Shown: positions 1-64,000, counted from the first letter of the stretch. The stretch is 64,000 bases of DNA from Sulfurovum sp. (GCA_002733215.1 NVUY01000016.1:9662-73661); one strand, 5' to 3'. Made by a program: numbers and translations. Notes: generated by a model from the sequence alone, not told the origin.

Positions 1-542
1 GGAAATAAAATACGGTTGACTTCTCTCGCACCGGAGATCATCCCCAGCATCACTTTGCCATACTCAAACAGTGCATCATCATTCACCCAGATGTCTATGG
101 CATTGATGGCTTTTACGATAGGAGCCAGAGTCTTCTCTTTGTCAAAAGCATAATGTTGCTGCAACCAGCCATAGGTGATAAGCGTTGCACAACGCGTTGT
201 GTCAAGCGTATACCATGCAAAACGTTCTGCAGCAGAGGCACCGGTGCCATGGTGGTCAAGCAGTTGCAGTTTCGCACCGATACGTACAGCTTCTTTTTCT
301 ATCCAGTTGCCTTCTTTTGTTGTCAGGTTGAGATCTGTGATGAGGATGAGAGCTTCTATGGCATCCCCATGTAAAAACTTGTCTTGCTCTATCTTTTTGA
401 CTATTTCACCCAGTCTTGCAGGGACTTCGGGACCATAGTTCGCATTATAGCAGTCGATGGTTTCGAAACACTGTTGTGAGAGGTATTGGCATCCATAGCC
501 GTCGAGGTCAATGTGAGAGAGGTGGTAAATGTGTTGTTTCAT
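1..542 (-). CDS. DHH-family phosphoesterase, N-terminal part (gene runs off the left edge)
   Basis: The reading frame starts at an ATG at 540-542 on the minus strand and is still open at the window edge, so about 180 N-terminal residues are visible. They carry the DHH phosphoesterase metal-binding motifs in order: HIDLDG at residues 10-15, DLN at 70-72 and DHHGTG at 96-101. The family (RecJ, nanoRNase/pAp phosphatase, c-di-AMP phosphodiesterase) hydrolyses phosphodiester or phosphomonoester bonds using Mn2+. The C-terminal DHHA1 domain that would separate the subfamilies lies outside the window, so the substrate is unknown. It lies 120 bp downstream of the rrf2-type gene on the same strand. 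Confidence 0.8.
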   Translation of the reverse strand, partial: MKQHIYHLSHIDLDGYGCQYLSQQCFETIDCYNANYGPEVPARLGEIVKKIEQDKFLHGDAIEALILITDLNLTTKEGNWIEKEAVRIGAKLQLLDHHGTGASAAERFAWYTLDTTRCATLITYGWLQQHYAFDKEKTLAPIVKAINAIDIWVNDDALFEYGKVMLGMISGAREVNRILF

Positions 543-662
543 AAAAATATGCCTTTTGGAATTTAAAATAGGGTTATTAGATATGCCCAATATATTTGCA
601 TTATACAATGAAGTACTTGTAGGGTCGATAGTATGGACGTTGAAGAGGAGATATGCTGTGGG

Positions 663-1061
663 TTAAAGTATGTCGTCTAAGGTGAGACCATTTAAAAAGT
701 CATCTATTTTCGTTTGAAAGTTCATCAGAAAAGGAGAGATTGCGCAAGTACCTATGGTTCCGTTTGGACAGGTATGGGCGTAAGATGTACAGTCAAATAT
801 GGCAGGTGATTTACCTTCTGCAGCAAATATGATCTCATTGACAGAAATTTCATCTACTGTTTTTGCAAGGGTAAACCCGCCATGTGCACCTTTTCTTGAC
901 TCGAGTATACCTTGTTTTGCCAGACTCTGTAAGATCTTTGCAAGAAAACTTTTAGGGATACAAAGTTCTGTAGCCAACTGTTCAGCACCGATAGGAGTGT
1001 CTGATTTACGTATGACATCTAAAGAGAGTAATGCGTATTCACTAGCACGTGTTAATAACAT
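663..1061 (-). CDS. Rrf2-family transcriptional regulator, probable Fe-S sensor
   Basis: A 132-residue protein with the Rrf2 winged-helix N-terminus (MLLTRASEYALLSLDVI), a recognition region around PKSFLAKILQSLAKQG and the wing RKGAHGGF. Three cysteines at 91, 98 and 106 are spaced like the Fe-S ligands of IscR/NsrR-type members, so a redox, NO or iron-sulfur signal is likely. The start chosen is the second ATG: AAGG lies 8 bases before it and family members begin here. An earlier in-frame ATG at 1076 would add MKVII and has a poor ribosome site. An inverted repeat directly upstream suggests autoregulation. The regulated genes are unknown; rpsO lies divergently upstream. Confidence 0.88.
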   Translation of the reverse strand: MLLTRASEYALLSLDVIRKSDTPIGAEQLATELCIPKSFLAKILQSLAKQGILESRKGAHGGFTLAKTVDEISVNEIIFAAEGKSPAIFDCTSYAHTCPNGTIGTCAISPFLMNFQTKIDDFLNGLTLDDIL

Positions 1062-1079
1062 TATGATTACCTTCATTCT

Positions 1080-1107
1080 TTAATTAGGAGTATTTTACTC
1101 TAATTAA
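1080..1107. promoter_or_regulatory. Probable Rrf2 operator (bulged inverted repeat)
   Basis: The arms TTAATTAG-G-AGTA and TACTCTAATTAA are complementary except for one bulged G and are separated by TTT. The repeat ends 3 bases before the first possible rrf2 ATG, between this gene and the divergent rpsO. Position and symmetry suggest an autoregulatory site. The assignment to the Rrf2 protein is inferred. Confidence 0.5.
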
Positions 1108-1219
1108 GATTAATCACCCATGATTTATCTTAAGGAATCTTCATATGCCCCTAAGTTTATTATGATATTATTGCGTCTCTAAAATTTTTAGAAAATCAAA
1201 TACCAATCAGGAGGTCATT

Positions 1220-1489
1220 ATGGCTTTAGATCAGGCGAAAAAAGCAGCAATTATTGCTAAATACGCAAGAAGCGAAAACGATACAGGTTCAACAGAAGTG
1301 CAGGTAGCTCTTATCACAGATAGAATTACTTACCTTACTGAGCACCTTAAAACAAATAAAAAAGATCACTCTTCAAGACTTGGACTACTTAAACTGGTAG
1401 GTCAAAGAAGAAGACTTATGAGATATCTTAAAAATACAGATCTTACGAGATGGAATACTATTAAAACAGATCTAGGAATCAGAAACTAA
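1220..1489 (+). CDS. rpsO: 30S ribosomal protein S15
   Basis: An 89-residue protein of the standard S15 length with the family core HSSRLGLLKLVGQRRRLMRYL in the second half. S15 is a primary binder of 16S rRNA at the central-domain three-way junction and helps nucleate the small-subunit platform. A strong ribosome site (AGGAGGT) lies 5 bases before the ATG. The gene stands alone: a regulator runs away from it upstream and 330 bp without a gene follows. In many bacteria S15 represses its own translation through its leader, but no such structure was recognised here. Confidence 0.98.
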   Translation: MALDQAKKAAIIAKYARSENDTGSTEVQVALITDRITYLTEHLKTNKKDHSSRLGLLKLVGQRRRLMRYLKNTDLTRWNTIKTDLGIRN

Positions 1490-1522
1490 ATTTTTAGTAT
1501 TTGTTATTGATTTGCATGCATC

Positions 1523-1580
1523 TTTGTGGGATGTGTGCGGTCAGCTACTTGATGTAGCCTCTCTTACACAAACCCACAAA
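1523..1580. ncRNA. Three-segment long hairpin downstream of rpsO
   Basis: Three consecutive perfectly complementary segments fold into one long bulged hairpin: TTTGTGGG (1523-1530) with CCCACAAA (1573-1580), TGTGT (1532-1536) with ACACA (1566-1570), and GCTAC (1544-1548) with GTAGC (1554-1558) around a TTGAT loop. No T-run follows, so a plain intrinsic terminator is doubtful. It could be a 3' RNA-stability element, a small RNA or a DNA repeat. The rest of 1490-1819 shows only AT-rich sequence and the grpE promoter. Confidence 0.4.
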
Positions 1581-1733
1581 TCTACATACAACTCAAGAAA
1601 AATCCTTAAAAATTACATTAAGTATACATCTACAACTCAACAAAAATCTATCTTAGTTTAACATAATAGGCAGTATTTTTATCCCATTTTAATGTACTCT
1701 TTACATAGTTTAGTCAAAAAGACTCAACTATGA

Positions 1734-1764
1734 CTTGACAAACATGCACTCAATGTTGTATACT
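1734..1764 (+). promoter_or_regulatory. grpE-dnaK promoter with HspR-like (HAIR) inverted repeat
   Basis: TTGACA (1735-1740) and TATACT (1759-1764) form a sigma70-type promoter with an 18-base spacer, 56 bp before grpE. Overlapping the -35 box is CTTGACA-N7-ACTCAAT (1734-1754). It matches the HspR operator HAIR (CTTGAGT-N7-ACTCAAG) at 5 of 7 and 6 of 7 positions with the exact spacing. No CIRCE (HrcA) element was seen and no hrcA gene precedes grpE. HspR control of heat-shock genes is established in Helicobacter and Campylobacter; for this site it is inferred. Confidence 0.5.
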
Positions 1765-1819
1765 ACCTTTAAGCATTGATAAATAAATGCAATATTTATA
1801 ACAAAAAGGAGGTCTGTTT

Positions 1820-2359
1820 ATGAGTCAAGAGAATGAAGATCTTGAAGAGTCACAGGCTGAAGAAGCAGTGGAAACACAAGAAGAAGTGGTAGAAGCCGAT
1901 CCTCTTGAAGTTGCGCTTGCAGAAGCTGCTGACTATAAAGATAAATATCTTAGAGCACATGCTGATTTTGAAAATTCTAAAAGACGTTTAGAAAAAGATA
2001 AAATGAATGCAGTGTCTTATGCAAACGAAAGTTTTGCAAAAGATATCTTAGCAGTGATGGATTCTTTTGAGAATGCATTGGCTTCTATAGAAGGTGCAGA
2101 GGTAGAAAATTCTTCAGATGTATTGGCAAATATGAAAGAAGGTGTGACTCTTACCTTTGAACAACTCAAAAAGATACTTGAAAAAAACAGTATCAAAGAA
2201 GTTTCATGTGAAGGTGAATTTGATCCGGAAGTACATCAAGCCATCATGCAGGTCGAAAGTGATGATCATGAAGTAGGTGATGTGGTTCAGGTCATGCAGA
2301 AGGGATACACTATTAAAGACAGGATCCTTAGACCTGCAATGGTTTCAACCTGTAAATAA
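1820..2359 (+). CDS. grpE: Nucleotide exchange factor GrpE
   Basis: A 179-residue protein with an acidic, disordered N-terminus (residues 1-35), a long helical dimerisation region with the signature YLRAHADFENSKRRLEKDK (about 43-62), and a C-terminal beta domain ending in KDRILRPAMV. GrpE releases ADP from DnaK, resetting the chaperone cycle in the cytosol. A strong ribosome site (AAGGAGG) precedes the ATG. dnaK follows 91 bp later on the same strand, separated by a REP doublet, so the two are probably co-transcribed. The usual upstream partner hrcA is absent at this locus. Confidence 0.96.
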   Translation: MSQENEDLEESQAEEAVETQEEVVEADPLEVALAEAADYKDKYLRAHADFENSKRRLEKDKMNAVSYANESFAKDILAVMDSFENALASIEGAEVENSSDVLANMKEGVTLTFEQLKKILEKNSIKEVSCEGEFDPEVHQAIMQVESDDHEVGDVVQVMQKGYTIKDRILRPAMVSTCK

Positions 2360-2363
2360 ACAC

Positions 2364-2416
2364 GTAGGGTCGGTTTACCGACCAACATATGTAAGCGGTC
2401 GATAAATCGACCCTAC
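2364..2416. repeat. Inverted REP doublet (BIME-like) between grpE and dnaK
   Basis: Two 20-base units of consensus GTAGGGTCGRTTTAYCGACC face each other (2364-2383 and, reversed, 2397-2416), separated by 13 bases. Each unit is itself a small palindrome around TTTA, and R/Y differ between units in a complementary way. This resembles bacterial interspersed mosaic elements. Related GTAGGG units occur near 45.2, 51.2, 60.7 and 61.7 kb. Confidence 0.75.
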
Positions 2417-2450
2417 AAATTAAGAAATAAAGAATTTTAAAGGAAATAAT

Positions 2451-4325
2451 ATGGCAAAAGTATTAGGAATAGATCTAGGAACAACAAACTCTGCAATGTC
2501 AGTGTTTGAAAATGGCGAAGCAAAGATCATCGCAAACAAAGAGGGTAAAAATACCACACCTTCTATCGTGGCATTCACAGACAAGGGTGAAGTACTTGTA
2601 GGTGAAGCGGCAAAAAGACAAGCGATCACAAACCCGGAGAAGACGATCTACTCTATTAAGAGAATTATGGGTCTTATGATGAATGAAGAGAAGGCAAAAG
2701 AAGCACAAGAGAAGCTTCCTTACCACATCATTGACCGTTCTGGTGCATGTGCGATCGAAGTAGCAGGTAAAACATATACACCTCAGGAAATTTCTGCAAA
2801 AGTACTCATGAAAATGAAAGAAGATGCAGAAGCATACCTTGGCGAGACAGTGACTGATGCAGTTATTACCGTACCGGCATACTTCAATGATGCACAAAGA
2901 AAAGCAACAAAAGAAGCAGGAACGATCGCCGGGCTTAATGTACTAAGAATCATCAATGAGCCGACAGCCGCAGCACTTGCCTATGGTCTTGATAAAAAAG
3001 AATCAGAGCAGATCGTTGTATACGATCTGGGTGGTGGTACATTTGACGTCACGGCACTTGAAACGGGTGACGGTGTGGTTGAAGTTATGGCTACAGGAGG
3101 GGATGCGTTCCTTGGTGGTGACGACTTTGACAACAGAATCATTGACTTTGTAGCGGATGAGTTTAAGGCAGAGACCGGTATCGATGTAAAAGCAGACGTA
3201 ATGGCACTTCAAAGAGTGAAAGATGCAGCTGAGACAGCAAAAAAAGAGCTCTCTTCAGCAACTGAAACTGAGATAAACCTTCCGTTTATTACAGCAGATG
3301 CTTCTGGACCAAAACACTTGGTAACAAAAATTACTCGTGCGAAGTTTGAATCACTTATCGGTGATCTTGTTGCTTCTACGATCAAAACAGTACAGGGTGT
3401 ACTTAAAGATGCAGGACTAAGCACTTCAGAAATTAACGAGATCGTAATGGTCGGTGGATCAACAAGAATACCATTGGTACAAGAAGAGATGAAAAAGTTC
3501 TTCGGTAAAGAGCTTAACAAGTCTGTGAACCCGGATGAAGTGGTTGCACTTGGTGCTGCTATTCAGGGTGGTGTACTTGCAGGTGATGTAAAAGATGTAT
3601 TACTTCTTGATGTGACACCATTGAGTCTTGGTATCGAAACATTGGGTGGTGTGACGACTAAAGTCATCGAAAAAGGAACTACGATCCCTGCGAAGAAGTC
3701 ACAAGTGTTCTCAACGGCAGAAGATAATCAGCCGGCAGTGAGCATCCATGTACTTCAAGGTGAAAGAGAGTTCTCAAAAGATAACAAGTCACTCGGTATG
3801 TTCGAGCTCAGAGATGTTCCCGCAGCGCCACGTGGTGTACCTCAGATCGAAGTAACATTTGACATTGATGCCAACGGTATCTTAACTGTAACTGCGTCAG
3901 ACAAAGGTACAGGAAAATCGCAAGAGATCAAGATCACCGGTTCGTCCGGACTTTCTGATGACGAGATCGAGAAAATGGTTCAGGATGCTGAAGCACATAA
4001 AGCGGAAGATGAAAAAAGAAAAGAAGTAGTTGAAGTTAGAAACCAGGCAGATGCACTGATCCACCAAACAAAAAAGTCATTGACTGACCTTGGTGAGAAC
4101 TTTGATACTGCAGAAAAAGAAGGTATCGAAGCTGCTATTACTGATCTTGAAGAGACACTTAAAGATGATTCTGCAAGCAAAGAGCAGATAGATGAGAAAG
4201 TAAAAGTATTGACTGAAAAAAGTCACAAGTTAGCTGAAGCGATGTACGCCAAAGAAAAGGGCGGAGCAAATCCGGAAGCTAAAAAAGCTGATGATGACGA
4301 TGTTATCGATGCGGAAGTAGAGTAG
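2451..4325 (+). CDS. dnaK: Molecular chaperone DnaK (Hsp70)
   Basis: A 624-residue Hsp70 of usual length. The ATPase domain opens with [13 protein letters not shown] and contains [16 protein letters not shown] and [18 protein letters not shown]. The interdomain linker and substrate domain follow at about residue 380 ([18 protein letters not shown]). The C-terminal lid ends in an acidic tail ([11 protein letters not shown]). DnaK binds exposed hydrophobic peptides and refolds them with DnaJ and GrpE. AAGGA lies 5 bases before the ATG. It is the second gene of the grpE-dnaK unit. A hairpin terminator at 4413-4442 separates it from the convergent barrel gene. Confidence 0.99.
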
Positions 4326-4412
4326 TATACTCTACTTCAAATGAAGCTAGCTTCATGGGCTCTCTGCCGAAGAGTGGCAATCTGAGCGAAGCGATGTTGC
4401 ATAAAATAAAAA

Positions 4413-4442
4413 AGCCTGGCTCCCAGAAATGGGAGTCAGGCT
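4413..4442 (-). terminator. Rho-independent terminator of the Omp85-like gene
   Basis: AGCCTGGCTCCC and GGGAGTCAGGCT form a 12-bp stem (one G-T pair) around a 6-base loop. Read on the minus strand it is followed by TTTTTTATTTTAT, so it ends transcription coming from 4450-5823. On the plus strand it lacks a T-run but may still stall dnaK transcripts. A separate palindrome ATGAAGCTAGCTTCAT lies at 4341-4356. Confidence 0.8.
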
Positions 4443-4449
4443 CTAGGGT

Positions 4450-5823
4450 TTAAAAATCAAAAGGTTGATTGACCATTAGCCACATATTTGTACCTTCAGA
4501 ACCGTGAGCAACATCAAAACGTATAGGTAATTTCCCCAACATCGCGCGTAAACTGATGCCGGCATCAAATTTCATGTCACTTAAAAGATCAAAATTATAG
4601 GTATCATGCACCCTTCCTGCTTCCACAAAACCGACCACTTGAAACCATTTTACATCAGCTGATGTATTCCCTTTTAAAGGATTATAGTTGATGATCGTTC
4701 TGTACTCTGCTGTTGCATAAAATGCAGCTTTGTCTGAAAATCGGTTATGATCATAGGCCCTCATGCGACTGTGCCCACCCAGTCTTGCACCTTCCCATGT
4801 GGGTGGCCGATGTGCATTGATATCTGGAGCGATCTCTTTGTCGTTATCCCAGGAGAAAGAGTATGTTGTCCAAAGACTCAGTGCAAGTACATTCTGCTGG
4901 GTAAAAGAGAAGGTGTCAAGATCAAAGTACTGGTTGTATTTGAATGTCAAAGCGTCCCAACTTTGCAAAGAGTCTTCCCAACCAAAATCTCTGGAGTATT
5001 GTAAGTCAAACTGGTATCCTCTTGAGGGATTCAGATTAAAGTCAGTATTGTCGTGTTTGAGAAAAACCCTTAAACCGTTGCTGCTCCATGTAGGCTTTGA
5101 AGTACCGTGTTCCCACCAAATGGGATCGCTCCACAGCAGGGTATTGTCTGAATTTTCATATTGGTAAAATGTTTTCAGACCTATAGATGTACGACCTGTA
5201 AGCACCGGAGCACCATATCCACAGGCATGTCTACCCAGAGCAAATCCATCCTGAAGTGAACACACTCCTCCGGGATTTGTCAACCCGGCACCAATAGGAA
5301 GCACATATCTGAAGGTTGTATTGAAAAAGTTTGCATCACCGGGTGTGACAACGACATTCTTTTTTTTGGAATCATTTGAACCGTCTATGTAGTGTTTCAA
5401 TCTTGGAAAATAACTTTTGAGACCCATAAATGAAAAAAAGAGTCTTTCGCTATAGGGAAGTTTCAGGTTTGAAAAAGAGATGAACCCACCGGAGAGGCTT
5501 TTATTTTTTTTCTGTAAATTGATGATCACTTCTTTTTTTATTCCACGAAATACTGCGGCTGTAAAGGTTGTCTGAGGTTGCAGAAAACCTTCCTTAATGA
5601 CGCCAATGCCGGCAAAAAAATCAGTTGCTTCTGTAGAAAAAGCAAAAGGCAGAATGGTCCATTCCTGCTCTTCTGTTACATTTAAATCAGAGGCAAATAC
5701 AAAAGGACGGACTGTCCACTCTGTGTATTTTTTCTGAGTGGTATTTGCTGCACCATGTAAGGTATTGCCGAAGAGAAAAAAAATGATTAACATAGATAGA
5801 TATAAGTTTTTTTTATATTTCAT
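4450..5823 (-). CDS. Omp85/BamA-type surface-antigen beta-barrel without POTRA domains
   Basis: A 457-residue outer-membrane protein. It has a signal peptide (basic start, hydrophobic residues 8-24, likely cleavage near GAANT) and then alternating beta-strand sequence to a C-terminal phenylalanine (NQPFDF), the usual outer-membrane insertion signal. The bacterial surface antigen features include GYQFDLQYSRDFGW and LGGHSRMRAY, the latter resembling the (V/I)RG(F/Y) lock motif of Omp85 proteins. It is shorter than BamA and has no POTRA repeats, so it is more likely a patatin-type or stand-alone porter than the essential assembly factor. Its substrate is unknown. It is transcribed alone, divergent from the chorismate-mutase-like gene. 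Confidence 0.75.
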   Translation of the reverse strand: MKYKKNLYLSMLIIFFLFGNTLHGAANTTQKKYTEWTVRPFVFASDLNVTEEQEWTILPFAFSTEATDFFAGIGVIKEGFLQPQTTFTAAVFRGIKKEVIINLQKKNKSLSGGFISFSNLKLPYSERLFFSFMGLKSYFPRLKHYIDGSNDSKKKNVVVTPGDANFFNTTFRYVLPIGAGLTNPGGVCSLQDGFALGRHACGYGAPVLTGRTSIGLKTFYQYENSDNTLLWSDPIWWEHGTSKPTWSSNGLRVFLKHDNTDFNLNPSRGYQFDLQYSRDFGWEDSLQSWDALTFKYNQYFDLDTFSFTQQNVLALSLWTTYSFSWDNDKEIAPDINAHRPPTWEGARLGGHSRMRAYDHNRFSDKAAFYATAEYRTIINYNPLKGNTSADVKWFQVVGFVEAGRVHDTYNFDLLSDMKFDAGISLRAMLGKLPIRFDVAHGSEGTNMWLMVNQPFDF

Positions 5824-5917
5824 CCAATAATTATAGCCAAATACTATAAAGAGTAAAGCCGTACTGTATCTCTGTGATTATTCAAACTATTCTATATTAA
5901 TTCAGATCTTTTTAGGC

Positions 5918-5923
5918 TATAAT
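5918..5923 (+). promoter_or_regulatory. -10 element for the chorismate-mutase-like gene
   Basis: TATAAT is preceded by CTTTTTAGGC, the same T-rich context seen before the genes at 21350 and 43022, and lies 37 bases before the start codon. No -35 box is evident, as usual for Campylobacterota sigma70 promoters. Confidence 0.6.
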
Positions 5924-5959
5924 AGTGTCAATTTTAGAGATAGCATTTAAGGATAAAAT

Positions 5960-6259
5960 ATGGAAATTAAAAAATGTAACACGCTTGAAGAAGCGAGAGA
6001 TAATATAGATATGGTAGATAAAGAGATCGTAGAGTTGATCGCAAAACGTAATAATTATATTAAACAGATAGCACATTTCAAAACATCTGTGGAAGAGGTA
6101 AAAGCAGAAGAAAGAATTTCAGATGTGATCTCAAATGTAAGAGCACAAGCTATTTCTCTGGATCTCTCCCCAAATCTCATCAATGATCTTTACGTTAGAA
6201 TGATAGATGAAATGGTAGAGAGTGAAATATCTGAGTTTAAGAATGCACAGAGATTTTAA
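5960..6259 (+). CDS. Chorismate mutase-like (AroQ class) protein
   Basis: A 99-residue all-helical protein. Its N-terminal helix EEARDNIDMVDKEIVELIAKR followed by IKQIAHFKTS matches the AroQ fold shared by chorismate mutases and isochorismate-pyruvate lyases. Chorismate mutase converts chorismate to prephenate for Phe/Tyr synthesis. The length fits a stand-alone monofunctional domain such as PchB or AroQ-gamma, without a signal peptide. No aromatic biosynthesis genes flank it, so catalytic function is assigned from fold alone. It is a single-gene unit with a clear -10 box 37 bases upstream. Confidence 0.7.
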   Translation: MEIKKCNTLEEARDNIDMVDKEIVELIAKRNNYIKQIAHFKTSVEEVKAEERISDVISNVRAQAISLDLSPNLINDLYVRMIDEMVESEISEFKNAQRF

Positions 6260-6269
6260 AATCTTCTAG

Positions 6270-6422
6270 TTATCCCGGAGTCACTGCACCCACTGCAGAC
6301 CCTGCGACATCAATGGTTGCACCTGCAACGCTGCCGGCTACTGAGATTGGGGCTGTAACAATTTGTGTACATCCCGATAATAAGATCAAGGTTATGCTTA
6401 TAGTTAGTGTTAATTTTGTCAT
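6270..6422 (-). CDS. Small putative lipoprotein (50 residues)
   Basis: A short frame beginning MTKLTLTISITLILLSGC: a signal peptide ending in the lipobox LLSGC, so Cys18 would be lipidated. The mature part is a 33-residue Ala/Gly/Val-rich segment with a repeated pattern (VAGSVAGATIDVAGSAVGA). Short Gly/Ala-rich lipoproteins of this kind are often missed. No strong ribosome site is visible, which lowers confidence. It diverges from the response regulator at 6514 with a 12-bp inverted repeat between them, so the two may share control. Function unknown. Confidence 0.55.
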   Translation of the reverse strand: MTKLTLTISITLILLSGCTQIVTAPISVAGSVAGATIDVAGSAVGAVTPG

Positions 6423-6440
6423 AAAAAGAGTATACCATAA

Positions 6441-6470
6441 ACTCTTTGTGTAGAGCAGTACACAAAGAGT
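6441..6470. promoter_or_regulatory. Perfect 12-bp inverted repeat between divergent genes
   Basis: ACTCTTTGTGTA (6441-6452) and TACACAAAGAGT (6459-6470) are perfectly complementary around GAGCAG. The repeat lies 19 bp before the lipoprotein start and 43 bp before the response regulator start. The placement suits a shared operator, perhaps for the response regulator itself; a transcribed hairpin is an alternative. Confidence 0.5.
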
Positions 6471-6513
6471 ATGTTAAAATATCTTATTCAATTGATTATA
6501 ACTAAGGTTTTAA

Positions 6514-7167
6514 ATGAAGATATTACTACTTGAAGATGATGTGATCCTGCAGGAAATTATTGAAGAATTTCTTATAGAAAATGCTTATGATGTAGAGAGC
6601 TTTTTTGATGGTGAAAAAGCATTGGATGCTATAGGTTCCGGTTCTTATGATATGCTGTTACTTGATGTGAATGTACCTAATATTGACGGCTTTGAAATAC
6701 TTAGCTATTTACGTGAAATAGGAAATACCACACCAGCCATATATATTACGTCTCTTGCCGGTATATCAGACCTGAAAAAAGGATTTGACCTTGGTGCAGA
6801 TGATTATTTGAAAAAACCTTTTGAACTTGAAGAATTGAAGGCACGTATCGAACATATCGTCAGACTGTATCGTCTGCAAGAAGAGATAGAGTTTGACGGT
6901 ATGAAGTTCATTCCTAAATCGCACCAGATCTTTATGGAAGACAAGATTATTGAGATGAGGCAAAAAGAGGCACAGGTTTTAGAGTATTTTATTCGTAATA
7001 CAGGAAAGATCATCTCTTGTGATGAGATCATAGAAAATATATGGGATGACGAACATATTCCTACGCATGCAACGATACGTACTTATATTAAAAATTTAAG
7101 AAAGATGTTTGAAAAAGAGTATTTTGACAATATCAAAGGAGAAGGTTATCGTTTTAACATCGTATGA
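6514..7167 (+). CDS. OmpR-family response regulator
   Basis: A 217-residue two-domain regulator. The receiver domain (1-115) has acidic residues E7, D8 and D9, phospho-acceptor Asp51 (LLLDVNVP), a switch Ser/Thr at 79-80 and Lys101 in KKPFE. The C-terminal winged helix (about 125-217) ends with the family-typical GEGYRFNIV. Phosphorylation by the kinase encoded next to it would drive dimerisation and DNA binding. The kinase frame overlaps its last codons, so translation is probably coupled. A 12-bp inverted repeat lies 43 bp upstream. The stimulus is unknown. Confidence 0.93.
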   Translation: MKILLLEDDVILQEIIEEFLIENAYDVESFFDGEKALDAIGSGSYDMLLLDVNVPNIDGFEILSYLREIGNTTPAIYITSLAGISDLKKGFDLGADDYLKKPFELEELKARIEHIVRLYRLQEEIEFDGMKFIPKSHQIFMEDKIIEMRQKEAQVLEYFIRNTGKIISCDEIIENIWDDEHIPTHATIRTYIKNLRKMFEKEYFDNIKGEGYRFNIV

Positions 7168-8332
7168 GCGTAGGTCGCTTTTTCGTTTTTTAGCCTTGTA
7201 CCTGAGTTCAGTATTTGTACTTTTGGTCATCATCGGATATCTTTTCTTTGAGAACAACAGGGCTTCGATGATATCTGCGATGAAGTTTGAAATGATGTAC
7301 CGGGCAAGGATGCTTTCGTCAGCTATTGTGATGCGGGCTATGAAAAATGATACAAAAGATGCAATGGATACCTACCGTCGCAATATGTTCTTAAAAAATT
7401 TGAAGCATTGTCGTTTTGAAGCAGGCTACTATGACAAAAATAAAAAACCACTCTATACGGAAATAGATGATTTTGAAGTTATTGATAAAGATTTTTTCAT
7501 CAAAGACAAGAGTTGCTATACGGTCACAGTAGACAAAAGTGACCATCTGGGGGTACACTATATCGTACTTAGGGAAAATGAACTTACTAAAACTTTACAG
7601 CAGTTACGCATACGTATCATAGGGTATTTGATATTTTCCTTTATACTTATGGGGATTGTGGGGTATTTTTTAGGACGACTCTTTTTAAGACCTGTAAGAG
7701 AACAGATAGAGTCATTGGATAAGTTTATTACAGATACAACACATGAACTCAATACCCCTATCTCTGCCATACTTATGACCATACAATCCCTCAAAGGTGT
7801 TGAACCCAAAAAGATGAGCCGCCTGGAAGCAAGTGCTAAAAGATTAAGTACGATGTATAGTACGTTGACTTATAGACTCGAAGGACATGAAGAAGCTTCT
7901 GAAATACTTTGTTTTGCCCAAATTGTTGAGGAGAGAGCTTCGTATGTGAAGGAACTGATAGATGCAAAACACTTAGATATCGAACTTCTGCTTACTCCGA
8001 CAGAAGTGTTTATGTCTAAGATCAGTGCTTACAGACTCATAGATAATCTGCTTTCAAATGCGATCAAGTATTCTGATGTTGGCGACAGTATTTTGATCAC
8101 GCTCAAGGATAATGTTTTGAAAGTGCAAGATACAGGTATAGGGATAGATGAAAAAGTACAAAGTGATATCTTTAAACGCTATCAACGGGAAAATGAAGAG
8201 CGTGGCGGTTTTGGGATAGGGCTCAATATCGTACTTGCTATTTGTAAAAAATATAAGATCAAACTGGGGTTAGAGTCTAAAAAAGGAGAGGGAAGTACTT
8301 TTATACTTACCTTTCCTGTTATCAAGAAATAA
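7109..8332 (+). CDS. Membrane sensor histidine kinase
   Basis: About 407 residues: TM helix at about 26-47, a periplasmic sensor of roughly 120 residues, a second TM at 170-188, then HisKA with phospho-acceptor His212 (DTTHELNTPIS). The ATPase has the N box (LIDNLLSNAIKYS), G1 (DTGIGIDE), F box (FKRYQRE) and G2 (GGFGIGLNIV). The start is uncertain: the frame opens at TTG 7109 inside the regulator gene, TTG 7124 is better placed relative to AAAGAG, and there is no ATG before the first TM helix. The periplasmic domain resembles no family I can name. Partner: the regulator at 6514. Confidence 0.9.
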   Translation: MKKSILTISKEKVIVLTSYERRSLFRFLALYLSSVFVLLVIIGYLFFENNRASMISAMKFEMMYRARMLSSAIVMRAMKNDTKDAMDTYRRNMFLKNLKHCRFEAGYYDKNKKPLYTEIDDFEVIDKDFFIKDKSCYTVTVDKSDHLGVHYIVLRENELTKTLQQLRIRIIGYLIFSFILMGIVGYFLGRLFLRPVREQIESLDKFITDTTHELNTPISAILMTIQSLKGVEPKKMSRLEASAKRLSTMYSTLTYRLEGHEEASEILCFAQIVEERASYVKELIDAKHLDIELLLTPTEVFMSKISAYRLIDNLLSNAIKYSDVGDSILITLKDNVLKVQDTGIGIDEKVQSDIFKRYQRENEERGGFGIGLNIVLAICKKYKIKLGLESKKGEGSTFILTFPVIKK

Positions 8333-8336
8333 GGTT

Positions 8337-8345
8337 CCCCCCCCC
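8337..8345. repeat. C9 homopolymer after the kinase gene
   Basis: Nine consecutive C residues follow the kinase stop codon by 4 bases and abut a MITE-like element. Long C/G tracts are phase-variable inside genes of Campylobacterota; this one is intergenic, so an effect on expression is speculative. Confidence 0.6.
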
Positions 8346-8346
8346 T

Positions 8347-8460
8347 CAATGCCATTAAGTTAAGGATTATTTTACATAAGGAGCAGGGACTTCAGTCCCG
8401 TAAAGACGGGATTTAAATCCATACTCCAAGAAAAGATTTACTCTTAACTTAATGGCATTG
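8347..8460. mobile_element. MITE-like element, copy 1
   Basis: A 114-bp element bounded by perfect 18-bp terminal inverted repeats (CAATGCCATTAAGTTAAG and its complement). Inside is a REP-like palindrome from GGAGCAGGGAC (8380) to ATACTCC (8427). A second copy in reverse orientation with one eroded end lies at about 19713-19822. It carries no coding sequence. It separates the convergent kinase and CBS genes. Confidence 0.75.
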
Positions 8461-8476
8461 AAGAACCCCCTTAAGA

Positions 8477-8869
8477 TTATTCTACGCTCTCCATAAGTAT
8501 ACCGATGATGTCTGTCATGGTCAGTATACCCTGTAGTTCATTGTTATCTAAAACCAGCAAGCGCTTGATACTGTTGTGTACCATCATTCTTGCAGCATAC
8601 TTTACATTTAGTTTTGAAGAGACAGCGAAAGCAGGTGCTACAGCAATGTCATAGACATTGAGAAGATCTATATCACCATCTTCCGCCACGATACTTTGTA
8701 AGATATTTTTAAAGGTTACAAGTCCATATGCGCCATCTTCTGTACGTTTGTCCACAACAATAGAACGTACTTTATGCTCTTTCATTAAACTAATTGCTTC
8801 TCTTACCGTTGCCATAGGTGATATGGTTACGACGTTCCCTTTCGGGGTCATTATCTTTTCTACTAACAT
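8477..8869 (-). CDS. Tandem CBS-domain protein
   Basis: A 130-residue protein made of two CBS domains: residues 1-60 begin MLVEKIMTPKGNVVTISP and contain VREAISLMKEHKVRSIVVD, and residues 68-130 contain YAARMMVHNSIKRLLVLD and LQGILTMTDIIGIL. CBS pairs bind adenine nucleotides and act as energy or ligand sensors. It is the third gene of a minus-strand unit after the DUF1538 membrane protein and the PII-like protein (16 bp gap to the latter). A role in modulating that membrane protein is inferred from context. Confidence 0.9.
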   Translation of the reverse strand: MLVEKIMTPKGNVVTISPMATVREAISLMKEHKVRSIVVDKRTEDGAYGLVTFKNILQSIVAEDGDIDLLNVYDIAVAPAFAVSSKLNVKYAARMMVHNSIKRLLVLDNNELQGILTMTDIIGILMESVE

Positions 8870-8885
8870 TTTTCCTCTTCCTTTT

Positions 8886-9236
8886 TTATATCATTGATTT
8901 GATATCATCTTCAAATTTGTGTAACTCTTTTATGTCAAGACCTGCTACATGACTGAGTGGTAAAGTAAAGGCCAAGCCACTGTTCTCCGGGTTATCAAGA
9001 TCAAATTTTTTACGCAGGACTTTCATGACATGCATGGAAATTTTTCTCGGTAGTACAAAGAGTAAAATAGAAACATTTTCTTCAAGGGTAAGACCAAAGA
9101 AAACTTTTTTCTCCTCCAGTCCGATATTTTTTCCATGTATGATGGTCACCGAACCTGCACCTGCTTCTTTGGCAGCTTCTATGGCAGCTTCTTCATCTTC
9201 ATCCCGTATGATGGTGATAAGTGCTGTAAATTTCAT
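8886..9236 (-). CDS. PII-like (GlnB-superfamily) regulatory protein
   Basis: A 116-residue protein with a ferredoxin-like start (MKFTALITIIRDEDEEAAIEAAKEAGAGSVTI) and a central loop region like members of the PII superfamily. The T-loop Tyr and B-loop signatures of GlnB/GlnK are absent, so this is a divergent PII-like protein rather than the nitrogen sensor itself. PII-like proteins usually sit next to the transporter they control, and here the gene lies 12 bp after the DUF1538 membrane protein and 16 bp before the CBS protein. The ligand is unknown. Confidence 0.75.
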   Translation of the reverse strand: MKFTALITIIRDEDEEAAIEAAKEAGAGSVTIIHGKNIGLEEKKVFFGLTLEENVSILLFVLPRKISMHVMKVLRKKFDLDNPENSGLAFTLPLSHVAGLDIKELHKFEDDIKSMI

Positions 9237-9248
9237 GATACTTCTCCT

Positions 9249-10661
9249 TTATGTCTGGCTTGTTTTTCTTTTTTCTTTATTTCTATAATACTCTGCATGT
9301 ATCCCATATCCCATCACTGTAAGCATTGGAAATAATGATGCAAAAGCGATGAGACCAAACCCGTCTATGAGCGGATTACGACCTTCTATATTTTCTGCCA
9401 AACCCAGTCCCAGTGCTGCAACCAGAGGCACGGTGACCGTGGAAGTTGTGACCCCACCACTGTCATAGGCGATAGGTACGATGTATTTTGGTGCGAAATA
9501 GGTAAAAATGATCACCAAGATATATCCGACAATAATATAGTAATGTATGGGATCCCCCGCAACGATTCGGAATGAACCCAGGCCTATGCCAATAGCTACA
9601 CCAAATGCTACTACAATTCTCAGTACATTTTGTTTAATGTTTCCTTCCGAGATCTCTTCTGCTTTGATGGCGATGGCCAGAAGGGCAGGTTCTGCCATAG
9701 TTGTGGAAAAACCTATAAGGAAGGCAAAAAGATAGATAAACAGGTTGTTTCCCATATCTGTGAGTTGAAAGGCGATCGTCTCACCGATAGGAAAAAGCCC
9801 CATCTCAAGACCTACTATAAAGGCATAAAGTCCCAGAATAACCATGATGATGCCGGTGATGATCTTCTGCAGGTGTGCCACCGGCTTTTTGATGATGACA
9901 TACTGAAAGAAAAAGATCACTATGATAATAGGAGCAACATCTTTGATGGTATCTATCAGTGCCATGAATATATCCCAGGCGGAAAAAATATAAGTACTTG
10001 CAACGGATTTGCCGGTTTCTACTATTTCAATGACAGCGAGTTCGACAGAAGTGACTTCCATAAAGTTATACACGATAATGCCATAGATCTGTACAAATAT
10101 CATAGGGAGAAGGGAAGCAAAAGCAATGAGACCAAAGCCGTCGATGGCAGGGTTTCGCCCTTTAATACTTGACGCGAGTCCGATGCCAAGTGCTGCAACA
10201 AGAGGTACGGTCACCGTGGAAGTGGTCACTCCACCAGAGTCATAGGCGAGACCAATGATCTCTTTGGGTGCAAAAAAGGTAATGATAACGACGAGGATGT
10301 ATCCGCCTATGATGTAATAAGCGATGGGATGACCAAGTAAGATCCGAAGTGTTCCCAAAGCGATGGCAAACCCAACAGAGAGTGCAACGGTCATACGCAG
10401 CCAAAATGCATCAATCAAACCATGGGAGATCACAGCAGCTTTATCTGCGATGGCGATCAGAGCCGGTTCTGCTACGGTGGTGGAGAAGCCTATGGTAAAT
10501 GCAAAGAGAAGGAGCCAAAAGACAGAACCTTTTTTGGCAAAGTCTACCGCAAGACCTTCCCCTATGGGAAAGATACCCAGTTCAAGTCCGCGAATGAACA
10601 GTGCAAGTCCAATGGCAACGATCGTCAGACCTATGACTATAGACATAAGGTTGTCAGGCAC
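9249..10661 (-). CDS. Tandem DUF1538 integral membrane protein
   Basis: A 470-residue, very hydrophobic protein with two homologous DUF1538 halves. Each contains an inverted-looking pair of motifs: [14 protein letters not shown] and [18 protein letters not shown] in the first half, [14 protein letters not shown] and [18 protein letters not shown] in the second, each followed by [20 protein letters not shown]. Such repeats suggest a transporter or channel. The substrate is not established. The second half starts with a helix ([18 protein letters not shown]) that the first half lacks. The start is GTG at 10661, or ATG five codons later; neither has a clear ribosome site, and a stop lies 13 codons upstream. 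Confidence 0.85.
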
Positions 10662-10711
10662 AGACTGGATGATAAGTTCGATACTAAGCTCTTATCTGTA
10701 AGACTACTTAG

Positions 10712-10787
10712 GCAGGACTAAACACTTTGAAGTATCGCACCTGCTAGTAAGTGCCGATTTGTCTTGGCACACATGGAAAAGATTATA
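10712..10787 (-). promoter_or_regulatory. Promoter and structured leader of the DUF1538 operon
   Basis: Reading the minus strand, TATAAT (10782-10787) starts a leader of about 110 bases. It can form GTGCC/GGCAC (10766-10770 with 10751-10755), GCAGG/CCTGC (10740-10744 with 10712-10716) and an inner ACTT/AAGT hairpin (10723-10732). Such a leader suits attenuation or a ligand-sensing RNA. I recognise no known class. Confidence 0.35.
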
Positions 10788-10809
10788 TCTCTTATAAGAT
10801 TATTATATG

Positions 10810-10918
10810 CCTATAGTCTTTCGATTTTTCCTCTATGAAGTCTGATTGTACCCTTTTGCTCCAACTCTTTGAGAATGCGGCTTATTACGACGAGGAGTGA
10901 TGTGAGCGCTTTAAAGCG
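10810..10918 (-). pseudogene. C-terminal remnant of a Crp/Fnr-family regulator
   Basis: The minus-strand frame reads VVISRILKELEQKGTIRLHRGKIERL followed by a stop. This is the typical end of a Crp/Fnr protein (recognition helix, wing and tail). An in-frame stop closes the frame only 35 codons upstream, and no start codon, cNMP-binding fold or first HTH helix remains (the expected GTSREV has become ALTSLL). It is therefore a decayed fragment. It lies just upstream of the DUF1538 promoter, so a former regulator of that operon is possible but unproven. Confidence 0.65.
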
Positions 10919-10999
10919 TTATTGCTATAAAGAGAAAGGATAGTTTTGATAGAAAGCACTCATTTGATTAATTATTTTTATCACTATAAAGAAAAATAG

Positions 11000-11050
11000 C
11001 CTTAATCTAATTTAAATTGAAAATCATTATCATTTTAAATTAGATTAAGG
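11000..11050. promoter_or_regulatory. Fur-box-like sequence framed by a perfect 17-bp inverted repeat
   Basis: CCTTAATCTAATTTAAA (11000-11016) and TTTAAATTAGATTAAGG (11034-11050) are perfectly complementary. The 17-base centre reads TTGAAAATCATTATCAT, close to Fur half-sites (ATTATC/GATAAT type). The site is 100 bp before a 56-residue open frame and 810 bp from the ferritin start. The remainder of 10919-11149 has no other feature I could identify. Confidence 0.6.
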
Positions 11051-11149
11051 TAAAAAAGTGTAGTATTGTGTTGTAAGAAAATAATAGTTCTAACTCAGAA
11101 AAAGTAGCGTATAGGCAGTGATGCCTTGCAACAAATAAAGGAATAGTGT

Positions 11150-11320
11150 ATGGCAGATTTTAGAATAATGAAAGAATCGAAAGAGATCCTCAGGCAGTTC
11201 AGTGTCAGAGAAAAAAGTGACAGCCTTCTGTGTCCTATAGTGAAAGTGCTTCAAATGCGGCACTCTGATCTGGATACGGTACAGGCTGCAAGAATTGTAC
11301 GTGGAGTTTTAGATATATAA
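11150..11320 (+). CDS. Small protein (56 residues), candidate iron-regulated
   Basis: ATG at 11150 is preceded by AAGGA at the right distance (AAAGGAATAGTGTATG). The product is soluble and charged: a basic N-terminal half (SKEILRQFSVREKSD), a single Cys at residue 28, and a C-terminal helix (LDTVQAARIVRGVLDI). No family was recognised. The Fur-box palindrome at 11000-11050 is the only regulatory element upstream, so iron control is likely if the gene is real. A perfect hairpin at 11332-11356 closes the unit against the convergent ferritin gene. Confidence 0.55.
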   Translation: MADFRIMKESKEILRQFSVREKSDSLLCPIVKVLQMRHSDLDTVQAARIVRGVLDI

Positions 11321-11331
11321 GAAATTTACAG

Positions 11332-11356
11332 GTTGCGATCTATATTAGATCGCAAC
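11332..11356. terminator. Hairpin between the convergent small gene and ferritin
   Basis: GTTGCGATCTA and TAGATCGCAAC form a perfect 11-bp stem around TAT. The hairpin lies 11 bp after the small gene's stop and 8 bp after the ferritin stop on the other strand, so it can serve both. T-runs are weak on both sides. Confidence 0.65.
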
Positions 11357-11364
11357 ACAAAGGT

Positions 11365-11862
11365 TTAGTGTTTTGCACCCATTGCACCGATCTCTCTGTC
11401 TACCATAAAGAGACCTCTTCCGTCAAGACCAATGATATCCATTTTGTCAAGAATACCTTTGAAAAGATCCTCCTCTTCATGCTGTTCTGCAACATACCAT
11501 TGCAAGAAGTTAAATGAAGCGTAATCTTTCTCTTCCATTGTTAATGATACAAGTTCATTGATCTGTGTAGTAATGAACTGCTCATGCTTATAAGTTCTTT
11601 CAAAGACATCTTTGATATCTTTAAATGTATTATCCGGAGCAGCTATTTCAGAAACGATAGCCTGTGCTCCGGTTTTGTTGACATATCCAAAAAGTTTATG
11701 CATATGCTGCAACTCTTCTGCCGAATGGGCAGCCAAAAATCTGGCAGCACCGTTAAGTCCTTGTGCCTGACACCATGATGACATGGCAAAGTATAGGTTT
11801 GAAGAGTAGTGTTCTAGGTTAATCTGTTGGTTGAGCTTGTCTAATATATTTTGTTTTAACAT
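11365..11862 (-). CDS. ftn: Bacterial non-haem ferritin
   Basis: A 165-residue four-helix ferritin. Ferroxidase-centre ligands are visible: Glu17 (LEHYSSNLY), Glu49-Glu50 and His53 (SAEELQHMHKL), plus Glu/Gln ligands on the later helices (EQFITTQI, QWYVAEQHEEE). It oxidises Fe2+ and stores iron as a mineral inside a 24-mer shell in the cytosol. Its neighbours (Fur-box palindrome, small gene, porin) suggest an iron-responsive area. A 13-bp stem-loop lies 59-100 bases upstream of its start. Confidence 0.96.
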   Translation of the reverse strand: MLKQNILDKLNQQINLEHYSSNLYFAMSSWCQAQGLNGAARFLAAHSAEELQHMHKLFGYVNKTGAQAIVSEIAAPDNTFKDIKDVFERTYKHEQFITTQINELVSLTMEEKDYASFNFLQWYVAEQHEEEDLFKGILDKMDIIGLDGRGLFMVDREIGAMGAKH

Positions 11863-11920
11863 GTGTGTGTCCTTTAATGTTGTTTATAAAAATCTTATAT
11901 ACATATAGTGATTATAAGAT

Positions 11921-11962
11921 ACAGTACCCTCTGCGTACCTTAAGTGAATCAGAGGGTGCTGT
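11921..11962. other. Stem-loop upstream of ferritin
   Basis: ACAGTACCCTCTG (11921-11933) and CAGAGGGTGCTGT (11950-11962) form a 13-bp stem with one G-T pair and a 16-base loop. It could be in the ferritin 5' leader or be an operator. The wider gap 11863-12238 otherwise holds AT-rich, Fur-like sequence near 12135-12155 and GATAATAACTATC at 12195-12207, just before the porin. Confidence 0.4.
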
Positions 11963-12238
11963 AAATTGTAGTGATCCATGTTCCTGTTGTCTTAAAAAAG
12001 GTCAGCTGCAAGTTGCATAGTACTTATGGGATCAAAGTATTTATTATGAATTGTTAAAATGTCTGTAACCCCATGTATAGAGCCAGTATGAGCCACTGTA
12101 AAGTTGCAGTATTAGTTAAGTTATTATCTTAATTATTATTATTATCATTATTTTAATAAAGAGTTAAGAAAACTTTGGATAAATTACGATTTCGATAATA
12201 ACTATCAAGTTAATTGAAACAAATAACAAGGAAAAATA

Positions 12239-13492
12239 GTGAAAAAATTAACAACGGCGTTAAGCCTTACAGCAATATTGGCATTAGGAGTTCAGGCGGC
12301 AACACTTGAAGAGAGAGTTAAGGTACTCGAAGAGAAAAATGAAGTACTTACAGAAGAGGCACTTGCATCACAGTCTGGCGGATTTACATTGGTGGATACA
12401 GAAAAGTCCTATCATGGTATGGGTGCGGCAGCATCCAAAGTATACTTTTCTAAAAACCCGCTCTCTATTGGCGGATATGGTGAAATGTTTTATGCAAATC
12501 CTGAGGGGAAAGATGATTTTGCGGATGTCTACAGATTTATTGCCTATTTTGGATATAGATTCAACGATTGGGTCATCTTAAATACAGAGATTGAATTTGA
12601 ACATGGAGCCAATGCCGGATCTGGCGGTAAAGTTGTTATTGAGTTTATGTATTTGGACTTTTTACTGAGTCAGGAAGCCAATATTAGATTGGGGCATGTA
12701 CTTGTACCTATGGGACTTATAAACCTTAGACATGAGCCTATACTCTTCAACACAGTACAGCGTCCGGCAGTGGAGAAGTTACTTCTCCCAAGTACTTGGC
12801 ATGAAAACGGTGCTTTGGTTTATGGTAAATTTGAAAATCTTGACCTGGAATACACTGCCGGTATGATCAACGCATTGAATGTCAATAATGCATATACGAT
12901 AGAAGGAAAAGATAAGTGGATCAGAGAAGGAAGACTGGGAGCCAGTAAAAATGCACCATTTGATCCTGCTTTTGTAGGTCGTGCAGATTATACGGGTGTG
13001 AATGGTCTGATGTTGGGTGCTTCTGTGTATTACGGGGGAGGGTCAAACTTAAAAGATCCTTCCATACTTGATCCTATACAGAATGTATCAGGACTGAACA
13101 CCACGATCTTCGATATCCATGCGATGTATGATAATGGGCCATTTTCAGCTTACGGACTGTATACTCAGACTACACTTAGTGGTGCGTCAAAGTTAGGACC
13201 CAAAGCGGCTAAAAAAGCAAGCGGATATTATGCCAATGCTTCTTATGACCTTGGGGGTCTAGTAGGGATAGACTACGCGCTGCCTATTTTTGCACAATAT
13301 GAAGACTTCAATCCTGTAGATAAAACAGTGAGTGGTTTGGGTGATAAAAAGTATCAGACACAAATTACTACAATAGGAATGAACTTTTTTCCTGTAGATC
13401 AAGCGGTTATCAAGGTTGATTATGCGATGAAAAAAGTACATAATAAGAGTCAGGAAGATATCTTTTCTTTTGGAATAGGATTTGTCTTTTAA
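12239..13492 (+). CDS. Outer-membrane porin (phosphate-selective porin-like barrel)
   Basis: A 417-residue protein starting at GTG 12239 with AAGG upstream. It has a signal peptide (residues 1-20, cleavage near VQA-ATL), a short coiled segment LEERVKVLEEKNEVLTEEA typical of trimeric porins, then beta-strand repeats and a C-terminal Phe (GIGFVF). A GYGEMFYANPEGKDDFADVYR segment and IRLGHVLVPMGLINLRHEP resemble porin O/P-type sequences. Fur-like AT-rich sequence lies directly upstream (GATAATAACTATC). It is followed 14 bp later by the FMN-binding protein, implying one transcript and perhaps a role in iron or flavin-linked electron traffic at the outer membrane. Confidence 0.8.
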   Translation: MKKLTTALSLTAILALGVQAATLEERVKVLEEKNEVLTEEALASQSGGFTLVDTEKSYHGMGAAASKVYFSKNPLSIGGYGEMFYANPEGKDDFADVYRFIAYFGYRFNDWVILNTEIEFEHGANAGSGGKVVIEFMYLDFLLSQEANIRLGHVLVPMGLINLRHEPILFNTVQRPAVEKLLLPSTWHENGALVYGKFENLDLEYTAGMINALNVNNAYTIEGKDKWIREGRLGASKNAPFDPAFVGRADYTGVNGLMLGASVYYGGGSNLKDPSILDPIQNVSGLNTTIFDIHAMYDNGPFSAYGLYTQTTLSGASKLGPKAAKKASGYYANASYDLGGLVGIDYALPIFAQYEDFNPVDKTVSGLGDKKYQTQITTIGMNFFPVDQAVIKVDYAMKKVHNKSQEDIFSFGIGFVF

Positions 13493-13506
13493 TAAATGGA
13501 TAAAAT

Positions 13507-14034
13507 ATGAAAATTTTGTTTTTAACTCTGGGTTTTGTGGCAGTGCTTTTTCAAAGTGCTGTTGCTAAATCTAATGTCACTGTGGACTCTGTAATAAAGT
13601 CCTCGTTTACAAATGTAAGCAAGATCGAGGCTAAACAACTCATTCTTACAAAAAAGCAGTTTGCTCAAATACAAAAAAGAGCAAAAGCAGCAGTCACAAC
13701 GAAAATATATCGTTATTATACTATCAAAAGTGGCTCAAAAAATCTAGGCTATGGAGTACTGATCTCAAAAAAAGTAAGAACAAAAAAGGCGACAGTATTG
13801 TATGTATTTGATCACTCTGGCAAACTAAAATTTACGGAGATCATGGCATTTGCCGAGCCTCCGGAATTTATACCGGGTAAAACATGGATGGGGCAGCTTC
13901 AAAACCAAAAGAGTACAGCGAAACTCACTGTAGGAAAAGATATCCCTACGATCAGTGGCTCTACACTCTCTGCGAATACCCTAACGACGGGTGCAAGAGT
14001 TGCCCGAGCCATTTATGAAATTGTTTTAAAGTAG
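13507..14034 (+). CDS. Exported FMN-binding-domain protein (probable covalent flavin carrier)
   Basis: A 175-residue protein with a signal peptide (1-20, FQSAVAKS). The C-terminal FMN-binding domain has the flavinylation-type motif ISGSTLSANT with Thr153 as probable acceptor, and the preceding GKTWMGQL segment common in this family. Such domains receive FMN through a phosphoester bond made by ApbE; an apbE gene lies 0.8 kb away on the opposite strand. A role as a periplasmic electron carrier is inferred from the family and the porin, membrane-protein and ApbE context. Confidence 0.8.
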   Translation: MKILFLTLGFVAVLFQSAVAKSNVTVDSVIKSSFTNVSKIEAKQLILTKKQFAQIQKRAKAAVTTKIYRYYTIKSGSKNLGYGVLISKKVRTKKATVLYVFDHSGKLKFTEIMAFAEPPEFIPGKTWMGQLQNQKSTAKLTVGKDIPTISGSTLSANTLTTGARVARAIYEIVLK

Positions 14035-14041
14035 AAAGTAG

Positions 14042-14515
14042 ATGAAGTTTCTAGTAACAAAAGATCTGGCACACTCAACTCTTCTGACAACTCTTATGTC
14101 AGCTGTAGTCTTCGCGATACTACTTTATATTGCTCTTGATGTAGTACTTCATGCTTATGTTATTGGTCTGGATATGGACAGTATAAAAGCAACACTTTTT
14201 GGAGATGAAGCGAATTTTGTAGAACCCATACTACTGGATTCGCTGCTGCTTCAAGTGCACATCGATCTGTTCATGACACTGTTTGCCATGTTAATACTCT
14301 CTTCTGTTTATATCCGTCTTTATTCAAAAAAAGCGCTCACAAAATGGATCGTGCATCTCCTGTTTATCTTTGGACTGTTGGCTCCTGTAGTGCTATTACT
14401 AGCATATCTCGCAGCTCCGTCACTTGCTATGGTTTGGCTCATAATTTTTGTTATTTGGCACCTTCTGGCAGTAGTTGTCAGCATCATGATCTTAAAGAAA
14501 CTTCTCTTCAAATGA
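14042..14515 (+). CDS. Four-TM membrane protein next to the flavin carrier
   Basis: A 157-residue protein with four predicted TM helices (about 12-37, 66-88, 100-124 and 128-152). Histidines near membrane boundaries (VLHAYVIG, QVHIDLF, WIVHLLF, VIWHLLA) could bind haem, but no cytochrome family signature is certain. It lies 7 bp after the FMN-binding gene and overlaps the next gene by 4 bp (ATGA), so all are probably translated together. A natural idea is a quinol- or haem-linked membrane anchor feeding the periplasmic flavin protein; this is inference. Confidence 0.7.
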   Translation: MKFLVTKDLAHSTLLTTLMSAVVFAILLYIALDVVLHAYVIGLDMDSIKATLFGDEANFVEPILLDSLLLQVHIDLFMTLFAMLILSSVYIRLYSKKALTKWIVHLLFIFGLLAPVVLLLAYLAAPSLAMVWLIIFVIWHLLAVVVSIMILKKLLFK

Positions 14516-14955
14516 AAAACTTAGCACTTTATAAGATTCCTATAGGCTATATGCTGATCTATGTTGTTTTGATCTTGGCAAGTGGTCTGTGGCTTTTTTT
14601 ACTGTCACAGGGTCTAGATAGTTCTGAGGGCGTGTTACATACCATTCAAACTATTATGCATACGCCAAAGCCAAAGAGTCTGCATAGTTTTATAGAAGTG
14701 GCTGCTCCACATCTATTTGCCATAGGTACACTTATCTTTGTGGTAGCACATTTTATGTTGTTCAGCACTAAAGTCTCACAAAAAGTCTCACTTGTTGTGG
14801 CGATGCTTCTTTTTGCGTTGGCTTTGTTCAATATCTTCTCTTATCTGGCGATCAGTTTTGGATTGTTTGTGTCCGGGTGGATCAAACTTGTTTCACTGCT
14901 ACTTTTTGTGTTACTCTTCTTGTTTCTGCTTGGGTTGGTAGCTTTTTCACTATAG
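14512..14955 (+). CDS. Second small membrane protein of the flavin operon
   Basis: A 147-residue protein with four hydrophobic segments and His-containing stretches (HSFIEVAAPHLFAIGTLIF, VAHFMLF). The start ATG overlaps the upstream stop (ATGA at 14512-14515); the open frame extends further upstream, but only inside that gene. The size and helix pattern resemble the preceding gene, suggesting a heterodimeric membrane partner. The last 115 bp overlap the 3' end of apbE on the other strand, an unusually long convergent overlap. No family recognised. Confidence 0.7.
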   Translation: MKNLALYKIPIGYMLIYVVLILASGLWLFLLSQGLDSSEGVLHTIQTIMHTPKPKSLHSFIEVAAPHLFAIGTLIFVVAHFMLFSTKVSQKVSLVVAMLLFALALFNIFSYLAISFGLFVSGWIKLVSLLLFVLLFLFLLGLVAFSL

Positions 14956-15887
14956 TCTAGCCATTCTATGTCAATAAGACCTGTCAAGTTTCCATAGAGT
15001 ATCTTCCCCTTAGCATCTACAAGCACAAATGCTATCTCTTTATGTGCTTTTAGAAATGTCAAAGCTTCCTCTCTAGGCATGACAGAGAGTGCCGTAGCAT
15101 AAGCATCTATTTTTGTATTATCGGCTCTGGTGAAGAGAGATACGGAGACAAATGCTTTACCTTGTGATGCAGTTTTTGGATTGATGAGGTGGTGTTCCTC
15201 TTTTGTGCTAGCAAATCTTCTGTAGGTACCGCTTGTAGAGATGGAGAGATCTCTGTGTTTACTTGTTATGTTTGCAAATGTCTCTTCTGTGTAGGGTGAC
15301 TGTAAAACTATTTCACAGTGGTGGAGACATCTGATGTCCCCACTTAATGCTACTATGCCCTTCGTGACATTTTGATCTTTTAAATAGGCTGCAACTTTAT
15401 CTACACCATAGCCTTTACCCATACCCCCTAAGTCTATAGTGATATTTTTATCACTTTTTATGTGAAGGTCATCTATCGTGATGCCATTTATATTGAGTGT
15501 GGCACTTTGTAAATCCTGTTTTGAAGGGGAGTAGGTTCTTTCTTCTCCCCAATGGTAAAGATCTTTTGATATCGATCCTATCGTAACATCAAAATAACCA
15601 TTGGTTTTCGTATAATAAGCTCTTGAAAGTGTGATTGCTTCAGCGAGGTAGGGATCAATCTTCACTTGATGGTTTTTGTTGAGTTTTGCCAGCGTGGCAT
15701 CACTGTCATAAGTAGAGAGAGAATCTTCTATGCGTTTGATGAGTTCAAATGATCTTGAGATCTTGTGCCTGTCTGTATGCGGCAGTGTGATACTGACAAA
15801 AGTCCCCATGAGTACTTGCGTACGTGTTTGCATAGGCTCCTGTGCAAACAGAAGGAGAGGAGAAAGGAGAAGAAAGAGAAGTCGCAT
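14841..15887 (-). CDS. apbE: FAD:protein FMN transferase ApbE
   Basis: A 348-residue exported protein (signal peptide 1-15, LLLFAQEP). Family features: MGTFVSITL near residue 27, IEDSLSTYDSDATLAKLN, the flavin-binding DLGGMGKGYGVDKV, SGDIRCLHH and the metal-binding DAYATALSVM. ApbE attaches FMN to Thr/Ser of FMN-binding domains, so the protein at 13507 is a probable substrate. The enzyme body ends near ILYGNLTGL; about 35 extra Lys/Ser/Asn-rich residues follow and are encoded in the region overlapping the convergent membrane-protein gene. It overlaps the upstream DUF255 gene by one base (TAATG). Confidence 0.93.
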   Translation of the reverse strand: MRLLFLLLSPLLLFAQEPMQTRTQVLMGTFVSITLPHTDRHKISRSFELIKRIEDSLSTYDSDATLAKLNKNHQVKIDPYLAEAITLSRAYYTKTNGYFDVTIGSISKDLYHWGEERTYSPSKQDLQSATLNINGITIDDLHIKSDKNITIDLGGMGKGYGVDKVAAYLKDQNVTKGIVALSGDIRCLHHCEIVLQSPYTEETFANITSKHRDLSISTSGTYRRFASTKEEHHLINPKTASQGKAFVSVSLFTRADNTKIDAYATALSVMPREEALTFLKAHKEIAFVLVDAKGKILYGNLTGLIDIEWLDYSEKATNPSRNKKSNTKSSSETSLIHPDTNNPKLIAR

Positions 15888-17818
15888 TATCTCTTCTCTA
15901 AAACTTCCAGTACGCCTTTAAAGTCTTTCTCATGCCCAAAACAGCTGTTGGAATTACAAAGCATAAATCCTTCATTGCTATCGTTTTTCAGAAGTGTAAA
16001 AGGGTGAGGCAGACTGTCTAAATCTTTGATATATTTCTTGAGCACATCTTCTTTTGCTTTGATGATAATGTCATCTTTGAGGTAACGTATCACCATACGA
16101 GTCATTCGTGGTGTAGAGATGGGTTGACGCATGACATCATAAGAGTAGATTTCCAGGGTTTTAAAGACAAATTTTTTATAGACAATATCTACCAGGGATG
16201 ATATGCTGTACAGTACTGAAAGCATCGTTGCGACCGAAGACGGGTAAGAAGAGTCATAAATGTCAGCATTGGTTTCAAATTCACCACGAGAGAATTTCCA
16301 TTTTCCTTTATCGAAGTATTTTTCTATGGCAGCATTGAGCAGTTTTGTGGCCGTAATGAGATAGGTTTCATCAAGCGTACTTTCATAGGCCTCTATAAGT
16401 GCTTCAGAAAGATAGGCATAATCTTCTAAAAATGCTTTGATCTTTGGTTTTTTACCCAGAAGTGTAGAGTGAAAAAGTTCAGAATTGATGTACATGCTTT
16501 CCAGTAAGGCATCTAGTGACTTGATCGCCGGTTTGAGGTAGGTTTTATCTACTCTGCTTGCTTTAAAAAGGCTTGTGATCATCATGGCATTCCATGAAAC
16601 GAGTACTTTTTTGTCGATAAAAGGATAGACACGTTTTTCTCTTCGTTTTTTGAGTGCAGCTATCGCTTCATCATAGTAAGGGATGTCAGAATGGCTAGGG
16701 TCATCGACACGTACAATGTTCTTCCCTTCAAAGTTCCCCTCCTCTGTAATGTGTAAGGCTTCGGCAAGTGCAGCATGTTCCTTGGAAGGAATATCTGATT
16801 TTTCAAAAGACTTGAGTGCTTTCTCATAAGTGTAAACGAAATATTTTCCTTCTTCTCCCTCTGTGTCGGCATCAGATGCAGAGTAGAAGAGGTGATCTTC
16901 ACTCATGCTGTCAAGCATGAAATCTATGGTTTCAAAAGCGACAGACTTGTAAAAGTCATGACCTGTGACAGCATACGCCTTGAGATAGACTTCTGAGAGC
17001 AGGGCATTGTCGTAAGTCATTTTTTCAAAGTGGGGTACGAGCCATTCATTGTCTGTAGAGTAACGACAGAAGCCACCTTCTACAAGGTCTCTCAAACCAC
17101 CTTTTGCCATGGAGGAGAGTGAGAACAGTGCCATGTTCAATGTCTCTTTATCTCCCGTGATCCGGTAAACATCCAAAAGCAGGTCCAATGTTGAAGCCTG
17201 GGGAAATTTTGGTGCTTTGTTGAATCCGCCGTTTTTGTTGTCAAAAAGCTGTTTGGCCTGATCTGAAACTCTTTCGATGATACTCAGGTCAAGTTTGGTG
17301 GCCTGGATCTTGTCCTCTTTGGGGTTGAGAAAACGCAGTATTTCATCAGCTTTTTCTGTAAGAAGGTCTTTCTCTTTTGCATATTTATCAGAGATGACTT
17401 CAAGCAGGCTGGAGAAACTCATCATTCCGTAACGCGGTTCATCGGGTATGTAGGTTGCGGAGTAGAAAGGTTTCTGCTCCTGGGTCAGGAAAATGGAAGT
17501 CGGCCAGCCGCCTGGACGCTGGTTCATGAGCTGATATACTTCCTGAAAGTGCTTGTCTATATCGGGACGCTCTTCTCTATCGACTTTGATCGCGATAAAA
17601 TGTTCATTGAGTATTTTTGCCGTAGCTTCATCTTCAAAAGATTCATGTTCCATCACATGACACCAGTGACAGGAACTGTAACCTATGGAGAGGAAGATGG
17701 CTTTGTTCTCTTTGCGTGCTTTCTCAAATGCTTCTTCTCCCCAGGGATACCAGTCCACAGGATTGTCAGCATGTTGTTGTAGGTAAGGTGAGTGTTCATT
17801 TTTGAGACGATTTGCCAT
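15887..17818 (-). CDS. DUF255 thioredoxin-domain protein (YyaL/SSP411 family)
   Basis: A 643-residue protein beginning with the family signature [21 protein letters not shown]. An N-terminal thioredoxin-like domain has Cys50 and Cys53 ([16 protein letters not shown]). The remaining 480 residues form an (alpha/alpha)6-barrel-like region with [31 protein letters not shown] and [18 protein letters not shown]. The biochemical role is not settled. It lies directly upstream of apbE with a 1-base overlap, so it is co-expressed with the flavinylation enzyme. No signal peptide was seen. Confidence 0.93.
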
Positions 17819-17937
17819 TTTAGACCTTTAATGTAATACTTGTTTAACTTTTATTATTTAACTTTGGTTATTATTACACAGCTTATACACGTATAGTACT
17901 ATAGAATTGTATAAATTTAAAGATATAAAGAGAGAAA

Positions 17938-19719
17938 ATGAATAATTTGATCAAAAAGTTACTCATACTTGTACTGCTTTTTAGTACATTTTTAACTGCG
18001 GGATTTGAGAGTGCCTTAAAAAAACAGAAGTTCTTATCGCCGGATGAAGCATTTCAAGTCTCGGCTGTTCTCAAAGAGGGTGTGATCGAAACAAAGATCA
18101 CCATTGGAGGAAGAATACATGTTTACGACGATGATACTTTACATTACAGAATTATTTCTCCTGAACCCCTAGAACTTGCTGTCAACAAGCCAAAATCACA
18201 TGATTTTGATGGTGACATGGTGTTTGAAAAAGAGTTAATTGTGTCTATCCCCGTAAAAGACATTGAATCTAAAGTGAAGGGTGATTATATTCTCGAGATA
18301 GAGTTTTTAGGATGTTCTGATGCAGGTATCTGTTACCAACCTATTAAAAAATCATTCAATTTCAAAGGTGTAGAACTCGGCGTATTTGATAAGATCTCAA
18401 AATTGGTCAAAGAGGGTAATGCATCAAAGATCATGGATGTACTGATCAATGAAAGTTCTCTTTTTGTTTTATTCCTATTCTTTATTTTTGGTTTGCTTTT
18501 ATCTCTTACCCCTTGTATCTTCCCTATGATCCCGATCTTATCTTCTATTATTATCTCACAACAGTCCGGCGATGGAAAACCGAATATGGCACAGGCATTT
18601 TTTACTTCACTGGTCTATGTGCTGGCGATGGCATTTACCTATACAATTGTAGGACTGGTGGCCGGCCTTCTTGGCGCTGACCTACAGGCAGCGATGCAAA
18701 ACCCTTGGGTATTGACCATTTTCTCTGCTATGTTCGTAGGTTTGGCACTCTCCATGTTCGGATATTATGAGATAGGTCTTCCTGCTTCCATACAGTCAAA
18801 ATTATCTAAAGCGAGTGATGATGCCCAGGGAAAAGGCATGCTGGGTACAGCGGTAATGGGTGCCTTGTCTGCACTTATCGTCGGGCCTTGTACGGCTGCG
18901 CCCATCTCTGGTGCTGTGATCTTCATTTCCCATACGGGAGATGCTTTGCTTGGTGGTGCTGCACTCTTTATCATGAGTCTGGGTATGGGTATGCCGCTGC
19001 TTCTTGTAGGGTTGGGTGCAGGTAAATTTATGCCAAAACCTGGCGGTTGGATGACACGTATTTCCCAGGTCTTTGGTGTGATGATGCTTGCCCTTGCCAT
19101 CTTCATGCTTTCACGCATACTTCCTGCAGGCTTTACGATGACACTTTGGGCTCTTTTGTTTATGGGAACAGCCATTTACATGGGTGTCTTTGGAAACAAA
19201 GAGGGTGAAGGTGCGATGAAGCTCTTTAGATTACTTGCGTTGACCTTCTTGCTGTATGGTGCATCGTTATTCATAGGAGCACTTTCCGGTTCAACTTCTG
19301 TTCTGCGTCCCTTTGTGAAATTTACTGCAGTGACGTCAGTTGCGTCAACAGTGACAGAAATAGACACTTCAAGTCATCTTGGTTACAGCGTGAAAAGACT
19401 GATGGAAGAGGTAAAAGCTTCAGAGAAAACAGTGGTTGTAGACTTTGGAAAAGACTCTTGTACAGCTTGTACAGAACTCGAAGAGATCACCTTCCCTCAT
19501 CCTTTGGTGCAAGAACAGCTTAAAAACTTTACCTTCATCAAAATAGACCTGACTGCCAACACTGATGATGACAAAGCGTTACTCAAAAAGTTTGAACTTT
19601 TTGGAACACCGAATATCATCTTCTTTGACAAGGAGAATAACTTCTTACCTGAAAAAAGTTTGACAGGTTTCATCCCTCCGAAATCTTTTGCGAAACATTT
19701 AGAGGGTGTCGTGAAGTAA
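17938..19719 (+). CDS. dsbD: Thiol:disulfide interchange protein DsbD
   Basis: A 593-residue protein with the full three-domain layout. A periplasmic N-terminal alpha domain has Cys126 and Cys132 (GCSDAGICYQP), an eight-helix membrane core follows (about 175-460) with Cys in LTPCIFPMIP and GPCTAAP, and a C-terminal thioredoxin domain carries Cys508 and Cys511 (DSCTACTEL). It passes electrons from cytosolic thioredoxin to periplasmic disulfides, for instance for cytochrome c maturation. A signal peptide covers residues 1-20. The stop codon lies in the eroded end of MITE copy 2. Confidence 0.96.
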   Translation: MNNLIKKLLILVLLFSTFLTAGFESALKKQKFLSPDEAFQVSAVLKEGVIETKITIGGRIHVYDDDTLHYRIISPEPLELAVNKPKSHDFDGDMVFEKELIVSIPVKDIESKVKGDYILEIEFLGCSDAGICYQPIKKSFNFKGVELGVFDKISKLVKEGNASKIMDVLINESSLFVLFLFFIFGLLLSLTPCIFPMIPILSSIIISQQSGDGKPNMAQAFFTSLVYVLAMAFTYTIVGLVAGLLGADLQAAMQNPWVLTIFSAMFVGLALSMFGYYEIGLPASIQSKLSKASDDAQGKGMLGTAVMGALSALIVGPCTAAPISGAVIFISHTGDALLGGAALFIMSLGMGMPLLLVGLGAGKFMPKPGGWMTRISQVFGVMMLALAIFMLSRILPAGFTMTLWALLFMGTAIYMGVFGNKEGEGAMKLFRLLALTFLLYGASLFIGALSGSTSVLRPFVKFTAVTSVASTVTEIDTSSHLGYSVKRLMEEVKASEKTVVVDFGKDSCTACTELEEITFPHPLVQEQLKNFTFIKIDLTANTDDDKALLKKFELFGTPNIIFFDKENNFLPEKSLTGFIPPKSFAKHLEGVVK

Positions 19720-19822
19720 CTTATGAGTAAATCTTTTTTTGGAGTAGGGACTTTAGTCCCATAATAACGGGACTAAAGTCCCTGCTCCTTGCGTGAAACA
19801 ATGGCTTAACTTAATGGTATTG
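19713..19822. mobile_element. MITE-like element, copy 2 (reverse orientation)
   Basis: Aligns with the reverse complement of the element at 8347-8460: the same AGTAAATCTTTT segment, GGAGTAGGGAC...GTCCCTGCTCC palindrome (here better paired than in copy 1) and the terminal CTTAACTTAATGGTATTG (19805-19822, one mismatch). The other terminus is degraded and includes the dsbD stop codon (19717-19719). Confidence 0.75.
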
Positions 19823-19831
19823 GAGGGGCAC

Positions 19832-21013
19832 TTACACTCTTGGTATGGCAGTTACCGCTACCCTTTTATCATTATATTCACAAAAAACATCCCCAAACTT
19901 ATAACAGAAAGGGTTCTTAACCTTGATGAGCTTTAACCCATGTGGGGGGATTTCCATATTTTCGAAATTATAAGTATTACTCCGGATGGTGACAGGGGAA
20001 TTGTTGCAATTTAACACCCAAAAGTCTTTCTGATTGATATGTTTTTCATCTTTAGGCTCATCATATACTTTCACACCATGTTCTTTGTGAGAGGCAAAGC
20101 TTTCCAATAATAAAACATCATGATAGTGTGTATGTGGCGAATCTTCCCTTCTGAGTTCACCTGAAGCAGAGCGTGAAACATAGGCGACAATATCCATGTT
20201 ATTACCGGTTTTTTGATTAATACGGGTATAAAGATCTGTTTTATCAGTGACTTTATTTAAGCCGCTAAAAGAACGGTATGCATCGATGTGACCTTTCATA
20301 ATGATATTTTCAAAGTTTTCTGAGTGCCGGTACTCTTCACGTATTTTTTTCTTGCGTATGCTGCTTGAGAGTTGTAGCCCCATTTGTTTTGATTTGCTGA
20401 TCACAGGATTTAAAATGAGAGGATCAATGTGTTTTTCTTTGAGTATCCCCAAGTGGTACAAGATCAGATTTATCTGGTCTCCGATAAAGCCAAAGAATCT
20501 TGCTATAAAGTTGTTTGGACCCAACCAGGTATCCAGACGTGTTAAAATATAGCTGAATGCAAAGACTTTAAGAATGGGTCCAAGCCAAGAGATAGCAAGT
20601 ATGGAAAGTGTCCATGATGCTATTTTTGTTATAAAGGTAACAATGGCTGTAAATACACCTGCAATAAACAGTCGAAGTTCTGCAAAAAGTACGATGTTAT
20701 CGAGTAACCCTATGAAGTATAACAGCCATCCTGAGAGGGTAATCCCAAAAATAAAGAAAAATATATTTTTAAATTTGCTTTTTAGATCTTGTCTTAAATA
20801 GAAGTCTTTAGCCTCTCCCAGTGCCTCTGCAATGTTTTCTATAATATGTGTTTGGATCCATGTAGCAAGTACCGAGTCGAGTAACCAGCGCTTGATAAGA
20901 AGAATAAGACCTTGAAAAAACGTGAGTCCTGCTATAAATGCAACAAAATGCAGTTTTGCAGCCAACCATAAAGAGAGTACACTGGTTTTAAATACCAATG
21001 CCACAGCAAACAT
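19832..21013 (-). CDS. Hypothetical membrane protein with cytosolic or periplasmic C-terminal domain
   Basis: About 393 residues. The N-terminal 175 residues contain four or five hydrophobic helices separated by amphipathic segments (QTHIIENIAEALGEAKDF). The C-terminal 215 residues are hydrophilic, starting with a basic stretch (SSSIRKKKIREEYRH). I recognise no family. The ATG at 21013 lacks a ribosome site. The frame stays open upstream, and an ATT at 21118 preceded by AAGAGGG would add 35 residues including another TM helix, so the true start may be non-canonical. It converges on dsbD across MITE copy 2. Confidence 0.7.
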   Translation of the reverse strand: MFAVALVFKTSVLSLWLAAKLHFVAFIAGLTFFQGLILLIKRWLLDSVLATWIQTHIIENIAEALGEAKDFYLRQDLKSKFKNIFFFIFGITLSGWLLYFIGLLDNIVLFAELRLFIAGVFTAIVTFITKIASWTLSILAISWLGPILKVFAFSYILTRLDTWLGPNNFIARFFGFIGDQINLILYHLGILKEKHIDPLILNPVISKSKQMGLQLSSSIRKKKIREEYRHSENFENIIMKGHIDAYRSFSGLNKVTDKTDLYTRINQKTGNNMDIVAYVSRSASGELRREDSPHTHYHDVLLLESFASHKEHGVKVYDEPKDEKHINQKDFWVLNCNNSPVTIRSNTYNFENMEIPPHGLKLIKVKNPFCYKFGDVFCEYNDKRVAVTAIPRV

Positions 21014-21288
21014 ATATGCAGTTAGATCCCGATAATAAGATTCATGTGTGAACTTGAGGATAGTGACAAGTATAGTGGGGACGATAATAGCGATGAGTGC
21101 TTTATATCGTCGTTTAATGTTAACCCTCTTCGCTCATATCTGTAGTGTATACACCTGTAAGTTTTTTACAGATGATCGAAGCATTGAGATCAGCACCTTT
21201 TGTTGTGGATGTTTTGGTTAAGACATTTGGAAGCATTCATAATCCTGTTAACGATTGTTTAATGAATTATATCCAAATATTTTTTAGC

Positions 21289-21294
21289 TATAAT
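21289..21294 (+). promoter_or_regulatory. -10 element for the CvfB-like gene
   Basis: TATAAT preceded by TTTTTTAGC, matching the promoters at 5918 and 42985; 56 bases before the ATG at 21350. Confidence 0.6.
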
Positions 21295-21349
21295 GTCATT
21301 ATGAATGTGAGTGTATCACATAATTTTATAGTGAAACGGAATAACACAT

Positions 21350-22210
21350 ATGGAAACAAAATCAAAAAATTTAAGTATTAAAATTGGTGAGATCAATACA
21401 CTGGAAGTCATGCGTGACACAGACTACGGCTATTTCCTTGAAGCAAAAGATGAAGCGGAAGTACTCCTTCCCAATGTTTATGTCATGGAAGATGAAATGC
21501 CTATGGGCTCACTCATCGATGTATTTGTCTATACAGATTCCGAAGACAGACCGGTAGCAACGACTAAAATGCCCTATGCCAAGCTTGGCGAATACGGGTA
21601 TTTTACTGTGGTGGATTACAAAGCGTATGGGGCTTTTATGAACTGGGGACTTCCCAAAGACCTGTTTGTGCCGTTATCACAACAGAAAGAGCATTTTACG
21701 ATAGGCAAAAAGTATCTTTTACGTGTTTGTCTGGATGAGCAGACAGACAGACTTTATGCCACACAGAAAATAGGTAAATATCTGAACCGTGATATGAAGG
21801 GTCTGCATCAAAACAAAGTCCTGGATGCCATCGTGCTGGCCAAAACACCTTTAGGGTTTAAAGTGGTAGCAGACAATCAGTATGAGGGTATGCTCTTTAG
21901 CAATGAGATCTTTGAAGAGATCCGCATAGGTGACCGTAAAAAAGTCTATATCAAAAATGTAAGAAAAGATTTTAAACTGGACTTCTCTTTGCAGCCCATA
22001 GGAAAAAAAGCGAAGATAGGTGAAGCAGAAGGTATCATCATTCAATTACTCAAAGAGGCAGGTGGTACACTACCTTTTACTTACAAAAATGATGCAGATG
22101 AGATCAAAAAAACATTTGAGATGAGCAAAAAGAACTTTAAACGTACATTGACAGAACTGATCGAGAGTAAACAGATACAATTGACAGATGATGCAATTGT
22201 ATTATTGTGA
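21350..22210 (+). CDS. CvfB-family S1-like RNA-binding protein
   Basis: A 286-residue protein with consecutive OB/S1-like segments (roughly 10-65, 70-135 and 145-215; for example YGYFTVVDYKAYGAFMNWGLPKDLFVP) and a C-terminal winged helix (about 225-286, LPFTYKNDADEIKKTFEMSKKNFKRTLTELIES). This is the architecture of CvfB, an RNA-binding regulator first linked to virulence and RNA metabolism in staphylococci. Substrate RNAs here are unknown. The next gene's -10 box begins immediately after its stop codon. Confidence 0.85.
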   Translation: METKSKNLSIKIGEINTLEVMRDTDYGYFLEAKDEAEVLLPNVYVMEDEMPMGSLIDVFVYTDSEDRPVATTKMPYAKLGEYGYFTVVDYKAYGAFMNWGLPKDLFVPLSQQKEHFTIGKKYLLRVCLDEQTDRLYATQKIGKYLNRDMKGLHQNKVLDAIVLAKTPLGFKVVADNQYEGMLFSNEIFEEIRIGDRKKVYIKNVRKDFKLDFSLQPIGKKAKIGEAEGIIIQLLKEAGGTLPFTYKNDADEIKKTFEMSKKNFKRTLTELIESKQIQLTDDAIVLL

Positions 22211-22216
22211 TATAAT
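22208..22216 (+). promoter_or_regulatory. Extended -10 promoter for the YidB-like gene
   Basis: TGATATAAT (TG-N-TATAAT) overlaps the preceding gene's TGA stop. The longer string ATTATTGTGATATAAT recurs almost exactly before the genes at 46326 and, in part, 25960, so it is a local promoter type. Confidence 0.6.
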
Positions 22217-22245
22217 TAAGTTATCTAAATATATAAGGATCAGAT

Positions 22246-22692
22246 ATGGAACTCATGGATTTATTGAAAATAGGCGCTTCGTTAATACAAGGCAACAGTG
22301 ATGACACAACAACAGGTCTAAATCTAGACGACATTACTTCTGCACTTGGAAAACTTATAGGAAATGATCAGGGCAGTCTTGATCTGGGCGCACTTGTAGG
22401 TGGTCTGTCACAAAATGGTTTAGGCGAGATAGTGGGGTCATGGTTGGGGAATGGTGAAAACAAATCTATCTCTATGGATCAGATCACAGACCTGTTGGGG
22501 ACAGATAAAGTATCTGAATTCGCTTCCGAACTTAATATCTCCGAAGAGAGTGCAAAAGGTGCTTTAGCCGACTCCTTACCTCAAGTAGTAGACCAGGCAA
22601 CAGCAGGAGAAGGCAGCATCATGGATGAAATGCTTGCTCAGGTAGGCGGTCCGCAAGGTGCCATGGAGATGCTTGGAAAGATGTTTCGTTAA
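22246..22692 (+). CDS. YidB-like DUF937 protein
   Basis: A 148-residue soluble protein, Gly/Leu/Asp-rich, with the DUF937 pattern LGALVGGLSQNGLGEIVGSWLGNGENKSISMDQITDLLG followed by SEFASELNISEESAKGALADSLPQVVDQATA. YidB homologues are common small proteins of unknown function. AAGGA lies 8 bases before the ATG. It is transcribed from its own extended -10 promoter and followed by the IS200-like hairpin, which may also end transcription. Confidence 0.85.
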   Translation: MELMDLLKIGASLIQGNSDDTTTGLNLDDITSALGKLIGNDQGSLDLGALVGGLSQNGLGEIVGSWLGNGENKSISMDQITDLLGTDKVSEFASELNISEESAKGALADSLPQVVDQATAGEGSIMDEMLAQVGGPQGAMEMLGKMFR

Positions 22693-22707
22693 TTAACCCA
22701 AAGTAAA

Positions 22708-22726
22708 CCTCCGGCTATGCCGGAGG
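22708..22726. repeat. IS200-like left-end hairpin
   Basis: CCTCCGGC-TAT-GCCGGAGG, a perfect 8-bp stem 85 bp before a tnpA fragment, as expected for the subterminal hairpin of an IS200-type left end. A second CTCCC/GGGAG pair follows within 30 bases. Confidence 0.6.
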
Positions 22727-22810
22727 ACTCCCACAATTTGATAATTCCGGGAGACAATGTGATATTCTATCCTTGAACCGCTCAAAGTTCAAAGAGAAAG
22801 GGATATCAAG

Positions 22811-22894
22811 ATGAAAAGTATACAACAAAAATCAAGTCATACAAAATGGGAATGTAAATATCATATTGTATGGATACCAAAATATAGAAATTAA
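22811..22894 (+). pseudogene. IS200/IS605 tnpA fragment (first 27 codons)
   Basis: The frame reads MKSIQQKSSHTKWECKYHIV and continues WIPKYRN to a stop. The pattern SSHTKWxCKYHIVWIPKYR is the canonical N-terminus of IS200-family TnpA, which normally continues to about 150 residues with an HUH motif. All of that is missing: the sequence switches within one codon to the region upstream of the RAYT gene. With the left-end hairpin this is a 5' relic, probably left by insertion or deletion associated with the RAYT segment. Confidence 0.8.
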
Positions 22895-22955
22895 GGGGTC
22901 AGGTAATAATGATAATTAAATATTTTTCTGATATACTTCTTCTAAGGAGTACCCC

Positions 22956-23726
22956 ATGGCAAGAAGACCACGCATAGAACTAGCAGGAACCTATCACCTC
23001 ATCAATAGAGGTGTAGCACAGATGCACATCTTCAAGGAACCCTCTGATTATGAGTACTTTGAAGAACTCATGTGCTTTTATGCTAAAAGCTTTGGTATCA
23101 CTATACATAACTATTGTCTGATGGATAACCACTACCATCTACTCATAGAGATACAATCTCCTAACCTCTCAAAATTCATGAGACAAGTAAATATGAACTA
23201 CTCCATATACTTTAACAAAAAATATAAAAGAGTAGGGCATCTGTGGCAGGGACGCTTTAAATCATGGTATGTCACAGATGAGGCATACCTCTATACACTT
23301 ATGTGCTACATAGAACAAAACCCACTTAAAGCCAATATGGTTAAAAATATAGAAGAGTACCCTTACAGTTCTTACCACTACTTCCTTAACTATAAAGAGA
23401 TACCTGAGTGCTTAAAGAACTCGTGGATAACCCAAAACTATCATGATGACAAAGCAGCCATAGAGGCATTTTTAACAAACCCTGTAGATAGCACACAGCT
23501 GCAAGAATTAAGGAGAGCTTCATCCCTTGTAGAAGCTCCAAATATTGACTGCAAACCAAAAGAAGAAGACCTCAAAAAGCTTTTTAAAAATATTGCAGAT
23601 ATAAAAGAGCGAAACAATCAAATACTCAAAGCCATAAAAAAAGGCTATTCTCAGCATAGGATTGCCAAAGTATTGGGTATATCACAACCTGCGGTGCATG
23701 GGGTGGTGAAGAGGGGTAGTAAATGA
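22956..23726 (+). CDS. REP-associated tyrosine transposase (RAYT), with C-terminal HTH
   Basis: A 256-residue Y1 transposase of the RAYT/TnpREP type. It begins RPRIELAGTYHLINRG. The HUH-type metal site is His59-Tyr60-His61 (MDNHYHLLIE) and the probable catalytic Tyr118 lies in CYIEQNPLKANMV. A C-terminal helix-turn-helix (about 230-252, SQHRIAKVLGISQPAVHGVV) is an added DNA-binding module. RAYTs bind and cut single-stranded REP hairpins and are domesticated rather than freely mobile. AAGGAGT precedes the start. A 14-bp perfect REP hairpin lies 33 bp downstream and an IS200 relic lies upstream. The window contains many REP-like palindromes that could be its targets. Confidence 0.9.
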   Translation: MARRPRIELAGTYHLINRGVAQMHIFKEPSDYEYFEELMCFYAKSFGITIHNYCLMDNHYHLLIEIQSPNLSKFMRQVNMNYSIYFNKKYKRVGHLWQGRFKSWYVTDEAYLYTLMCYIEQNPLKANMVKNIEEYPYSSYHYFLNYKEIPECLKNSWITQNYHDDKAAIEAFLTNPVDSTQLQELRRASSLVEAPNIDCKPKEEDLKKLFKNIADIKERNNQILKAIKKGYSQHRIAKVLGISQPAVHGVVKRGSK

Positions 23727-23754
23727 GTTATCATAATCACCTCTTTTTATGTTG

Positions 23755-23806
23755 GAAGTGATGCTTTAGCTTCACCAAACACTTGCCGAAGCTAAAGCAT
23801 CGGTTC
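23755..23806. repeat. REP hairpin downstream of the RAYT gene
   Basis: GATGCTTTAGCTTC (23760-23773) and GAAGCTAAAGCATC (23788-23801) are perfectly complementary, with flanking GGAA/TTCC extending the stem past two mismatches. REP palindromes next to the transposase gene are typical RAYT substrates. Confidence 0.7.
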
Positions 23807-23902
23807 CTGAAACGCACATATATTTACTTAAAGACAATTTTATGGCAATATGACATACTTTTAGTATTTTTGTTGATACTTTGATAGAATACTAGAAAAA
23901 CT

Positions 23903-25480
23903 ATGGGATATGCTTTGCGATACTTACTTTTATTTTTACTCCCTTTCTTCCTTTTTTCAAAACCCTTCAAAGTAGCTACCTATAATGTAGAAAATCTTTT
24001 TGATGCAGAATATGTAGGTACTGAATATGATAACTATAGAGTCAAACGTAACTGGACAAAACGTATGGTTGAGGTAAAGTTAAACAATGTGGCTGAAGTT
24101 ATTTGTGATTTGGATGCAGATATTTTGGGGCTTCAAGAGATTGAAAATACCAATATTTTTGAACAACTTAAAAAACGACTCTCTCGTGTAGGGTGTGGGT
24201 ACAGGCATGCGGCTATTAGCTCTAAAAAAGGTGCAACGATCCAAGTGGCAGTACTTTCACGCTTTCCTATAAAAAAACAAAAAGAGTTACAGGTAAGTTA
24301 TTCACCTAGGGTGCGTAACATACTTGAAGTTGAGGTAGACATTAGAGGAGAGCCTTTAGTGCTTTTTATAAACCATTGGAAATCCCGAGCATATCGTGGC
24401 TATGAGAGTAAACGCATGAAGTATGCCAAGACATTGAAAACAAGGTTAGATGCTTTGCCCAAATCAAAAGCATACATACTTTTGGGAGATTTCAATACAG
24501 ATTATGATGCTCATTTGAGCTTAGAAAAAAAGATAGATGATACAAAAGGGAGAACGGGACTTCATCATGTACTTGGGCTGCTTGATGACAGCAACAGGCT
24601 CATGGGCGAAGCACAAATGTTAAAAGGTACGCAAGGTCACTACACTTTATGGAAAGAATTAGCACTTGATCAGCGATGGAATACAAAGTTTTATGGCAAA
24701 AAAGGTACAGCTGATCATATTGTCATCTCTTCAGCATTGTTTGACTCCAGGGGTTTAGACTATGTCAATAATTCTTTTAAGGTTTTTAGGCGTGACTACC
24801 TCTTTACCAAACGTGAGTACATCTATAGATGGCAATATAAAAAAGGAAAACATAGAGGAAAAGGGTATTCAGACCATTTGCCTGTGTATGCCTATTTTGA
24901 TAACAAACCTTATAGAGCAGGTAAAGATATAAAAAAGTCTAAGACTAAACGGGAGATACAAAAGATAGAGTATCTTTACCTGCATGAAAAACTAGAGAAC
25001 GAAGTTATACTGGAGAATATCATAGTTATCTGGAAAAAATGGGGAAATGCGATTATAAAACAAAGCAAGGAGGGTAGAGGCATGTTTCTTTTTGGCTGTG
25101 CCAATGCACTGGAAGAGGGTCACAAATATGATTTACTTGTAAGGGCTATTACCAGTTATAAAGGATTAAAAGAAGTCACACATGCTTATGTATTGAAAGA
25201 AAAAGGAAAAGCAGATATAGAAAAGTATATTTTGAAAGCTTCTGATTTTTCTAAAAAAATAGCACAGAGACAAAATGAAGTGATACGTGATCTTGTAGGC
25301 ACCTATAAAAATAAATATTTTCATCTGGAGGGTCGAAAAATTCCCATCTATTTCAAAAAGAAGAAGTATAGACCTGAAAACATGACAGACATCAAGATAC
25401 ACAATGCACTCCTAGGGTATTATAAGAAGTTACAGTTGGTAGTTTCCAGCCCTAACGATTTTACTGTACTGGAGAAATAA
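23903..25480 (+). CDS. Exported endonuclease/exonuclease/phosphatase-family protein
   Basis: A 525-residue protein with a signal peptide (1-19) and an EEP catalytic domain (about 22-330): Asn28 in YNVENLF, Glu79 in LQEIEN, INHWKSR, LLGDFNTDYD, and TADHIVIS and YSDHLPVYAYF near the end. All catalytic positions of the DNase I-like fold are present, so it is probably an active metal-dependent nuclease or phosphodiesterase acting in the periplasm or outside. About 190 C-terminal residues form a separate beta-rich region, perhaps OB-like, of unknown role. hemJ follows immediately with no gap (stop TAA, then ATG). Confidence 0.85.
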   Translation: MGYALRYLLLFLLPFFLFSKPFKVATYNVENLFDAEYVGTEYDNYRVKRNWTKRMVEVKLNNVAEVICDLDADILGLQEIENTNIFEQLKKRLSRVGCGYRHAAISSKKGATIQVAVLSRFPIKKQKELQVSYSPRVRNILEVEVDIRGEPLVLFINHWKSRAYRGYESKRMKYAKTLKTRLDALPKSKAYILLGDFNTDYDAHLSLEKKIDDTKGRTGLHHVLGLLDDSNRLMGEAQMLKGTQGHYTLWKELALDQRWNTKFYGKKGTADHIVISSALFDSRGLDYVNNSFKVFRRDYLFTKREYIYRWQYKKGKHRGKGYSDHLPVYAYFDNKPYRAGKDIKKSKTKREIQKIEYLYLHEKLENEVILENIIVIWKKWGNAIIKQSKEGRGMFLFGCANALEEGHKYDLLVRAITSYKGLKEVTHAYVLKEKGKADIEKYILKASDFSKKIAQRQNEVIRDLVGTYKNKYFHLEGRKIPIYFKKKKYRPENMTDIKIHNALLGYYKKLQLVVSSPNDFTVLEK

Positions 25481-25915
25481 ATGGAATATTATACTTGGAT
25501 TTTGGCATTTCATGTGATGGCTTTCACCTCATGGATGGCAGTACTTTTTTATCTGCCGCGTCTTTTTATTTATCATCGTGAACATTCTGACAATGTAGCT
25601 TTTGGAAAAGTAGTAGAAATACAAGAGTATAAACTTTATAAGTATATAGGTGAACCTGCAATGTGGGCAACCATACTTACAGGTGCTGCAATGATATATT
25701 TGAACCCATATCTTTTTCAAAGTGGAGGATGGCTACATGCAAAATTACTTTTTTTAGTCTTCTTAATTGCTTATCACTATTCACTTAATCGCATTCGTAA
25801 AATACTTATAGAGAATCCAGAGTATAAAAGTGGAAAATATTTTAGATTCTATAATGAGGTGCCTACCTTACTCATGATTGTTATTGTTATTATGGTTGTG
25901 GTTAAACCATTTTAA
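25481..25915 (+). CDS. hemJ: Protoporphyrinogen oxidase HemJ
   Basis: A 144-residue protein with four TM helices and the HemJ/UPF0093 features: His11 in FHVMAFTSWMAVLFYLPRLF, KYIGEPAMWATILTGAAM, GGWLHAKLLFLVFLIAYHY and a C-terminal EVPTLLMIVIVIMVVVKPF. HemJ oxidises protoporphyrinogen IX to protoporphyrin IX in the inner membrane and is the usual form in Campylobacterota. It abuts the exported nuclease gene (the ATG follows the stop directly), a coupling without obvious functional link. Confidence 0.92.
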   Translation: MEYYTWILAFHVMAFTSWMAVLFYLPRLFIYHREHSDNVAFGKVVEIQEYKLYKYIGEPAMWATILTGAAMIYLNPYLFQSGGWLHAKLLFLVFLIAYHYSLNRIRKILIENPEYKSGKYFRFYNEVPTLLMIVIVIMVVVKPF

Positions 25916-25923
25916 CTGATTTG

Positions 25924-25932
25924 TGATATAAT
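25924..25932 (+). promoter_or_regulatory. Extended -10 promoter for the DUF2231 gene
   Basis: TGATATAAT, with TTTGTGATATAAT matching the promoters at 22208 and 46286; 27 bases before the GTG start. Confidence 0.55.
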
Positions 25933-25959
25933 ATTTAATATAAAAAAAGGATACTTATT

Positions 25960-26757
25960 GTGACATTACCGGCTATTACCCTACCAAAAGTTGAACTCCC
26001 CTTTGATATTTCGGTACTACTGCACCCTTCAGTGGTACACTTTATGATTGCACTGCCTGTAGTGATCTTTGTGTTGGAACTTCTCAATCTTATGATGAAG
26101 AAAAAAGCATTAAGCGGTTTTTCTTTCTTTTTGATCATTTTAACAGTGCTCGTTTCAGCAGGCGCATACCTGACAGGTCTTGTAGATGGAAAAGAAGCTT
26201 ACCCTGCACTGGGTGAAGCTGCCAAATCCGCATTGGCTGAACATAAACTTCTGGGTACTTACCTGATGTTGACATCGGCAGTGCTGTTGTTCTTTAAACT
26301 GCTCTCGATGCTTGCGGGAGGTTTTATGAAAACACTTTATCTCTTAGTGCTCATTGTCTTTGTTGCAGGTATTTTCAAGCAGGGCACAGAGGGTGGTGAA
26401 CTTGTCTATAAGCATGGAATGAATGTGGAACAGGTGAAAGTGTTGGACGATGAACTCTTTGATGTAAAAGAAGAACTTGAAGAGGCCAAAGAAGAACTTG
26501 AAGAGGCTACGGTGATAACAAAGGTGTCAACAGAAACAGTGAAGAGTGAAACTGTTGAAGTTGTTGACGTACCTGTAGCACCTGCAGCGAAAGAAGTCCC
26601 AACACAAGTACCTTCAGAAACAACAGTGCCTGATATAGTGACTGAAAATATAAAAACTGAAGTGCCGGAAGTAGTACCCCCGGCTGTCCAGGAAAAAGTA
26701 GAAACACTACAGAGTATGCCTGAAGAAATGGTGCAGCCTCAGATTGCTACACATTAA
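25960..26757 (+). CDS. DUF2231-type membrane protein with long Glu/Val/Pro tail
   Basis: A 265-residue protein with GTG start and AAAAAGG upstream. The N-terminal half has the DUF2231 layout: HPSVVHFMIALPVVIFVLELL (TM1), a second helix FFLIILTVLVSAGAYLTG, then HKLLGTYLMLTSAVLLFFKL and a fourth helix. From about residue 165 a coiled coil (DVKEELEEAKEELEEA) leads into a low-complexity Val/Pro/Glu tail of about 80 residues, probably periplasmic and extended. Paired His in the helices could bind haem, as in related membrane proteins. The next promoter and riboswitch begin 140 bp later. Confidence 0.75.
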   Translation: MTLPAITLPKVELPFDISVLLHPSVVHFMIALPVVIFVLELLNLMMKKKALSGFSFFLIILTVLVSAGAYLTGLVDGKEAYPALGEAAKSALAEHKLLGTYLMLTSAVLLFFKLLSMLAGGFMKTLYLLVLIVFVAGIFKQGTEGGELVYKHGMNVEQVKVLDDELFDVKEELEEAKEELEEATVITKVSTETVKSETVEVVDVPVAPAAKEVPTQVPSETTVPDIVTENIKTEVPEVVPPAVQEKVETLQSMPEEMVQPQIATH

Positions 26758-26901
26758 AAAAACCTCTTTTTTGACATTTTTTTGACAATTTTAGTTTATA
26801 CTGTCAATAGTGGTTGATTTGATAAGTTAACCAGATTTTAGAAATACTGTTTTATAAGAAACAAAGTACTAAAGCAGTATAATAAAATAGAATAAGTAAT
26901 G

Positions 26902-26991
26902 TATACTATAGTTTATTTGAAAAAGCCAAACTTGTTGTGAAGCAAGGACGGAAAGTTATGGGTCTCTTGTATGGAGATCGCCAAACTGCCA
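26902..26991 (+). ncRNA. Cyclic-di-GMP-I (GEMM) type riboswitch, copy 1
   Basis: A -10 box (TATACT, 26902-26907) leads into GCCAAAC, a stem CTTGTT-GTGA-AGCAAG (26931-26946) closed by a GNRA tetraloop, then GGACGGAAAGTTATGGGTCT, a second stem GTCTC/GAGAT and the 3' end CGCCAAACTGCC. These elements follow the order of the GEMM aptamer. The selectivity base before CYAAAC is G, as in c-di-GMP-binding members, whereas cGAMP-binding relatives have A. A second copy at 47142-47210 has a covarying hairpin. Downstream lies the PilJ-domain operon (GTG 27083). The closing helix P1 is not clear by eye. Confidence 0.75.
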
Positions 26992-27082
26992 GTAGAGTTT
27001 ATGTACTCTCTGATTCTGTTTATTTTGACTTTTTTATGGATTTTAGTGTGTTTACTATACACTAAGTATAAAGGAGTTTATA

Positions 27083-27862
27083 GTGTCTCGTTTTATGAAA
27101 AAAGCAATAAAAATTGTACTTCTCCCCTCTCTTATTTCCAGTTTTGCATTTGCAATTGAAATAAAAAATCTTTCAGTAGCAGTAGATGTAGCGGGGAAAC
27201 AAAGAATGTTTACACAGCGCATGTTAAAAGATTATGCAATGGTGGGGTTGGAAAATAATTTTGGAAATCCGGGAGAAGATCTTAAGAAAATCATGGGATC
27301 ATTTGATAAGCATTTGGCATCACTTAGAAAGTTCAATACTGACCCTGCAACCGAAGAGAGTTTGGCAAAAGTCAGAGTACTTTGGGATCCTATTCAGTTG
27401 GCACTGAATGAACCGCCAAGTAAAGAAAAAGCAGGAAAAATGCAAGAAGATCTGGAGGCACTGCTTAAACAGTCCAATGAAGCAGTTGCTCTCTTCGCCA
27501 AGCAGACAGGAAAAGCTTCCGGGGAAATCATTAACATATCCGGAAGACAGAGAATGCTCTCTCAAAGAATGGCAAGTCTCTATATGTTAAAAGTCTGGGG
27601 GATAAATGATCCTCAATTTACAATAAAGATGACTAAGGCGATGGACTTGTATAGAACATCTCTCGACAAGCTTAAGAAGTCAGATATGAGCACACCTGAA
27701 ATTACAATACTCTTAAATAAATCAGGAAAAGCATTCAGATTCTTTGAAGTCATGAATAAATCAAGTTCGAAATTTATCCCTACACTTATTTACAAAAAAT
27801 CAAATGATATGTTAAAAGATATGAACACGGCAACAGGACTCTATGCCGCACAAGAAAAGTAG
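27083..27862 (+). CDS. Exported PilJ/NarX-type P-box protein 1
   Basis: A 259-residue protein: signal peptide (1-25, SFAFAIE), then two repeats of a four-helix sensor fold, each led by a P-box-like motif (DVAGKQRMFTQRMLKDY at 35-51 and ISGRQRMLSQRMASLY at about 152-167). The motif is that of PilJ and NarX/NarQ periplasmic domains, where the conserved Arg binds nitrate or nitrite. There is no TM helix after the signal and no output domain, so this is a soluble periplasmic sensor or binding protein. Start: GTG with AAGGAG 6 bases before it. First of five genes behind the riboswitch. Confidence 0.85.
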   Translation: MSRFMKKAIKIVLLPSLISSFAFAIEIKNLSVAVDVAGKQRMFTQRMLKDYAMVGLENNFGNPGEDLKKIMGSFDKHLASLRKFNTDPATEESLAKVRVLWDPIQLALNEPPSKEKAGKMQEDLEALLKQSNEAVALFAKQTGKASGEIINISGRQRMLSQRMASLYMLKVWGINDPQFTIKMTKAMDLYRTSLDKLKKSDMSTPEITILLNKSGKAFRFFEVMNKSSSKFIPTLIYKKSNDMLKDMNTATGLYAAQEK

Positions 27863-27871
27863 GAAGACAGA

Positions 27872-28648
27872 TTGATAGTAAAAAAAATAAAAATGAGTTT
27901 GGCTACAATTTTGATACTTGCCACTTCGGCCTCAGCAATAGAAATAACCAGCCCTACGCAAGCAGTTGACATAGCCGGAAAACAAAGAATGTTTACGCAG
28001 CGTATGTTAAAAGATTATGCAATGGTGGGAATGGGGAATACTTTTGGGAAGCCTGGAGAAGATCTCAAAAAAATATCTGCTGACTTTCAAGACCATATGG
28101 AATCTCTTGCAGCCTACACCAGGAGTGATGAGGTTAAAAAGAGTATAGAAAAAATTGAAGCTCTTTGGACTCCACTCAAGCAGATACTCTTAGAAACACC
28201 AAGTAAAGAGAAGGTTGGAAAACTTCAAGTAGATCTGGATGACCTTTTAAAAGCGACAGATGAGACTACAAAACTTTTTGCCAAAGAGTCAGGAACGGCG
28301 TCTGGAGAAACAGTAAATAAAGCAGGACGACAGAGAATGCTTTCCCAGAGAATGGCCAGCCTGTATATGTTGAAAGTTTGGGAAGTAGAAGACCCTCAGT
28401 TTAAAACGAAGTTAGAAGATGCAATGAAGCTTTTTAAAACTTCATTGGATGAATTGGAAAAGTCAAATTTAAATACAGAAGAGATCAAAATACTTTTAGC
28501 AAAAGTCAAGAGATCGTTTATGTTTTTTGAGATGATGAGTAAATCCAAATCAAAATTTGTTCCAACACTGATATACAAGAAATCGAATGATATTCTTGTA
28601 AATATGAATAGTGCAACACAGAAATATGTTGCTTTAGAAAGCAAATAA
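27872..28648 (+). CDS. Exported PilJ/NarX-type P-box protein 2
   Basis: 258 residues, a close paralogue of the preceding protein: the same signal peptide plan (1-22, SASAIE), DIAGKQRMFTQRMLKDYAMVG at 34-54 and KAGRQRMLSQRMASLYMLKVW at about 150-170, and the same C-terminal KFVPTLIYKKSND segment. Conservation is highest around the two P-boxes and at the C-terminus, which points to recent tandem duplication with preserved function. The start is a TTG 9 bp after the previous stop with GGAAG upstream. No output domain. Probably works with the hybrid kinase at 30344. Confidence 0.85.
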   Translation: MIVKKIKMSLATILILATSASAIEITSPTQAVDIAGKQRMFTQRMLKDYAMVGMGNTFGKPGEDLKKISADFQDHMESLAAYTRSDEVKKSIEKIEALWTPLKQILLETPSKEKVGKLQVDLDDLLKATDETTKLFAKESGTASGETVNKAGRQRMLSQRMASLYMLKVWEVEDPQFKTKLEDAMKLFKTSLDELEKSNLNTEEIKILLAKVKRSFMFFEMMSKSKSKFVPTLIYKKSNDILVNMNSATQKYVALESK

Positions 28649-28660
28649 AAGGAAGACAGG

Positions 28661-29485
28661 ATGAGAAATAAAATGATTAAGAAGATAAGTATGGCAGTAG
28701 TGACAGTATTTGTATTGTCAGAGGTTTCTATAGCAGAAGAAGTAAATACAGCAGCTGCTGCTTCATCTGATCCGGTCGTGATATCTGATACCGTAAAATT
28801 GATAGATATGGCAGGTAAGCAAAGAATGCTTTCTCAACGTATCGCTAAAGATTATCTTTATGCCGGTAAAAAGATCGCAGCAGCAAAAGCGAATAAACAG
28901 CTGAAAAATTCTCTTGCTGAACTTATGGAATCTCATAAAGTACTTGTGAAGTCTATTAATGATCCTGATATTAAAAATCTTCTTGCTTTTGTCGAGATGA
29001 GTACGGAAGATTTTGAATCAACAGCAAATGAAGCGTTTACACTTGACAATGCTCAATTGGTTATAGATTTAAGTGAGTCTATGCTGGAAGGTAGTCAATA
29101 TGTAGTTGATTCATTAAAAGAGACGGTTGAGATACAAGAGTCTAAAATCGTAGGAAAAGCCGGTAAGCAGCGTATGCTTGCACAGCGTATCGCTAAATAT
29201 TATATTGCATACCAAGCCGGGATTAAAGATAAAAATACTATTGATCAGATGAAAGCAGCAGTAGCAACATTTAGTGAATCTCACGCAGCACTTATGTCGA
29301 ACGCAGCAAATACACCGGAGATCAACAGGAAACTTAATGAAATAGACAGACTTTGGAAAATCGTATATAAATTTTATCTCAATATTGAAAAGGGTGGATT
29401 GCCATTAATTGTTTTCAATACTACGGACAATATTACTAAAAAGATGAATCAGATCACAGGGCTTTATGTGGAGCTATATAAATAA
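28661..29485 (+). CDS. Exported PilJ/NarX-type P-box protein 3
   Basis: 274 residues, more divergent paralogue. Signal peptide 1-26 (VSIAEE), then an Ala/Ser-rich linker and two P-box repeats: DMAGKQRMLSQRIAKDYL near residue 48 and KAGKQRMLAQRIAKYYI near 166. The two motifs are more alike here than in proteins 1 and 2, exposing the internal duplication. The C-terminus keeps the (I/F)NTTDNITKKMNQ helix, matching KSNDML in the others. It lies 12 bp after gene 2, with a GGAAGACAGG ribosome site like gene 2. Confidence 0.85.
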   Translation: MRNKMIKKISMAVVTVFVLSEVSIAEEVNTAAAASSDPVVISDTVKLIDMAGKQRMLSQRIAKDYLYAGKKIAAAKANKQLKNSLAELMESHKVLVKSINDPDIKNLLAFVEMSTEDFESTANEAFTLDNAQLVIDLSESMLEGSQYVVDSLKETVEIQESKIVGKAGKQRMLAQRIAKYYIAYQAGIKDKNTIDQMKAAVATFSESHAALMSNAANTPEINRKLNEIDRLWKIVYKFYLNIEKGGLPLIVFNTTDNITKKMNQITGLYVELYK

Positions 29486-29491
29486 GGATCA

Positions 29492-30331
29492 ATGATGAAG
29501 AAAATATTTTATATGTTTTTCCTCTTATGGGGAGTAGTACTTTGTGCTGAGACCAAAGTTGAGAAAAAAGAGACAAATGCAACAATACCTGTAGTCGAGA
29601 AGGTAGAAGTAGAAGTAAAAAAGGCTATCGCCGCAACGAGAGGGGATATTAAGGTTATAGAGGCTTCCGAAAATATTAGATACCTCAGTCAAAAGATGGT
29701 TAAAGATTACCTTTTTTTCTATAAGCATCAAAATAAAGTGGAAGTAAAGCGGGGACTGGAGAGAGCACTGCTTAAGTTGAATGATAACTTTAGGATCATT
29801 GCTACGACGACAAAAGATACGGATACAAAAGATGTCCTCGAATTTCTTGCGTACAGTAAAGACCAGATCGAACAAATATTCAATGAAAAAGCAGATGAAG
29901 AAAGAGTAGCCTTAATGCTTGATTACAGTGAAACACTTCTTGAAGGAGCCGACTCTATTTCAAATGCACACAAGTATGATTTTTCCGATGAAGAAAAAAT
30001 GCTGATGGTGACAAAAGAGATGGAATATCTTTTGGAAAGAGTTACAAAATATTATATGGCAATAAATGTAGGGTTTGACAGTACTACAAATAAAGATCAG
30101 ATGCTAGAGTCAATATCTGATCTTGAAAAAAATATTGCAGAGATAAATAGATATACGTATCCTGCTGAACTCCAGAAGGCACAGGTAAAAATGAATGAGT
30201 CCTGGAAGGCAAACAAGCGTTTTTTTGATCAGTCAGAAACTCTGTTTATCCCAAAACTTATATTTATTTCAGTTGATTATCTGGAAGACGTTGTTCTCCA
30301 GATAGCACTTTATCACAGTAAAAACCAATAA
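29492..30331 (+). CDS. Exported PilJ-like protein 4 with degenerate P-boxes
   Basis: 279 residues with a signal peptide (1-19, VVLCAET) and a charged linker. It aligns with protein 3 by pattern but the P-boxes have decayed: EASENIRYLSQKMVKDYLF replaces AGKQRMLSQRIAKDYL, and TKEMEYLLERVTKYYM replaces the second. The ligand-binding Arg is retained in the first motif in a different context (NIRYLSQ) and appears lost in the second. It may have become a structural partner or a sensor for another ligand. It lies 6 bp after gene 3 and 12 bp before the kinase. Confidence 0.75.
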   Translation: MMKKIFYMFFLLWGVVLCAETKVEKKETNATIPVVEKVEVEVKKAIAATRGDIKVIEASENIRYLSQKMVKDYLFFYKHQNKVEVKRGLERALLKLNDNFRIIATTTKDTDTKDVLEFLAYSKDQIEQIFNEKADEERVALMLDYSETLLEGADSISNAHKYDFSDEEKMLMVTKEMEYLLERVTKYYMAINVGFDSTTNKDQMLESISDLEKNIAEINRYTYPAELQKAQVKMNESWKANKRFFDQSETLFIPKLIFISVDYLEDVVLQIALYHSKNQ

Positions 30332-30343
30332 GAAGGATCGAAA

Positions 30344-33300
30344 ATGAAAATTATAAATAATAAAAATATCTTTAACCTTCTTATCGTTGTGGTTATGGCT
30401 GTGTTGGCATTCTTTTCTTATTATACTTATATGTCTTATGTGGAGTATGATTCTTCACGAAACAGTACACAAAGTACATATTTTGTTGAAGAGATAGATA
30501 ATGTTCTTGATAGGATAGCAAAAGAGAGACTTTACAGTGCTATTTATATGGGAAGAGAAGGAAAGACGGGATTTGACAAAGTAAAAGAAGCAAGAATGGC
30601 TGTTGATAGCGCTATTATTGAATTAAATACTTATATAAATGCCAATCATAAATTTAAAACATACAGTAAAAGGCTAACTGCTGTTTCGAAAAATTTGAAG
30701 CATGCAAGAACAAAAGTTGATACTTTAAGTTCGGACTATAAGAATATTTTCTTTGAGATTTATCATGATCAAATTTTTGAATCACTTGCGGGAGCCATGA
30801 GAATAGTATCATTGCAAGATGCATCTGCAGATATGAAGAGTTATTTATCCACTTATACTAGTTTTACGAAGCTTAAAGAGAATACTGAGCTTGAGAATAC
30901 AGGGATATTCTTTGTCTTAAGCGGTTCACGAAAAATGACTAATGAAGACCTGATGCAATGGGATGCTCTTTTAGTGAATGATACACTTCCTGAGTTTACT
31001 GCCTTGGGCAATCAAGCTATTATATCGAAACTCAATGCACTGCTTACACCGGAAGAGTTTAGCAAGATCGGTGCGAATGAACGTGTGCAAATTCTGTATG
31101 GTGCGCAGGCAGGAGAATACGCAGTTTCAACCAAAGAATGGCTCAGACAGATTGAAAAAAAGATGAACTATATTGCCTTGGCACAGAGTGTACTTAAGTC
31201 AACTATGGATAAACACACAGAGAGTAAAGTCTCACATAGTAAAGAAGTTATGACGGAATATGGGATAGGTACACTCTTTGCATTACTGCTGCTTCTTGTT
31301 TTATTTGTGATCTATTATAATATCAATAAAGACAAACAACTGTTTGAAGATACGTTAAAAGATATTGAAGCCGTACTTAACTCCGAACAGCAAAAAGAGT
31401 TGAAAATTTTGATCGATAACAGGGAAATAAATCAGATCTATAGATTTCTGACTGCAACGATCAAAGAGGCTAATCAGGCAAAAGACCTCTTTCTCGCAAA
31501 TATGTCTCATGAGATACGTACACCTCTGAATGGTATCGTTGGTTTTACACAACTGCTTAAAACTACTGAGGTTACAGCTGAGCAGGAAGAGTTTATTACG
31601 ATTATAGAGAATAGTTCTGATAATTTGTTAACTATTGTGAATGATATACTGGATCTCTCTAAGATCAAAGCCGATAAAATTGAATTGGAGAATATACCAT
31701 TTGATCCTATTGAGAAGTTTGAGTCAGCTATAGAATCTTATGGTGCGAGGGCAGCAGAGAAAGATATTGAACTGGGTGTCTATATTGATCCTGATCTGCC
31801 TGCTACACTTATGGGTGATCCTACTAAAATATCTCAGATTATCGTGAATCTTATATCCAATGCAATTAAATTTACACCTATGGCAGGAAATATAGACGTT
31901 TCCATAGAAAAGCTTTCTGAAACCAATGAGGATGTCACACTTAAGTTTGCAGTAGCCGATACAGGTATTGGTATTTCAGAGGAGCAGAAATCTAAAATAT
32001 TTGATGCCTTCTCTCAGGCTGATGTCAGTACAAGTAGAAAATTCGGAGGAACAGGATTAGGATTGGCTATTTCTGAAAAACTCGTTGCATTTATGGGAGG
32101 CAATCTGGATATAGAGAGTGAAGAAGATAACGGTTCAACTTTCTTCTTTACATTAAATCTGAATAAAGCAGAACAGAGTTTGCTAAGAGAGAAGGTAAAT
32201 ATGAGTGGTACGCATGTGGGATATATGGTTCCTGATATGAGTATTGAGCGGGCGAAGAATCCAAACCTTCAAGCGTATGTTGAGTATGTGGGTGCAGAAT
32301 TCACAGTTTACGAGGGAGATGATCTCCTGAGTATGAAAAAATCTTCTTTACCGGATATCTTATTTATCAATCATAGATATTGTAAAAGAGAAAATGAACT
32401 TGAAAAATATTTGAAGCTAGATACAAAGATCGTAGTGGTAACAACGGGTGAGCTAAAAGGAAAAATAGAAGCATTGGAAGATCAAATTGATAGAGTTTTT
32501 TATAAGCCTATCAACCTTAGTAAAACACTAAAATCTCTTAAAATTGTAAATGAAAATACAAATAAGAGTAAAACTCCTCAAGTTGAAATAAATAAAAGTA
32601 ATGAGAAATTTGAAGATATACATGCTTTGGTGGCAGAAGATAATAGTATCAATCAAAAATTAATTCAAAATGTATTAAATGGACTTGGTGTAGATGTGAC
32701 ACTTGTCGATAATGGGAAAGAGGCTTTGGAACTTCGTCAAAGAAATGAGTATGATATCATATTTATGGATATTCAAATGCCTGTGATGGGTGGTATTGAA
32801 GCAACGGGGAAGATTATGGAATATGAAACAACACATCGTAAACATCATGTTCCTATTGTTGCTGTTACTGCAAATGCCTTAGAAGGTGACAGAGAAAAAT
32901 ACATCAGTGAAGGTATGGATAATTATCTTTCAAAACCTATAGAACTTGATCAGATAAAATTACTGATAGAAGAGTATGTTTCTCATAAAATTGTCAAAGA
33001 TGAAAAAGAAACAATAGAAAATGTCAATACTCAAAACAGTGATAACACCATCAGAGTGAAAAAAGTAGAAGCAGTAAAAACGACCGAAGTTAAAAAAGTT
33101 GTAGAGCAAAAAAGAAGATCTGATGTCTTAGTCTATCACTCTATACCATTAATAGCAAATCTTTATGGAAGTATATTGAAAAACTTGGACTATGATAAGG
33201 ATATTGTTACTGATGAAGAAGTATTTTTAGATAGACTGGATGATACAGAATATACATTTGTGTTATATGAGGCAGTATCGTTTGCAGAGATGCCATGTAT

Positions 33301-33445
33301 GATCGTTGACCTTATTAAAGACAGTGGGGCTAAACCTTTTGCATTGATACATAATTTATTAGGGAAGGATAAATCATGTTGTGCTACATTAGCAGAAAAA
33401 GCGAGTATTGCTGAAATAAGAAAAAAATTTCAAATAGATCAATAG
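30344..33445 (+). CDS. NIT-domain hybrid sensor histidine kinase
   Basis: A 1033-residue membrane kinase. TM1 at about 10-30, a periplasmic NIT-type domain (about 45-300; signature RIAKERLYSAIYMGREGKTGFDKV), TM2 at about 305-325. HisKA follows with His389 (LFLANMSHEIRTPLNG) and a HATPase with DTGIGISEEQ and GGTGLGLAISEKLV. Then comes a degenerate receiver (about 610-735), a true receiver with Asp809 (IIFMDIQMPVMGG) and Lys in LSKPIEL, a linker and a second degenerate receiver-like tail (about 925-1033). No HPt domain is present, so phosphotransfer to an output must be in trans. NIT domains sense nitrate or nitrite. Its end overlaps truA by 7 bp. Confidence 0.9.
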   Translation: MKIINNKNIFNLLIVVVMAVLAFFSYYTYMSYVEYDSSRNSTQSTYFVEEIDNVLDRIAKERLYSAIYMGREGKTGFDKVKEARMAVDSAIIELNTYINANHKFKTYSKRLTAVSKNLKHARTKVDTLSSDYKNIFFEIYHDQIFESLAGAMRIVSLQDASADMKSYLSTYTSFTKLKENTELENTGIFFVLSGSRKMTNEDLMQWDALLVNDTLPEFTALGNQAIISKLNALLTPEEFSKIGANERVQILYGAQAGEYAVSTKEWLRQIEKKMNYIALAQSVLKSTMDKHTESKVSHSKEVMTEYGIGTLFALLLLLVLFVIYYNINKDKQLFEDTLKDIEAVLNSEQQKELKILIDNREINQIYRFLTATIKEANQAKDLFLANMSHEIRTPLNGIVGFTQLLKTTEVTAEQEEFITIIENSSDNLLTIVNDILDLSKIKADKIELENIPFDPIEKFESAIESYGARAAEKDIELGVYIDPDLPATLMGDPTKISQIIVNLISNAIKFTPMAGNIDVSIEKLSETNEDVTLKFAVADTGIGISEEQKSKIFDAFSQADVSTSRKFGGTGLGLAISEKLVAFMGGNLDIESEEDNGSTFFFTLNLNKAEQSLLREKVNMSGTHVGYMVPDMSIERAKNPNLQAYVEYVGAEFTVYEGDDLLSMKKSSLPDILFINHRYCKRENELEKYLKLDTKIVVVTTGELKGKIEALEDQIDRVFYKPINLSKTLKSLKIVNENTNKSKTPQVEINKSNEKFEDIHALVAEDNSINQKLIQNVLNGLGVDVTLVDNGKEALELRQRNEYDIIFMDIQMPVMGGIEATGKIMEYETTHRKHHVPIVAVTANALEGDREKYISEGMDNYLSKPIELDQIKLLIEEYVSHKIVKDEKETIENVNTQNSDNTIRVKKVEAVKTTEVKKVVEQKRRSDVLVYHSIPLIANLYGSILKNLDYDKDIVTDEEVFLDRLDDTEYTFVLYEAVSFAEMPCMIVDLIKDSGAKPFALIHNLLGKDKSCCATLAEKASIAEIRKKFQIDQ

Positions 33446-34161
33446 TAGATCTTAGCCAAATAAAGCCCTTCATGAGGAGCCAGCTTTGTGGAGTATTTTT
33501 TCTGGCACTCTATCTGCTCTGCGAGCTGCGTCAAAGTCATTTCTTCTCTGGCACACTGCATAGAAGCGTCCACCATCATACGTACCTGTGCACGTAAAAA
33601 TCCGTTGGCTTGAAAATAGATAAAATGATAGCCCTGACGTTTCACATACGTACTATGGTAGATCTCCCGAATGTTCGTATGTGTTTCGGTGCCTGTTTTA
33701 TGAAAGAGAGTAAAGTCATGTTTTCCTTCAAAGCATTTGAGTGCCTGTCTAAGAAGGAGAGGGTCGAAATCTGAATAGTGAGAAATGTATTTTTGTTCAA
33801 ATACAGAAGGTTTCTGTGTTTTAAATACATAACGGTAAAGTCTTTTTTTTGCAGAGAAGCGGGCGTGAAAATCATCAGATACTTTTGTAATATGTTTAAA
33901 AGAGATATCTGTGAGTTTACGATTTAAATTGAGTTTTAGTTTTGCCATATCATCCCAATAGTCCGGCAGGTCAAAGTGTATGACCTGACCTGAAGCATGT
34001 ACTCCGGCATCGGTTCTTCCGCTTCCGACAATGGGTGAAGGTATGTGCAGAGAGATGAGTGCGTTTTCTACGGCAGAAGTAATGGTTCTCTTGCTGGACT
34101 TTTGTTTTTGAAAACCCAGATAATGACTTCCATCATATGCTATGATTGCCTTTACACGCAT
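33439..34161 (-). CDS. truA: tRNA pseudouridine(38-40) synthase TruA
   Basis: A 240-residue enzyme. The N-terminus (KAIIAYDGSHYLGFQKQ) is typical, the catalytic Asp51 sits in GSGRTDAGVHASGQVIHF, and RAQVRMMVDASMQ is the C-terminal family motif. It isomerises uridines 38-40 in the tRNA anticodon arm. It is the last gene of a minus-strand unit (glmU, coaBC, uppS, prepilin peptidase, LptF/G-like, truA), 9 bp after the permease gene, and converges with the kinase (7-bp overlap). Confidence 0.96.
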   Translation of the reverse strand: MRVKAIIAYDGSHYLGFQKQKSSKRTITSAVENALISLHIPSPIVGSGRTDAGVHASGQVIHFDLPDYWDDMAKLKLNLNRKLTDISFKHITKVSDDFHARFSAKKRLYRYVFKTQKPSVFEQKYISHYSDFDPLLLRQALKCFEGKHDFTLFHKTGTETHTNIREIYHSTYVKRQGYHFIYFQANGFLRAQVRMMVDASMQCAREEMTLTQLAEQIECQKKYSTKLAPHEGLYLAKIYY

Positions 34162-34170
34162 GGAGATCCC

Positions 34171-35190
34171 TTAGAAGTATCTGGATACACGTTTGGCAAA
34201 AAGCCATTGACCCAGAATACTGATAAGTATAACAGAGAGGATCAAGGTAAATGCATTTCCCCATTTCTCTAAAGAAGATGCAAGGGCATAGAGTAACATG
34301 GTGGTCAGAAAAATAACGATAAATGAACGATTTTGCTGATAACGAGGGTTGATCATCGTAAAAGAAGCCACAATATAAATAGAGAGAAAAGGTATGAGAC
34401 TGATAAAAATCGAAAATAACAATTTTTGCATGATTTTAATATCACTTGCTACATTGCTCCAATAGTTTATGATGGTTTCAAACTTAAAGTCCAACCTGTA
34501 AACACGATCAAAGACTTCGAGACTTTTATATTCTACCTGTTGTAATTTTTTTTCTGAATAGGTATATCCGTACCCTTCGTGGAGTAGCAGGGATACGGCA
34601 CTATACCTGTTATTAAGTTGTCCTGTCTGGGCTGCAAAAAACTGTTCATTTGTTTTATCGGTACGGTTGTAGATGACGATATTTTGAAATATCTCTCCTT
34701 GTTTATCTTCCACATAAATGTAAAAGTCTCCAAATTTTTGACCCAGTCTTCCTGGGACAATGTTGAGTTTTGCTTCAGCTCTTTTCTCATTCTTGAAAGA
34801 TTTATAGAGTTGTTTGCTAAGCGGCATTGCCAAAAGAGAGATGGTCATGAGCAGAATGGAAAAAAGTAAACTCAGCAGTACGAGACTGCGCAGTACAGTT
34901 TTTGCTTTGAGCCCGAGTGCATAGAGTGCAATAAGTTCATTATCCTGAGAAAGTCTTATGAGTACATTGGCGGAAGCAGTGATAAAAGAGAGGGGTAAAG
35001 TATAGAAGATAATATCCGGTATAGAGTAAGAATAAAGTAAAAGCAGTTCTCCAAAAGAGATCTGTATCTTTGCTGTAAACGCGGCGATCCTAACAAAATA
35101 TATGAGTGAAATGATCAAGAAAAAGGGTAGAAATATGGTCAAAAAAGCTTTCGTGAAGTTTAATGATATATACCCTTTGACATTAACCAT
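34171..35190 (-). CDS. LptF/LptG-family (YjgP/YjgQ) lipopolysaccharide export permease
   Basis: About 339 residues from ATG 35188-35190, which overlaps the upstream stop in ATGGTTAA. It has three N-terminal TM helices, with LSFITASANVLIRLSQDNELIALYALG and RSLVLLSLLFSILLMTIS typical of YjgP/YjgQ. A periplasmic beta-jellyroll (about 135-240, FGDFYIYVEDKQGEIFQNIVIYNR) and three C-terminal TM helices follow. With LptB and its partner permease it would extract LPS from the inner membrane. The frame extends 30 codons further upstream but only inside the prepilin peptidase gene. Which of LptF or LptG it is cannot be told here. Confidence 0.88.
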   Translation of the reverse strand: MVNVKGYISLNFTKAFLTIFLPFFLIISLIYFVRIAAFTAKIQISFGELLLLYSYSIPDIIFYTLPLSFITASANVLIRLSQDNELIALYALGLKAKTVLRSLVLLSLLFSILLMTISLLAMPLSKQLYKSFKNEKRAEAKLNIVPGRLGQKFGDFYIYVEDKQGEIFQNIVIYNRTDKTNEQFFAAQTGQLNNRYSAVSLLLHEGYGYTYSEKKLQQVEYKSLEVFDRVYRLDFKFETIINYWSNVASDIKIMQKLLFSIFISLIPFLSIYIVASFTMINPRYQQNRSFIVIFLTTMLLYALASSLEKWGNAFTLILSVILISILGQWLFAKRVSRYF

Positions 35191-35929
35191 AAATGATAGT
35201 TTCCAAAAGTTTTGTTGCCTCTGTGTCATAAAGGTAGACAATGAAAGTGGCCAAGGCCAAAAACGGAACAAAAGGTACACCCGTCTTACGATTCACCAAT
35301 GCAGGTATCATTGCCAGCAGTGCGGAGAGAAAGAGCGCTACAAAAAAGTTTGGAAAGCCAAGGAGGGCACCCATGGTTCCTGCTACGATAACATCTGCTC
35401 CTCCCATAGCTTCTTTCCTTGCGAGAAGGGAAGAGAGAAGACCTATAAGATAGAGTCCGCCCGCAGCGATAACGGCATACATAAGTGCTGAGAGAAATTC
35501 AGGTTGAATGAGTGCAAAAATGAGTGCGGTAAAGTTTACATTGTCCGGTACAGCCATGTATTTAAAGTCTATCATCACCAGTGCAAACAGTGCAGCAAAA
35601 GAAGCAGCGATGAAAGGCAGATACCAGACCAGTCCCAATTTGAAATAGAGTGCTACAAAGATGATGCCTGTAAGAAATTCAACAATAGGATACTGGGCAG
35701 ATATCTTCTCTTTGCAAAAATAACATTTACCTCTCAAGAACAGCCATGAGAAGATAGGGATGTTATGCCACCACTTCAAAGAATTTTGACAGCTTTGGCA
35801 TTTTGATGAAGGAAAAACAATACTTTCCCCTTTGGGTATACGGTAGATCACTACATTTAAAAAAGAGCCGATCATCGCACCAAAAATAAAAATGAGGATC
35901 GTTATTTGCATAAACATACTTTCTATCAT
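35183..35929 (-). CDS. Type IV prepilin peptidase / leader peptidase (PilD family)
   Basis: A 248-residue inner-membrane aspartic protease. It has the N-terminal methyltransferase-domain signature (GSFLNVVIYRIPKGES) with two CxxC pairs (CQSCQNS and CYFCKEK), then MIDFKYMAVPD with one catalytic Asp and MGGADVIVAG with the second, in place of the common GGGD. It processes and N-methylates type IV pilin or type II secretion pseudopilins. No pilus genes lie nearby. It overlaps uppS by 4 bp and the permease gene by 8 bp, so translation is coupled across the unit. Confidence 0.94.
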   Translation of the reverse strand: MIESMFMQITILIFIFGAMIGSFLNVVIYRIPKGESIVFPSSKCQSCQNSLKWWHNIPIFSWLFLRGKCYFCKEKISAQYPIVEFLTGIIFVALYFKLGLVWYLPFIAASFAALFALVMIDFKYMAVPDNVNFTALIFALIQPEFLSALMYAVIAAGGLYLIGLLSSLLARKEAMGGADVIVAGTMGALLGFPNFFVALFLSALLAMIPALVNRKTGVPFVPFLALATFIVYLYDTEATKLLETIIYG

Positions 35930-36615
35930 ACTGCACCTCCAAAGCGTCTGTGTCTTTTCTCAAAATCTTTGAGTATTTTATCTAATTCCTCTGTTGTGAA
36001 ATCAGGCCAGAGTGTAGGGGTAAAGTAAAGCTCAGAATAGCTTACCTGCCATAAAAGAAAGTTTGACAGACGCACTTCACCACTTGTGCGAATTAGTAGA
36101 TCGATATCACTATAAGGGGTTTGAAGTGCAGCAGAAATATCTTCCTGAGATACACTTTTTTTGCCTTCTGCGATCAGTTTGTTGACTGCCTGGGTGATCT
36201 CTGCGCGTCCTCCGTAGTTGAGGGCAAGCACTTGAGTGAGACTGCTGTTTGTTTTAGTACGTTCTTCTGACTCTTTAATACGTTTCTGCAAAGCCTTGGA
36301 AAAGTGATCTATGCATCCTATGGCTTGAAAACGAATGTTATGTTTTTGATAGGTGGGCAGTTCATTTTTAAGATATTGGTCAAGCAGCTTCATCAGAAAC
36401 TCTACTTCAAACTTTGGCCGTTTCCAGTTCTCTGTACTGAAGGCATAGAAAGTGACGGTCTCTATGCTGCTGTGATCAGCACAATAGGTAGTGATGTCAC
36501 GAATGGTTTCTGCACCTGCTTCGTGACCCTTCGTACGCTTCAGTCCACGTTCTTTTGCCCATCTGCCATTGCCATCCATAATGATCGCCAGATGTTTAAG
36601 CGTGGTATCAGTCAT
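35926..36615 (-). CDS. uppS: Undecaprenyl diphosphate synthase
   Basis: A 229-residue cis-prenyltransferase. Asp14 in HLAIIMDGNGRWAKERG binds the Mg-pyrophosphate, TVTFYAFSTENWKRP and LLIRTSGEVRLSNFLLWQVSYSELYF are the other family blocks. It makes C55-PP, the lipid carrier for peptidoglycan and LPS O-antigen sugars, in the cytosol. The ATG overlaps the coaBC stop by 8 bp; downstream it overlaps the prepilin peptidase start by 4 bp. Confidence 0.97.
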   Translation of the reverse strand: MTDTTLKHLAIIMDGNGRWAKERGLKRTKGHEAGAETIRDITTYCADHSSIETVTFYAFSTENWKRPKFEVEFLMKLLDQYLKNELPTYQKHNIRFQAIGCIDHFSKALQKRIKESEERTKTNSSLTQVLALNYGGRAEITQAVNKLIAEGKKSVSQEDISAALQTPYSDIDLLIRTSGEVRLSNFLLWQVSYSELYFTPTLWPDFTTEELDKILKDFEKRHRRFGGAV

Positions 36616-37828
36616 TGCTTAACTTTTTTGCAGCATCAAGTATTTTATGTGAGAGTGTTAATTTGTCGGCACGTCCTAAAAAGACTTGTGCTTCTTTGGT
36701 GATAAAAGTAATTTCATTCTCCTCTCCGCCAAAGCTGCCGGCATCCTGAAGCAAATTATAACACACTGCGTCTACGTGTTTTTGTGTTAAAAGATTGACT
36801 GCGTGGTTTAAGCCTTCTTTGCTGTCCATCTCTGCTTTGAAGGCTATGGTTTTGACATGATCTCTTTTGAGCGTAGAGAGTATGTCCGGATTTTGTATAA
36901 GTTCAATGTGCCATGTTTCACCAAGGGAAGATTTTTTCACTTTGCCTTTTTGTGGTGATTTTATTTTGAAGTCTGCTACGGCAGCTACCATAAATAAATA
37001 GGGTAATTTTTTACTGTTTATAGTTATGTCAAGCATTTTTTGAGTGCATATCAAGAGTGCTTCTGCATCTTCAAAGTTTTCAGATGTAATGGCTTGGGGT
37101 AACCCCTCTGTTCCCATAGAAGTAATGTAATGCACTTTTGCACCTTTAAGGAAGAGAGCAAGACAAAGTGATTTTGCCATCTTTCCTGATGAAAAGTTAG
37201 AGATGTAACGTACTTCATCGATCTTTTCTCTACTTCCCCCGCCTGTCACTACGATGCGTCTGTCTGCCCAAAAATCTTCTCTTAAAAGTGCTCTTGAAAC
37301 TTCAAAAAATATTTCAGAAAGTTCAGCCAAGGCACCATTACCCAAGTCACCACAGGCCAATACTTTTTCTTGAGATTTGATGATCGTATAGTCATTTACA
37401 GAAAGCATCTTAAGGCTTTCTGCCGTGTAGTGGTTTGTAAGCATTTGTGTATTGGCAGCAGGGGCTACAAGCATTCCACCTTTAAAAGCAAGAACTGTTT
37501 GTGTCAAGATGTTGTCAGCTATCCCTCTAGACAGTTTGTTTAATGTATTTGCTGTAGCCGGAGCGACGATGAACACATCACATTTCTTACCAATGTCAAT
37601 ATGGGTAAGCTCAGAACTCCAACTCTCAGACCTTTCTGTCAGTACAGGATTACGCGTGAGTGCTTCAAAGGTAAGGGCTGAAACAAAACGTTCCGCTGAA
37701 GGAGTCATCACTACATGTACCTCTGCCCCGGCTTTTATAAAAAGACGTGCCAGATCACAGGCTTTGTACACAGAGATACTGCCTGTTACACCTAAAAGAA
37801 CAGATTTTCCACTTAAATCAATTTGCAT
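36608..37828 (-). CDS. coaBC: Bifunctional phosphopantothenoylcysteine decarboxylase/synthetase
   Basis: A 406-residue fusion. The CoaC half (1-185) has GSISVYKACDLARLF, the flavin-binding ADNILTQTVLAFKGGMLVAPAANTQM and the active Cys in ACGDLGNGALAE. The CoaB half (about 190-406) starts IVVTGGGSREKIDEVRYISNFSSGKMAKSL and contains VAAVADF. The pair ligates cysteine to 4'-phosphopantothenate and decarboxylates the product on the way to coenzyme A. One base separates it from glmU and it overlaps uppS. Confidence 0.96.
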   Translation of the reverse strand: MQIDLSGKSVLLGVTGSISVYKACDLARLFIKAGAEVHVVMTPSAERFVSALTFEALTRNPVLTERSESWSSELTHIDIGKKCDVFIVAPATANTLNKLSRGIADNILTQTVLAFKGGMLVAPAANTQMLTNHYTAESLKMLSVNDYTIIKSQEKVLACGDLGNGALAELSEIFFEVSRALLREDFWADRRIVVTGGGSREKIDEVRYISNFSSGKMAKSLCLALFLKGAKVHYITSMGTEGLPQAITSENFEDAEALLICTQKMLDITINSKKLPYLFMVAAVADFKIKSPQKGKVKKSSLGETWHIELIQNPDILSTLKRDHVKTIAFKAEMDSKEGLNHAVNLLTQKHVDAVCYNLLQDAGSFGGEENEITFITKEAQVFLGRADKLTLSHKILDAAKKLSND

Positions 37829-37829
37829 G

Positions 37830-39122
37830 TTATTTGGTTCCGAAAAATTTATAAAAGAAGTTTTTGACTGTTTTCATTTCCGTCCTGGAAATGACGAGAC
37901 TGCCTTTTGCTACATCTTTGTTCACTGTTGTACCCGCAGCAATAATGACATCATCTGCTATGGTGACAGGTGCAACTATTTGAGTGTCAGACCCGATAAA
38001 TACATTTTTTCCGATCACAGTTTGGTATTTATTTTTACCGTCATAGTTGCAGGTGATCATACCTGCACCGATATTAGTACCTTCATCAATACTCGCATCA
38101 CCTATGTAAGCAAGGTGACCGGCTTTCACACCGGTGAGAGTAGATTTTTTTACTTCCACAAAGTTTCCTATATGTGTATCAATGAGTTTAGTATCTGGTC
38201 TTATTCTTCCCATTGGACCCACATGAGAGTTTTGAATGTGAGAGTCTTCTATCACGGAATTTGTTTTGATATGCGAAGCAATGATATGAGAAATACCTTG
38301 AATGCTTACACCGTTCTCCAATATACATTCACCTTCAAAAGTAGCTTTGGAATCAATGTAGATGGTTTCAGGCAGACGCATGCTCACGCCTGCTTTCATC
38401 CACTTGGTCTTGATACGTCTCTGCATGATCTCTTCTGCATGCGCAAGGTCCAGTTTTGAATTGACACCTTTAAACTCTTCTTCCTTCACAATGACAGGAT
38501 GTACAGTTTTACCTTCATCCACAGCCATCTTCACAATATCTGTAAGATAATACTCAGCTTGGGCATTATCATTATTGAGTGCAGGGATATAACTGTCGAG
38601 CAACTCTTTTTTAACACAATAGACCCCTGCATTAACTGTCTGTATCTCTTTTTGTGCGGGGATACAGTCTTTTTCTTCTACGATCTCATGTACATTACCT
38701 TCAATAATCACAACACGACCATAACCTGAAGGATCGTCCATTTTGATCACAGACATGTTGATATCAGCATCTCCCTGCATAAGTGATTCGAGTGCCTGCA
38801 TGGTCACAAGCGGCATATCGCCATTGAGTATCAGAGCTTTAGTGTGTTTTACACTCACACCTTTCATCGCACCGCCTGTACCCGGGAACTGTACGGCATC
38901 CTGCATATGAAAATGTACACCATTGTAGTGTGCTTCTATCTCTTTTTGGATGCGTTCTGCTTGATGGTAGAGAACTATCGTGATATCATCAGATATTTTT
39001 TGGGCAGCATCGATAGCATGAAAAAGCATAGATTTTCCAGAAATTTCATGCAGTACTTTAGGAGTAGAAGATTTCATTCTTGTACCTTGACCTGCTGCGA
39101 GTATGACAACACTTATAGACAT
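37830..39122 (-). CDS. glmU: Bifunctional N-acetylglucosamine-1-P uridyltransferase / glucosamine-1-P acetyltransferase
   Basis: A 430-residue enzyme. The N-terminal pyrophosphorylase domain begins VVILAAGQGTRMKSSTPKVLH and includes VLNGDMPLV-type LILNGDMPLV and NAGVYCVKKELL. The C-terminal left-handed beta-helix contains hexapeptide repeats and the signature KAGHLAYIGDASIDEGTNIGAGMITCNYDGKNK. It makes UDP-GlcNAc for peptidoglycan and LPS. First gene of the minus-strand unit; the divergent trmA starts 78 bp away. Confidence 0.97.
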   Translation of the reverse strand: MSISVVILAAGQGTRMKSSTPKVLHEISGKSMLFHAIDAAQKISDDITIVLYHQAERIQKEIEAHYNGVHFHMQDAVQFPGTGGAMKGVSVKHTKALILNGDMPLVTMQALESLMQGDADINMSVIKMDDPSGYGRVVIIEGNVHEIVEEKDCIPAQKEIQTVNAGVYCVKKELLDSYIPALNNDNAQAEYYLTDIVKMAVDEGKTVHPVIVKEEEFKGVNSKLDLAHAEEIMQRRIKTKWMKAGVSMRLPETIYIDSKATFEGECILENGVSIQGISHIIASHIKTNSVIEDSHIQNSHVGPMGRIRPDTKLIDTHIGNFVEVKKSTLTGVKAGHLAYIGDASIDEGTNIGAGMITCNYDGKNKYQTVIGKNVFIGSDTQIVAPVTIADDVIIAAGTTVNKDVAKGSLVISRTEMKTVKNFFYKFFGTK

Positions 39123-39200
39123 TTTTTACACCTTTACGATAAAATACGAAAATTATTTAATTATTGTGATTATATCCAATTGAATTTAAAGGTGTGAAAT

Positions 39201-40343
39201 TTGAACTGTAAACATTTTGGATCTTGTGGCTCTTGCGGGCTTTATGATCTAGGCTACGAAGCACAGCTAAAACAGAAAGAGCTAAGGGTTTCCAAACTTT
39301 TAGCACCATTTTATGAGGGGTCTTTGGAAGTGTTTGATTCCCCTACAGAGCATTATCGTGCACGCTCAGAATTTCGTATCTGGCACGAGGGTGACAGATG
39401 TGATTATGCCATGGGAAGTATTGAAAAAAAAGGTGCTATCAATATAGAAGAGTGTCCGAAAGTTATAGAACCCATAGAAAAACGAATGTGGGCATTACTT
39501 GAAAAGATAAATGCCTCACAAGAGGTACTTAAAAAGAAACTTTTTGCCGTAGAATTTTTGGCAACGACAACAGATGAGTGCCTTATCACGATGTTATACC
39601 ATAGAAAACTCGATGATGTCTGGTCTTCTGAAGCCAAAGTATTGGAAGAAGCACTCAATTGTAAGATCATGGGAAGAAGCCGTAAACAAAAAGTGATACT
39701 CTCCGATGAATTTGTGACAGAAAAGTTAGCTATAGATGATAAAGTATTTACTTATGTACAGTATGAAAGCGGTTTTACCCAACCCAATCCTGTGGTGAAT
39801 GTTAAGATGATAGAGTGGGCTATTACACAGGCTAAAACAGTAGGATATGGAGATTTTTTAGAGTCCTACTGTGGACTAGGTAATTTTACCCTTCCTCTCT
39901 CTCATTATTTTAACAAAGTTTTGGCGACTGAGATAAGTAAAAATTCCATCTATGCAGCATTGGAAAACTGTGGATTGAATGTAGTGAGTAATATTACTTT
40001 TGCAAGACTGGCATCGGAAGAAATGACAGAAGCACTTAACGGAGTCAGAGAATTTACACGGCTTAAAGGCATAGACCTTAAATCATACAACTTTTCCACG
40101 GTATTAGTTGACCCACCTAGAGCAGGACTTGACAAAGGCACTATAGAACTCATTTCAAATATTGAAAACATTATATATATCTCATGTAATCCAGATACTC
40201 TAGCCAGAGATCTAGAGACATTAACAGATACACATACTGTAGTAGAAGCAGCCATGTATGATCAATTCCCACATACCGAGCATGTTGAGTCAGGTGTTTT
40301 TCTGAAAAAAACTGTAAGCAATCATCCCAGCATTTGTCTTTAG
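39201..40343 (+). CDS. trmA: tRNA (uracil-5-)-methyltransferase TrmA
   Basis: A 380-residue SAM-dependent enzyme. The SAM site is in FLESYCGLGNFTLPLS, DPPRAGLDKG is the base-binding loop, the nucleophile is Cys329 (ISCNPDTLARDL) and the C-terminal Glu lies in DQFPHTEHVESGVFL. A Cys-rich N-terminus (CKHFGSCGSCGLYD) is seen in some members. It makes ribothymidine at position 54 of tRNA. The start is TTG with AAAGGTG 9 bases upstream; there is no ATG nearby. Transcribed alone, divergent from glmU. Confidence 0.93.
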   Translation: MNCKHFGSCGSCGLYDLGYEAQLKQKELRVSKLLAPFYEGSLEVFDSPTEHYRARSEFRIWHEGDRCDYAMGSIEKKGAINIEECPKVIEPIEKRMWALLEKINASQEVLKKKLFAVEFLATTTDECLITMLYHRKLDDVWSSEAKVLEEALNCKIMGRSRKQKVILSDEFVTEKLAIDDKVFTYVQYESGFTQPNPVVNVKMIEWAITQAKTVGYGDFLESYCGLGNFTLPLSHYFNKVLATEISKNSIYAALENCGLNVVSNITFARLASEEMTEALNGVREFTRLKGIDLKSYNFSTVLVDPPRAGLDKGTIELISNIENIIYISCNPDTLARDLETLTDTHTVVEAAMYDQFPHTEHVESGVFLKKTVSNHPSICL

Positions 40344-40352
40344 AAGTACCCT

Positions 40353-40784
40353 TTAGTTAAAAAGCAATTTATGTTCTATCATCGCACAGTAGTTCTGTAC
40401 CACATTGATACCGGCATCTTTGACCTTTTGTGCCGCATCATTGTTTATGAGTTTAAGCTGGGTCCAGTAAGTTTTGACATCACCTCGGGCGATGACAGCA
40501 TCAGCGATGGCATCCAGAGCTGCGGGTTTTCTGAAAACCACTACCATGTCTACAGGTACATCTATCTCAGCAAGACTTCTATACACCTTTTCTCCGAGGA
40601 TCTCATCGTATTTTGGGTAAACAGGTATCATTTTGTAGCCTACTTCTTTTAAGTAGTGTGCCACATGATTGCTTGCTTTTGTTGTATCAGGAGAGGCACC
40701 TAACACTGCAATGGTCTTTGCTTCTTCAAAATATTTTTTCATCTCTTCTTGATCAGAGTTCACTCTTGGTAATTCACATTCCAT
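40353..40784 (-). CDS. CoA-binding domain protein (YccU-like)
   Basis: A 143-residue Rossmann-fold protein: KTIAVLGASPDTTKASNHVAHYLKEVGYKMIPVYPKYDEILGEKVY, VDMVVVFRKPAALDAIADAV, and a C-terminal GINVVQNYCAMIEHKLL. This is the CoA_binding_2 family, related to the nucleotide-binding domain of succinyl-CoA synthetase. The physiological role is unknown. Transcribed alone on the minus strand between trmA and ilvA, with a 62-bp divergent promoter region shared with ilvA. Confidence 0.9.
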   Translation of the reverse strand: MECELPRVNSDQEEMKKYFEEAKTIAVLGASPDTTKASNHVAHYLKEVGYKMIPVYPKYDEILGEKVYRSLAEIDVPVDMVVVFRKPAALDAIADAVIARGDVKTYWTQLKLINNDAAQKVKDAGINVVQNYCAMIEHKLLFN

Positions 40785-40812
40785 CTTATGTATCCTTATA
40801 TTGAAATTTTGT

Positions 40813-40818
40813 TATAAT
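40813..40818 (+). promoter_or_regulatory. -10 element of ilvA
   Basis: TATAAT in ATTTTGTTATAATTC, 29 bases before the ATG; TTGAAATT and AATTCAA flank it as a loose inverted repeat. Confidence 0.5.
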
Positions 40819-40846
40819 TCAACCAATATAATATCTAGGAAAGATA

Positions 40847-42058
40847 ATGTTAGACTTAAAGAATATACAAAAAGCTTATGAAAGAGTATCGGGTGTGGTA
40901 CATCGCACCCCTTTCTCTTATGCACCTATGTTGAGCCAAATGAGTGGCTATGAAGTGTATTTGAAAAAAGAGAATCTTCAGCGTACCGGAGCATTTAAAC
41001 TCAGAGGGGCTTTCAATAAGATCGCTACACTGATAGAAGCAGGAGACAGAGGCGGGGTGGTCGCTGCATCTGCAGGTAATCATGCACAAGGTGTGGCTTT
41101 TTCAGCAAAATACTTTGACATAGAGGCTACTATCATTATGCCCGAATCAACACCGCTTACCAAAGTACAGGGGGTGAAAGAGTTTGGCGCAAATGTCATA
41201 CTTCATGGATCTAACTATGATGAAGCCTATGCTTATGCTGTGACGTTCGGGGAAGAAAATAACTATACCTTCGTACATCCTTTTACAGATGATGAAGTGA
41301 TGTCAGGACAGGGAACTGTGACACTTGAAATGTTTGAAGAACATAATGATCTTGATGCGCTTGTGGTACCTGTAGGCGGGGGAGGGCTGATCTCAGGTAT
41401 GTCTGTAGCAAGTAAATCCCTCAATCCAAAGACAAAGATCATAGGGGTATCTTCTGCCGGTGCACCGGCTATGAAAAATTCTTATGATGCACAACAGGCC
41501 CTCGATACGGTAAGTGTAAGAACCATCGCAGACGGAATCGCTGTACGTGATACTTCTCCGCTCACCTTACTCTATATTTTAAAAAATGTAGATGTTTTTG
41601 AGACAGTGCGTGAAGATGAGATCGCTGCTGCCATACTTTTTTTGCTTGAAAATCAAAAAGTATTGGTAGAAGGTGCTGGTGCGGTAGGTGTTGCAGCACT
41701 TATGCACGGCAAGATAGACTTACCCAAAGGGTCAAAAGTAGGTATAGTACTGAGTGGAGGAAACATCGATGTCACGATGCTCTCCCTCATCATCGAAAAA
41801 GGGCTCATGAAGTCTGCACGCAAGATGAAGCTTCTGGTCACACTTATGGACAGACCAGGTGCATTGCAAACCCTTACAGGCATACTGAAAAGTATCAGTG
41901 CAAACATTGTACAGATAGGATATGACAGGACTTCCATAGACTTGGAGTTTGGTGATGCACATGTTTCTGTATCGTTGGAAACAAAGGGTGTAGAACATCA
42001 AGCACAAATAAGAGAACAACTCAAAAAGGGTGGATTTTCTTTTAAAGAAGAGCATTGA
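40847..42058 (+). CDS. ilvA: Threonine ammonia-lyase (threonine dehydratase)
   Basis: A 403-residue PLP enzyme. The Schiff-base Lys51 is in RTGAFKLRGAFNKI, the phosphate loop is VPVGGGGLISG, and ASAGNHAQGVAF binds the substrate. A C-terminal ACT-like domain (about 330-403, MKLLVTLMDRPGALQTLTGILKSI) matches the shorter catabolic/biosynthetic variant with one regulatory domain. It makes 2-oxobutanoate, the first step to isoleucine. ppx/gppA overlaps it by 4 bp (ATGA). ilvB-ilvN lie 1 kb downstream, so branched-chain synthesis is grouped here. Confidence 0.95.
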   Translation: MLDLKNIQKAYERVSGVVHRTPFSYAPMLSQMSGYEVYLKKENLQRTGAFKLRGAFNKIATLIEAGDRGGVVAASAGNHAQGVAFSAKYFDIEATIIMPESTPLTKVQGVKEFGANVILHGSNYDEAYAYAVTFGEENNYTFVHPFTDDEVMSGQGTVTLEMFEEHNDLDALVVPVGGGGLISGMSVASKSLNPKTKIIGVSSAGAPAMKNSYDAQQALDTVSVRTIADGIAVRDTSPLTLLYILKNVDVFETVREDEIAAAILFLLENQKVLVEGAGAVGVAALMHGKIDLPKGSKVGIVLSGGNIDVTMLSLIIEKGLMKSARKMKLLVTLMDRPGALQTLTGILKSISANIVQIGYDRTSIDLEFGDAHVSVSLETKGVEHQAQIREQLKKGGFSFKEEH

Positions 42059-42966
42059 TGATAGCCATAGATCTAGGTTCAAATACATTACGAGTGTTGG
42101 CGTATGACTGCAGTACAAAAAAACAGATATCTGAGTATGAGAAAGTAGTTAAGACGGCAGACGGTCTGGTGGAATACGGGTGCATAAATGATGAAGCTGT
42201 CGCTAGAATTATCGGAGCTGTCAAGGAAGCACAAGAGAAGATAGACTTTTCTGCACATGGTGTAAAAGCGGTGACTACAGAAGCTCTGCGCAGAGCTTCT
42301 AATTCCGATAATGTACTCTCCAGGATCAAAGAAGAAACGGGTGTGATCTTTGAGATCATCTCCGGAGATGAAGAAGCAAGACTGACATTGCTTGCGGTAC
42401 AAAACAGACTCTTGAAATTAAAACATGCTTCCAGTACCTTTGTACTTATAGATATAGGCGGAGGCTCAACCGAACTTATTTTCCATTATGAAAATGAAAC
42501 GATCTCCAAAAGTTTTCCCGTAGGCATAGTCACCATTGCACAAAGCTATGAAACGTTAGAAAATATCCAGAATGCGCTTTCCAAAGAGATGTTTGAGATG
42601 CAAATGTTTGCTGCTGAAATGTATGCTGGCAAAGGTAAAGTAAATTCATTTGTAGCTACAGCAGGTACCCCAACGACAGTTGCAGCTATGAAATTAGGAC
42701 AAAATTACGAAACTTATGATGCCTCTAAGATCAATGGTACATCCCTTGAAGTGTATGAATTGGATTTCTACTTAAAAAAACTACTCTCCCTGCCTTTTGA
42801 AGAGAGAGAGGTCGCAGTAGGTACAGGACGTTCAGACCTGATAGCTGCGGGTATACTTATTTATAAACAACTCTACACTTTATTAGAGTTTGATTCCTGT
42901 ATCGTGATAGATGACGGATTACGTGAGGGTGTTGCTTTAGAGGCTTGTTCTCATAAAACTCTTTAA
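42055..42966 (+). CDS. Ppx/GppA-family exopolyphosphatase
   Basis: A 303-residue actin-fold phosphatase with MIAIDLGSNTLRVLAYD, VTTEALRRASNSD, ISGDEEARLTLLAV and IDIGGGSTELIFHYENE. This is the two-domain core without the extra C-terminal HD domain of long Ppx. Substrates are polyphosphate or pppGpp; the two cannot be separated by eye. Start ATG overlaps the ilvA stop. Confidence 0.92.
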   Translation: MMIAIDLGSNTLRVLAYDCSTKKQISEYEKVVKTADGLVEYGCINDEAVARIIGAVKEAQEKIDFSAHGVKAVTTEALRRASNSDNVLSRIKEETGVIFEIISGDEEARLTLLAVQNRLLKLKHASSTFVLIDIGGGSTELIFHYENETISKSFPVGIVTIAQSYETLENIQNALSKEMFEMQMFAAEMYAGKGKVNSFVATAGTPTTVAAMKLGQNYETYDASKINGTSLEVYELDFYLKKLLSLPFEEREVAVGTGRSDLIAAGILIYKQLYTLLEFDSCIVIDDGLREGVALEACSHKTL

Positions 42967-42984
42967 ACTCTAATCTTTTTTAGC

Positions 42985-42990
42985 TATAAT
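42985..42990 (+). promoter_or_regulatory. -10 element of ilvBN
   Basis: TATAAT preceded by CTTTTTTAGC, the same context as at 5918 and 21289; 31 bases before the ATG. No leader-peptide attenuator of the branched-chain type can fit in this short leader. Confidence 0.6.
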
Positions 42991-43021
42991 CAGAAAAATC
43001 TATAATAATGGAGTGTAAACC

Positions 43022-44731
43022 ATGCAAATGAGTGGTGCACAAATGGTATGTGAAGCGATTATTGCTGAGGGTGTTACGACCGTATTTGGTTACCCCGGCG
43101 GCGCGATCATGCACGTTTACGATGAAGTATACAAACAAAATGGGTTCGAACATATTTTGAACCGTCACGAACAAGCTTCTGTTCACGCAGCAGATGGGTA
43201 TGCAAGAGCTACAGGTGAAGTAGGTGTGGCAATGGTTACATCAGGGCCCGGGTTCACGAATGCAGTCACAGGATTGGCAACAGCCTATATGGATTCTATC
43301 CCTATTGTCGTCATCTCCGGACAGGTTCCTTCTCAACTGATAGGGACAGACGGTTTCCAGGAGATCGATGCAGTGGGTATTTCCAGACCATGTACTAAAC
43401 ATAACTTCCTGGTTCGTTCACTGGAAGAACTTCCGCGTTTGCTGAAAGAAGCATTTTACATTGCCAGAAGCGGAAGACCCGGACCGGTACTGATAGATAT
43501 TCCTAAAGATATTACCGTGGATATCGGTGAATTTGTTTATCCTGATACTGTCAATATACCAAGCTATAAACCAACCTATGTCGGAAATAAAAGACAGATA
43601 GAAAAAGCGGTAGAAGCGATCAAAAAAGCCAAAAAACCATTGCTTTATATCGGTGGGGGTGTTGTACTTTCAAATGCAAGTGACTTAGTACGTGAACTGG
43701 CTAAGAAAACACAGATACCTGCCGTTGAAACTTTGATGGCCAGAGGTGTATTGGGTGCGAAGAATCCATTGCTTCTGGGTATGTTGGGTATGCATGGTAA
43801 TTATGCTTCAAATATGGCAATGTCTGAAACAGACCTGGTCATCTCACTGGGTGCAAGGTTTGATGACAGGGTAACAGGTAAGCTTTCAGAGTTTGCCAAG
43901 TATGCTGATATCATCCATGTAGACATCGATGCTTCCAATATCGGTAAGATTGTAGATGTTGATTACCCTATTGTTGGGGACATTACAGAGGTGGTTGAAG
44001 CGATGATGCCACAGCTTGATGGCATAGATACAGACAGATATGAAGCGTGGAGAAGTATCTTAAAACGTTATGATGAGCTTCATCCTCAGTCATTTGTTGA
44101 TTCTGATGAGGTGATCAAGCCGCAATGGGCTATTGAGCGTATCGGTGAGCTTGTAGGTGAAAATGCGATCATTACATCAGATGTTGGACAGCACCAAATG
44201 TGGGCTGCCCAACATTTTCCGTTTGACAGACCACGCCAATGGATAAACTCTGGTGGACTTGGAACAATGGGCTTTGGTTTTCCTGCCGCATTGGGTGTTA
44301 AAAAAGCATTTCCTGAAAAAACGGTTATTAACATTACGGGTGATGGATCCATTTTGATGAACATGCAAGAGCTTGTGACTGCAGCAGAGTATAAAATACC
44401 AGTTATCAATATGATATTGAATAACCATTTCCTTGGTATGGTAAGACAGTGGCAAACATTCTTTTATGAAAAACGTTATGCTGAAACTGATTTGTCTTTC
44501 CAGCCAAATTGGAAAGCCTTGGCTGAAGCCTGTGGTGGTATTGGTTATGACGTGACAACAAAAGAAGAATTTGATGCAGCCATCAAAGATGCTATTGCAC
44601 AAGATAAAGTATGTTTTATGAATGTGATTATAAATCGTTTTGAAGATGTACTCCCGATGGTTCCATCGGGTGGAGCACTGTTTAATATGATGTTGCCTCA
44701 AAAAGTGGACAAGACCAAGGAGACGAAATAA
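43022..44731 (+). CDS. ilvB: Acetolactate synthase large subunit
   Basis: A 569-residue TPP enzyme. The N-terminal domain has VFGYPGGAIMHVYDEVY and the catalytic Glu in NRHEQASVHAADGYARATG. The FAD-binding middle domain and the C-terminal TPP site (NITGDGSILMNMQELVTAAEYKIPV, then NNHFLGMVRQWQ) follow. It condenses pyruvate to acetolactate or with 2-oxobutanoate for Val, Leu and Ile. The small subunit gene starts on its last base (TAATG). Confidence 0.98.
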   Translation: MQMSGAQMVCEAIIAEGVTTVFGYPGGAIMHVYDEVYKQNGFEHILNRHEQASVHAADGYARATGEVGVAMVTSGPGFTNAVTGLATAYMDSIPIVVISGQVPSQLIGTDGFQEIDAVGISRPCTKHNFLVRSLEELPRLLKEAFYIARSGRPGPVLIDIPKDITVDIGEFVYPDTVNIPSYKPTYVGNKRQIEKAVEAIKKAKKPLLYIGGGVVLSNASDLVRELAKKTQIPAVETLMARGVLGAKNPLLLGMLGMHGNYASNMAMSETDLVISLGARFDDRVTGKLSEFAKYADIIHVDIDASNIGKIVDVDYPIVGDITEVVEAMMPQLDGIDTDRYEAWRSILKRYDELHPQSFVDSDEVIKPQWAIERIGELVGENAIITSDVGQHQMWAAQHFPFDRPRQWINSGGLGTMGFGFPAALGVKKAFPEKTVINITGDGSILMNMQELVTAAEYKIPVINMILNNHFLGMVRQWQTFFYEKRYAETDLSFQPNWKALAEACGGIGYDVTTKEEFDAAIKDAIAQDKVCFMNVIINRFEDVLPMVPSGGALFNMMLPQKVDKTKETK

Positions 44732-45210
44732 TGAAAAATTCAAGTAATGAAAGACGTGTTATTTCTGTGATTGTTCTCAATGAAAGTTCAGTTCTTGCAC
44801 GTATAACAGCACTTTTTGCAGGCCGTGGATATAACATTGAGTCTTTGACTGTTGCACCTATACCGGAGAGTGATATGTCACATATTACTATCGCAACCAA
44901 TGGATCGGCTAAAGTGATGGAACAGATCACCAAACAGTTGCATAAGTTGATCCCTGTCTATAAGGTCATAGAACACGAAGAGATGGTTGAAAAAGAGATG
45001 GTTCTGGCAAAATTCCCAATTGCTGAACATCTTTCAGATATTGGTGCTTTGTGTGCTGCTTATAATGGTGGTATCGTCAATGTAGGTAGAGAGATGATCA
45101 TTGCGATGGTTGCAGATGAACCTCAGCGTATTAAACATTTTATTGAAGCATCACAGCGTTATAATCCAAGTGAGATTGTACGTGGCGGTGTTGTGGCCAT
45201 AGAACGGTAA
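44731..45210 (+). CDS. ilvN: Acetolactate synthase regulatory small subunit
   Basis: A 159-residue two-domain protein. The N-terminal ACT domain (RRVISVIVLNESSVLARITALFAGRGYNIESLTVAPIPES) binds valine for feedback inhibition, and the C-terminal domain (about 82-159, EMVLAKFPIAEH through VRGGVVAIER) activates the catalytic subunit. It directly follows ilvB with a one-base overlap. Also called ilvH in some organisms. Two different REP palindromes lie between it and lpxD. Confidence 0.97.
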   Translation: MKNSSNERRVISVIVLNESSVLARITALFAGRGYNIESLTVAPIPESDMSHITIATNGSAKVMEQITKQLHKLIPVYKVIEHEEMVEKEMVLAKFPIAEHLSDIGALCAAYNGGIVNVGREMIIAMVADEPQRIKHFIEASQRYNPSEIVRGGVVAIER

Positions 45211-45217
45211 TAATTTA

Positions 45218-45243
45218 AGGGCAACCACAAGGGATTGCCCCTA
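45218..45243. repeat. GTAGGG-type REP between ilvN and lpxD
   Basis: Reversed, it reads GTAGGGGCAATCCCTTGTGG followed by TTGCCC. GGGCAA (45219-45224) pairs with TTGCCC (45235-45240). It is the same family as 2364, 51228, 60738 and 61682. Confidence 0.65.
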
Positions 45244-45248
45244 CGATT

Positions 45249-45290
45249 AAACTCGTTCCCACGTTGTACGTGGGAATGCATACGAGAGTT
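45249..45290. repeat. AAACTCGTTCCCA-type palindrome, copy 1
   Basis: TTCCCACG-TTGTA-CGTGGGAA (45256-45276) with outer ACTCGT/TACGAGAGT pairing. A second copy with an altered stem lies at 52955-52990. Confidence 0.7.
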
Positions 45291-45314
45291 ATTTTAATAT
45301 GAAGGGTTTTCCTT

Positions 45315-46274
45315 ATGACTTACAGACTTTCCCATATCTCAGAGAATATTGACTTAGATTTTACAGGTACTGATATAGAAATTGATGGTATCCATACACT
45401 GAGTGAAGCAACACCCACCCAACTCAGTTTTTTTACAGACAGTAAATATGCCTCACAATTAAAAGATACAAATGCGGGAGCAGTACTGATAGATGAAAAA
45501 TATGCTGCATTATTGCCGTCTACTACGATTGCTCTTATTACCGATGAAGCATATTTAAAACTAGCACTCGCTTCTAAATTTTTTGCATATAAGATCATCA
45601 CTAAAGGCGGACATCCGGCAATGGGTGAAGGCTGTGACATAGATAAACGTGTACGTTTTGGTAATAATGTTAGACTAGGTGATAATGTGACTGTGATGGC
45701 GGGTTGTTATGTGGGTGACAATGTGACTGTCGGGTCAGGAACGCTGCTTTATCCCAATGTGACCCTGTATCATCATACACAAATTGGTGCAAATTGTATC
45801 ATCCACAGTGGTACCGTGATCGGATGTGACGGATATGGCTTTGCTCATACAAAGCTTGGTGAACACATTAAGATCTATCAAAATGGTATAGCTGTGATAG
45901 AAGAGGATGTAGAGATAGGGGCAAACTGTACCATAGACAGAGCGGTATTCGGTACGACTTACATACGTAAAGGTGTAAAACTCGACAACCTTATACAGAT
46001 AGCACATAACTGTGACGTAGGTGAACATAGTCTCTTTGCCGCCCAGTCAGGGCTTGCAGGGTCCACAACATTGGGTAGAAATGTGGTGATGGGTGGGCAG
46101 AGTGCGACAGCAGGACATTTAGAGGTCGGTGCCTTTGCCACCATCGCAGGGAAAAGTGGTGTGACCAAGTCTCTTGAAGGTGGTAAAACCTATGCAGGTT
46201 TCCCTGCCATAGAGCATAAAAAGTGGCTGCGTCTGCAAGCAAAAATTTCTGGATTGTTAAAACGTAAGCAATAG
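45315..46274 (+). CDS. lpxD: UDP-3-O-acyl-glucosamine N-acyltransferase
   Basis: A 319-residue enzyme of lipid A synthesis. A short N-terminal uridine-binding domain (1-95) precedes a left-handed beta-helix of hexapeptide repeats, with the family block [41 protein letters not shown] and the likely catalytic His in [14 protein letters not shown]-terminal helix follows ([18 protein letters not shown]). It adds the third acyl chain to the disaccharide precursor in the cytosol. Separated from ilvN by 104 bp of REP sequence; the next small gene has its own promoter. Confidence 0.96.
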
Positions 46275-46285
46275 TTAAATTATTG

Positions 46286-46294
46286 TGATATAAT
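46286..46294 (+). promoter_or_regulatory. Extended -10 promoter for the 76-residue gene
   Basis: TGATATAAT inside ATTATTGTGATATAATCA, 32 bases before the ATG and almost identical to the promoter at 22208. Confidence 0.6.
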
Positions 46295-46325
46295 CATTTG
46301 TATTAAAAATTTTAAAGGAATTATT

Positions 46326-46556
46326 ATGAGCGGAACAGTAACGAAGATAGACGAAATGACACTAAGTGGTACAAAAGACGGAAAGATATCTATTACGACA
46401 GTCACACAACCTTATGGTTCAAAGAGTGAGAGTGTAGCGAGTATTGGTATCTCTCTTCAGGCAGGTGCCGAGGAGCCGGATTGGAAAGTACATATTCCTA
46501 AAGCAAATATAGATGCTGTGATAGCAGCTTTGACAGAAGCAAAAAAAAGTTTATAA
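46326..46556 (+). CDS. Small conserved-looking protein (76 residues)
   Basis: ATG with AAAGGA 9 bases upstream and a good promoter. The protein is soluble, with an N-terminal beta-rich half (GTVTKIDEMTLSGTKDGKISITT) and a C-terminal amphipathic helix (KANIDAVIAALTEAKKSL). It has no Cys and no signal peptide. No family recognised. It stands alone, closed by a hairpin at 46605-46627. Confidence 0.65.
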   Translation: MSGTVTKIDEMTLSGTKDGKISITTVTQPYGSKSESVASIGISLQAGAEEPDWKVHIPKANIDAVIAALTEAKKSL

Positions 46557-46604
46557 TTAGAAAAGTTTATAGTTAAAAAAGTTTATAAGTTTTAACGGTG
46601 AGTG

Positions 46605-46627
46605 TTAATGGGCGCATAGCCCATTAA
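46605..46627. terminator. Bidirectional terminator hairpin
   Basis: TTAATGGGC-GCATA-GCCCATTAA, a perfect 9-bp stem between the 76-residue gene and the convergent PAS gene. A-rich DNA upstream supplies T-residues for the minus-strand reading. Confidence 0.6.
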
Positions 46628-47080
46628 TTAGTTCTCATCATGTATCATCACTTTATACTGGTCTAATGCTCTTTTCATTAAGTCCGGATCAGGGATCTTT
46701 CTTCCTGCAATATATCCGGTGATATTTCTCTCTTCATCAAATTTAGGTTTTATCCATACCACAACAAGATAGTATTTCCCTTCATTTGTCATATTTTTAA
46801 CATACCCTTCCCAATAATTACCACCTTTGACCGTCTCCCATAAACCTTTAAAAGCAGCCTTGGGCATGTCTGGGTGTCTGTTAATACTGTGTGGTGCTCC
46901 GATGAGTTCTTCTTTACTGTACCCTGTCAAGTTTCTAAATTTACGGTTGGCATAGGTGATGATACCCGCAGTATCTGTTTCTGTGATCATCACTCCCCCA
47001 TCAAAGGGAACCTCTATATCTACAGGATCAGGTTTAGTGATTTCTTTACCGGTGATGATGTTTTTAATTGTTTTGCCCAT
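46628..47080 (-). CDS. Single PAS-domain protein (Aer/BdlA-like PAS), riboswitch-controlled
   Basis: 150 residues from ATG 47078-47080, which has GGAGAAGAA directly upstream. The open frame extends 36 codons further but that part is the riboswitch leader. The PAS domain (about 25-135) reads GGVMITETDTAGIITYANRKFRNLTGYSKEELIGAPHSINRHPDMPKAAF and WEGYVKNMTNEGKYYLVVVWIKP, like the redox-sensing PAS of Aer and BdlA-type receptors. There is no TM helix, methyl-accepting or kinase domain, so it is a signalling adaptor or stand-alone sensor. Confidence 0.88.
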   Translation of the reverse strand: MGKTIKNIITGKEITKPDPVDIEVPFDGGVMITETDTAGIITYANRKFRNLTGYSKEELIGAPHSINRHPDMPKAAFKGLWETVKGGNYWEGYVKNMTNEGKYYLVVVWIKPKFDEERNITGYIAGRKIPDPDLMKRALDQYKVMIHDEN

Positions 47081-47141
47081 TTCTTCTCCACAAGATTGTA
47101 AATTATAGTAAAGTTTATGGACAGAAAAGGTAGTAATATCT

Positions 47142-47210
47142 TCTGCAGCTTGGCAATCTACTAGAGACCCATAACTTTCTGTCCTCACTTCACAGTGAGT
47201 TTAGCCTGTT
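47142..47210 (-). ncRNA. Cyclic-di-GMP-I (GEMM) type riboswitch, copy 2
   Basis: On the minus strand: GGCTAAAC, stem CTCACT-GTGA-AGTGAG (47184-47199), GGACAGAAAGTTATGGGTCT, a short second stem and TTGCCAAGCTGC. Compared with copy 1 the core is nearly identical, while the hairpin has changed on both sides (CTTGTT/AGCAAG becomes CTCACT/AGTGAG) with pairing kept. The selectivity base is G. Downstream, TTTCTGTCC and CCATAAACTTT can pair with the aptamer core GGACAGAAAGTTATGG (the second with one bulge), a plausible switching element 30-60 bases before the PAS start codon. Confidence 0.8.
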
Positions 47211-47337
47211 TGATAACTATCCAATATAGTATCAGTGTATTGCTTATATGGACATAATACTTTAGGTTATAGTAGTTATTTAATCATATTTTGGACAGAG
47301 TTTGCTACAATAACAGAATTATGATAAAGGGGTATCT

Positions 47338-50300
47338 GTGGCTATTACAGAAACGATTAAATCACTTATAGAAGAGCGTATACTTGTCATAGACGGTGCA
47401 ACCGGTACGCAGATACAAAATTTAGAAATCCCTCCTGAAGCTTGGCTTGATGATAAGGGTGTAGATCAGGAAGGGTGTAATGAACTCTTGAATGACACAG
47501 CACCTGACCTCATGAGAAAAGTGCATTATGGCTATGCCAAAGCAGGTGCAGACATCATCAAAACCAATACTTTTGGAACCATGCCATGGGTACTTGATGA
47601 GTATCAGATGGCTGAACGCTGTTATGAACTCTCCAAAAAGGGTGCAGAGCTTGTTAAAAGTGTGTGTGATGAATTTTCTACTCCTGAACAACCACGTTTT
47701 GTTTTAGGTTCCATAGGTCCGGGGACAAAACTGCCTTCTTTGGGGCATATTCACTATGATGAAATGTTTGAAGGCTATAAACTGACAGCATTGGGACTGA
47801 TAGACGGTGGATGTGACATCTTTATGTTAGAGACTTGTCAAGACCCTTTACAGATAAAAGCTGCCCTGCATGGCTGTGAAGCTGCCAATGAAGAGAGGGG
47901 TATCAAACTGCCTATTATGATCTCTGTAACTATAGAGTTAAGTGGGTCTATGCTCATAGGTACAGATGCTAGTACAATCGTGACTATTTTAGAACCCTTT
48001 GATATTTTGTCTTTAGGATTTAACTGTGGTACGGGTCCCGATCAAGTAAAAAAACACTTAAAAACACTTTCAGAACTCTGCGCCATACCCATATCTGTTC
48101 ATGCCAATGCGGGACTACCTCAAAATAGAGGAGGGTATACCTATTATCCTATGGGACCAGATGAATTTACCAGTAAACAACTTGAATTTGCAGCTTTTGA
48201 TGGTGTGAGCTTTTTAGGGGGCTGTTGTGGTACAACACCTCAGCATATCCATGCATTAAAGAAGGCAGTAGGTGCGTTAAAACCTAAAAAACCTTCTGGA
48301 TTCATTGAGCCATCTATCGCTTCACTTTTTAACACCACAGAACTTTTTCAAGAACCAGCACCGCTACTCATAGGAGAGCGTTCAAACTCTACAGGGTCTA
48401 AGGCATTTAGAGAACTTATCATCGCTTCTAATTATGAAGGTACACTCACTGTTGGACAAGCACAGGTACGTGATGGAGCTCATTGTTTGGATGTTAACGT
48501 GGAGTTTGCAGGGCGTGATGGTGCGGTAGATATGCAAGCCATTATGGAACTGTATAACCAAAAAATCCCTTTGCCTCTCATGCCAGATGCCACACGTGTA
48601 AATACGATGGAAGAAGGATTGAAGTGCATTGGTGGGAAACCTATCATCAACTCTGTGAACCTTGAAGATGGAGAAGAAAAGTTTCATGCCATTTGTAAGT
48701 TAGCCAAGAAGTTTGGTACGGCTCTTGTTTGTTTGACCATCGATGAAATCGGTATGGCAAAGACCAAAGAAGACAAAGTAGCCCAAGCAGAACGTATGTA
48801 TGACATGGCAGTCAATGGTCACGGTATAGACCCACGAAACCTCATTTTTGATATGCTGACTTTTACGGTGGGTTCAGGAGATGTGGAGTACCGTGATGCA
48901 GCTATACAGACACTTGAAGCCATACGAGCCTTGCATATTAGTCACCCTGAAGTTGGCTCTACACTAGGGCTTTCCAACATCTCTTTTGGGCTAGATATCA
49001 ACGCTAGACGTTACCTAAATTCAGTATTTTTACATCACTGTTTACAAGCAGGACTTACCACAGTCATCATCAACGTAAAACATATTATACCACTGGCTAA
49101 AATGTCTGATGAAGACAAAGCCATTTGTGAAGAGTTGCTTTTTGCGCCAGATGAGCAGTCTTTGTTTAAGTTCATAGACCATTTCTCCGATGTCAATATT
49201 GACGAAGAGGCCAATGACGAAGAGTACGAAGCTATGAACGAAGAAGAAAAAATAGCAAGACTTTTACTCGATGGCGACAAAGAACGTATGATACCACTTG
49301 TTGAAGAGGCGCGACACAACATTGAACCAGACCGCATTGTCAATGAAATACTCATAGATGCCATGAAAGTGGTGGGTGAACTCTTTGGTTCTGGGCAAAT
49401 GCAGTTGCCATTTGTACTACAGTCTGCAGAGACTATGAAGACTACGGTTGACTATCTCAATCCATTTCTTACCAAACAAGTCAAAGAGACAGATACAACC
49501 TTAGTCATCGGTACTGTGCGTGGGGATGTGCATGATGTGGGTAAAAACCTTGTAGATATTATACTTTCCAATAACGGCTTTAAAGTAGTCAATGTAGGCA
49601 TAAAAACAGACCTACAAGAGTACCTAGATGTGCTAGAACAACAGTCCATTCAAGCCATAGGTATGTCTGGTTTACTGGTAAAGTCAACTGCTGTAATGAA
49701 AGACAACTTAGAAGCCATGGCAGAGATGGGGTTGGAGATACCTGTACTACTTGGAGGTGCGGCACTCACAAGAGCCTTTGTCGATGACTTCTGTAGACCT
49801 ATTTATAAAGGGCCTATTTTTTATTGTAGAGATGCCTTTGACGGGGTCATCTCCATGTCGCGCATAGAAAAATATAATGAAGACCACTCTGTAGGATTGG
49901 ATACACGCATGGCGGGAGATATGAAAGAGCGTGAAGAAAAGGTCAAAAAGAAGATAATCATTCCTCCATATGCAGAGATAAAACTACCAGAACGTGAGCC
50001 TGTACCTACACCACCATTTTGGGGAAGACGTGTCTTACAAAAGAAAGATTTAGATTTAGACATGATATTTTCTTGGGTGAACCAAAGAACGGTCATCAAG
50101 TTTCACTGGGGTTATAAGTCAAAAGGGTTGACAAAAGAAGAGTATCAAAAACTCCTAGACAAAACTGTTTACCCTGCTTATGAACGTTTAAAACGAGAGT
50201 TTATAGAAAAAGACCTTTTTGAACCTACCATCATCTATGGCTATTACCCCTGTAGGGCAGAGGATCAAGAATTGTATCTTTTTGATGAAAGTCAAGGTTG

Positions 50301-50841
50301 GAATGTAGATGCCAATGCCAACCGTGAACCTTTAAACAAAGTCATAGGAAATGCCATAGGTACTTTCTCTTTCCCAAGACAAGGAAGAAAACCTTACCGA
50401 GCACTCTCTGACTTTTTCCACCATGACAGACATGATGTCCTCCCTCTTACTTGTGTAAGTGCAGGGTCAAAGTTTTCTGCTTATGAAAAAGAGCTTTATG
50501 ATGCAGGAAAATACCTAGAGTACAACATGGTACACGGGTTCTCAGTAGAACTTGCCGAAGCCCTAGCAGAAGTCGTCCATAAGCAGATAAGGCTAGACTT
50601 AAACATAGCAGACAAAGAAGGTGGCTCGTTACGTGATGTACGTATGAACCGCTATCAAGGTGCAAGGTATTCTTTTGGGTATCCTGCTTGTCCAGATTTG
50701 GAACAGAGTAGGTTGATATTTGATCTACTCAAACCTGAAGAGTTTGGCATAGAACTCTCTGAAACCTTCCAGATACACCCTGAGCAGAGTACTACGGCTT
50801 TGGTGGTGCATCATCGGAAGGCTACTTATTATGCGGTTTGA
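47338..50841 (+). CDS. metH: Cobalamin-dependent methionine synthase
   Basis: A 1167-residue four-module enzyme from a GTG start. The homocysteine domain (1-320) has GATGTQIQ, the zinc Cys in GFNCGTG and GGCCGTTPQ. The pterin-binding domain (about 345-600) has GERSNSTGSKAF and DVNVE. The B12 cap and Rossmann domain have His732 in GDVHDVGKNLV as lower cobalt ligand. The SAM-binding reactivation domain (about 905-1167) ends in RYSFGYPACPDLEQS and HPEQSTTALVVHH. It transfers the methyl of 5-methyl-THF to homocysteine. It is transcribed away from the riboswitch-PAS unit. No B12 riboswitch was seen in its short leader. Confidence 0.98.
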   Translation: MAITETIKSLIEERILVIDGATGTQIQNLEIPPEAWLDDKGVDQEGCNELLNDTAPDLMRKVHYGYAKAGADIIKTNTFGTMPWVLDEYQMAERCYELSKKGAELVKSVCDEFSTPEQPRFVLGSIGPGTKLPSLGHIHYDEMFEGYKLTALGLIDGGCDIFMLETCQDPLQIKAALHGCEAANEERGIKLPIMISVTIELSGSMLIGTDASTIVTILEPFDILSLGFNCGTGPDQVKKHLKTLSELCAIPISVHANAGLPQNRGGYTYYPMGPDEFTSKQLEFAAFDGVSFLGGCCGTTPQHIHALKKAVGALKPKKPSGFIEPSIASLFNTTELFQEPAPLLIGERSNSTGSKAFRELIIASNYEGTLTVGQAQVRDGAHCLDVNVEFAGRDGAVDMQAIMELYNQKIPLPLMPDATRVNTMEEGLKCIGGKPIINSVNLEDGEEKFHAICKLAKKFGTALVCLTIDEIGMAKTKEDKVAQAERMYDMAVNGHGIDPRNLIFDMLTFTVGSGDVEYRDAAIQTLEAIRALHISHPEVGSTLGLSNISFGLDINARRYLNSVFLHHCLQAGLTTVIINVKHIIPLAKMSDEDKAICEELLFAPDEQSLFKFIDHFSDVNIDEEANDEEYEAMNEEEKIARLLLDGDKERMIPLVEEARHNIEPDRIVNEILIDAMKVVGELFGSGQMQLPFVLQSAETMKTTVDYLNPFLTKQVKETDTTLVIGTVRGDVHDVGKNLVDIILSNNGFKVVNVGIKTDLQEYLDVLEQQSIQAIGMSGLLVKSTAVMKDNLEAMAEMGLEIPVLLGGAALTRAFVDDFCRPIYKGPIFYCRDAFDGVISMSRIEKYNEDHSVGLDTRMAGDMKEREEKVKKKIIIPPYAEIKLPEREPVPTPPFWGRRVLQKKDLDLDMIFSWVNQRTVIKFHWGYKSKGLTKEEYQKLLDKTVYPAYERLKREFIEKDLFEPTIIYGYYPCRAEDQELYLFDESQGWNVDANANREPLNKVIGNAIGTFSFPRQGRKPYRALSDFFHHDRHDVLPLTCVSAGSKFSAYEKELYDAGKYLEYNMVHGFSVELAEALAEVVHKQIRLDLNIADKEGGSLRDVRMNRYQGARYSFGYPACPDLEQSRLIFDLLKPEEFGIELSETFQIHPEQSTTALVVHHRKATYYAV

Positions 50842-50866
50842 TATTTACAAAAATAAAATATTATGG

Positions 50867-50903
50867 TAGAATAATGGTTGAAGAGAGAGCATTTGCTCCC
50901 TCT
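50867..50903. promoter_or_regulatory. Extended -10 (plus) and hairpin next to the small hydrophobic ORF
   Basis: TGGTAGAAT at 50864-50872 is an extended -10 that would transcribe antisense through the small ORF at 50910-50972. AGAGAGAGCA / TGCTCCCTCT (50882-50903, one mismatch) is a stem-loop that could end either metH or the small minus-strand transcript. Confidence 0.35.
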
Positions 50904-50909
50904 GAGTGT

Positions 50910-50972
50910 TTAATTACTGTAATATCGTAAGATAGCTACAATAATCGTAAGTATTAGGATGAGTATATCCAT
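50910..50972 (-). CDS. 20-residue hydrophobic peptide, possible type I toxin
   Basis: The minus-strand frame reads MDILILILTIIVAILRYYSN: one short TM-like helix followed by Arg-Tyr-Tyr. Size, composition and isolation resemble type I toxins of the TisB/Ibs/Ldr style, though no family can be named. AAGGG lies about 12 bases upstream. A long hairpin-rich leader precedes it (50999-51060, containing CTGTTGTTT/AAACAACA-type stems), and a plus-strand promoter could make an overlapping antisense RNA. The rest of 50842-51259 holds those hairpins, AT-rich DNA and a REP at 51228. Confidence 0.4.
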   Translation of the reverse strand: MDILILILTIIVAILRYYSN

Positions 50973-51227
50973 GATGCTCGCACCCTTCTGCAGTTAAGAT
51001 TTAACTAGCGAATATCAAACAGCAGTTGTCGCTGTTGTTTGAAAACAACAAGTTAAACTGCATTCAAACTATAACCCATTTTTTCAAATTACTCTAAGAA
51101 CATGTCAAATTGTAATACTTTTTTTGTTTACCCTCGTCCCCGACATTAATGTGCATACAATAAATATTAAATAGGTATGAATATATTGTTTATGAAATAT
51201 GAAGTTTGACTATATGTTTAGGTTTAT

Positions 51228-51253
51228 GTCGGAGAGAGGACACCCGACCTACG
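51228..51253. repeat. GTAGG-type REP, downstream of the lipoprotein gene
   Basis: Reversed, it begins CGTAGGTCGGGTGTCC and ends TCCGAC; GTCGG (51228-51232) pairs with CCGAC (51244-51248). It matches the GTAGGG repeat family in layout. Confidence 0.5.
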
Positions 51254-51259
51254 GTTATC

Positions 51260-52255
51260 TTACAACTCCCCATAATCTAAATCAGATCTCCATTTTGGGT
51301 GATGGAAGTGTAGTCTGTGGTCACAGGAAGTGGATACTGTTGAAGCGTCAAGTGTGATGGTTCCTATGCTTTGCCATTCTTTTATCCCTTGGGTATCTTC
51401 TTTACTCGCTACAGAGATAATGAAAACTAATTTTTTGTTATTTTTTATCTCTAACTCATCACGAAAATCGCTGGCATCAACTGTCTGTCCTTCTTTGGCT
51501 TCTACTTTCATCCATTTTGCTGTGATGATATGGGCACCTTTTTTCTCTCCCAGCTCAGATATCTCATAGAGTTGTCTGATGCCGGGGTGTTTATCTGACT
51601 CAGAAAAAGCAGAAGCTATCTTTAAACCATAGAGTGAATTTTTGAGTAGTGTAGATGTGATGGTGGTGGATGGTTCATTGGTGAGTGTGACATCTGTGTA
51701 ATGTGGTGCATCTGTACCTCCTAAATCATCTATGAGAAAGAAGTTTGCTGTATTTTCTTTGTTTATTTTTTTCGGGTTTAGACTTGGGAATAGTTTCCCT
51801 GCAAAGCCAAAGGAGCGTATTTCTCCACGATGGGTGTTTGACATAGCAGAGGATGCCCGTACGATGATGAGGGCTTTACTGCCTTGTTTAAAGTATCCAC
51901 TGTATGGGTTTTCTGTATGGATGTTCCAAAACCCTTTGAGGCATATACCATTTGGATGAGCCAATTTATCAAAGGGTGCCAAGATATCTGAATGTTCTTC
52001 CAATGTTCGCTTGGAGTCTTCTAAGATAATATTTCTTTTCCATGTAAACAATTTTCCATAAGCTACTGTGTGTTGGGGAAGGGTAGTATATGGGTCTGAT
52101 GTAATTTGATGCCATACATCATAAAAACTATTTTGGGTAGATTTTTTTATAGGAGTGCGTGTATGATTTTTTATGAGGGAAGTTTGATTACTTTTGACCT
52201 CTGTTGTGCAAGCAGAGATGTGAAATACGATAAATAGAAGTAATAATAGTTTCAA
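51260..52255 (-). CDS. Putative lipoprotein of unknown function
   Basis: A 331-residue protein with a lipoprotein signal (MKLLLLLFIVFHISAC; lipobox ISAC, Cys16). The mature part has a His/Gly-rich core: DKLAHPNGICLKGFWNIHTENPYSGYF, KALIIVRASSAMSNTHRGEIRSFGFAGKLFP and a C-terminal HRLHFHHPKWRSDLDYG. The HPNG...G.W and RASS...G..R.FGFAGKLFP pattern is vaguely reminiscent of catalase-fold haem proteins, but key residues cannot be confirmed, so I leave it unassigned. Monocistronic. It lies 89 bp upstream of the cytochrome b561 gene's end, on the same strand. Confidence 0.75.
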   Translation of the reverse strand: MKLLLLLFIVFHISACTTEVKSNQTSLIKNHTRTPIKKSTQNSFYDVWHQITSDPYTTLPQHTVAYGKLFTWKRNIILEDSKRTLEEHSDILAPFDKLAHPNGICLKGFWNIHTENPYSGYFKQGSKALIIVRASSAMSNTHRGEIRSFGFAGKLFPSLNPKKINKENTANFFLIDDLGGTDAPHYTDVTLTNEPSTTITSTLLKNSLYGLKIASAFSESDKHPGIRQLYEISELGEKKGAHIITAKWMKVEAKEGQTVDASDFRDELEIKNNKKLVFIISVASKEDTQGIKEWQSIGTITLDASTVSTSCDHRLHFHHPKWRSDLDYGEL

Positions 52256-52344
52256 GTCCGCTCCTTTAATGACACTGTAGCAAACTTTAGAGTATTTAGT
52301 GTGTACCCTTATTTATATATGCTGTATATATAAGAAAAATCACA

Positions 52345-52929
52345 TCACTCTTTGCGTCCGCCGTTTATCATATCGGAGATAATATCTTTTTCACCTCTGT
52401 TTTCGGAGATTATGACACCCATAATATGTAGAGGTACAAAAATGAGTACGGCATTGAAAACAAGTTCATGTATTTCTTTGATGTCATGAGCAGTATCTTT
52501 TAAAAGACCCAGTTCTTCATAAAAGTGAATGACAAGACCAGAGATGGCCATGAATGCCAATATGGCATAGAGAGCGATGTAACCTACCTTTACTATTTTC
52601 TTATGAAAACTTTCTGCTTTGCAGTTTTGGTAATTTTGTTTTCCACTTTGGGTAAAGAAGAGTATGCTCCTCCAAAGTAGTAATGCCACCAAGGCATATC
52701 CTAAAAGTATATGCCACTCCCACATAGGAGCACGTATGGCTTTAGCGAGTACTTTTGCTTGAGCTTCTGTCACTTCCAGGTTGATCTCTGAGAGTTTTTG
52801 TGTGAGCAGTTCGGAGTTTGTTCTCCAACTTAAAAATGTTTTCCTTAGAAATACTGTTCCTAATAGTCCTAGAATTATTGTGGCATTTATCCAGTGCCAA
52901 AGTCTGAAATTTAAACTCCATGTTTTCAT
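52345..52929 (-). CDS. Cytochrome b561-type membrane protein
   Basis: 194 residues from ATG 52927-52929, preceded by AAGGAG at the right distance (the frame stays open 13 codons upstream). Four TM helices with haem-ligand-type histidines: RLWHWINA (His12) in helix 1, MWEWHILLGYALVALLLWR in helix 2, ISGLVIHFYEE in helix 3 and FVPLHIMGVI in helix 4. This is the b561/Ni-Fe-hydrogenase cytochrome b plan; it probably passes electrons between quinone and a periplasmic carrier. No partner gene is adjacent, so its redox partner is unknown. Confidence 0.88.
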   Translation of the reverse strand: MKTWSLNFRLWHWINATIILGLLGTVFLRKTFLSWRTNSELLTQKLSEINLEVTEAQAKVLAKAIRAPMWEWHILLGYALVALLLWRSILFFTQSGKQNYQNCKAESFHKKIVKVGYIALYAILAFMAISGLVIHFYEELGLLKDTAHDIKEIHELVFNAVLIFVPLHIMGVIISENRGEKDIISDMINGGRKE

Positions 52930-52954
52930 GAGATACTCCTTGATATAAAATGTT

Positions 52955-52990
52955 AAACTCGTTCCCATGCTGTGCGTGGGAATGTGTACT
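52955..52990. repeat. AAACTCGTTCCCA-type palindrome, copy 2
   Basis: TTCCCATGC-TGT-GCGTGGGAA with the same AAACTCG prefix as 45249-45290. The inner bases differ between copies, with most pairing kept. Confidence 0.65.
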
Positions 52991-53021
52991 TCAATTTTAT
53001 ATATTTTCTATTTATATTGCT

Positions 53022-53166
53022 TGTGGCGTTGTTTCTCTCTTCATTTTTTTAGAAAAAATTTACGCCCAAAGGAAGTGCCCTTGGGGTACAAAAAATCGTC
53101 GTGGCTCTCGAATCGCTTTGCTTTCAATGGCGTTCGCCACGACAGAGCACACTTGCGTGTGATTGA
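53022..53166. repeat. Structured dispersed repeat, copy A
   Basis: Shares its start (GTGGCGTTGTTTCTCTCTT) and its end (GCACACT...GTGTGATTGA) with copy B at 54743-54859. The central stem GTCGTGGC (53098-53105) / GCCACGAC (53136-53143) encloses a 30-base loop that is 28/30 identical to copy B, although five of the eight stem pairs differ. An upstream T/A palindrome and a CACAC/GTGTG hairpin are also present. The segment between (CCCAAAGG...CCCTTGGG) is unique to this copy. Confidence 0.8.
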
Positions 53167-53178
53167 TGGGATGCTTGG

Positions 53179-54396
53179 TTAACCAATACCGTACTCTTTC
53201 CCATAATTCTCAACAACAAAATCTATATCTTTGTCTCCACGACCGGAGAGGTTGATGAGAATGGTACCGATGTTTGGTTCTTTGGCTAATTTGAATGCAT
53301 AGGCTACCGCATGTGCTGACTCGACAGCGGGAATGATGCCTTCTTCTCGGGAGAGTTCAAAAAATGCATCTATGGCTTCTTTGTCATTGATGGAAGCGTA
53401 GTTTACACGTCCTATATCTTTGAGGTAAGCGTGTTGTGGTCCAACAGAGGGGTAGTCAAGACCGGATGCCACAGAATACACTTCTTGTGGTTCACCCTGA
53501 TCATCCTGAAGCATGTAGGATTTGAAACCATGCATGACCCCAGGCTTCCCTTTTGTCATAGTGGCAGCATGTTCTCCAGGAGTTTCAAGACTTCTTCCTG
53601 CCGGTTCTACACCATGCATAGTGACACTTTCATCATCCATAAATGCAGTAAAGAGTCCCAAGGCATTGGACCCTCCGCCTACACAGGCAACGAGGTTGTC
53701 CGGTAGTTTTCCTGTCATTTGTGCAAACTGTTCTTTGGCTTCTACGCCTACGATAGATTGGAAATCTCTTACCATTTTAGGGAAAGGATGAGGTCCTACC
53801 ACCGAACCGATGGCATAAAACTGTGTGACAGGGTCTTTCATGTAGTTTTCAAAGGCAGTGTCCACAGCTTCTTTGAGTGTACGGAGACCATGTGTTGCCG
53901 GGATCACTTTGGCTCCGAGTATATGCATACGCACTACATTTGGATGTTCTTTTTCCATGTCGACCTCACCCATATAGATATCACATTCCAGTCCTACCAA
54001 AGCAGCAGCAGTAGCAAGTGCTACACCATGTTGTCCGGCGCCTGTTTCAGCGATGAGTTTCTTTTTGCCCATTTTCTTGGCCAGCAGGGCTTCACCCAGA
54101 CAATGGTTTATCTTATGGGCACCGGTATGGTTAAGGTCTTCTCTTTTTAGGTAGATCTCTGCACCGTATTTCTCAGAAAGATTCTTCGCATGGAAAATGG
54201 GGCTTGGGCGACCCACATAATGCTGATAAAGAGAGGCAAGTTCTTCTAGAAATTCAGGATCTTTACGGATCTCATCGTAAGATCTGCTGATCTCATCCAT
54301 GATCGTTAAAAGTTCAGGAGGGAGGAAAGCCCCTCCATACTCTCCAAAGTAACCTTTTTCATCGGGTAATGGGCTGTCAAAAATATTTTGTGGCAT
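53179..54396 (-). CDS. trpB: Tryptophan synthase beta chain
   Basis: 405 residues from ATG 54394-54396 (AAAGGA upstream); the frame extends another 130 codons upstream but without TrpB homology. PLP-binding Lys95 is in [38 protein letters not shown], the phosphate loop is [10 protein letters not shown], and [21 protein letters not shown] is a family block. It condenses indole with serine to tryptophan. trpA is not adjacent, so the gene is separated from the usual operon. It is bracketed by the two copies of the structured repeat. Confidence 0.97.
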
Positions 54397-54501
54397 GAAA
54401 ATTCCTTTATGATGTTTAATTATTGTACAAAAAAATTCTTTTTTAATGACTGAAATTGTAATTATGCTAAAATTTAAAAAAACATAGGAAAAGAGTGTAG
54501 T

Positions 54502-54714
54502 ATGGAATTGAAAAAAGGTATTTATAAACATTATAAGGGAAATTTGTATGAAGTTTTTATGACGGCTCAACATTCTGAGACTGAAGAGTGGATGGTGGTG
54601 TATAAGGCTTTGTATGGTGAGGAGGGGATGTGGGTGCGACCTTATGATATGTTTGTTTCTAAGGTTGAAGTGGATGGTGTGAAAATTCCACGATTTGAAT
54701 TTGTAGAGAGGTGA
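54502..54714 (+). CDS. DUF1653 protein
   Basis: A 70-residue protein: [55 protein letters not shown]. This matches the DUF1653 small beta-rich family of unknown function, at the usual length. AGGAA upstream of ATG. Divergent from trpB. Repeat copy B lies 28 bp downstream. Confidence 0.88.
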
Positions 54715-54742
54715 GTTTTTTATAACTTCCTTTTGTCTAGAC

Positions 54743-54859
54743 TGTGGCGTTGTTTCTCTCTTTACTTTTCTAGAAAAGTAAAACAAAAGTCGTCTCTATT
54801 CTCGAATCGCTTCGCTTTCAAGGGCGTTCATAGAGACAAGGCACACTATGTGTGATTGA
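54743..54859. repeat. Structured dispersed repeat, copy B
   Basis: Same beginning and end as copy A. The first hairpin is the perfect palindrome ACTTTTCTAGAAAAGT; the central stem GTCTCTAT (54792-54799) / ATAGAGAC (54830-54837) is fully paired although five of eight pairs differ from copy A; the 30-base loop is conserved. The CACAC/GTGTG hairpin has loop TAT here and TTGC in copy A. Confidence 0.8.
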
Positions 54860-54881
54860 CAGATGTGCTGCGCACGCTTTT

Positions 54882-55064
54882 TTAGATACCTTCCATAGCT
54901 CTGGCTTCAAAACTCACTAAATTCTCTCCTGAAAATCTGAAGAAAAGTTCTATAGGACGACAACATACTTCGCAGTCTTCGATGTAGTCTGAAACTTCTT
55001 CTGTGTTGTCTAGTATCATAGAGATACGTTCCCAACAGTAGGGACAGATAAAAAAGTGTTCCAT
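54882..55064 (-). CDS. CPXCG-motif cysteine-rich protein
   Basis: A 60-residue protein with a CPYC pair near the start (FICPYCWERISMILDNTEEV) and DCEVCCRPIELFFRF in the middle; the four Cys pairwise spacing suggests a zinc-binding fold. This is the small family named for its CPXCG motif, here CPYCW. Function unknown. The gene overlaps the upstream small membrane protein gene by one base (TAATG). Confidence 0.85.
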   Translation of the reverse strand: MEHFFICPYCWERISMILDNTEEVSDYIEDCEVCCRPIELFFRFSGENLVSFEARAMEGI

Positions 55065-55285
55065 TACTTCTCTTTCTTTTTAAATAAATTTGTAAACCAG
55101 TCTGTCATACTACAGCCGGTGGTACTGCATCCCTGTTTTTCATTTCTCACTGCGATGATGTTACGCATGAGCAGGGCAAAAAATCCAAGGGCTATGATGA
55201 GTTGTACTGCTCCTGCCATCCATTGGTGTTGCAGAAAACTTTGAATAGCCAGTCCGAGCATCACTATTGTGACTATGAGGCACAT
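55064..55285 (-). CDS. Small two-TM membrane protein with Cys pair
   Basis: 73 residues from ATG 55283-55285, which has AGGA 6 bases upstream; a TTG 11 codons earlier is also in frame but lacks a ribosome site. Two TM helices (about 2-20 and 24-42) are followed by a basic tail with GCSTTGCSMTDWF, two Cys in a CX4C arrangement, then KKKEK. No family recognised. It is translationally coupled to the cysteine-rich protein, and divergent from pepD. Confidence 0.65.
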   Translation of the reverse strand: MCLIVTIVMLGLAIQSFLQHQWMAGAVQLIIALGFFALLMRNIIAVRNEKQGCSTTGCSMTDWFTNLFKKKEK

Positions 55286-55342
55286 GGTAAATCCTATTTT
55301 TTTCAAATTATAGTACAATCATATAAAAAACAGGACTTCTCT

Positions 55343-56614
55343 ATGTCATCTATTATCGACCATTTCCAAACCCTCACGCAAATCCCACATTGTAGTAAAG
55401 AAGCTGATAAGCTTTTAGAATTTTTAGTCTCTTTTGCAAAAGAGAGAGACTACACAGTAGAAGTAGATGCAGTAAAAAATATTTTGATATCAAAAGGTGT
55501 GCCTACACTTTGTCTTCAGGCACACTATGACATGGTCTGTATGGGTAAAGCGCCTGTCCTGGAAACGTATGAGGAAGAGGGGTGGATGAAAGCCAAAGAG
55601 AGCTCTTTAGGGGCAGATAACGGTATGGCCATTGCCATGATGATGCAACTTATGGATGAAGAGAGAGATCTGGAGTTTTTACTCACTTCAGATGAAGAGA
55701 TAGGACTCATCGGCGCAAATGAAGTAGCGTTTGATCTAAAAAGTATGTATATGCTTAATCTTGACTCTGAGGATGAAGCAGAAGTTTACATCGGGTGTGC
55801 AGGTGGTGTAGATATTACCGCGAGTAAACAAGACAGCTACGTAGAAGGTAAAGGTACCTGTTATGAAGTCGCAGTGAAGGGACTTGTCGGCGGACACTCG
55901 GGTGTGGACATTGATAAAGGAATTCCTTCTGCGATCAAAGTTTTGGGTGCGTATCTGTATGAAAATGAGGTGACACAGTTAGCAAGTATCTATGCCGGTG
56001 AACGTCGTAACTCTATCCCTGCCAATGCCGTGGCTATCGTGTGGAGTGAAGCGAAACTGGAGAATGCGGAAGAGGTGACAGTACGTGAACTGGCAGAAGC
56101 ACCCAAAGTATTGAGTGAAGGTGAAACAACCATCAAAATGATACATGCATTTAGACATGGCGTACGTGCTCAAAATGAGGAACTTGGTATCCCTGATGTA
56201 AGTATCAATCTTGCTATCATTACAGCAGATGAAAAAGGCGGTCTTCTTGTAGAAACAAGTGCACGGGCAATGGGTGCAGAAAAGTTGGAAGTGCTTTCAA
56301 AAGAAACTTTAGACTTCTTTTCCCAGTATGGTTTTGAAACAAAACTGGAAGACAAATATCCTGCCTGGAAACCGGATATTTCTGACTTTACCAACGTAGT
56401 GAGTCGGGAGATGAAAGCTGTGTTTGGAAAAACAAAGATGATGGCCATACATGCAGGACTTGAATGTGGTGTGATAGCAGAGAAATATCCTGCTATAAAG
56501 TTCGCTTCTATCGGCCCGACCATACGCTACCCACACTCTACCCGAGAGATGGTGGACCTCGCTTCCGTGGAGAGAACATTTGAAGTTTTGGAAAATATAA
56601 TTAAAGTTATTTAA
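55343..56614 (+). CDS. pepD: Aminoacyl-histidine dipeptidase PepD
   Basis: 423 residues from ATG 55343 (AGGA upstream); the open frame extends 47 codons further upstream over the divergent gene but has no homology there. M20C metallopeptidase motifs: PTLCLQAHYDMVCMG, SSLGADNGMAIAMMMQL, LTSDEEIGLIGANEV, MLNLDSEDEAEVYIGCAGG and the C-terminal IRYPHSTREMVDLASVE. It hydrolyses Xaa-His dipeptides in the cytosol. Transcribed alone. Confidence 0.93.
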   Translation: MSSIIDHFQTLTQIPHCSKEADKLLEFLVSFAKERDYTVEVDAVKNILISKGVPTLCLQAHYDMVCMGKAPVLETYEEEGWMKAKESSLGADNGMAIAMMMQLMDEERDLEFLLTSDEEIGLIGANEVAFDLKSMYMLNLDSEDEAEVYIGCAGGVDITASKQDSYVEGKGTCYEVAVKGLVGGHSGVDIDKGIPSAIKVLGAYLYENEVTQLASIYAGERRNSIPANAVAIVWSEAKLENAEEVTVRELAEAPKVLSEGETTIKMIHAFRHGVRAQNEELGIPDVSINLAIITADEKGGLLVETSARAMGAEKLEVLSKETLDFFSQYGFETKLEDKYPAWKPDISDFTNVVSREMKAVFGKTKMMAIHAGLECGVIAEKYPAIKFASIGPTIRYPHSTREMVDLASVERTFEVLENIIKVI

Positions 56615-56666
56615 TTTATGACATGAATCATTTTTTTTAATTACTATTAGGAGTAGAATATAGTAA

Positions 56667-56811
56667 ATGAAAAAAAAGAGCCAGATTAGAGTCTATACGT
56701 TATGCCCTTGCACAAATTCCTTATGAGGGTAAAAAAGATGCAAAGATCAATCTTCATCATGATCCGGAGATAGTTGAGCGTTATCATAGACGAACACATG
56801 ACGAAAAGTAA
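56667..56811 (+). pseudogene. Small gene with a possible frameshift in an A8 tract
   Basis: ATG 56667 opens onto eight A residues (56670-56677) in a frame that soon stops. One base fewer would give a 47-residue basic, His-rich protein (MKKRARLESIRYALAQIPYE, then GKKDAKINLHHDPEIVERYHRRTHDEK). The downstream frame has coding character and a clean stop at 56809-56811. AGGAG lies 14 bases before the ATG. This is a disrupted gene, a phase-variable tract or slippage-dependent translation. It lies just before the convergent nth gene. Confidence 0.5.
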
Positions 56812-56825
56812 GTAAAGAATGCTTT

Positions 56826-57476
56826 TTAGACTTTAAAGGTTTGCGTTGTCTTGCAGTGTGCAGTCATAAAGCACTCTTCACATTCGGGTTTGATCGCTTT
56901 ACATTTATAACGCCCAAAAAGTACCATGGCCTGATGAAGTAAATGCAGATCGGTCTTGAACTTGCGACTGAGTTCTTCTTCACATTTTATGGCCGTTTTT
57001 GCATCAGAAAGTCCCAAACGATGTGCGACCCTGTAGACATGGGTATCAACAGCCATGAGGTTCGCTCCTGTATATTCTATCATCACGACATTGGCGGTCT
57101 TTTGTCCCACACCTGCAAGTTTAACAAGTTCATCACGCTCCAGCGGGATTTCATTATCATAGTTTTCTACCACAGACTGTGCCATTTTAATGAGGTTTTT
57201 GGCCTTGTTGTTAAAGAAGGAACAGGTATTGAGATAAGATTTGACTTCATCCAGGTCAGCATTGGCAAGTGAGATTGGATCAGGATAAGCTTCAAAGAGA
57301 GCAGGGGAAATGATGTTCACACGTTTATCTGTGCACTGGGCAGAAAGCATGACGGAGATGAGTAATTCATAAAGATTACGATATTCCAACTCTGTGACAG
57401 AGTCCGGATAATTTTCCAAAAAGACACTTTTGATCTCTTCTATCTCTTTTTTAGTCGCTTTTTTGACTTTTGCCAT
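56826..57476 (-). CDS. nth: Endonuclease III
   Basis: A 216-residue DNA glycosylase/AP lyase. It has the helix-hairpin-helix KLAGVGQKTANVVMIEY with the catalytic Lys, the catalytic Asp in AVDTHVYRVAHRLGL and a [4Fe-4S] loop CX6CX2CX5C (CKAIKPECEECFMTAHC). It removes oxidised pyrimidines in base-excision repair. Transcribed alone. Its 3' end faces the frameshifted small gene. Confidence 0.97.
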   Translation of the reverse strand: MAKVKKATKKEIEEIKSVFLENYPDSVTELEYRNLYELLISVMLSAQCTDKRVNIISPALFEAYPDPISLANADLDEVKSYLNTCSFFNNKAKNLIKMAQSVVENYDNEIPLERDELVKLAGVGQKTANVVMIEYTGANLMAVDTHVYRVAHRLGLSDAKTAIKCEEELSRKFKTDLHLLHQAMVLFGRYKCKAIKPECEECFMTAHCKTTQTFKV

Positions 57477-57550
57477 ACTTATATGCCTTATTCTAATGAA
57501 ATTATAATTTAGAATACTAACACATTAATGAATGATTTACCCAAGAGGGA

Positions 57551-57556
57551 TATAAT
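57551..57556 (+). promoter_or_regulatory. -10 element of the chaperone cluster
   Basis: TATAAT in GGGATATAATTCTT, 35 bases before the ATG of the PEB4-like gene. Confidence 0.5.
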
Positions 57557-57591
57557 TCTTCTTAAACTTAAACACTAAAGGATTCTTCAAC

Positions 57592-58440
57592 ATGTTGAAA
57601 CTAGCAAAAACTTCACTACTTGCTGTGGCTGTGATGGCTACATCGATAGTAGCATCAGATATACTTGCGACAGTAAATGGGAAAAATATCACGAAACAAG
57701 ATGCACAGGCATTTGTGACTGCCTCTTCGCCTAAAGCAAATTTTATGCAACTGACTCCTGAAGAGCAAAAAATGGTGACAAGCAGACTTGTAGAAAAAGA
57801 GCTTTTTACAGAACTTGCAGCAAAAGAGGGTATCGATAAAAAACCTGAATTTCAGAGAAATATGGCAAAAATAAAAGAAGAGCTTTTAGTAAATATGTGG
57901 ATGAAAGCACAGATGGATAATACTGTTGTAAGTGACAGTGAAGCAAAAGAATTCTATAAGAAAAATGCTGATAAATTCATGGAAAAAGCTTCTATGCATG
58001 CAAGACATATTCTGGTAGTAAGCGAAAAAGAAGCACAGGATATTATTGATACATTAAAACTACTTAAAGGTAAAGAGTTAAAAATAAAGTTTATAGAATT
58101 GGCTAAAACAAAATCTACCGGTCCTTCGGGTCAAAAAGGCGGAGACCTTGGTACATTTGCCAAAGGTCAGATGGTACCGGAGTTTTCAAAAGCAGCATGG
58201 GCACTTGAAACGGATCAAATAACGTTAAAACCGGTGAAGACACAGTTTGGTTATCATATTATTTATCTTGAGACAAAAACAGTAGAAAAACCTGCAGCAT
58301 ATGAAAGCGTTAAAGAAAGAATTATTGCAACACTGAAGCAAAAACAATTTTCTGTGAAAATTACAGAAGTGGCAAATGAGCTTAAAAGTAAAGCTAAGAT
58401 CGTTTATACATCAGCAGAGATAAATGCAACAAAAAAGTAA
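57592..58440 (+). CDS. Periplasmic peptidyl-prolyl isomerase/chaperone (PEB4/CBF2, parvulin type)
   Basis: A 282-residue protein with a signal peptide (1-22, SIVASD). The N-terminal SurA-like chaperone segment begins ILATVNGKNITKQDAQAF. The parvulin domain (about 135-240) has ASMHARHILVVSEKEAQDII, GPSGQKGGDLGTFAKGQMVPEFSKAAW and TQFGYHIIYLE. It folds outer-membrane proteins in transit and isomerises proline bonds. It is the lead gene of three related genes. Confidence 0.92.
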   Translation: MLKLAKTSLLAVAVMATSIVASDILATVNGKNITKQDAQAFVTASSPKANFMQLTPEEQKMVTSRLVEKELFTELAAKEGIDKKPEFQRNMAKIKEELLVNMWMKAQMDNTVVSDSEAKEFYKKNADKFMEKASMHARHILVVSEKEAQDIIDTLKLLKGKELKIKFIELAKTKSTGPSGQKGGDLGTFAKGQMVPEFSKAAWALETDQITLKPVKTQFGYHIIYLETKTVEKPAAYESVKERIIATLKQKQFSVKITEVANELKSKAKIVYTSAEINATKK

Positions 58441-58469
58441 TTTTTTACTAAGAAAATAGGGAAAACAGT

Positions 58470-59087
58470 ATGAAGAAATTTTTGATTCTTGCAGGGATGT
58501 CTCTTGCTTTAGTGCAAAGTCCAATATATGCGGATGCATTAAAAAACAGCTTAAGCAATATGCTAAACGAGAAAGAGACATCTTCCATGGTTGATCTTGG
58601 CCGTATTAATCTTAATGGAAAACCAAAGCCTGTACAGAAGGTAGAAAAGACAAGATCTTCTACAGCGGTCATTGCTATTGTAAATGGGCATAAACTCATT
58701 AAAAAAGATGCAGATGAGTACCTTAAGCAACGTACACAGGGTAAGGTAACAAATTCTGATAAAATTCCTCCTCAGCAAAGACAAAGACTGATACAGGAAT
58801 TAGCTCTTCCTATTTTGGTAATGGATGCTGCCAAAAAAGAGTTATCTGAAGAAGAGAAACAAATGGTGTATAACCGTACGTGGATGCAAAAAGAAGCTTC
58901 AAAGATCACTATTACGGATGAACAGGCTTTGGCAGTCTATGGTCAGTTGAAAAAACAATCCGAAGAGAATAACAGTACCACAGCTATTCCTCCATTTGAC
59001 AGCATTAAAGAGAGACTCAAATCGCAAATGCTCGAAAAGAAAATGATAGGTAAACTGATGGAAAATGTCGAAATAAAAGTAATGTAA
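58470..59087 (+). CDS. SurA/PEB4-like chaperone paralogue lacking the isomerase domain
   Basis: 205 residues with a signal peptide (1-22, SPIYADA). After a linker the SurA-like segment reads VIAIVNGHKLIKKDADEYLKQRTQG and continues with QRQRLIQELALPILVMDAAKKELSEEEKQ, matching the N-terminal part of the preceding gene. The parvulin domain is absent: the sequence ends with the C-terminal helix (FDSIKERLKSQMLEKKMIGKLMENVEIKVM). It probably acts as a chaperone only. It starts 29 bp after the first gene. Confidence 0.75.
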   Translation: MKKFLILAGMSLALVQSPIYADALKNSLSNMLNEKETSSMVDLGRINLNGKPKPVQKVEKTRSSTAVIAIVNGHKLIKKDADEYLKQRTQGKVTNSDKIPPQQRQRLIQELALPILVMDAAKKELSEEEKQMVYNRTWMQKEASKITITDEQALAVYGQLKKQSEENNSTTAIPPFDSIKERLKSQMLEKKMIGKLMENVEIKVM

Positions 59088-59155
59088 TCATCCTTCTTAT
59101 TCAGTACTTGGAAAAGAACGGGTAAAATACAACATAAATAAAAAGGAAATATAGA

Positions 59156-59638
59156 ATGAAAAAAACGTTGGTAATAATCGGATTGGCATTAGTACTTACA
59201 ACAAATTATGCAGTGGCAGCAACTGCCGGAACAGTCAATGGTATGGAAATTACTGTAGACGAAGCGAATAAAGCACTTAAAGTACTTTCAAAAGGTGAAA
59301 AGACTTGGAAAGATCTTCCGGATGACGGTAAGAAACAATTGATCCAAATGATGGCACCTTCTAAATTGGTTGCGGCAGAATCAAAAAAATCTTTGACTGA
59401 TAAAGAAAAAGAAGCGGCACTTGCAGGTTTTTGGATGCAGAAAAAAATGGAAGCAACTGAAATTTCAGACAAAGATGCACAAGCGGCATACGATAAAATG
59501 AAAAAACAGGCAACAGAAGCGAAAAGTACACAAAAAATACCAGAATTTGAAGCTGTAAAAAACAGTATCAAGATGCAACTTGCACAGGAAAAAGTAGTAG
59601 GTGTATTGATGAAAAGCGCAAAGATCAAAGTAAAATAA
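59156..59638 (+). CDS. Second rotamase-less SurA/PEB4-like chaperone
   Basis: 160 residues with a signal peptide (1-21, AVAATAG). The SurA-like segment GTVNGMEITVDEANKALKVLSKGEK lies at its start, then KKQLIQMMAPSKLVAAESKKSLTDKEKEA and a C-terminal helix (EFEAVKNSIKMQLAQEKVVGVLMKSAKIKVK) like that of the preceding gene. It is a shortened paralogue without the isomerase domain. AAGGA precedes the ATG. The 68-bp gap holds a TAAAAT -10-like box, so it may have its own promoter. Confidence 0.75.
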   Translation: MKKTLVIIGLALVLTTNYAVAATAGTVNGMEITVDEANKALKVLSKGEKTWKDLPDDGKKQLIQMMAPSKLVAAESKKSLTDKEKEAALAGFWMQKKMEATEISDKDAQAAYDKMKKQATEAKSTQKIPEFEAVKNSIKMQLAQEKVVGVLMKSAKIKVK

Positions 59639-59661
59639 TTCTATACAAGAGGAAATTGTAA

Positions 59662-60735
59662 ATGTCCACAAAAGTATTAGATGTAGTTCAAGCCGGTGTA
59701 GTGACCGGTGATGACCTTCAAAAATTGTTTAAAATAGCAAAAGATGAAGGTTTCGCTTTACCTGCAGTCAATGTCGTAAGTACAACTTCTATCAATGCTG
59801 TACTTGAATCAGCTAAAAATGTAAATTCGCCTGTTATCGTTCAATTTTCCAATGGTGGCGGCGCTTTCTATGGGGGTAAAGGGTTACCTTCCGATAAAGC
59901 TGCTGTTTTAGGGAGTATTGCTGGTGCGCAGCATGTGCATACTGTGGCTGAAGCCTATGGTGTACCGGTAGTGCTTCATACAGACCATGCAGCAAGAAAG
60001 CTTCTTCCCTGGATAGATGCACTTCTTGATGCCGGTGAAGCACATTTTAAAACACATGGTGTGCCTCTTTACTCTTCACACATGATCGATCTCTCTGAAG
60101 AACCTATAGAAGAAAATATCGCTACATGTAAGGTTTACCTTGAGCGTATGGCAAAAATGGGCATGACACTCGAAATAGAACTTGGTGTGACAGGGGGAGA
60201 AGAAGATGGTGTGGATAATACAGAAATAGACAATGCCTTACTTTATACTCAGCCTGAAGAAGTAGCTTATGCCTATGAAGAGCTTTCAAAAATTTCTGAT
60301 AAGTTTACGATAGCGGCATCATTTGGTAATGTACATGGTGTCTATAAGCCGGGTAACGTCAGTCTTACGCCCAAAATATTAGATAACTCACAAAAACATA
60401 TAGAAGTAAAATACAGTACAGGTCCAAAGCCGGTTGATTTTGTCTTTCATGGCGGTTCGGGTTCAGAACTTGAAGATATTCGTGAGGCTATCTCCTATGG
60501 TGCTATCAAGATGAACATAGATACAGATACACAATGGGCATATTGGGATGGTGTAAGAGGGTATGTGAGTGAGCATAAAGATTATCTTCAAGGTCAGATA
60601 GGTAATCCTGAAGGGGAAGATAAACCGAACAAAAGTCATTATGATCCTCGTAAATGGCTTAGAGCCGGGGAAGTTTCTATGATTGCTCGTCTTGAACAGG
60701 CGTTTGATGATCTGAATTGTGTTGGGCGTAATTAA
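59662..60735 (+). CDS. fbaA: Class II fructose-bisphosphate aldolase
   Basis: A 357-residue zinc enzyme. Metal ligands and catalytic acid sit in VVLHTDHAARKLLPWIDALLDAGEAHF and YSSHMIDLSEEP, TLEIELGVTGGEEDGVD is the second family block, and GNVHGVYKPGNV and FVFHGGSGSELEDIREA bind the substrate phosphate. The length fits the type A (FbaA) branch. It interconverts fructose-1,6-bisphosphate with DHAP and GAP. AGAGG lies 10 bases before the start. A REP separates it from the next gene. Confidence 0.97.
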   Translation: MSTKVLDVVQAGVVTGDDLQKLFKIAKDEGFALPAVNVVSTTSINAVLESAKNVNSPVIVQFSNGGGAFYGGKGLPSDKAAVLGSIAGAQHVHTVAEAYGVPVVLHTDHAARKLLPWIDALLDAGEAHFKTHGVPLYSSHMIDLSEEPIEENIATCKVYLERMAKMGMTLEIELGVTGGEEDGVDNTEIDNALLYTQPEEVAYAYEELSKISDKFTIAASFGNVHGVYKPGNVSLTPKILDNSQKHIEVKYSTGPKPVDFVFHGGSGSELEDIREAISYGAIKMNIDTDTQWAYWDGVRGYVSEHKDYLQGQIGNPEGEDKPNKSHYDPRKWLRAGEVSMIARLEQAFDDLNCVGRN

Positions 60736-60737
60736 TT

Positions 60738-60762
60738 CGTAGGGGGCGATTGCCATCGCACC
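60738..60762. repeat. GTAGGG-type REP between fbaA and the desulfhydrase-like gene
   Basis: CGTAGGGGGCGATTGCCATC followed by GCACC: GGGCGAT pairs with ATCGC-CC. It ends 14 bases before the next start codon and so lies in its leader. Confidence 0.65.
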
Positions 60763-60776
60763 ACCTTGCAGAAAAA

Positions 60777-61685
60777 ATGAAAAATCTGAATCTCCCTTCC
60801 CCCATACAATCCATCACGTTTCAAAATCAACAGTTCTTTTTAAAACGAGATGACCTTATTCATCCGGACTTTTCTGGAAATAAAGCCCGTAAATTTTATT
60901 ATTTTCTTCAAAATGATTTTCCAAATATCACTAAGATAGTTTCTTATGGTTCTGCACAGTCAAATGCGATGTATTCACTCTCTGTATTGGCAAAAATGAG
61001 AGGGTGGGGGTTTGAATATTTTGTGGATCATATTGCTGAGTATTTGAAAGAGAATCCTCATGGGAATTATAGAGCTGCCATTGAAAATGGGATGAGGCTT
61101 CGACAGGCTCAGCCACCGTTCCTTGAGCTTGTCGAAGGGAAAAATGATATCCTGTTCATAGAAGAGGGTGGTCGACAAAAAGAGGCTGAATACGGTATTA
61201 AACTTTTAGCGCAAGAGATCATTGACTGGCAAAAAGATCAGGATATCAAAGAATTAAATATTTTCCTCCCATCTGGTACAGGCACGACAGCATTATTTCT
61301 TCAAAAAAATCTCTTAATGCTTAACGCTGAACGCTTAACGCTTGTTTTTACAACCCCCTGTGTAGGAGATAAAGCGTATTTACAAAAGCAGTTTTTAGAG
61401 TTGGAAAGCGATGAAAAATATCATCCGACTATCTTGACCTTGGAGAATAAACACCATTTTGGAAAACTTTATAAAGAAAACTACAAAATTTGGCTAAAAT
61501 TACAACAACAAACGGGTGTAGAGTTTGATCTTCTTTATGACCCATTGGGATGGCGAGTGCTGCTTGCACATCCGGAAGTTTTTTCTAACCCGACACTCTA
61601 CATCCATCAGGGTGGGGTGTTAGGTAATGAAAGTATGCTCGCAAGATACGAACGGAAATATCCGTCAATAAATTTAGAATTGTAG
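60777..61685 (+). CDS. D-cysteine desulfhydrase / ACC deaminase-family PLP enzyme with an inserted REP peptide
   Basis: 302 residues from ATG 60777 (the frame opens at TTG 60750 inside a REP). PLP-binding Lys36 is in HPDFSGNKARKFYYFL, KIVSYGSAQSNAMYSL is the family substrate loop and IFLPSGTGTTALFLQ the phosphate loop. The family deaminates D-cysteine, or opens the ring of ACC. Residues 108-121 (RQAQPPFLELVEG) are encoded by a 40-bp REP palindrome inserted in frame; flanking NPHGNYRAAIENGMRL and NDILFIEEGGR are normal. The insertion lies in a surface region between conserved blocks. Confidence 0.85.
   Translation: MKNLNLPSPIQSITFQNQQFFLKRDDLIHPDFSGNKARKFYYFLQNDFPNITKIVSYGSAQSNAMYSLSVLAKMRGWGFEYFVDHIAEYLKENPHGNYRAAIENGMRLRQAQPPFLELVEGKNDILFIEEGGRQKEAEYGIKLLAQEIIDWQKDQDIKELNIFLPSGTGTTALFLQKNLLMLNAERLTLVFTTPCVGDKAYLQKQFLELESDEKYHPTILTLENKHHFGKLYKENYKIWLKLQQQTGVEFDLLYDPLGWRVLLAHPEVFSNPTLYIHQGGVLGNESMLARYERKYPSINLEL
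61098..61137. repeat. REP palindrome inside a coding sequence
   Basis: CTTCGACAGGCTCAG (61098-61112) and TTGAGCTTGTCGAAG (61123-61137) form a 15-bp stem with two G-T pairs and a 10-base loop. The CTTCGACA-GCTCA core is a widely dispersed bacterial repeat. It is read in frame by the enzyme gene at 60777. Confidence 0.8.
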
Positions 61686-61702
61686 GGTGCGTACTCACGT
61701 AC
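61682..61702. repeat. GTAGGG-type REP before hisD
   Basis: GTAGGGTGCGTACTCACGTA followed by C; GCGTA and ACGTAC pair around CTC. It starts 1 base before the upstream stop codon ends and lies 15-35 bases before hisD. Confidence 0.6.
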
Positions 61703-61716
61703 CAAAAGGATAAAAA

Positions 61717-63009
61717 ATGAAAATATATTACAGTGGTGATGACACTTTTGAAGCAAACTTTGCTGAGCTTTTAGAACGTGGCAAGATGGATATAGAAGGT
61801 GTAACCAGTATCGTGTCCGGACTGTTAAAAGAGATACAAACTGAGGGAAACAAAGCAGTGAAATCTCAGATAGCCAAGTTTGACAGATGGGAACCTGAAT
61901 CTGATGAAGCACTTTTGGTGTCAACAGATGATATGGCTAAAGCTTATGAGAACATAGACCCTGTACTTCGTGATGCCTTACACTTGGCGTATGATCGTAT
62001 AGAGTCTTACCACCAAAAACTTATGCCAAAAACATGGATGGACAAAGAAGCAAACGGAAGCATACTTGGACAAAAAGTGACTGCTGTAGACAGAGCAGGG
62101 CTTTACATTCCTGGTGGAAAGGCAGCGTATCCCTCTTCACTGCTTATGAATGTCATTCCTGCACAGGTTGCAGGGGTGGAAGAGATAGTTGTATGTACTC
62201 CGGCACCGGACAATGAACTCAATGAGCTTCTTCTTGCTGCCTGCCACCTTTGCAAAGTGACACAAGTCTTTAGAGTCGGAGGTGCCTCGGCAATTGGCGC
62301 AATGGCATATGGAACTGAAACTATTCCCAAGGTAGATGTGATCACCGGCCCTGGAAATATATTTGTTGCGACGGCTAAAAAGTTAGTTTATGGTGAGGTC
62401 AACATCGATATGATCGCCGGACCTTCAGAGATAGGTATTTTGGCAGATGAGACCGGTAGAGAAGATTACATTGCGATAGATCTGCTTTCACAGGCAGAAC
62501 ATGATGAAATGGCATCTTCTATACTCATCACTACAGATGAAGAGTTGGCAAATAAAGTCAGTGACAAAGTAGAAGAATTCCTTACTGCACTTTCACGTGA
62601 AACGATAGCAAGAAAGTCTATCGAGGAGAGAGGTGCTATTATTGTTGCTTCAGATATGGATGAAGCCATAGCTCTTATGAATGAAATAGCTCCAGAACAC
62701 CTGGAAGTCATGACTGAAGACCCTATGAGCCTTTTAGATGATATCAGGCATGCAGGTGCCATTTTCTTAGGTGAAAATACCCCTGAACCTATAGGTGACT
62801 ATGTCGCAGGACCTAACCATACACTCCCTACAGGTGGAACGGCAAAGTTCTATTCTCCTCTTAGTGTAGACAACTTCTTGAAGAAATCTTCTATCATCTC
62901 TATGTCTAAACAGGGAATGCAAGAGATAGGTGAACAGTGCGCATTGATTGCCAATACTGAAGGCTTGACTGCACACGAGGAGTCTGTGCGTATTAGACTT
63001 AGAGATTAA
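61717..63009 (+). CDS. hisD: Histidinol dehydrogenase
   Basis: A 430-residue zinc enzyme of standard length. Family blocks: DRAGLYIPGGKAAYPSSLLMNVIPAQVAGV, VDVITGPGNIFVATAKKLVYG, DMIAGPSEIGILAD, LLSQAEHDEMASSILIT (zinc-binding Gln-His), APEHLEVM (catalytic Glu-His) and GPNHTLPTGGTAKFYSPLSVDNFLK. It oxidises L-histidinol to L-histidine in two steps. AAAGGA lies 7 bases before ATG. It is separated from other his genes. Confidence 0.97.
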   Translation: MKIYYSGDDTFEANFAELLERGKMDIEGVTSIVSGLLKEIQTEGNKAVKSQIAKFDRWEPESDEALLVSTDDMAKAYENIDPVLRDALHLAYDRIESYHQKLMPKTWMDKEANGSILGQKVTAVDRAGLYIPGGKAAYPSSLLMNVIPAQVAGVEEIVVCTPAPDNELNELLLAACHLCKVTQVFRVGGASAIGAMAYGTETIPKVDVITGPGNIFVATAKKLVYGEVNIDMIAGPSEIGILADETGREDYIAIDLLSQAEHDEMASSILITTDEELANKVSDKVEEFLTALSRETIARKSIEERGAIIVASDMDEAIALMNEIAPEHLEVMTEDPMSLLDDIRHAGAIFLGENTPEPIGDYVAGPNHTLPTGGTAKFYSPLSVDNFLKKSSIISMSKQGMQEIGEQCALIANTEGLTAHEESVRIRLRD

Positions 63010-63078
63010 CTTCTTTTTTCCTTCGTCCTGATGGGGATGTCTATACCTGCTATGTATTCTCTTCAATATGTAGTCAGT

Positions 63079-63112
63079 TTTAGATATACTTATATCATAT
63101 CATTTATCTAAA
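63079..63112. promoter_or_regulatory. Inverted repeat before the thiol peroxidase gene
   Basis: TTTAGATA (63079-63086) and TATCTAAA (63105-63112) flank AT-rich DNA with TATACT/TATCAT boxes; the AAGGGA ribosome site follows immediately. It could be an operator or a hairpin masking the ribosome site. Confidence 0.35.
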
Positions 63113-63121
63113 GGGATCAGT

Positions 63122-63694
63122 ATGAAAAAAATCTTAGCATTGCTCTTATTAAGCTCCTTGGCATGGGGAACGTGGGGAACAGCAGTTTCTTTCAAGGGTG
63201 AGGAAGTTATTCTTAATAGTAAAGGTTTAAAAGTCGGAGCAATGGCACCGGCTTTTATAGCTATAAATAAAGATTTTATGGAAGTACGTGTTGGAGGAGC
63301 AAAAGATAAGGTACAGGTTATTGCATTTGTCCCTTCCTTTGATTCAGGGACATGTAAATTAGAAACCATCGCTTTTAATAAAAAGATATCTCAAATGAAA
63401 AATGTTGAGGTTATAGTGGTATCTAAAGATTTACCTTTTGCCATAAGCAGATTTTGTCATGATAACAACATTCAAAATATCAATACTGTCTCTGATTATA
63501 AAGATGCAAATTATGCACTGAGATATGGTACGACTATCTCTTCACCACCATTTTTAGAAGGTTTCTTTGGCAGGGTTGTGTATGTTGTTGATACAGATGG
63601 TAAAATTACCTATAGAGAGGTTGTGCGTGACATCAGTGAGGAACCTGACTATGACAGGATTATTAAGGCGGTCAACAGTTTGACAGACAAATAG
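63122..63694 (+). CDS. Exported thiol peroxidase (Tpx-like peroxiredoxin)
   Basis: A 190-residue protein: a signal peptide (1-21, WGTWGTAVS) and a Tpx-type fold. The peroxidatic Cys78 lies in PSFDSGTCKLET (canonical PSLDTPVC) and the resolving Cys112 in ISRFCHDNNIQNINTVSDY. VKVG-type LKVGAMAPAF precedes. Tpx reduces lipid and hydrogen peroxides; the usual enzyme is cytosolic or periplasmic without an extra domain, so this clear signal peptide places it outside the inner membrane. Reductant unknown. Monocistronic. Confidence 0.88.
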   Translation: MKKILALLLLSSLAWGTWGTAVSFKGEEVILNSKGLKVGAMAPAFIAINKDFMEVRVGGAKDKVQVIAFVPSFDSGTCKLETIAFNKKISQMKNVEVIVVSKDLPFAISRFCHDNNIQNINTVSDYKDANYALRYGTTISSPPFLEGFFGRVVYVVDTDGKITYREVVRDISEEPDYDRIIKAVNSLTDK

Positions 63695-63803
63695 TATCTA
63701 CTTTTTGTTTCTCATACTCTGAGACGCTGCAAAAACACAGTCCCCACATCTAAAAAATCCTAAAAACCAAGATTTTTTCCAAGGAAGAAGTTTTTCCATG
63801 ATT

Positions 63804-63971
63804 CTAGGAGTCTGTCGGACTAATGCTCAATCGGCTACAAATTACATCTTTTTGCCATCTTCTCCATACTTTTTCGTTAAATAGCCACGGCTATTCGCCT
63901 CAAAAGTATGAAAAACCTGACTAAAAAGCTGAAATTCTCGCTTCGATCAGATTAATCCGACAGACTCCTAG
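63804..63971. mobile_element. MITE-like element with CTAG ends
   Basis: Terminal inverted repeats of 21 bp with one mismatch start with CTAGGAGTCTGTCGGA (63804) and end with its complement (63956-63971). The element is 168 bp and non-coding, with an internal hairpin AATAGCC-AC-GGCTATT. The outer CTAG at both ends could be a 4-bp target duplication, as IS5-type elements make. The rest of 63695-64000 shows only a weak TCTCA/TGAGA hairpin. Confidence 0.75.
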
Positions 63972-64000
63972 CAAAAAATATATCTAAATGATGAGATAGA

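Follow-up and report, generated by a model that had tools for sequence, protein, structure and literature searches.

A conserved Campylobacterota operon of secreted twin-PilJ proteins and a NIT-domain hybrid kinase as a candidate split sensor for a nitrate-like anion

In NarX, NarQ and McpN, a four-helix bundle with the GxxR motif of the P-box or N-box forms part of a membrane receptor, and the ligand is bound at a site between two subunits. NasR is an antiterminator made of a single chain, which has a nitrate pocket of its own in the NIT domain (4akk); E175 and R176 are the predicted pocket residues. In TorT-TorS, LuxP-LuxQ and XylFII-LytS, kinases are paired with a separate soluble periplasmic binding protein. 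Here, we describe an operon in which the nitrate-recognising sensor part seems to have been transferred from a membrane kinase to several secreted helper proteins, in relatives of Sulfurovum from hydrothermal vents. Such an architecture of a two-component sensor appears to be undescribed.

The operon is located in a 64,000-nt stretch of DNA from Sulfurovum sp. (GCA_002733215.1 NVUY01000016.1:9662-73661), hereafter called the window, within which all positions are counted. The locus contains the following features:

26900-26907, + strand: extended -10-like sequence TGTATACT, a possible promoter just 5' of the aptamer, read by eye
26916-26994, + strand: c-di-GMP-I (GEMM-I) riboswitch aptamer, based on Rfam RF03167 (c-di-GMP-I-GGC), our own model and covariation
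27027-27078, + strand: hairpin sequestering the Shine-Dalgarno sequence, a probable translational expression platform, based on folding
27083-27862, + strand: PilJ1, exported twin-PilJ protein with GxQRM in both repeats and a NIT-like two-bundle fold
27872-28648, + strand: PilJ2, exported twin-PilJ protein, 59% identical to its paralogue PilJ1, with an exact N-box in repeat 2
28661-29485, + strand: PilJ3, exported twin-PilJ protein, best-conserved member, exact N-box in repeat 1
29492-30331, + strand: PilJ4, exported degenerate twin-PilJ protein that has lost the N-box, proposed kinase adaptor
30344-33445, + strand: NIT-domain hybrid histidine kinase, 1033 aa (ectodomain about 32-300, HisKA 379-443, HATPase 491-607, REC 762-875, variable C-terminus)

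The five genes (27083-33445) are tightly packed on the + strand, with intergenic gaps of 9, 12, 6 and 12 bp in 5' to 3' direction, just as an earlier note on this DNA had read them (five consecutive genes, 6-12 bp gaps). All matches to PilJ-family stretches in the strain's own genome fall within this operon, and none was found elsewhere.

The gene order, which the earlier note had raised as a feature that other Campylobacterota may share, indeed recurs. A scan with one genome per species gave 79 loci (L numbers below denote loci), all titled as Campylobacterota lineages or unclassified except L103, a Sedimenticola MAG; the nearest relatives of the window operon are MAGs named Sulfurovum. PilJ3, PilJ4 and the effector are contiguous on one strand in 66 of the 81 PilJ3 occurrences, PilJ1/2 lies directly upstream in 59 of these 66 sets, and the median gaps within the conserved block are 10-12 bp. 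In Sulfurovum, the block is often placed between EEP/HemJ/DUF2231 and TruA/LptG/UppS genes. At a threshold of 1e-10, the PilJ3 profile hit 21 of 397 genomes in an even sample of the phylum, several of these hits being weak matches to longer proteins. Variants of the locus include two tandem copies of the whole operon (L022), PilJ1/2-PilJ3 without a kinase (L035, L102, L103) and about ten loci with a short NIT-like protein in place of the kinase. Read by eye, this short effector looks like a pseudo-kinase ending in a degenerate ATPase region; the one tested against Pfam (L023) gave a weak NIT match only. Since gene order and riboswitch recur in other species, the operon is far above chance, and it is a real, conserved sensory module of Campylobacterota. 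The module is apparently undescribed; in the open-access literature, we found no paper on PilJ in Sulfurovum or on a c-di-GMP riboswitch in Sulfurovum, and no description of an operon of this type under GEMM-I control.

We consider it on balance probable that secreted NIT-like receptors for a nitrate-like anion (PilJ1/2 and PilJ3) signal via PilJ4 to a NIT kinase that is itself blind to the ligand. In PilJ1, PilJ2 and PilJ3, the Sec-type signal peptide is the only strongly hydrophobic segment, and each protein has two PilJ (PF13675) stretches (E 1e-19 to 1e-20; 69-73 bits, above the cut-off of 26.6). According to the McpN study (PMC6381276), the N-box of nitrate-binding PilJ domains is [IVL]-[ND]-x-A-G-x-Q-R-M-L-[ST]-Q. 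This motif is exact in PilJ2 and PilJ3 of the window, while PilJ1 is a near match (9/10 in both repeats, one deviant position per repeat). Across the loci, 73/84 PilJ3 and 35/86 PilJ1/2 sequences match the N-box exactly, and 77/86 of the latter carry GxQRM in both repeats. When compared to the PDB, the PilJ1/2 profile gave McpN (6gcv) as best match (1.9e-5), with the motif aligned with the nitrate-binding Arg.

The AlphaFold model of PilJ1 (mean pLDDT 93.3) agrees with the four-helix fold assumed earlier for the P-box proteins: it matches the NasR NIT domain 4akk over 229 residues, which is the whole mature length (Z 19.1, 3.3 A); with McpN, the match covers the first half (Z 11.6, 1.9 A). As Foldseek E-values are weak (about 0.1) and helical bundles generally score middling Z values, the NIT-like call rests on the full-length coverage and on the gap to the next rows, the row after 4akk reaching only Z 12.0. 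Given this full-length match, secreted PilJ1 appears to be built like a NIT domain, and its two GxxR motifs may face each other, by analogy with the architecture of NasR and NarX. Structures of TorS-TorT and XylFII-LytS also appear among the structure-search matches.

It is rather unlikely, albeit worth serious consideration, that the same module responds to a ligand other than nitrate, such as nitrite, sulfur oxyanions or a peroxide-linked or other redox signal of the vent periplasm. Such a ligand would be in line with findings from P. aeruginosa, where the tandem PilJ domains of PilJ, which lack the N-box, bind no nitrate (PMC6381276), and the NIT receptor PA4520 showed neither nitrate binding nor a ligand shift. 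Furthermore, three lineages (L037, L067, L101) carry a gene for a di-haem CCP_MauG protein (cytochrome c peroxidase) within the operon or next to it, which leaves room for a redox link other than nitrate. However, the N-box retained by most PilJ3 proteins is exactly that of nitrate-binding domains, and among same-genus genomes of at least 90% completeness, NapA was found in all seven with the module versus 5/11 without it, albeit as a small association (p about 0.025, phylogeny ignored).

Returning to receptors for a nitrate-like anion that signal through PilJ4, the fourth exported protein differs from the other three. PilJ4 has a signal peptide, no match in Pfam, which places it below the gathering score of PF13675, and no meaningful match in a sequence search of the PDB; it was recognised as a paralogue of PilJ3 by profile-profile comparison only (hhalign 99.8%). 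P-box and N-box are absent from the window PilJ4, and the N-box was found in 0/71 PilJ4 sequences. Four exported proteins with two P-box motifs each had been proposed initially; this holds for PilJ1-3, but PilJ4 is a true paralogue that has lost the P-box signature, which leaves three proteins with both motifs intact.

The fifth gene was correctly recognised as a 1033-residue kinase with a NIT-type domain. Pfam gives the architecture NIT-HisKA-HATPase-REC, with two transmembrane segments, and the ectodomain matches NIT (PF08376) with 54.8 bits (cut-off 24.9). Its AlphaFold model (mean pLDDT 92.9) has NasR 4akk as best match (Z 24.0, 269 residues, 4.2 A), followed by a next row at 14.2. A sequence search of the PDB with the ectodomain gave no meaningful match, and profile-profile comparison with PilJ1-3 revealed no homology, so that the two agree in fold only. 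True kinase ectodomains contain no N-box; the only sequence counted with one is a copy of PilJ3 (L041). Assigning the equivalents of NasR E175/R176 by motif, we found the Glu of the second NIT motif to be invariant in kinase ectodomains, and the equivalent of R176 to be Arg in 13 of 39 relatives. The window ectodomain retains the Arg of the first motif but has Asn185 at the second position and thus lacks one of the two pocket arginines required of a nitrate receptor. With this arginine and the N-box missing, the kinase NIT domain itself probably does not bind nitrate, judging from its residues; the earlier note had listed NIT domains as binding nitrate or nitrite. In three loci (L066, L072, L073), the ectodomain is without its first half and the PilJ genes are retained.

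To what extent the proteins diverge together was analyzed as mean pairwise identity in 45 complete loci. Identity was highest in PilJ3 and the catalytic kinase domain (0.65 each), followed by PilJ1/2 (0.55), PilJ4 (0.45) and the fast-evolving ectodomain (0.25). With the other proteins held constant, ectodomain divergence showed a partial correlation of 0.62 with PilJ4 (subsample range 0.54-0.70) and of about 0 with PilJ1/2 and PilJ3; these correlations run along one shared tree, may be caused by rate or saturation and are no proof of contact. Once the short pseudo-kinase takes the place of the kinase, PilJ4 identity drops from 0.45 to 0.31, and PilJ3 and PilJ1/2 remain unchanged. As PilJ4 is the only PilJ protein to co-diverge with the ectodomain and to shift with the pseudo-kinase, it probably fits the effector, and we infer that it is the coupling subunit or adaptor to the kinase. 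Taken together, gene order, co-divergence and an N-box found in the soluble proteins but not in the kinase lend indirect support to the earlier suggestion that the soluble proteins work with the kinase.

The alternative that the kinase senses directly by its own NIT domain, with PilJ proteins that serve only to buffer the ligand or deliver it and that share a transcript with the kinase for convenience, appears improbable. It would account for the Pfam NIT match, the NasR fold and the first-motif Arg of the window, and it is compatible with the loci that have PilJ1/2-PilJ3 and no kinase. However, the ligand residues of the ectodomain are variable, half of the ectodomain can be gone while the soluble proteins remain, and PilJ4 co-diverges with the ectodomain.

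The window aptamer scores 67.3 bits against Rfam RF03167 (gathering score 59), confirming as genuine GEMM-I the riboswitch which the earlier note had placed ahead of the operon, and 98.5 bits against our own covariance model, which was built from five aptamers and then run upstream of the operon loci. Besides the window, 11 loci, among them Nitratifractor, have such a riboswitch ahead of the operon, with two copies in L026; of the 64 genome-scan loci with enough upstream sequence, at least 9 carry it. Among 14 distinct sequences, 10 of 21 pairs show two-sided changes, and 94.9% of cells are paired. The window aptamer has a GNRA-type loop (GUGA) and keeps the G20-equivalent, which is conserved in 15/15 aptamer sequences. 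As G20A is the change that admits cGAMP in GEMM-I riboswitches, its conservation favours c-di-GMP as the predicted ligand. The Rfam label GGC hints at an altered ligand, which was rejected since we read the 47-equivalent of the window as A rather than G, like the ordinary class.

The Shine-Dalgarno sequence AAAGGAG (27070-27076) is paired inside the window hairpin (MFE -20.1 kcal/mol) and in all six leaders folded (window and five others), so that control is probably exerted at PilJ1 translation. The leader fold clearly beats shuffles in the window (z -2.9) and L018 (z -3.6), not in L010. An intrinsic terminator as expression platform was unconvincing by eye, and the Shine-Dalgarno hairpin fits better. 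Pairing of the anti-Shine-Dalgarno strand with the aptamer 5' strand, corresponding to an OFF-switch, beats shuffles only in L018, L010 and L026 (fractions 0.007-0.05) and is weak and not better than shuffles in the window (fraction 0.20). The riboswitch at the operon head thus probably controls PilJ1 translation in a minority of species. Because only a minority of loci have one, it represents an optional layer; the riboswitch of the earlier note is real, but its role as a c-di-GMP gate of the whole module does not hold. The window's own genome contains 16 GEMM-I matches, several of them ahead of exported or surface proteins, and 20 GGDEF matches. That the four proteins constitute a structural envelope assembly (surface or adhesion, under c-di-GMP) monitored by the kinase, with the P-box as a relic, is very improbable. 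Although several further GEMM-I riboswitches in this genome precede exported or surface proteins, the operon has one in a minority of loci only, and conservation within PilJ1-3 is among the highest at the ligand motif.

For the split sensor with secreted receptors, we propose the following mechanism. PilJ1/PilJ2 and PilJ3 would act in the periplasm as single-chain receptors for nitrate or a similar anion. Their two PilJ repeats are modelled as two stacked four-helix bundles in one chain, an arrangement in which both GxxR motifs, one per repeat, could form a site within that chain; this predicted site would be the counterpart of the between-subunit site in NarX, NarQ and McpN. The motif-less paralogue PilJ4 would dock on the kinase at its periplasmic NIT domain, whose fold is kept and whose ligand residues are largely lost, and the ligand-dependent contact would alter what the hybrid kinase passes on through the phosphorelay. 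In the minority of species that have it, the c-di-GMP-I riboswitch may tie the sensor to the surface or biofilm state. The fuller scenario, in which nitrate sensing was outsourced from a NIT kinase to duplicated secreted receptors, the PilJ4 adaptor is swapped with the effector and c-di-GMP sets the level in some species, is tentative, and we hold it at somewhat below even chances. If true, P-box/NIT domains can also function as freely secreted receptors, which would make them a modular alternative to binding proteins of the bilobed type. The scenario would also provide the Campylobacterota of vents with a nitrate-sensing system; a periplasmic nitrate reductase is present in many of these bacteria. 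The apparent division of labour into sensors, adaptor and exchangeable effector makes the hypothesis directly testable.

Compared to known systems, the window aptamer resembles the c-di-GMP-I (GEMM-I) riboswitch in sequence, structure and covariation, with no difference in the aptamer. With NarX/NarQ and McpN, the PilJ proteins share the four-helix bundle and the GxxR P-box/N-box, whereas the PilJ domain here is secreted, duplicated in one chain and without an output domain. The two-bundle fold of the NasR NIT domain is common to the PilJ1 model and the kinase ectodomain; in contrast to NasR, ligand site and output are apparently split over several proteins. The likeness to TorT-TorS, LuxP-LuxQ and XylFII-LytS consists in a soluble periplasmic ligand binder docking on a kinase ectodomain, as proposed here. 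In those systems, however, the partner is one binding protein of a different fold, whereas the operon described here encodes three or four paralogous helical P-box proteins with the fold of the kinase ectodomain itself.

At loci L048, L051, L054-L056, L058, L061, L062, L083 and L088, the place of the kinase is taken by a NIT-like protein of 512-600 aa, which lacks HisKA and whose ATPase domain is apparently degenerate; this protein would be a pseudo-kinase effector. In three lineages, the PilJ operon contains or adjoins a di-haem peroxidase gene:

L037:6166-7158, CCP_MauG di-haem peroxidase gene
L067:1499-2509, CCP_MauG di-haem peroxidase gene
L101:7770-8783, CCP_MauG di-haem peroxidase gene

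The complete five-gene operon is present in two tandem copies at L022:1898-15133. A Sedimenticola MAG encodes a PilJ2-PilJ3 pair without PilJ4 or kinase (L103:7023-8693), a few kilobases from GroEL/GroES-like genes. This pair may have been acquired by lateral transfer, or may sense on its own.

The window itself carries, besides the operon:

22956-23726, gene of the IS200-like (Y1) transposase family, lying a few kilobases 5' of the PilJ operon
47141-47215, minus strand, second GEMM-I (c-di-GMP-I) riboswitch, 5' of a gene encoding a PAS-only protein
46628 to about 47080, minus strand, this PAS-only protein gene, downstream of the riboswitch

Across the 2.65 Mb genome to which the window belongs, 16 GEMM-I matches were found (loci L114-L125), including two riboswitches in tandem on contig C2; several stand ahead of genes whose products are exported (a lipoprotein, LysM-NlpC/P60, a GDSL lipase with LamG, Golvesin-C and rhodanese).
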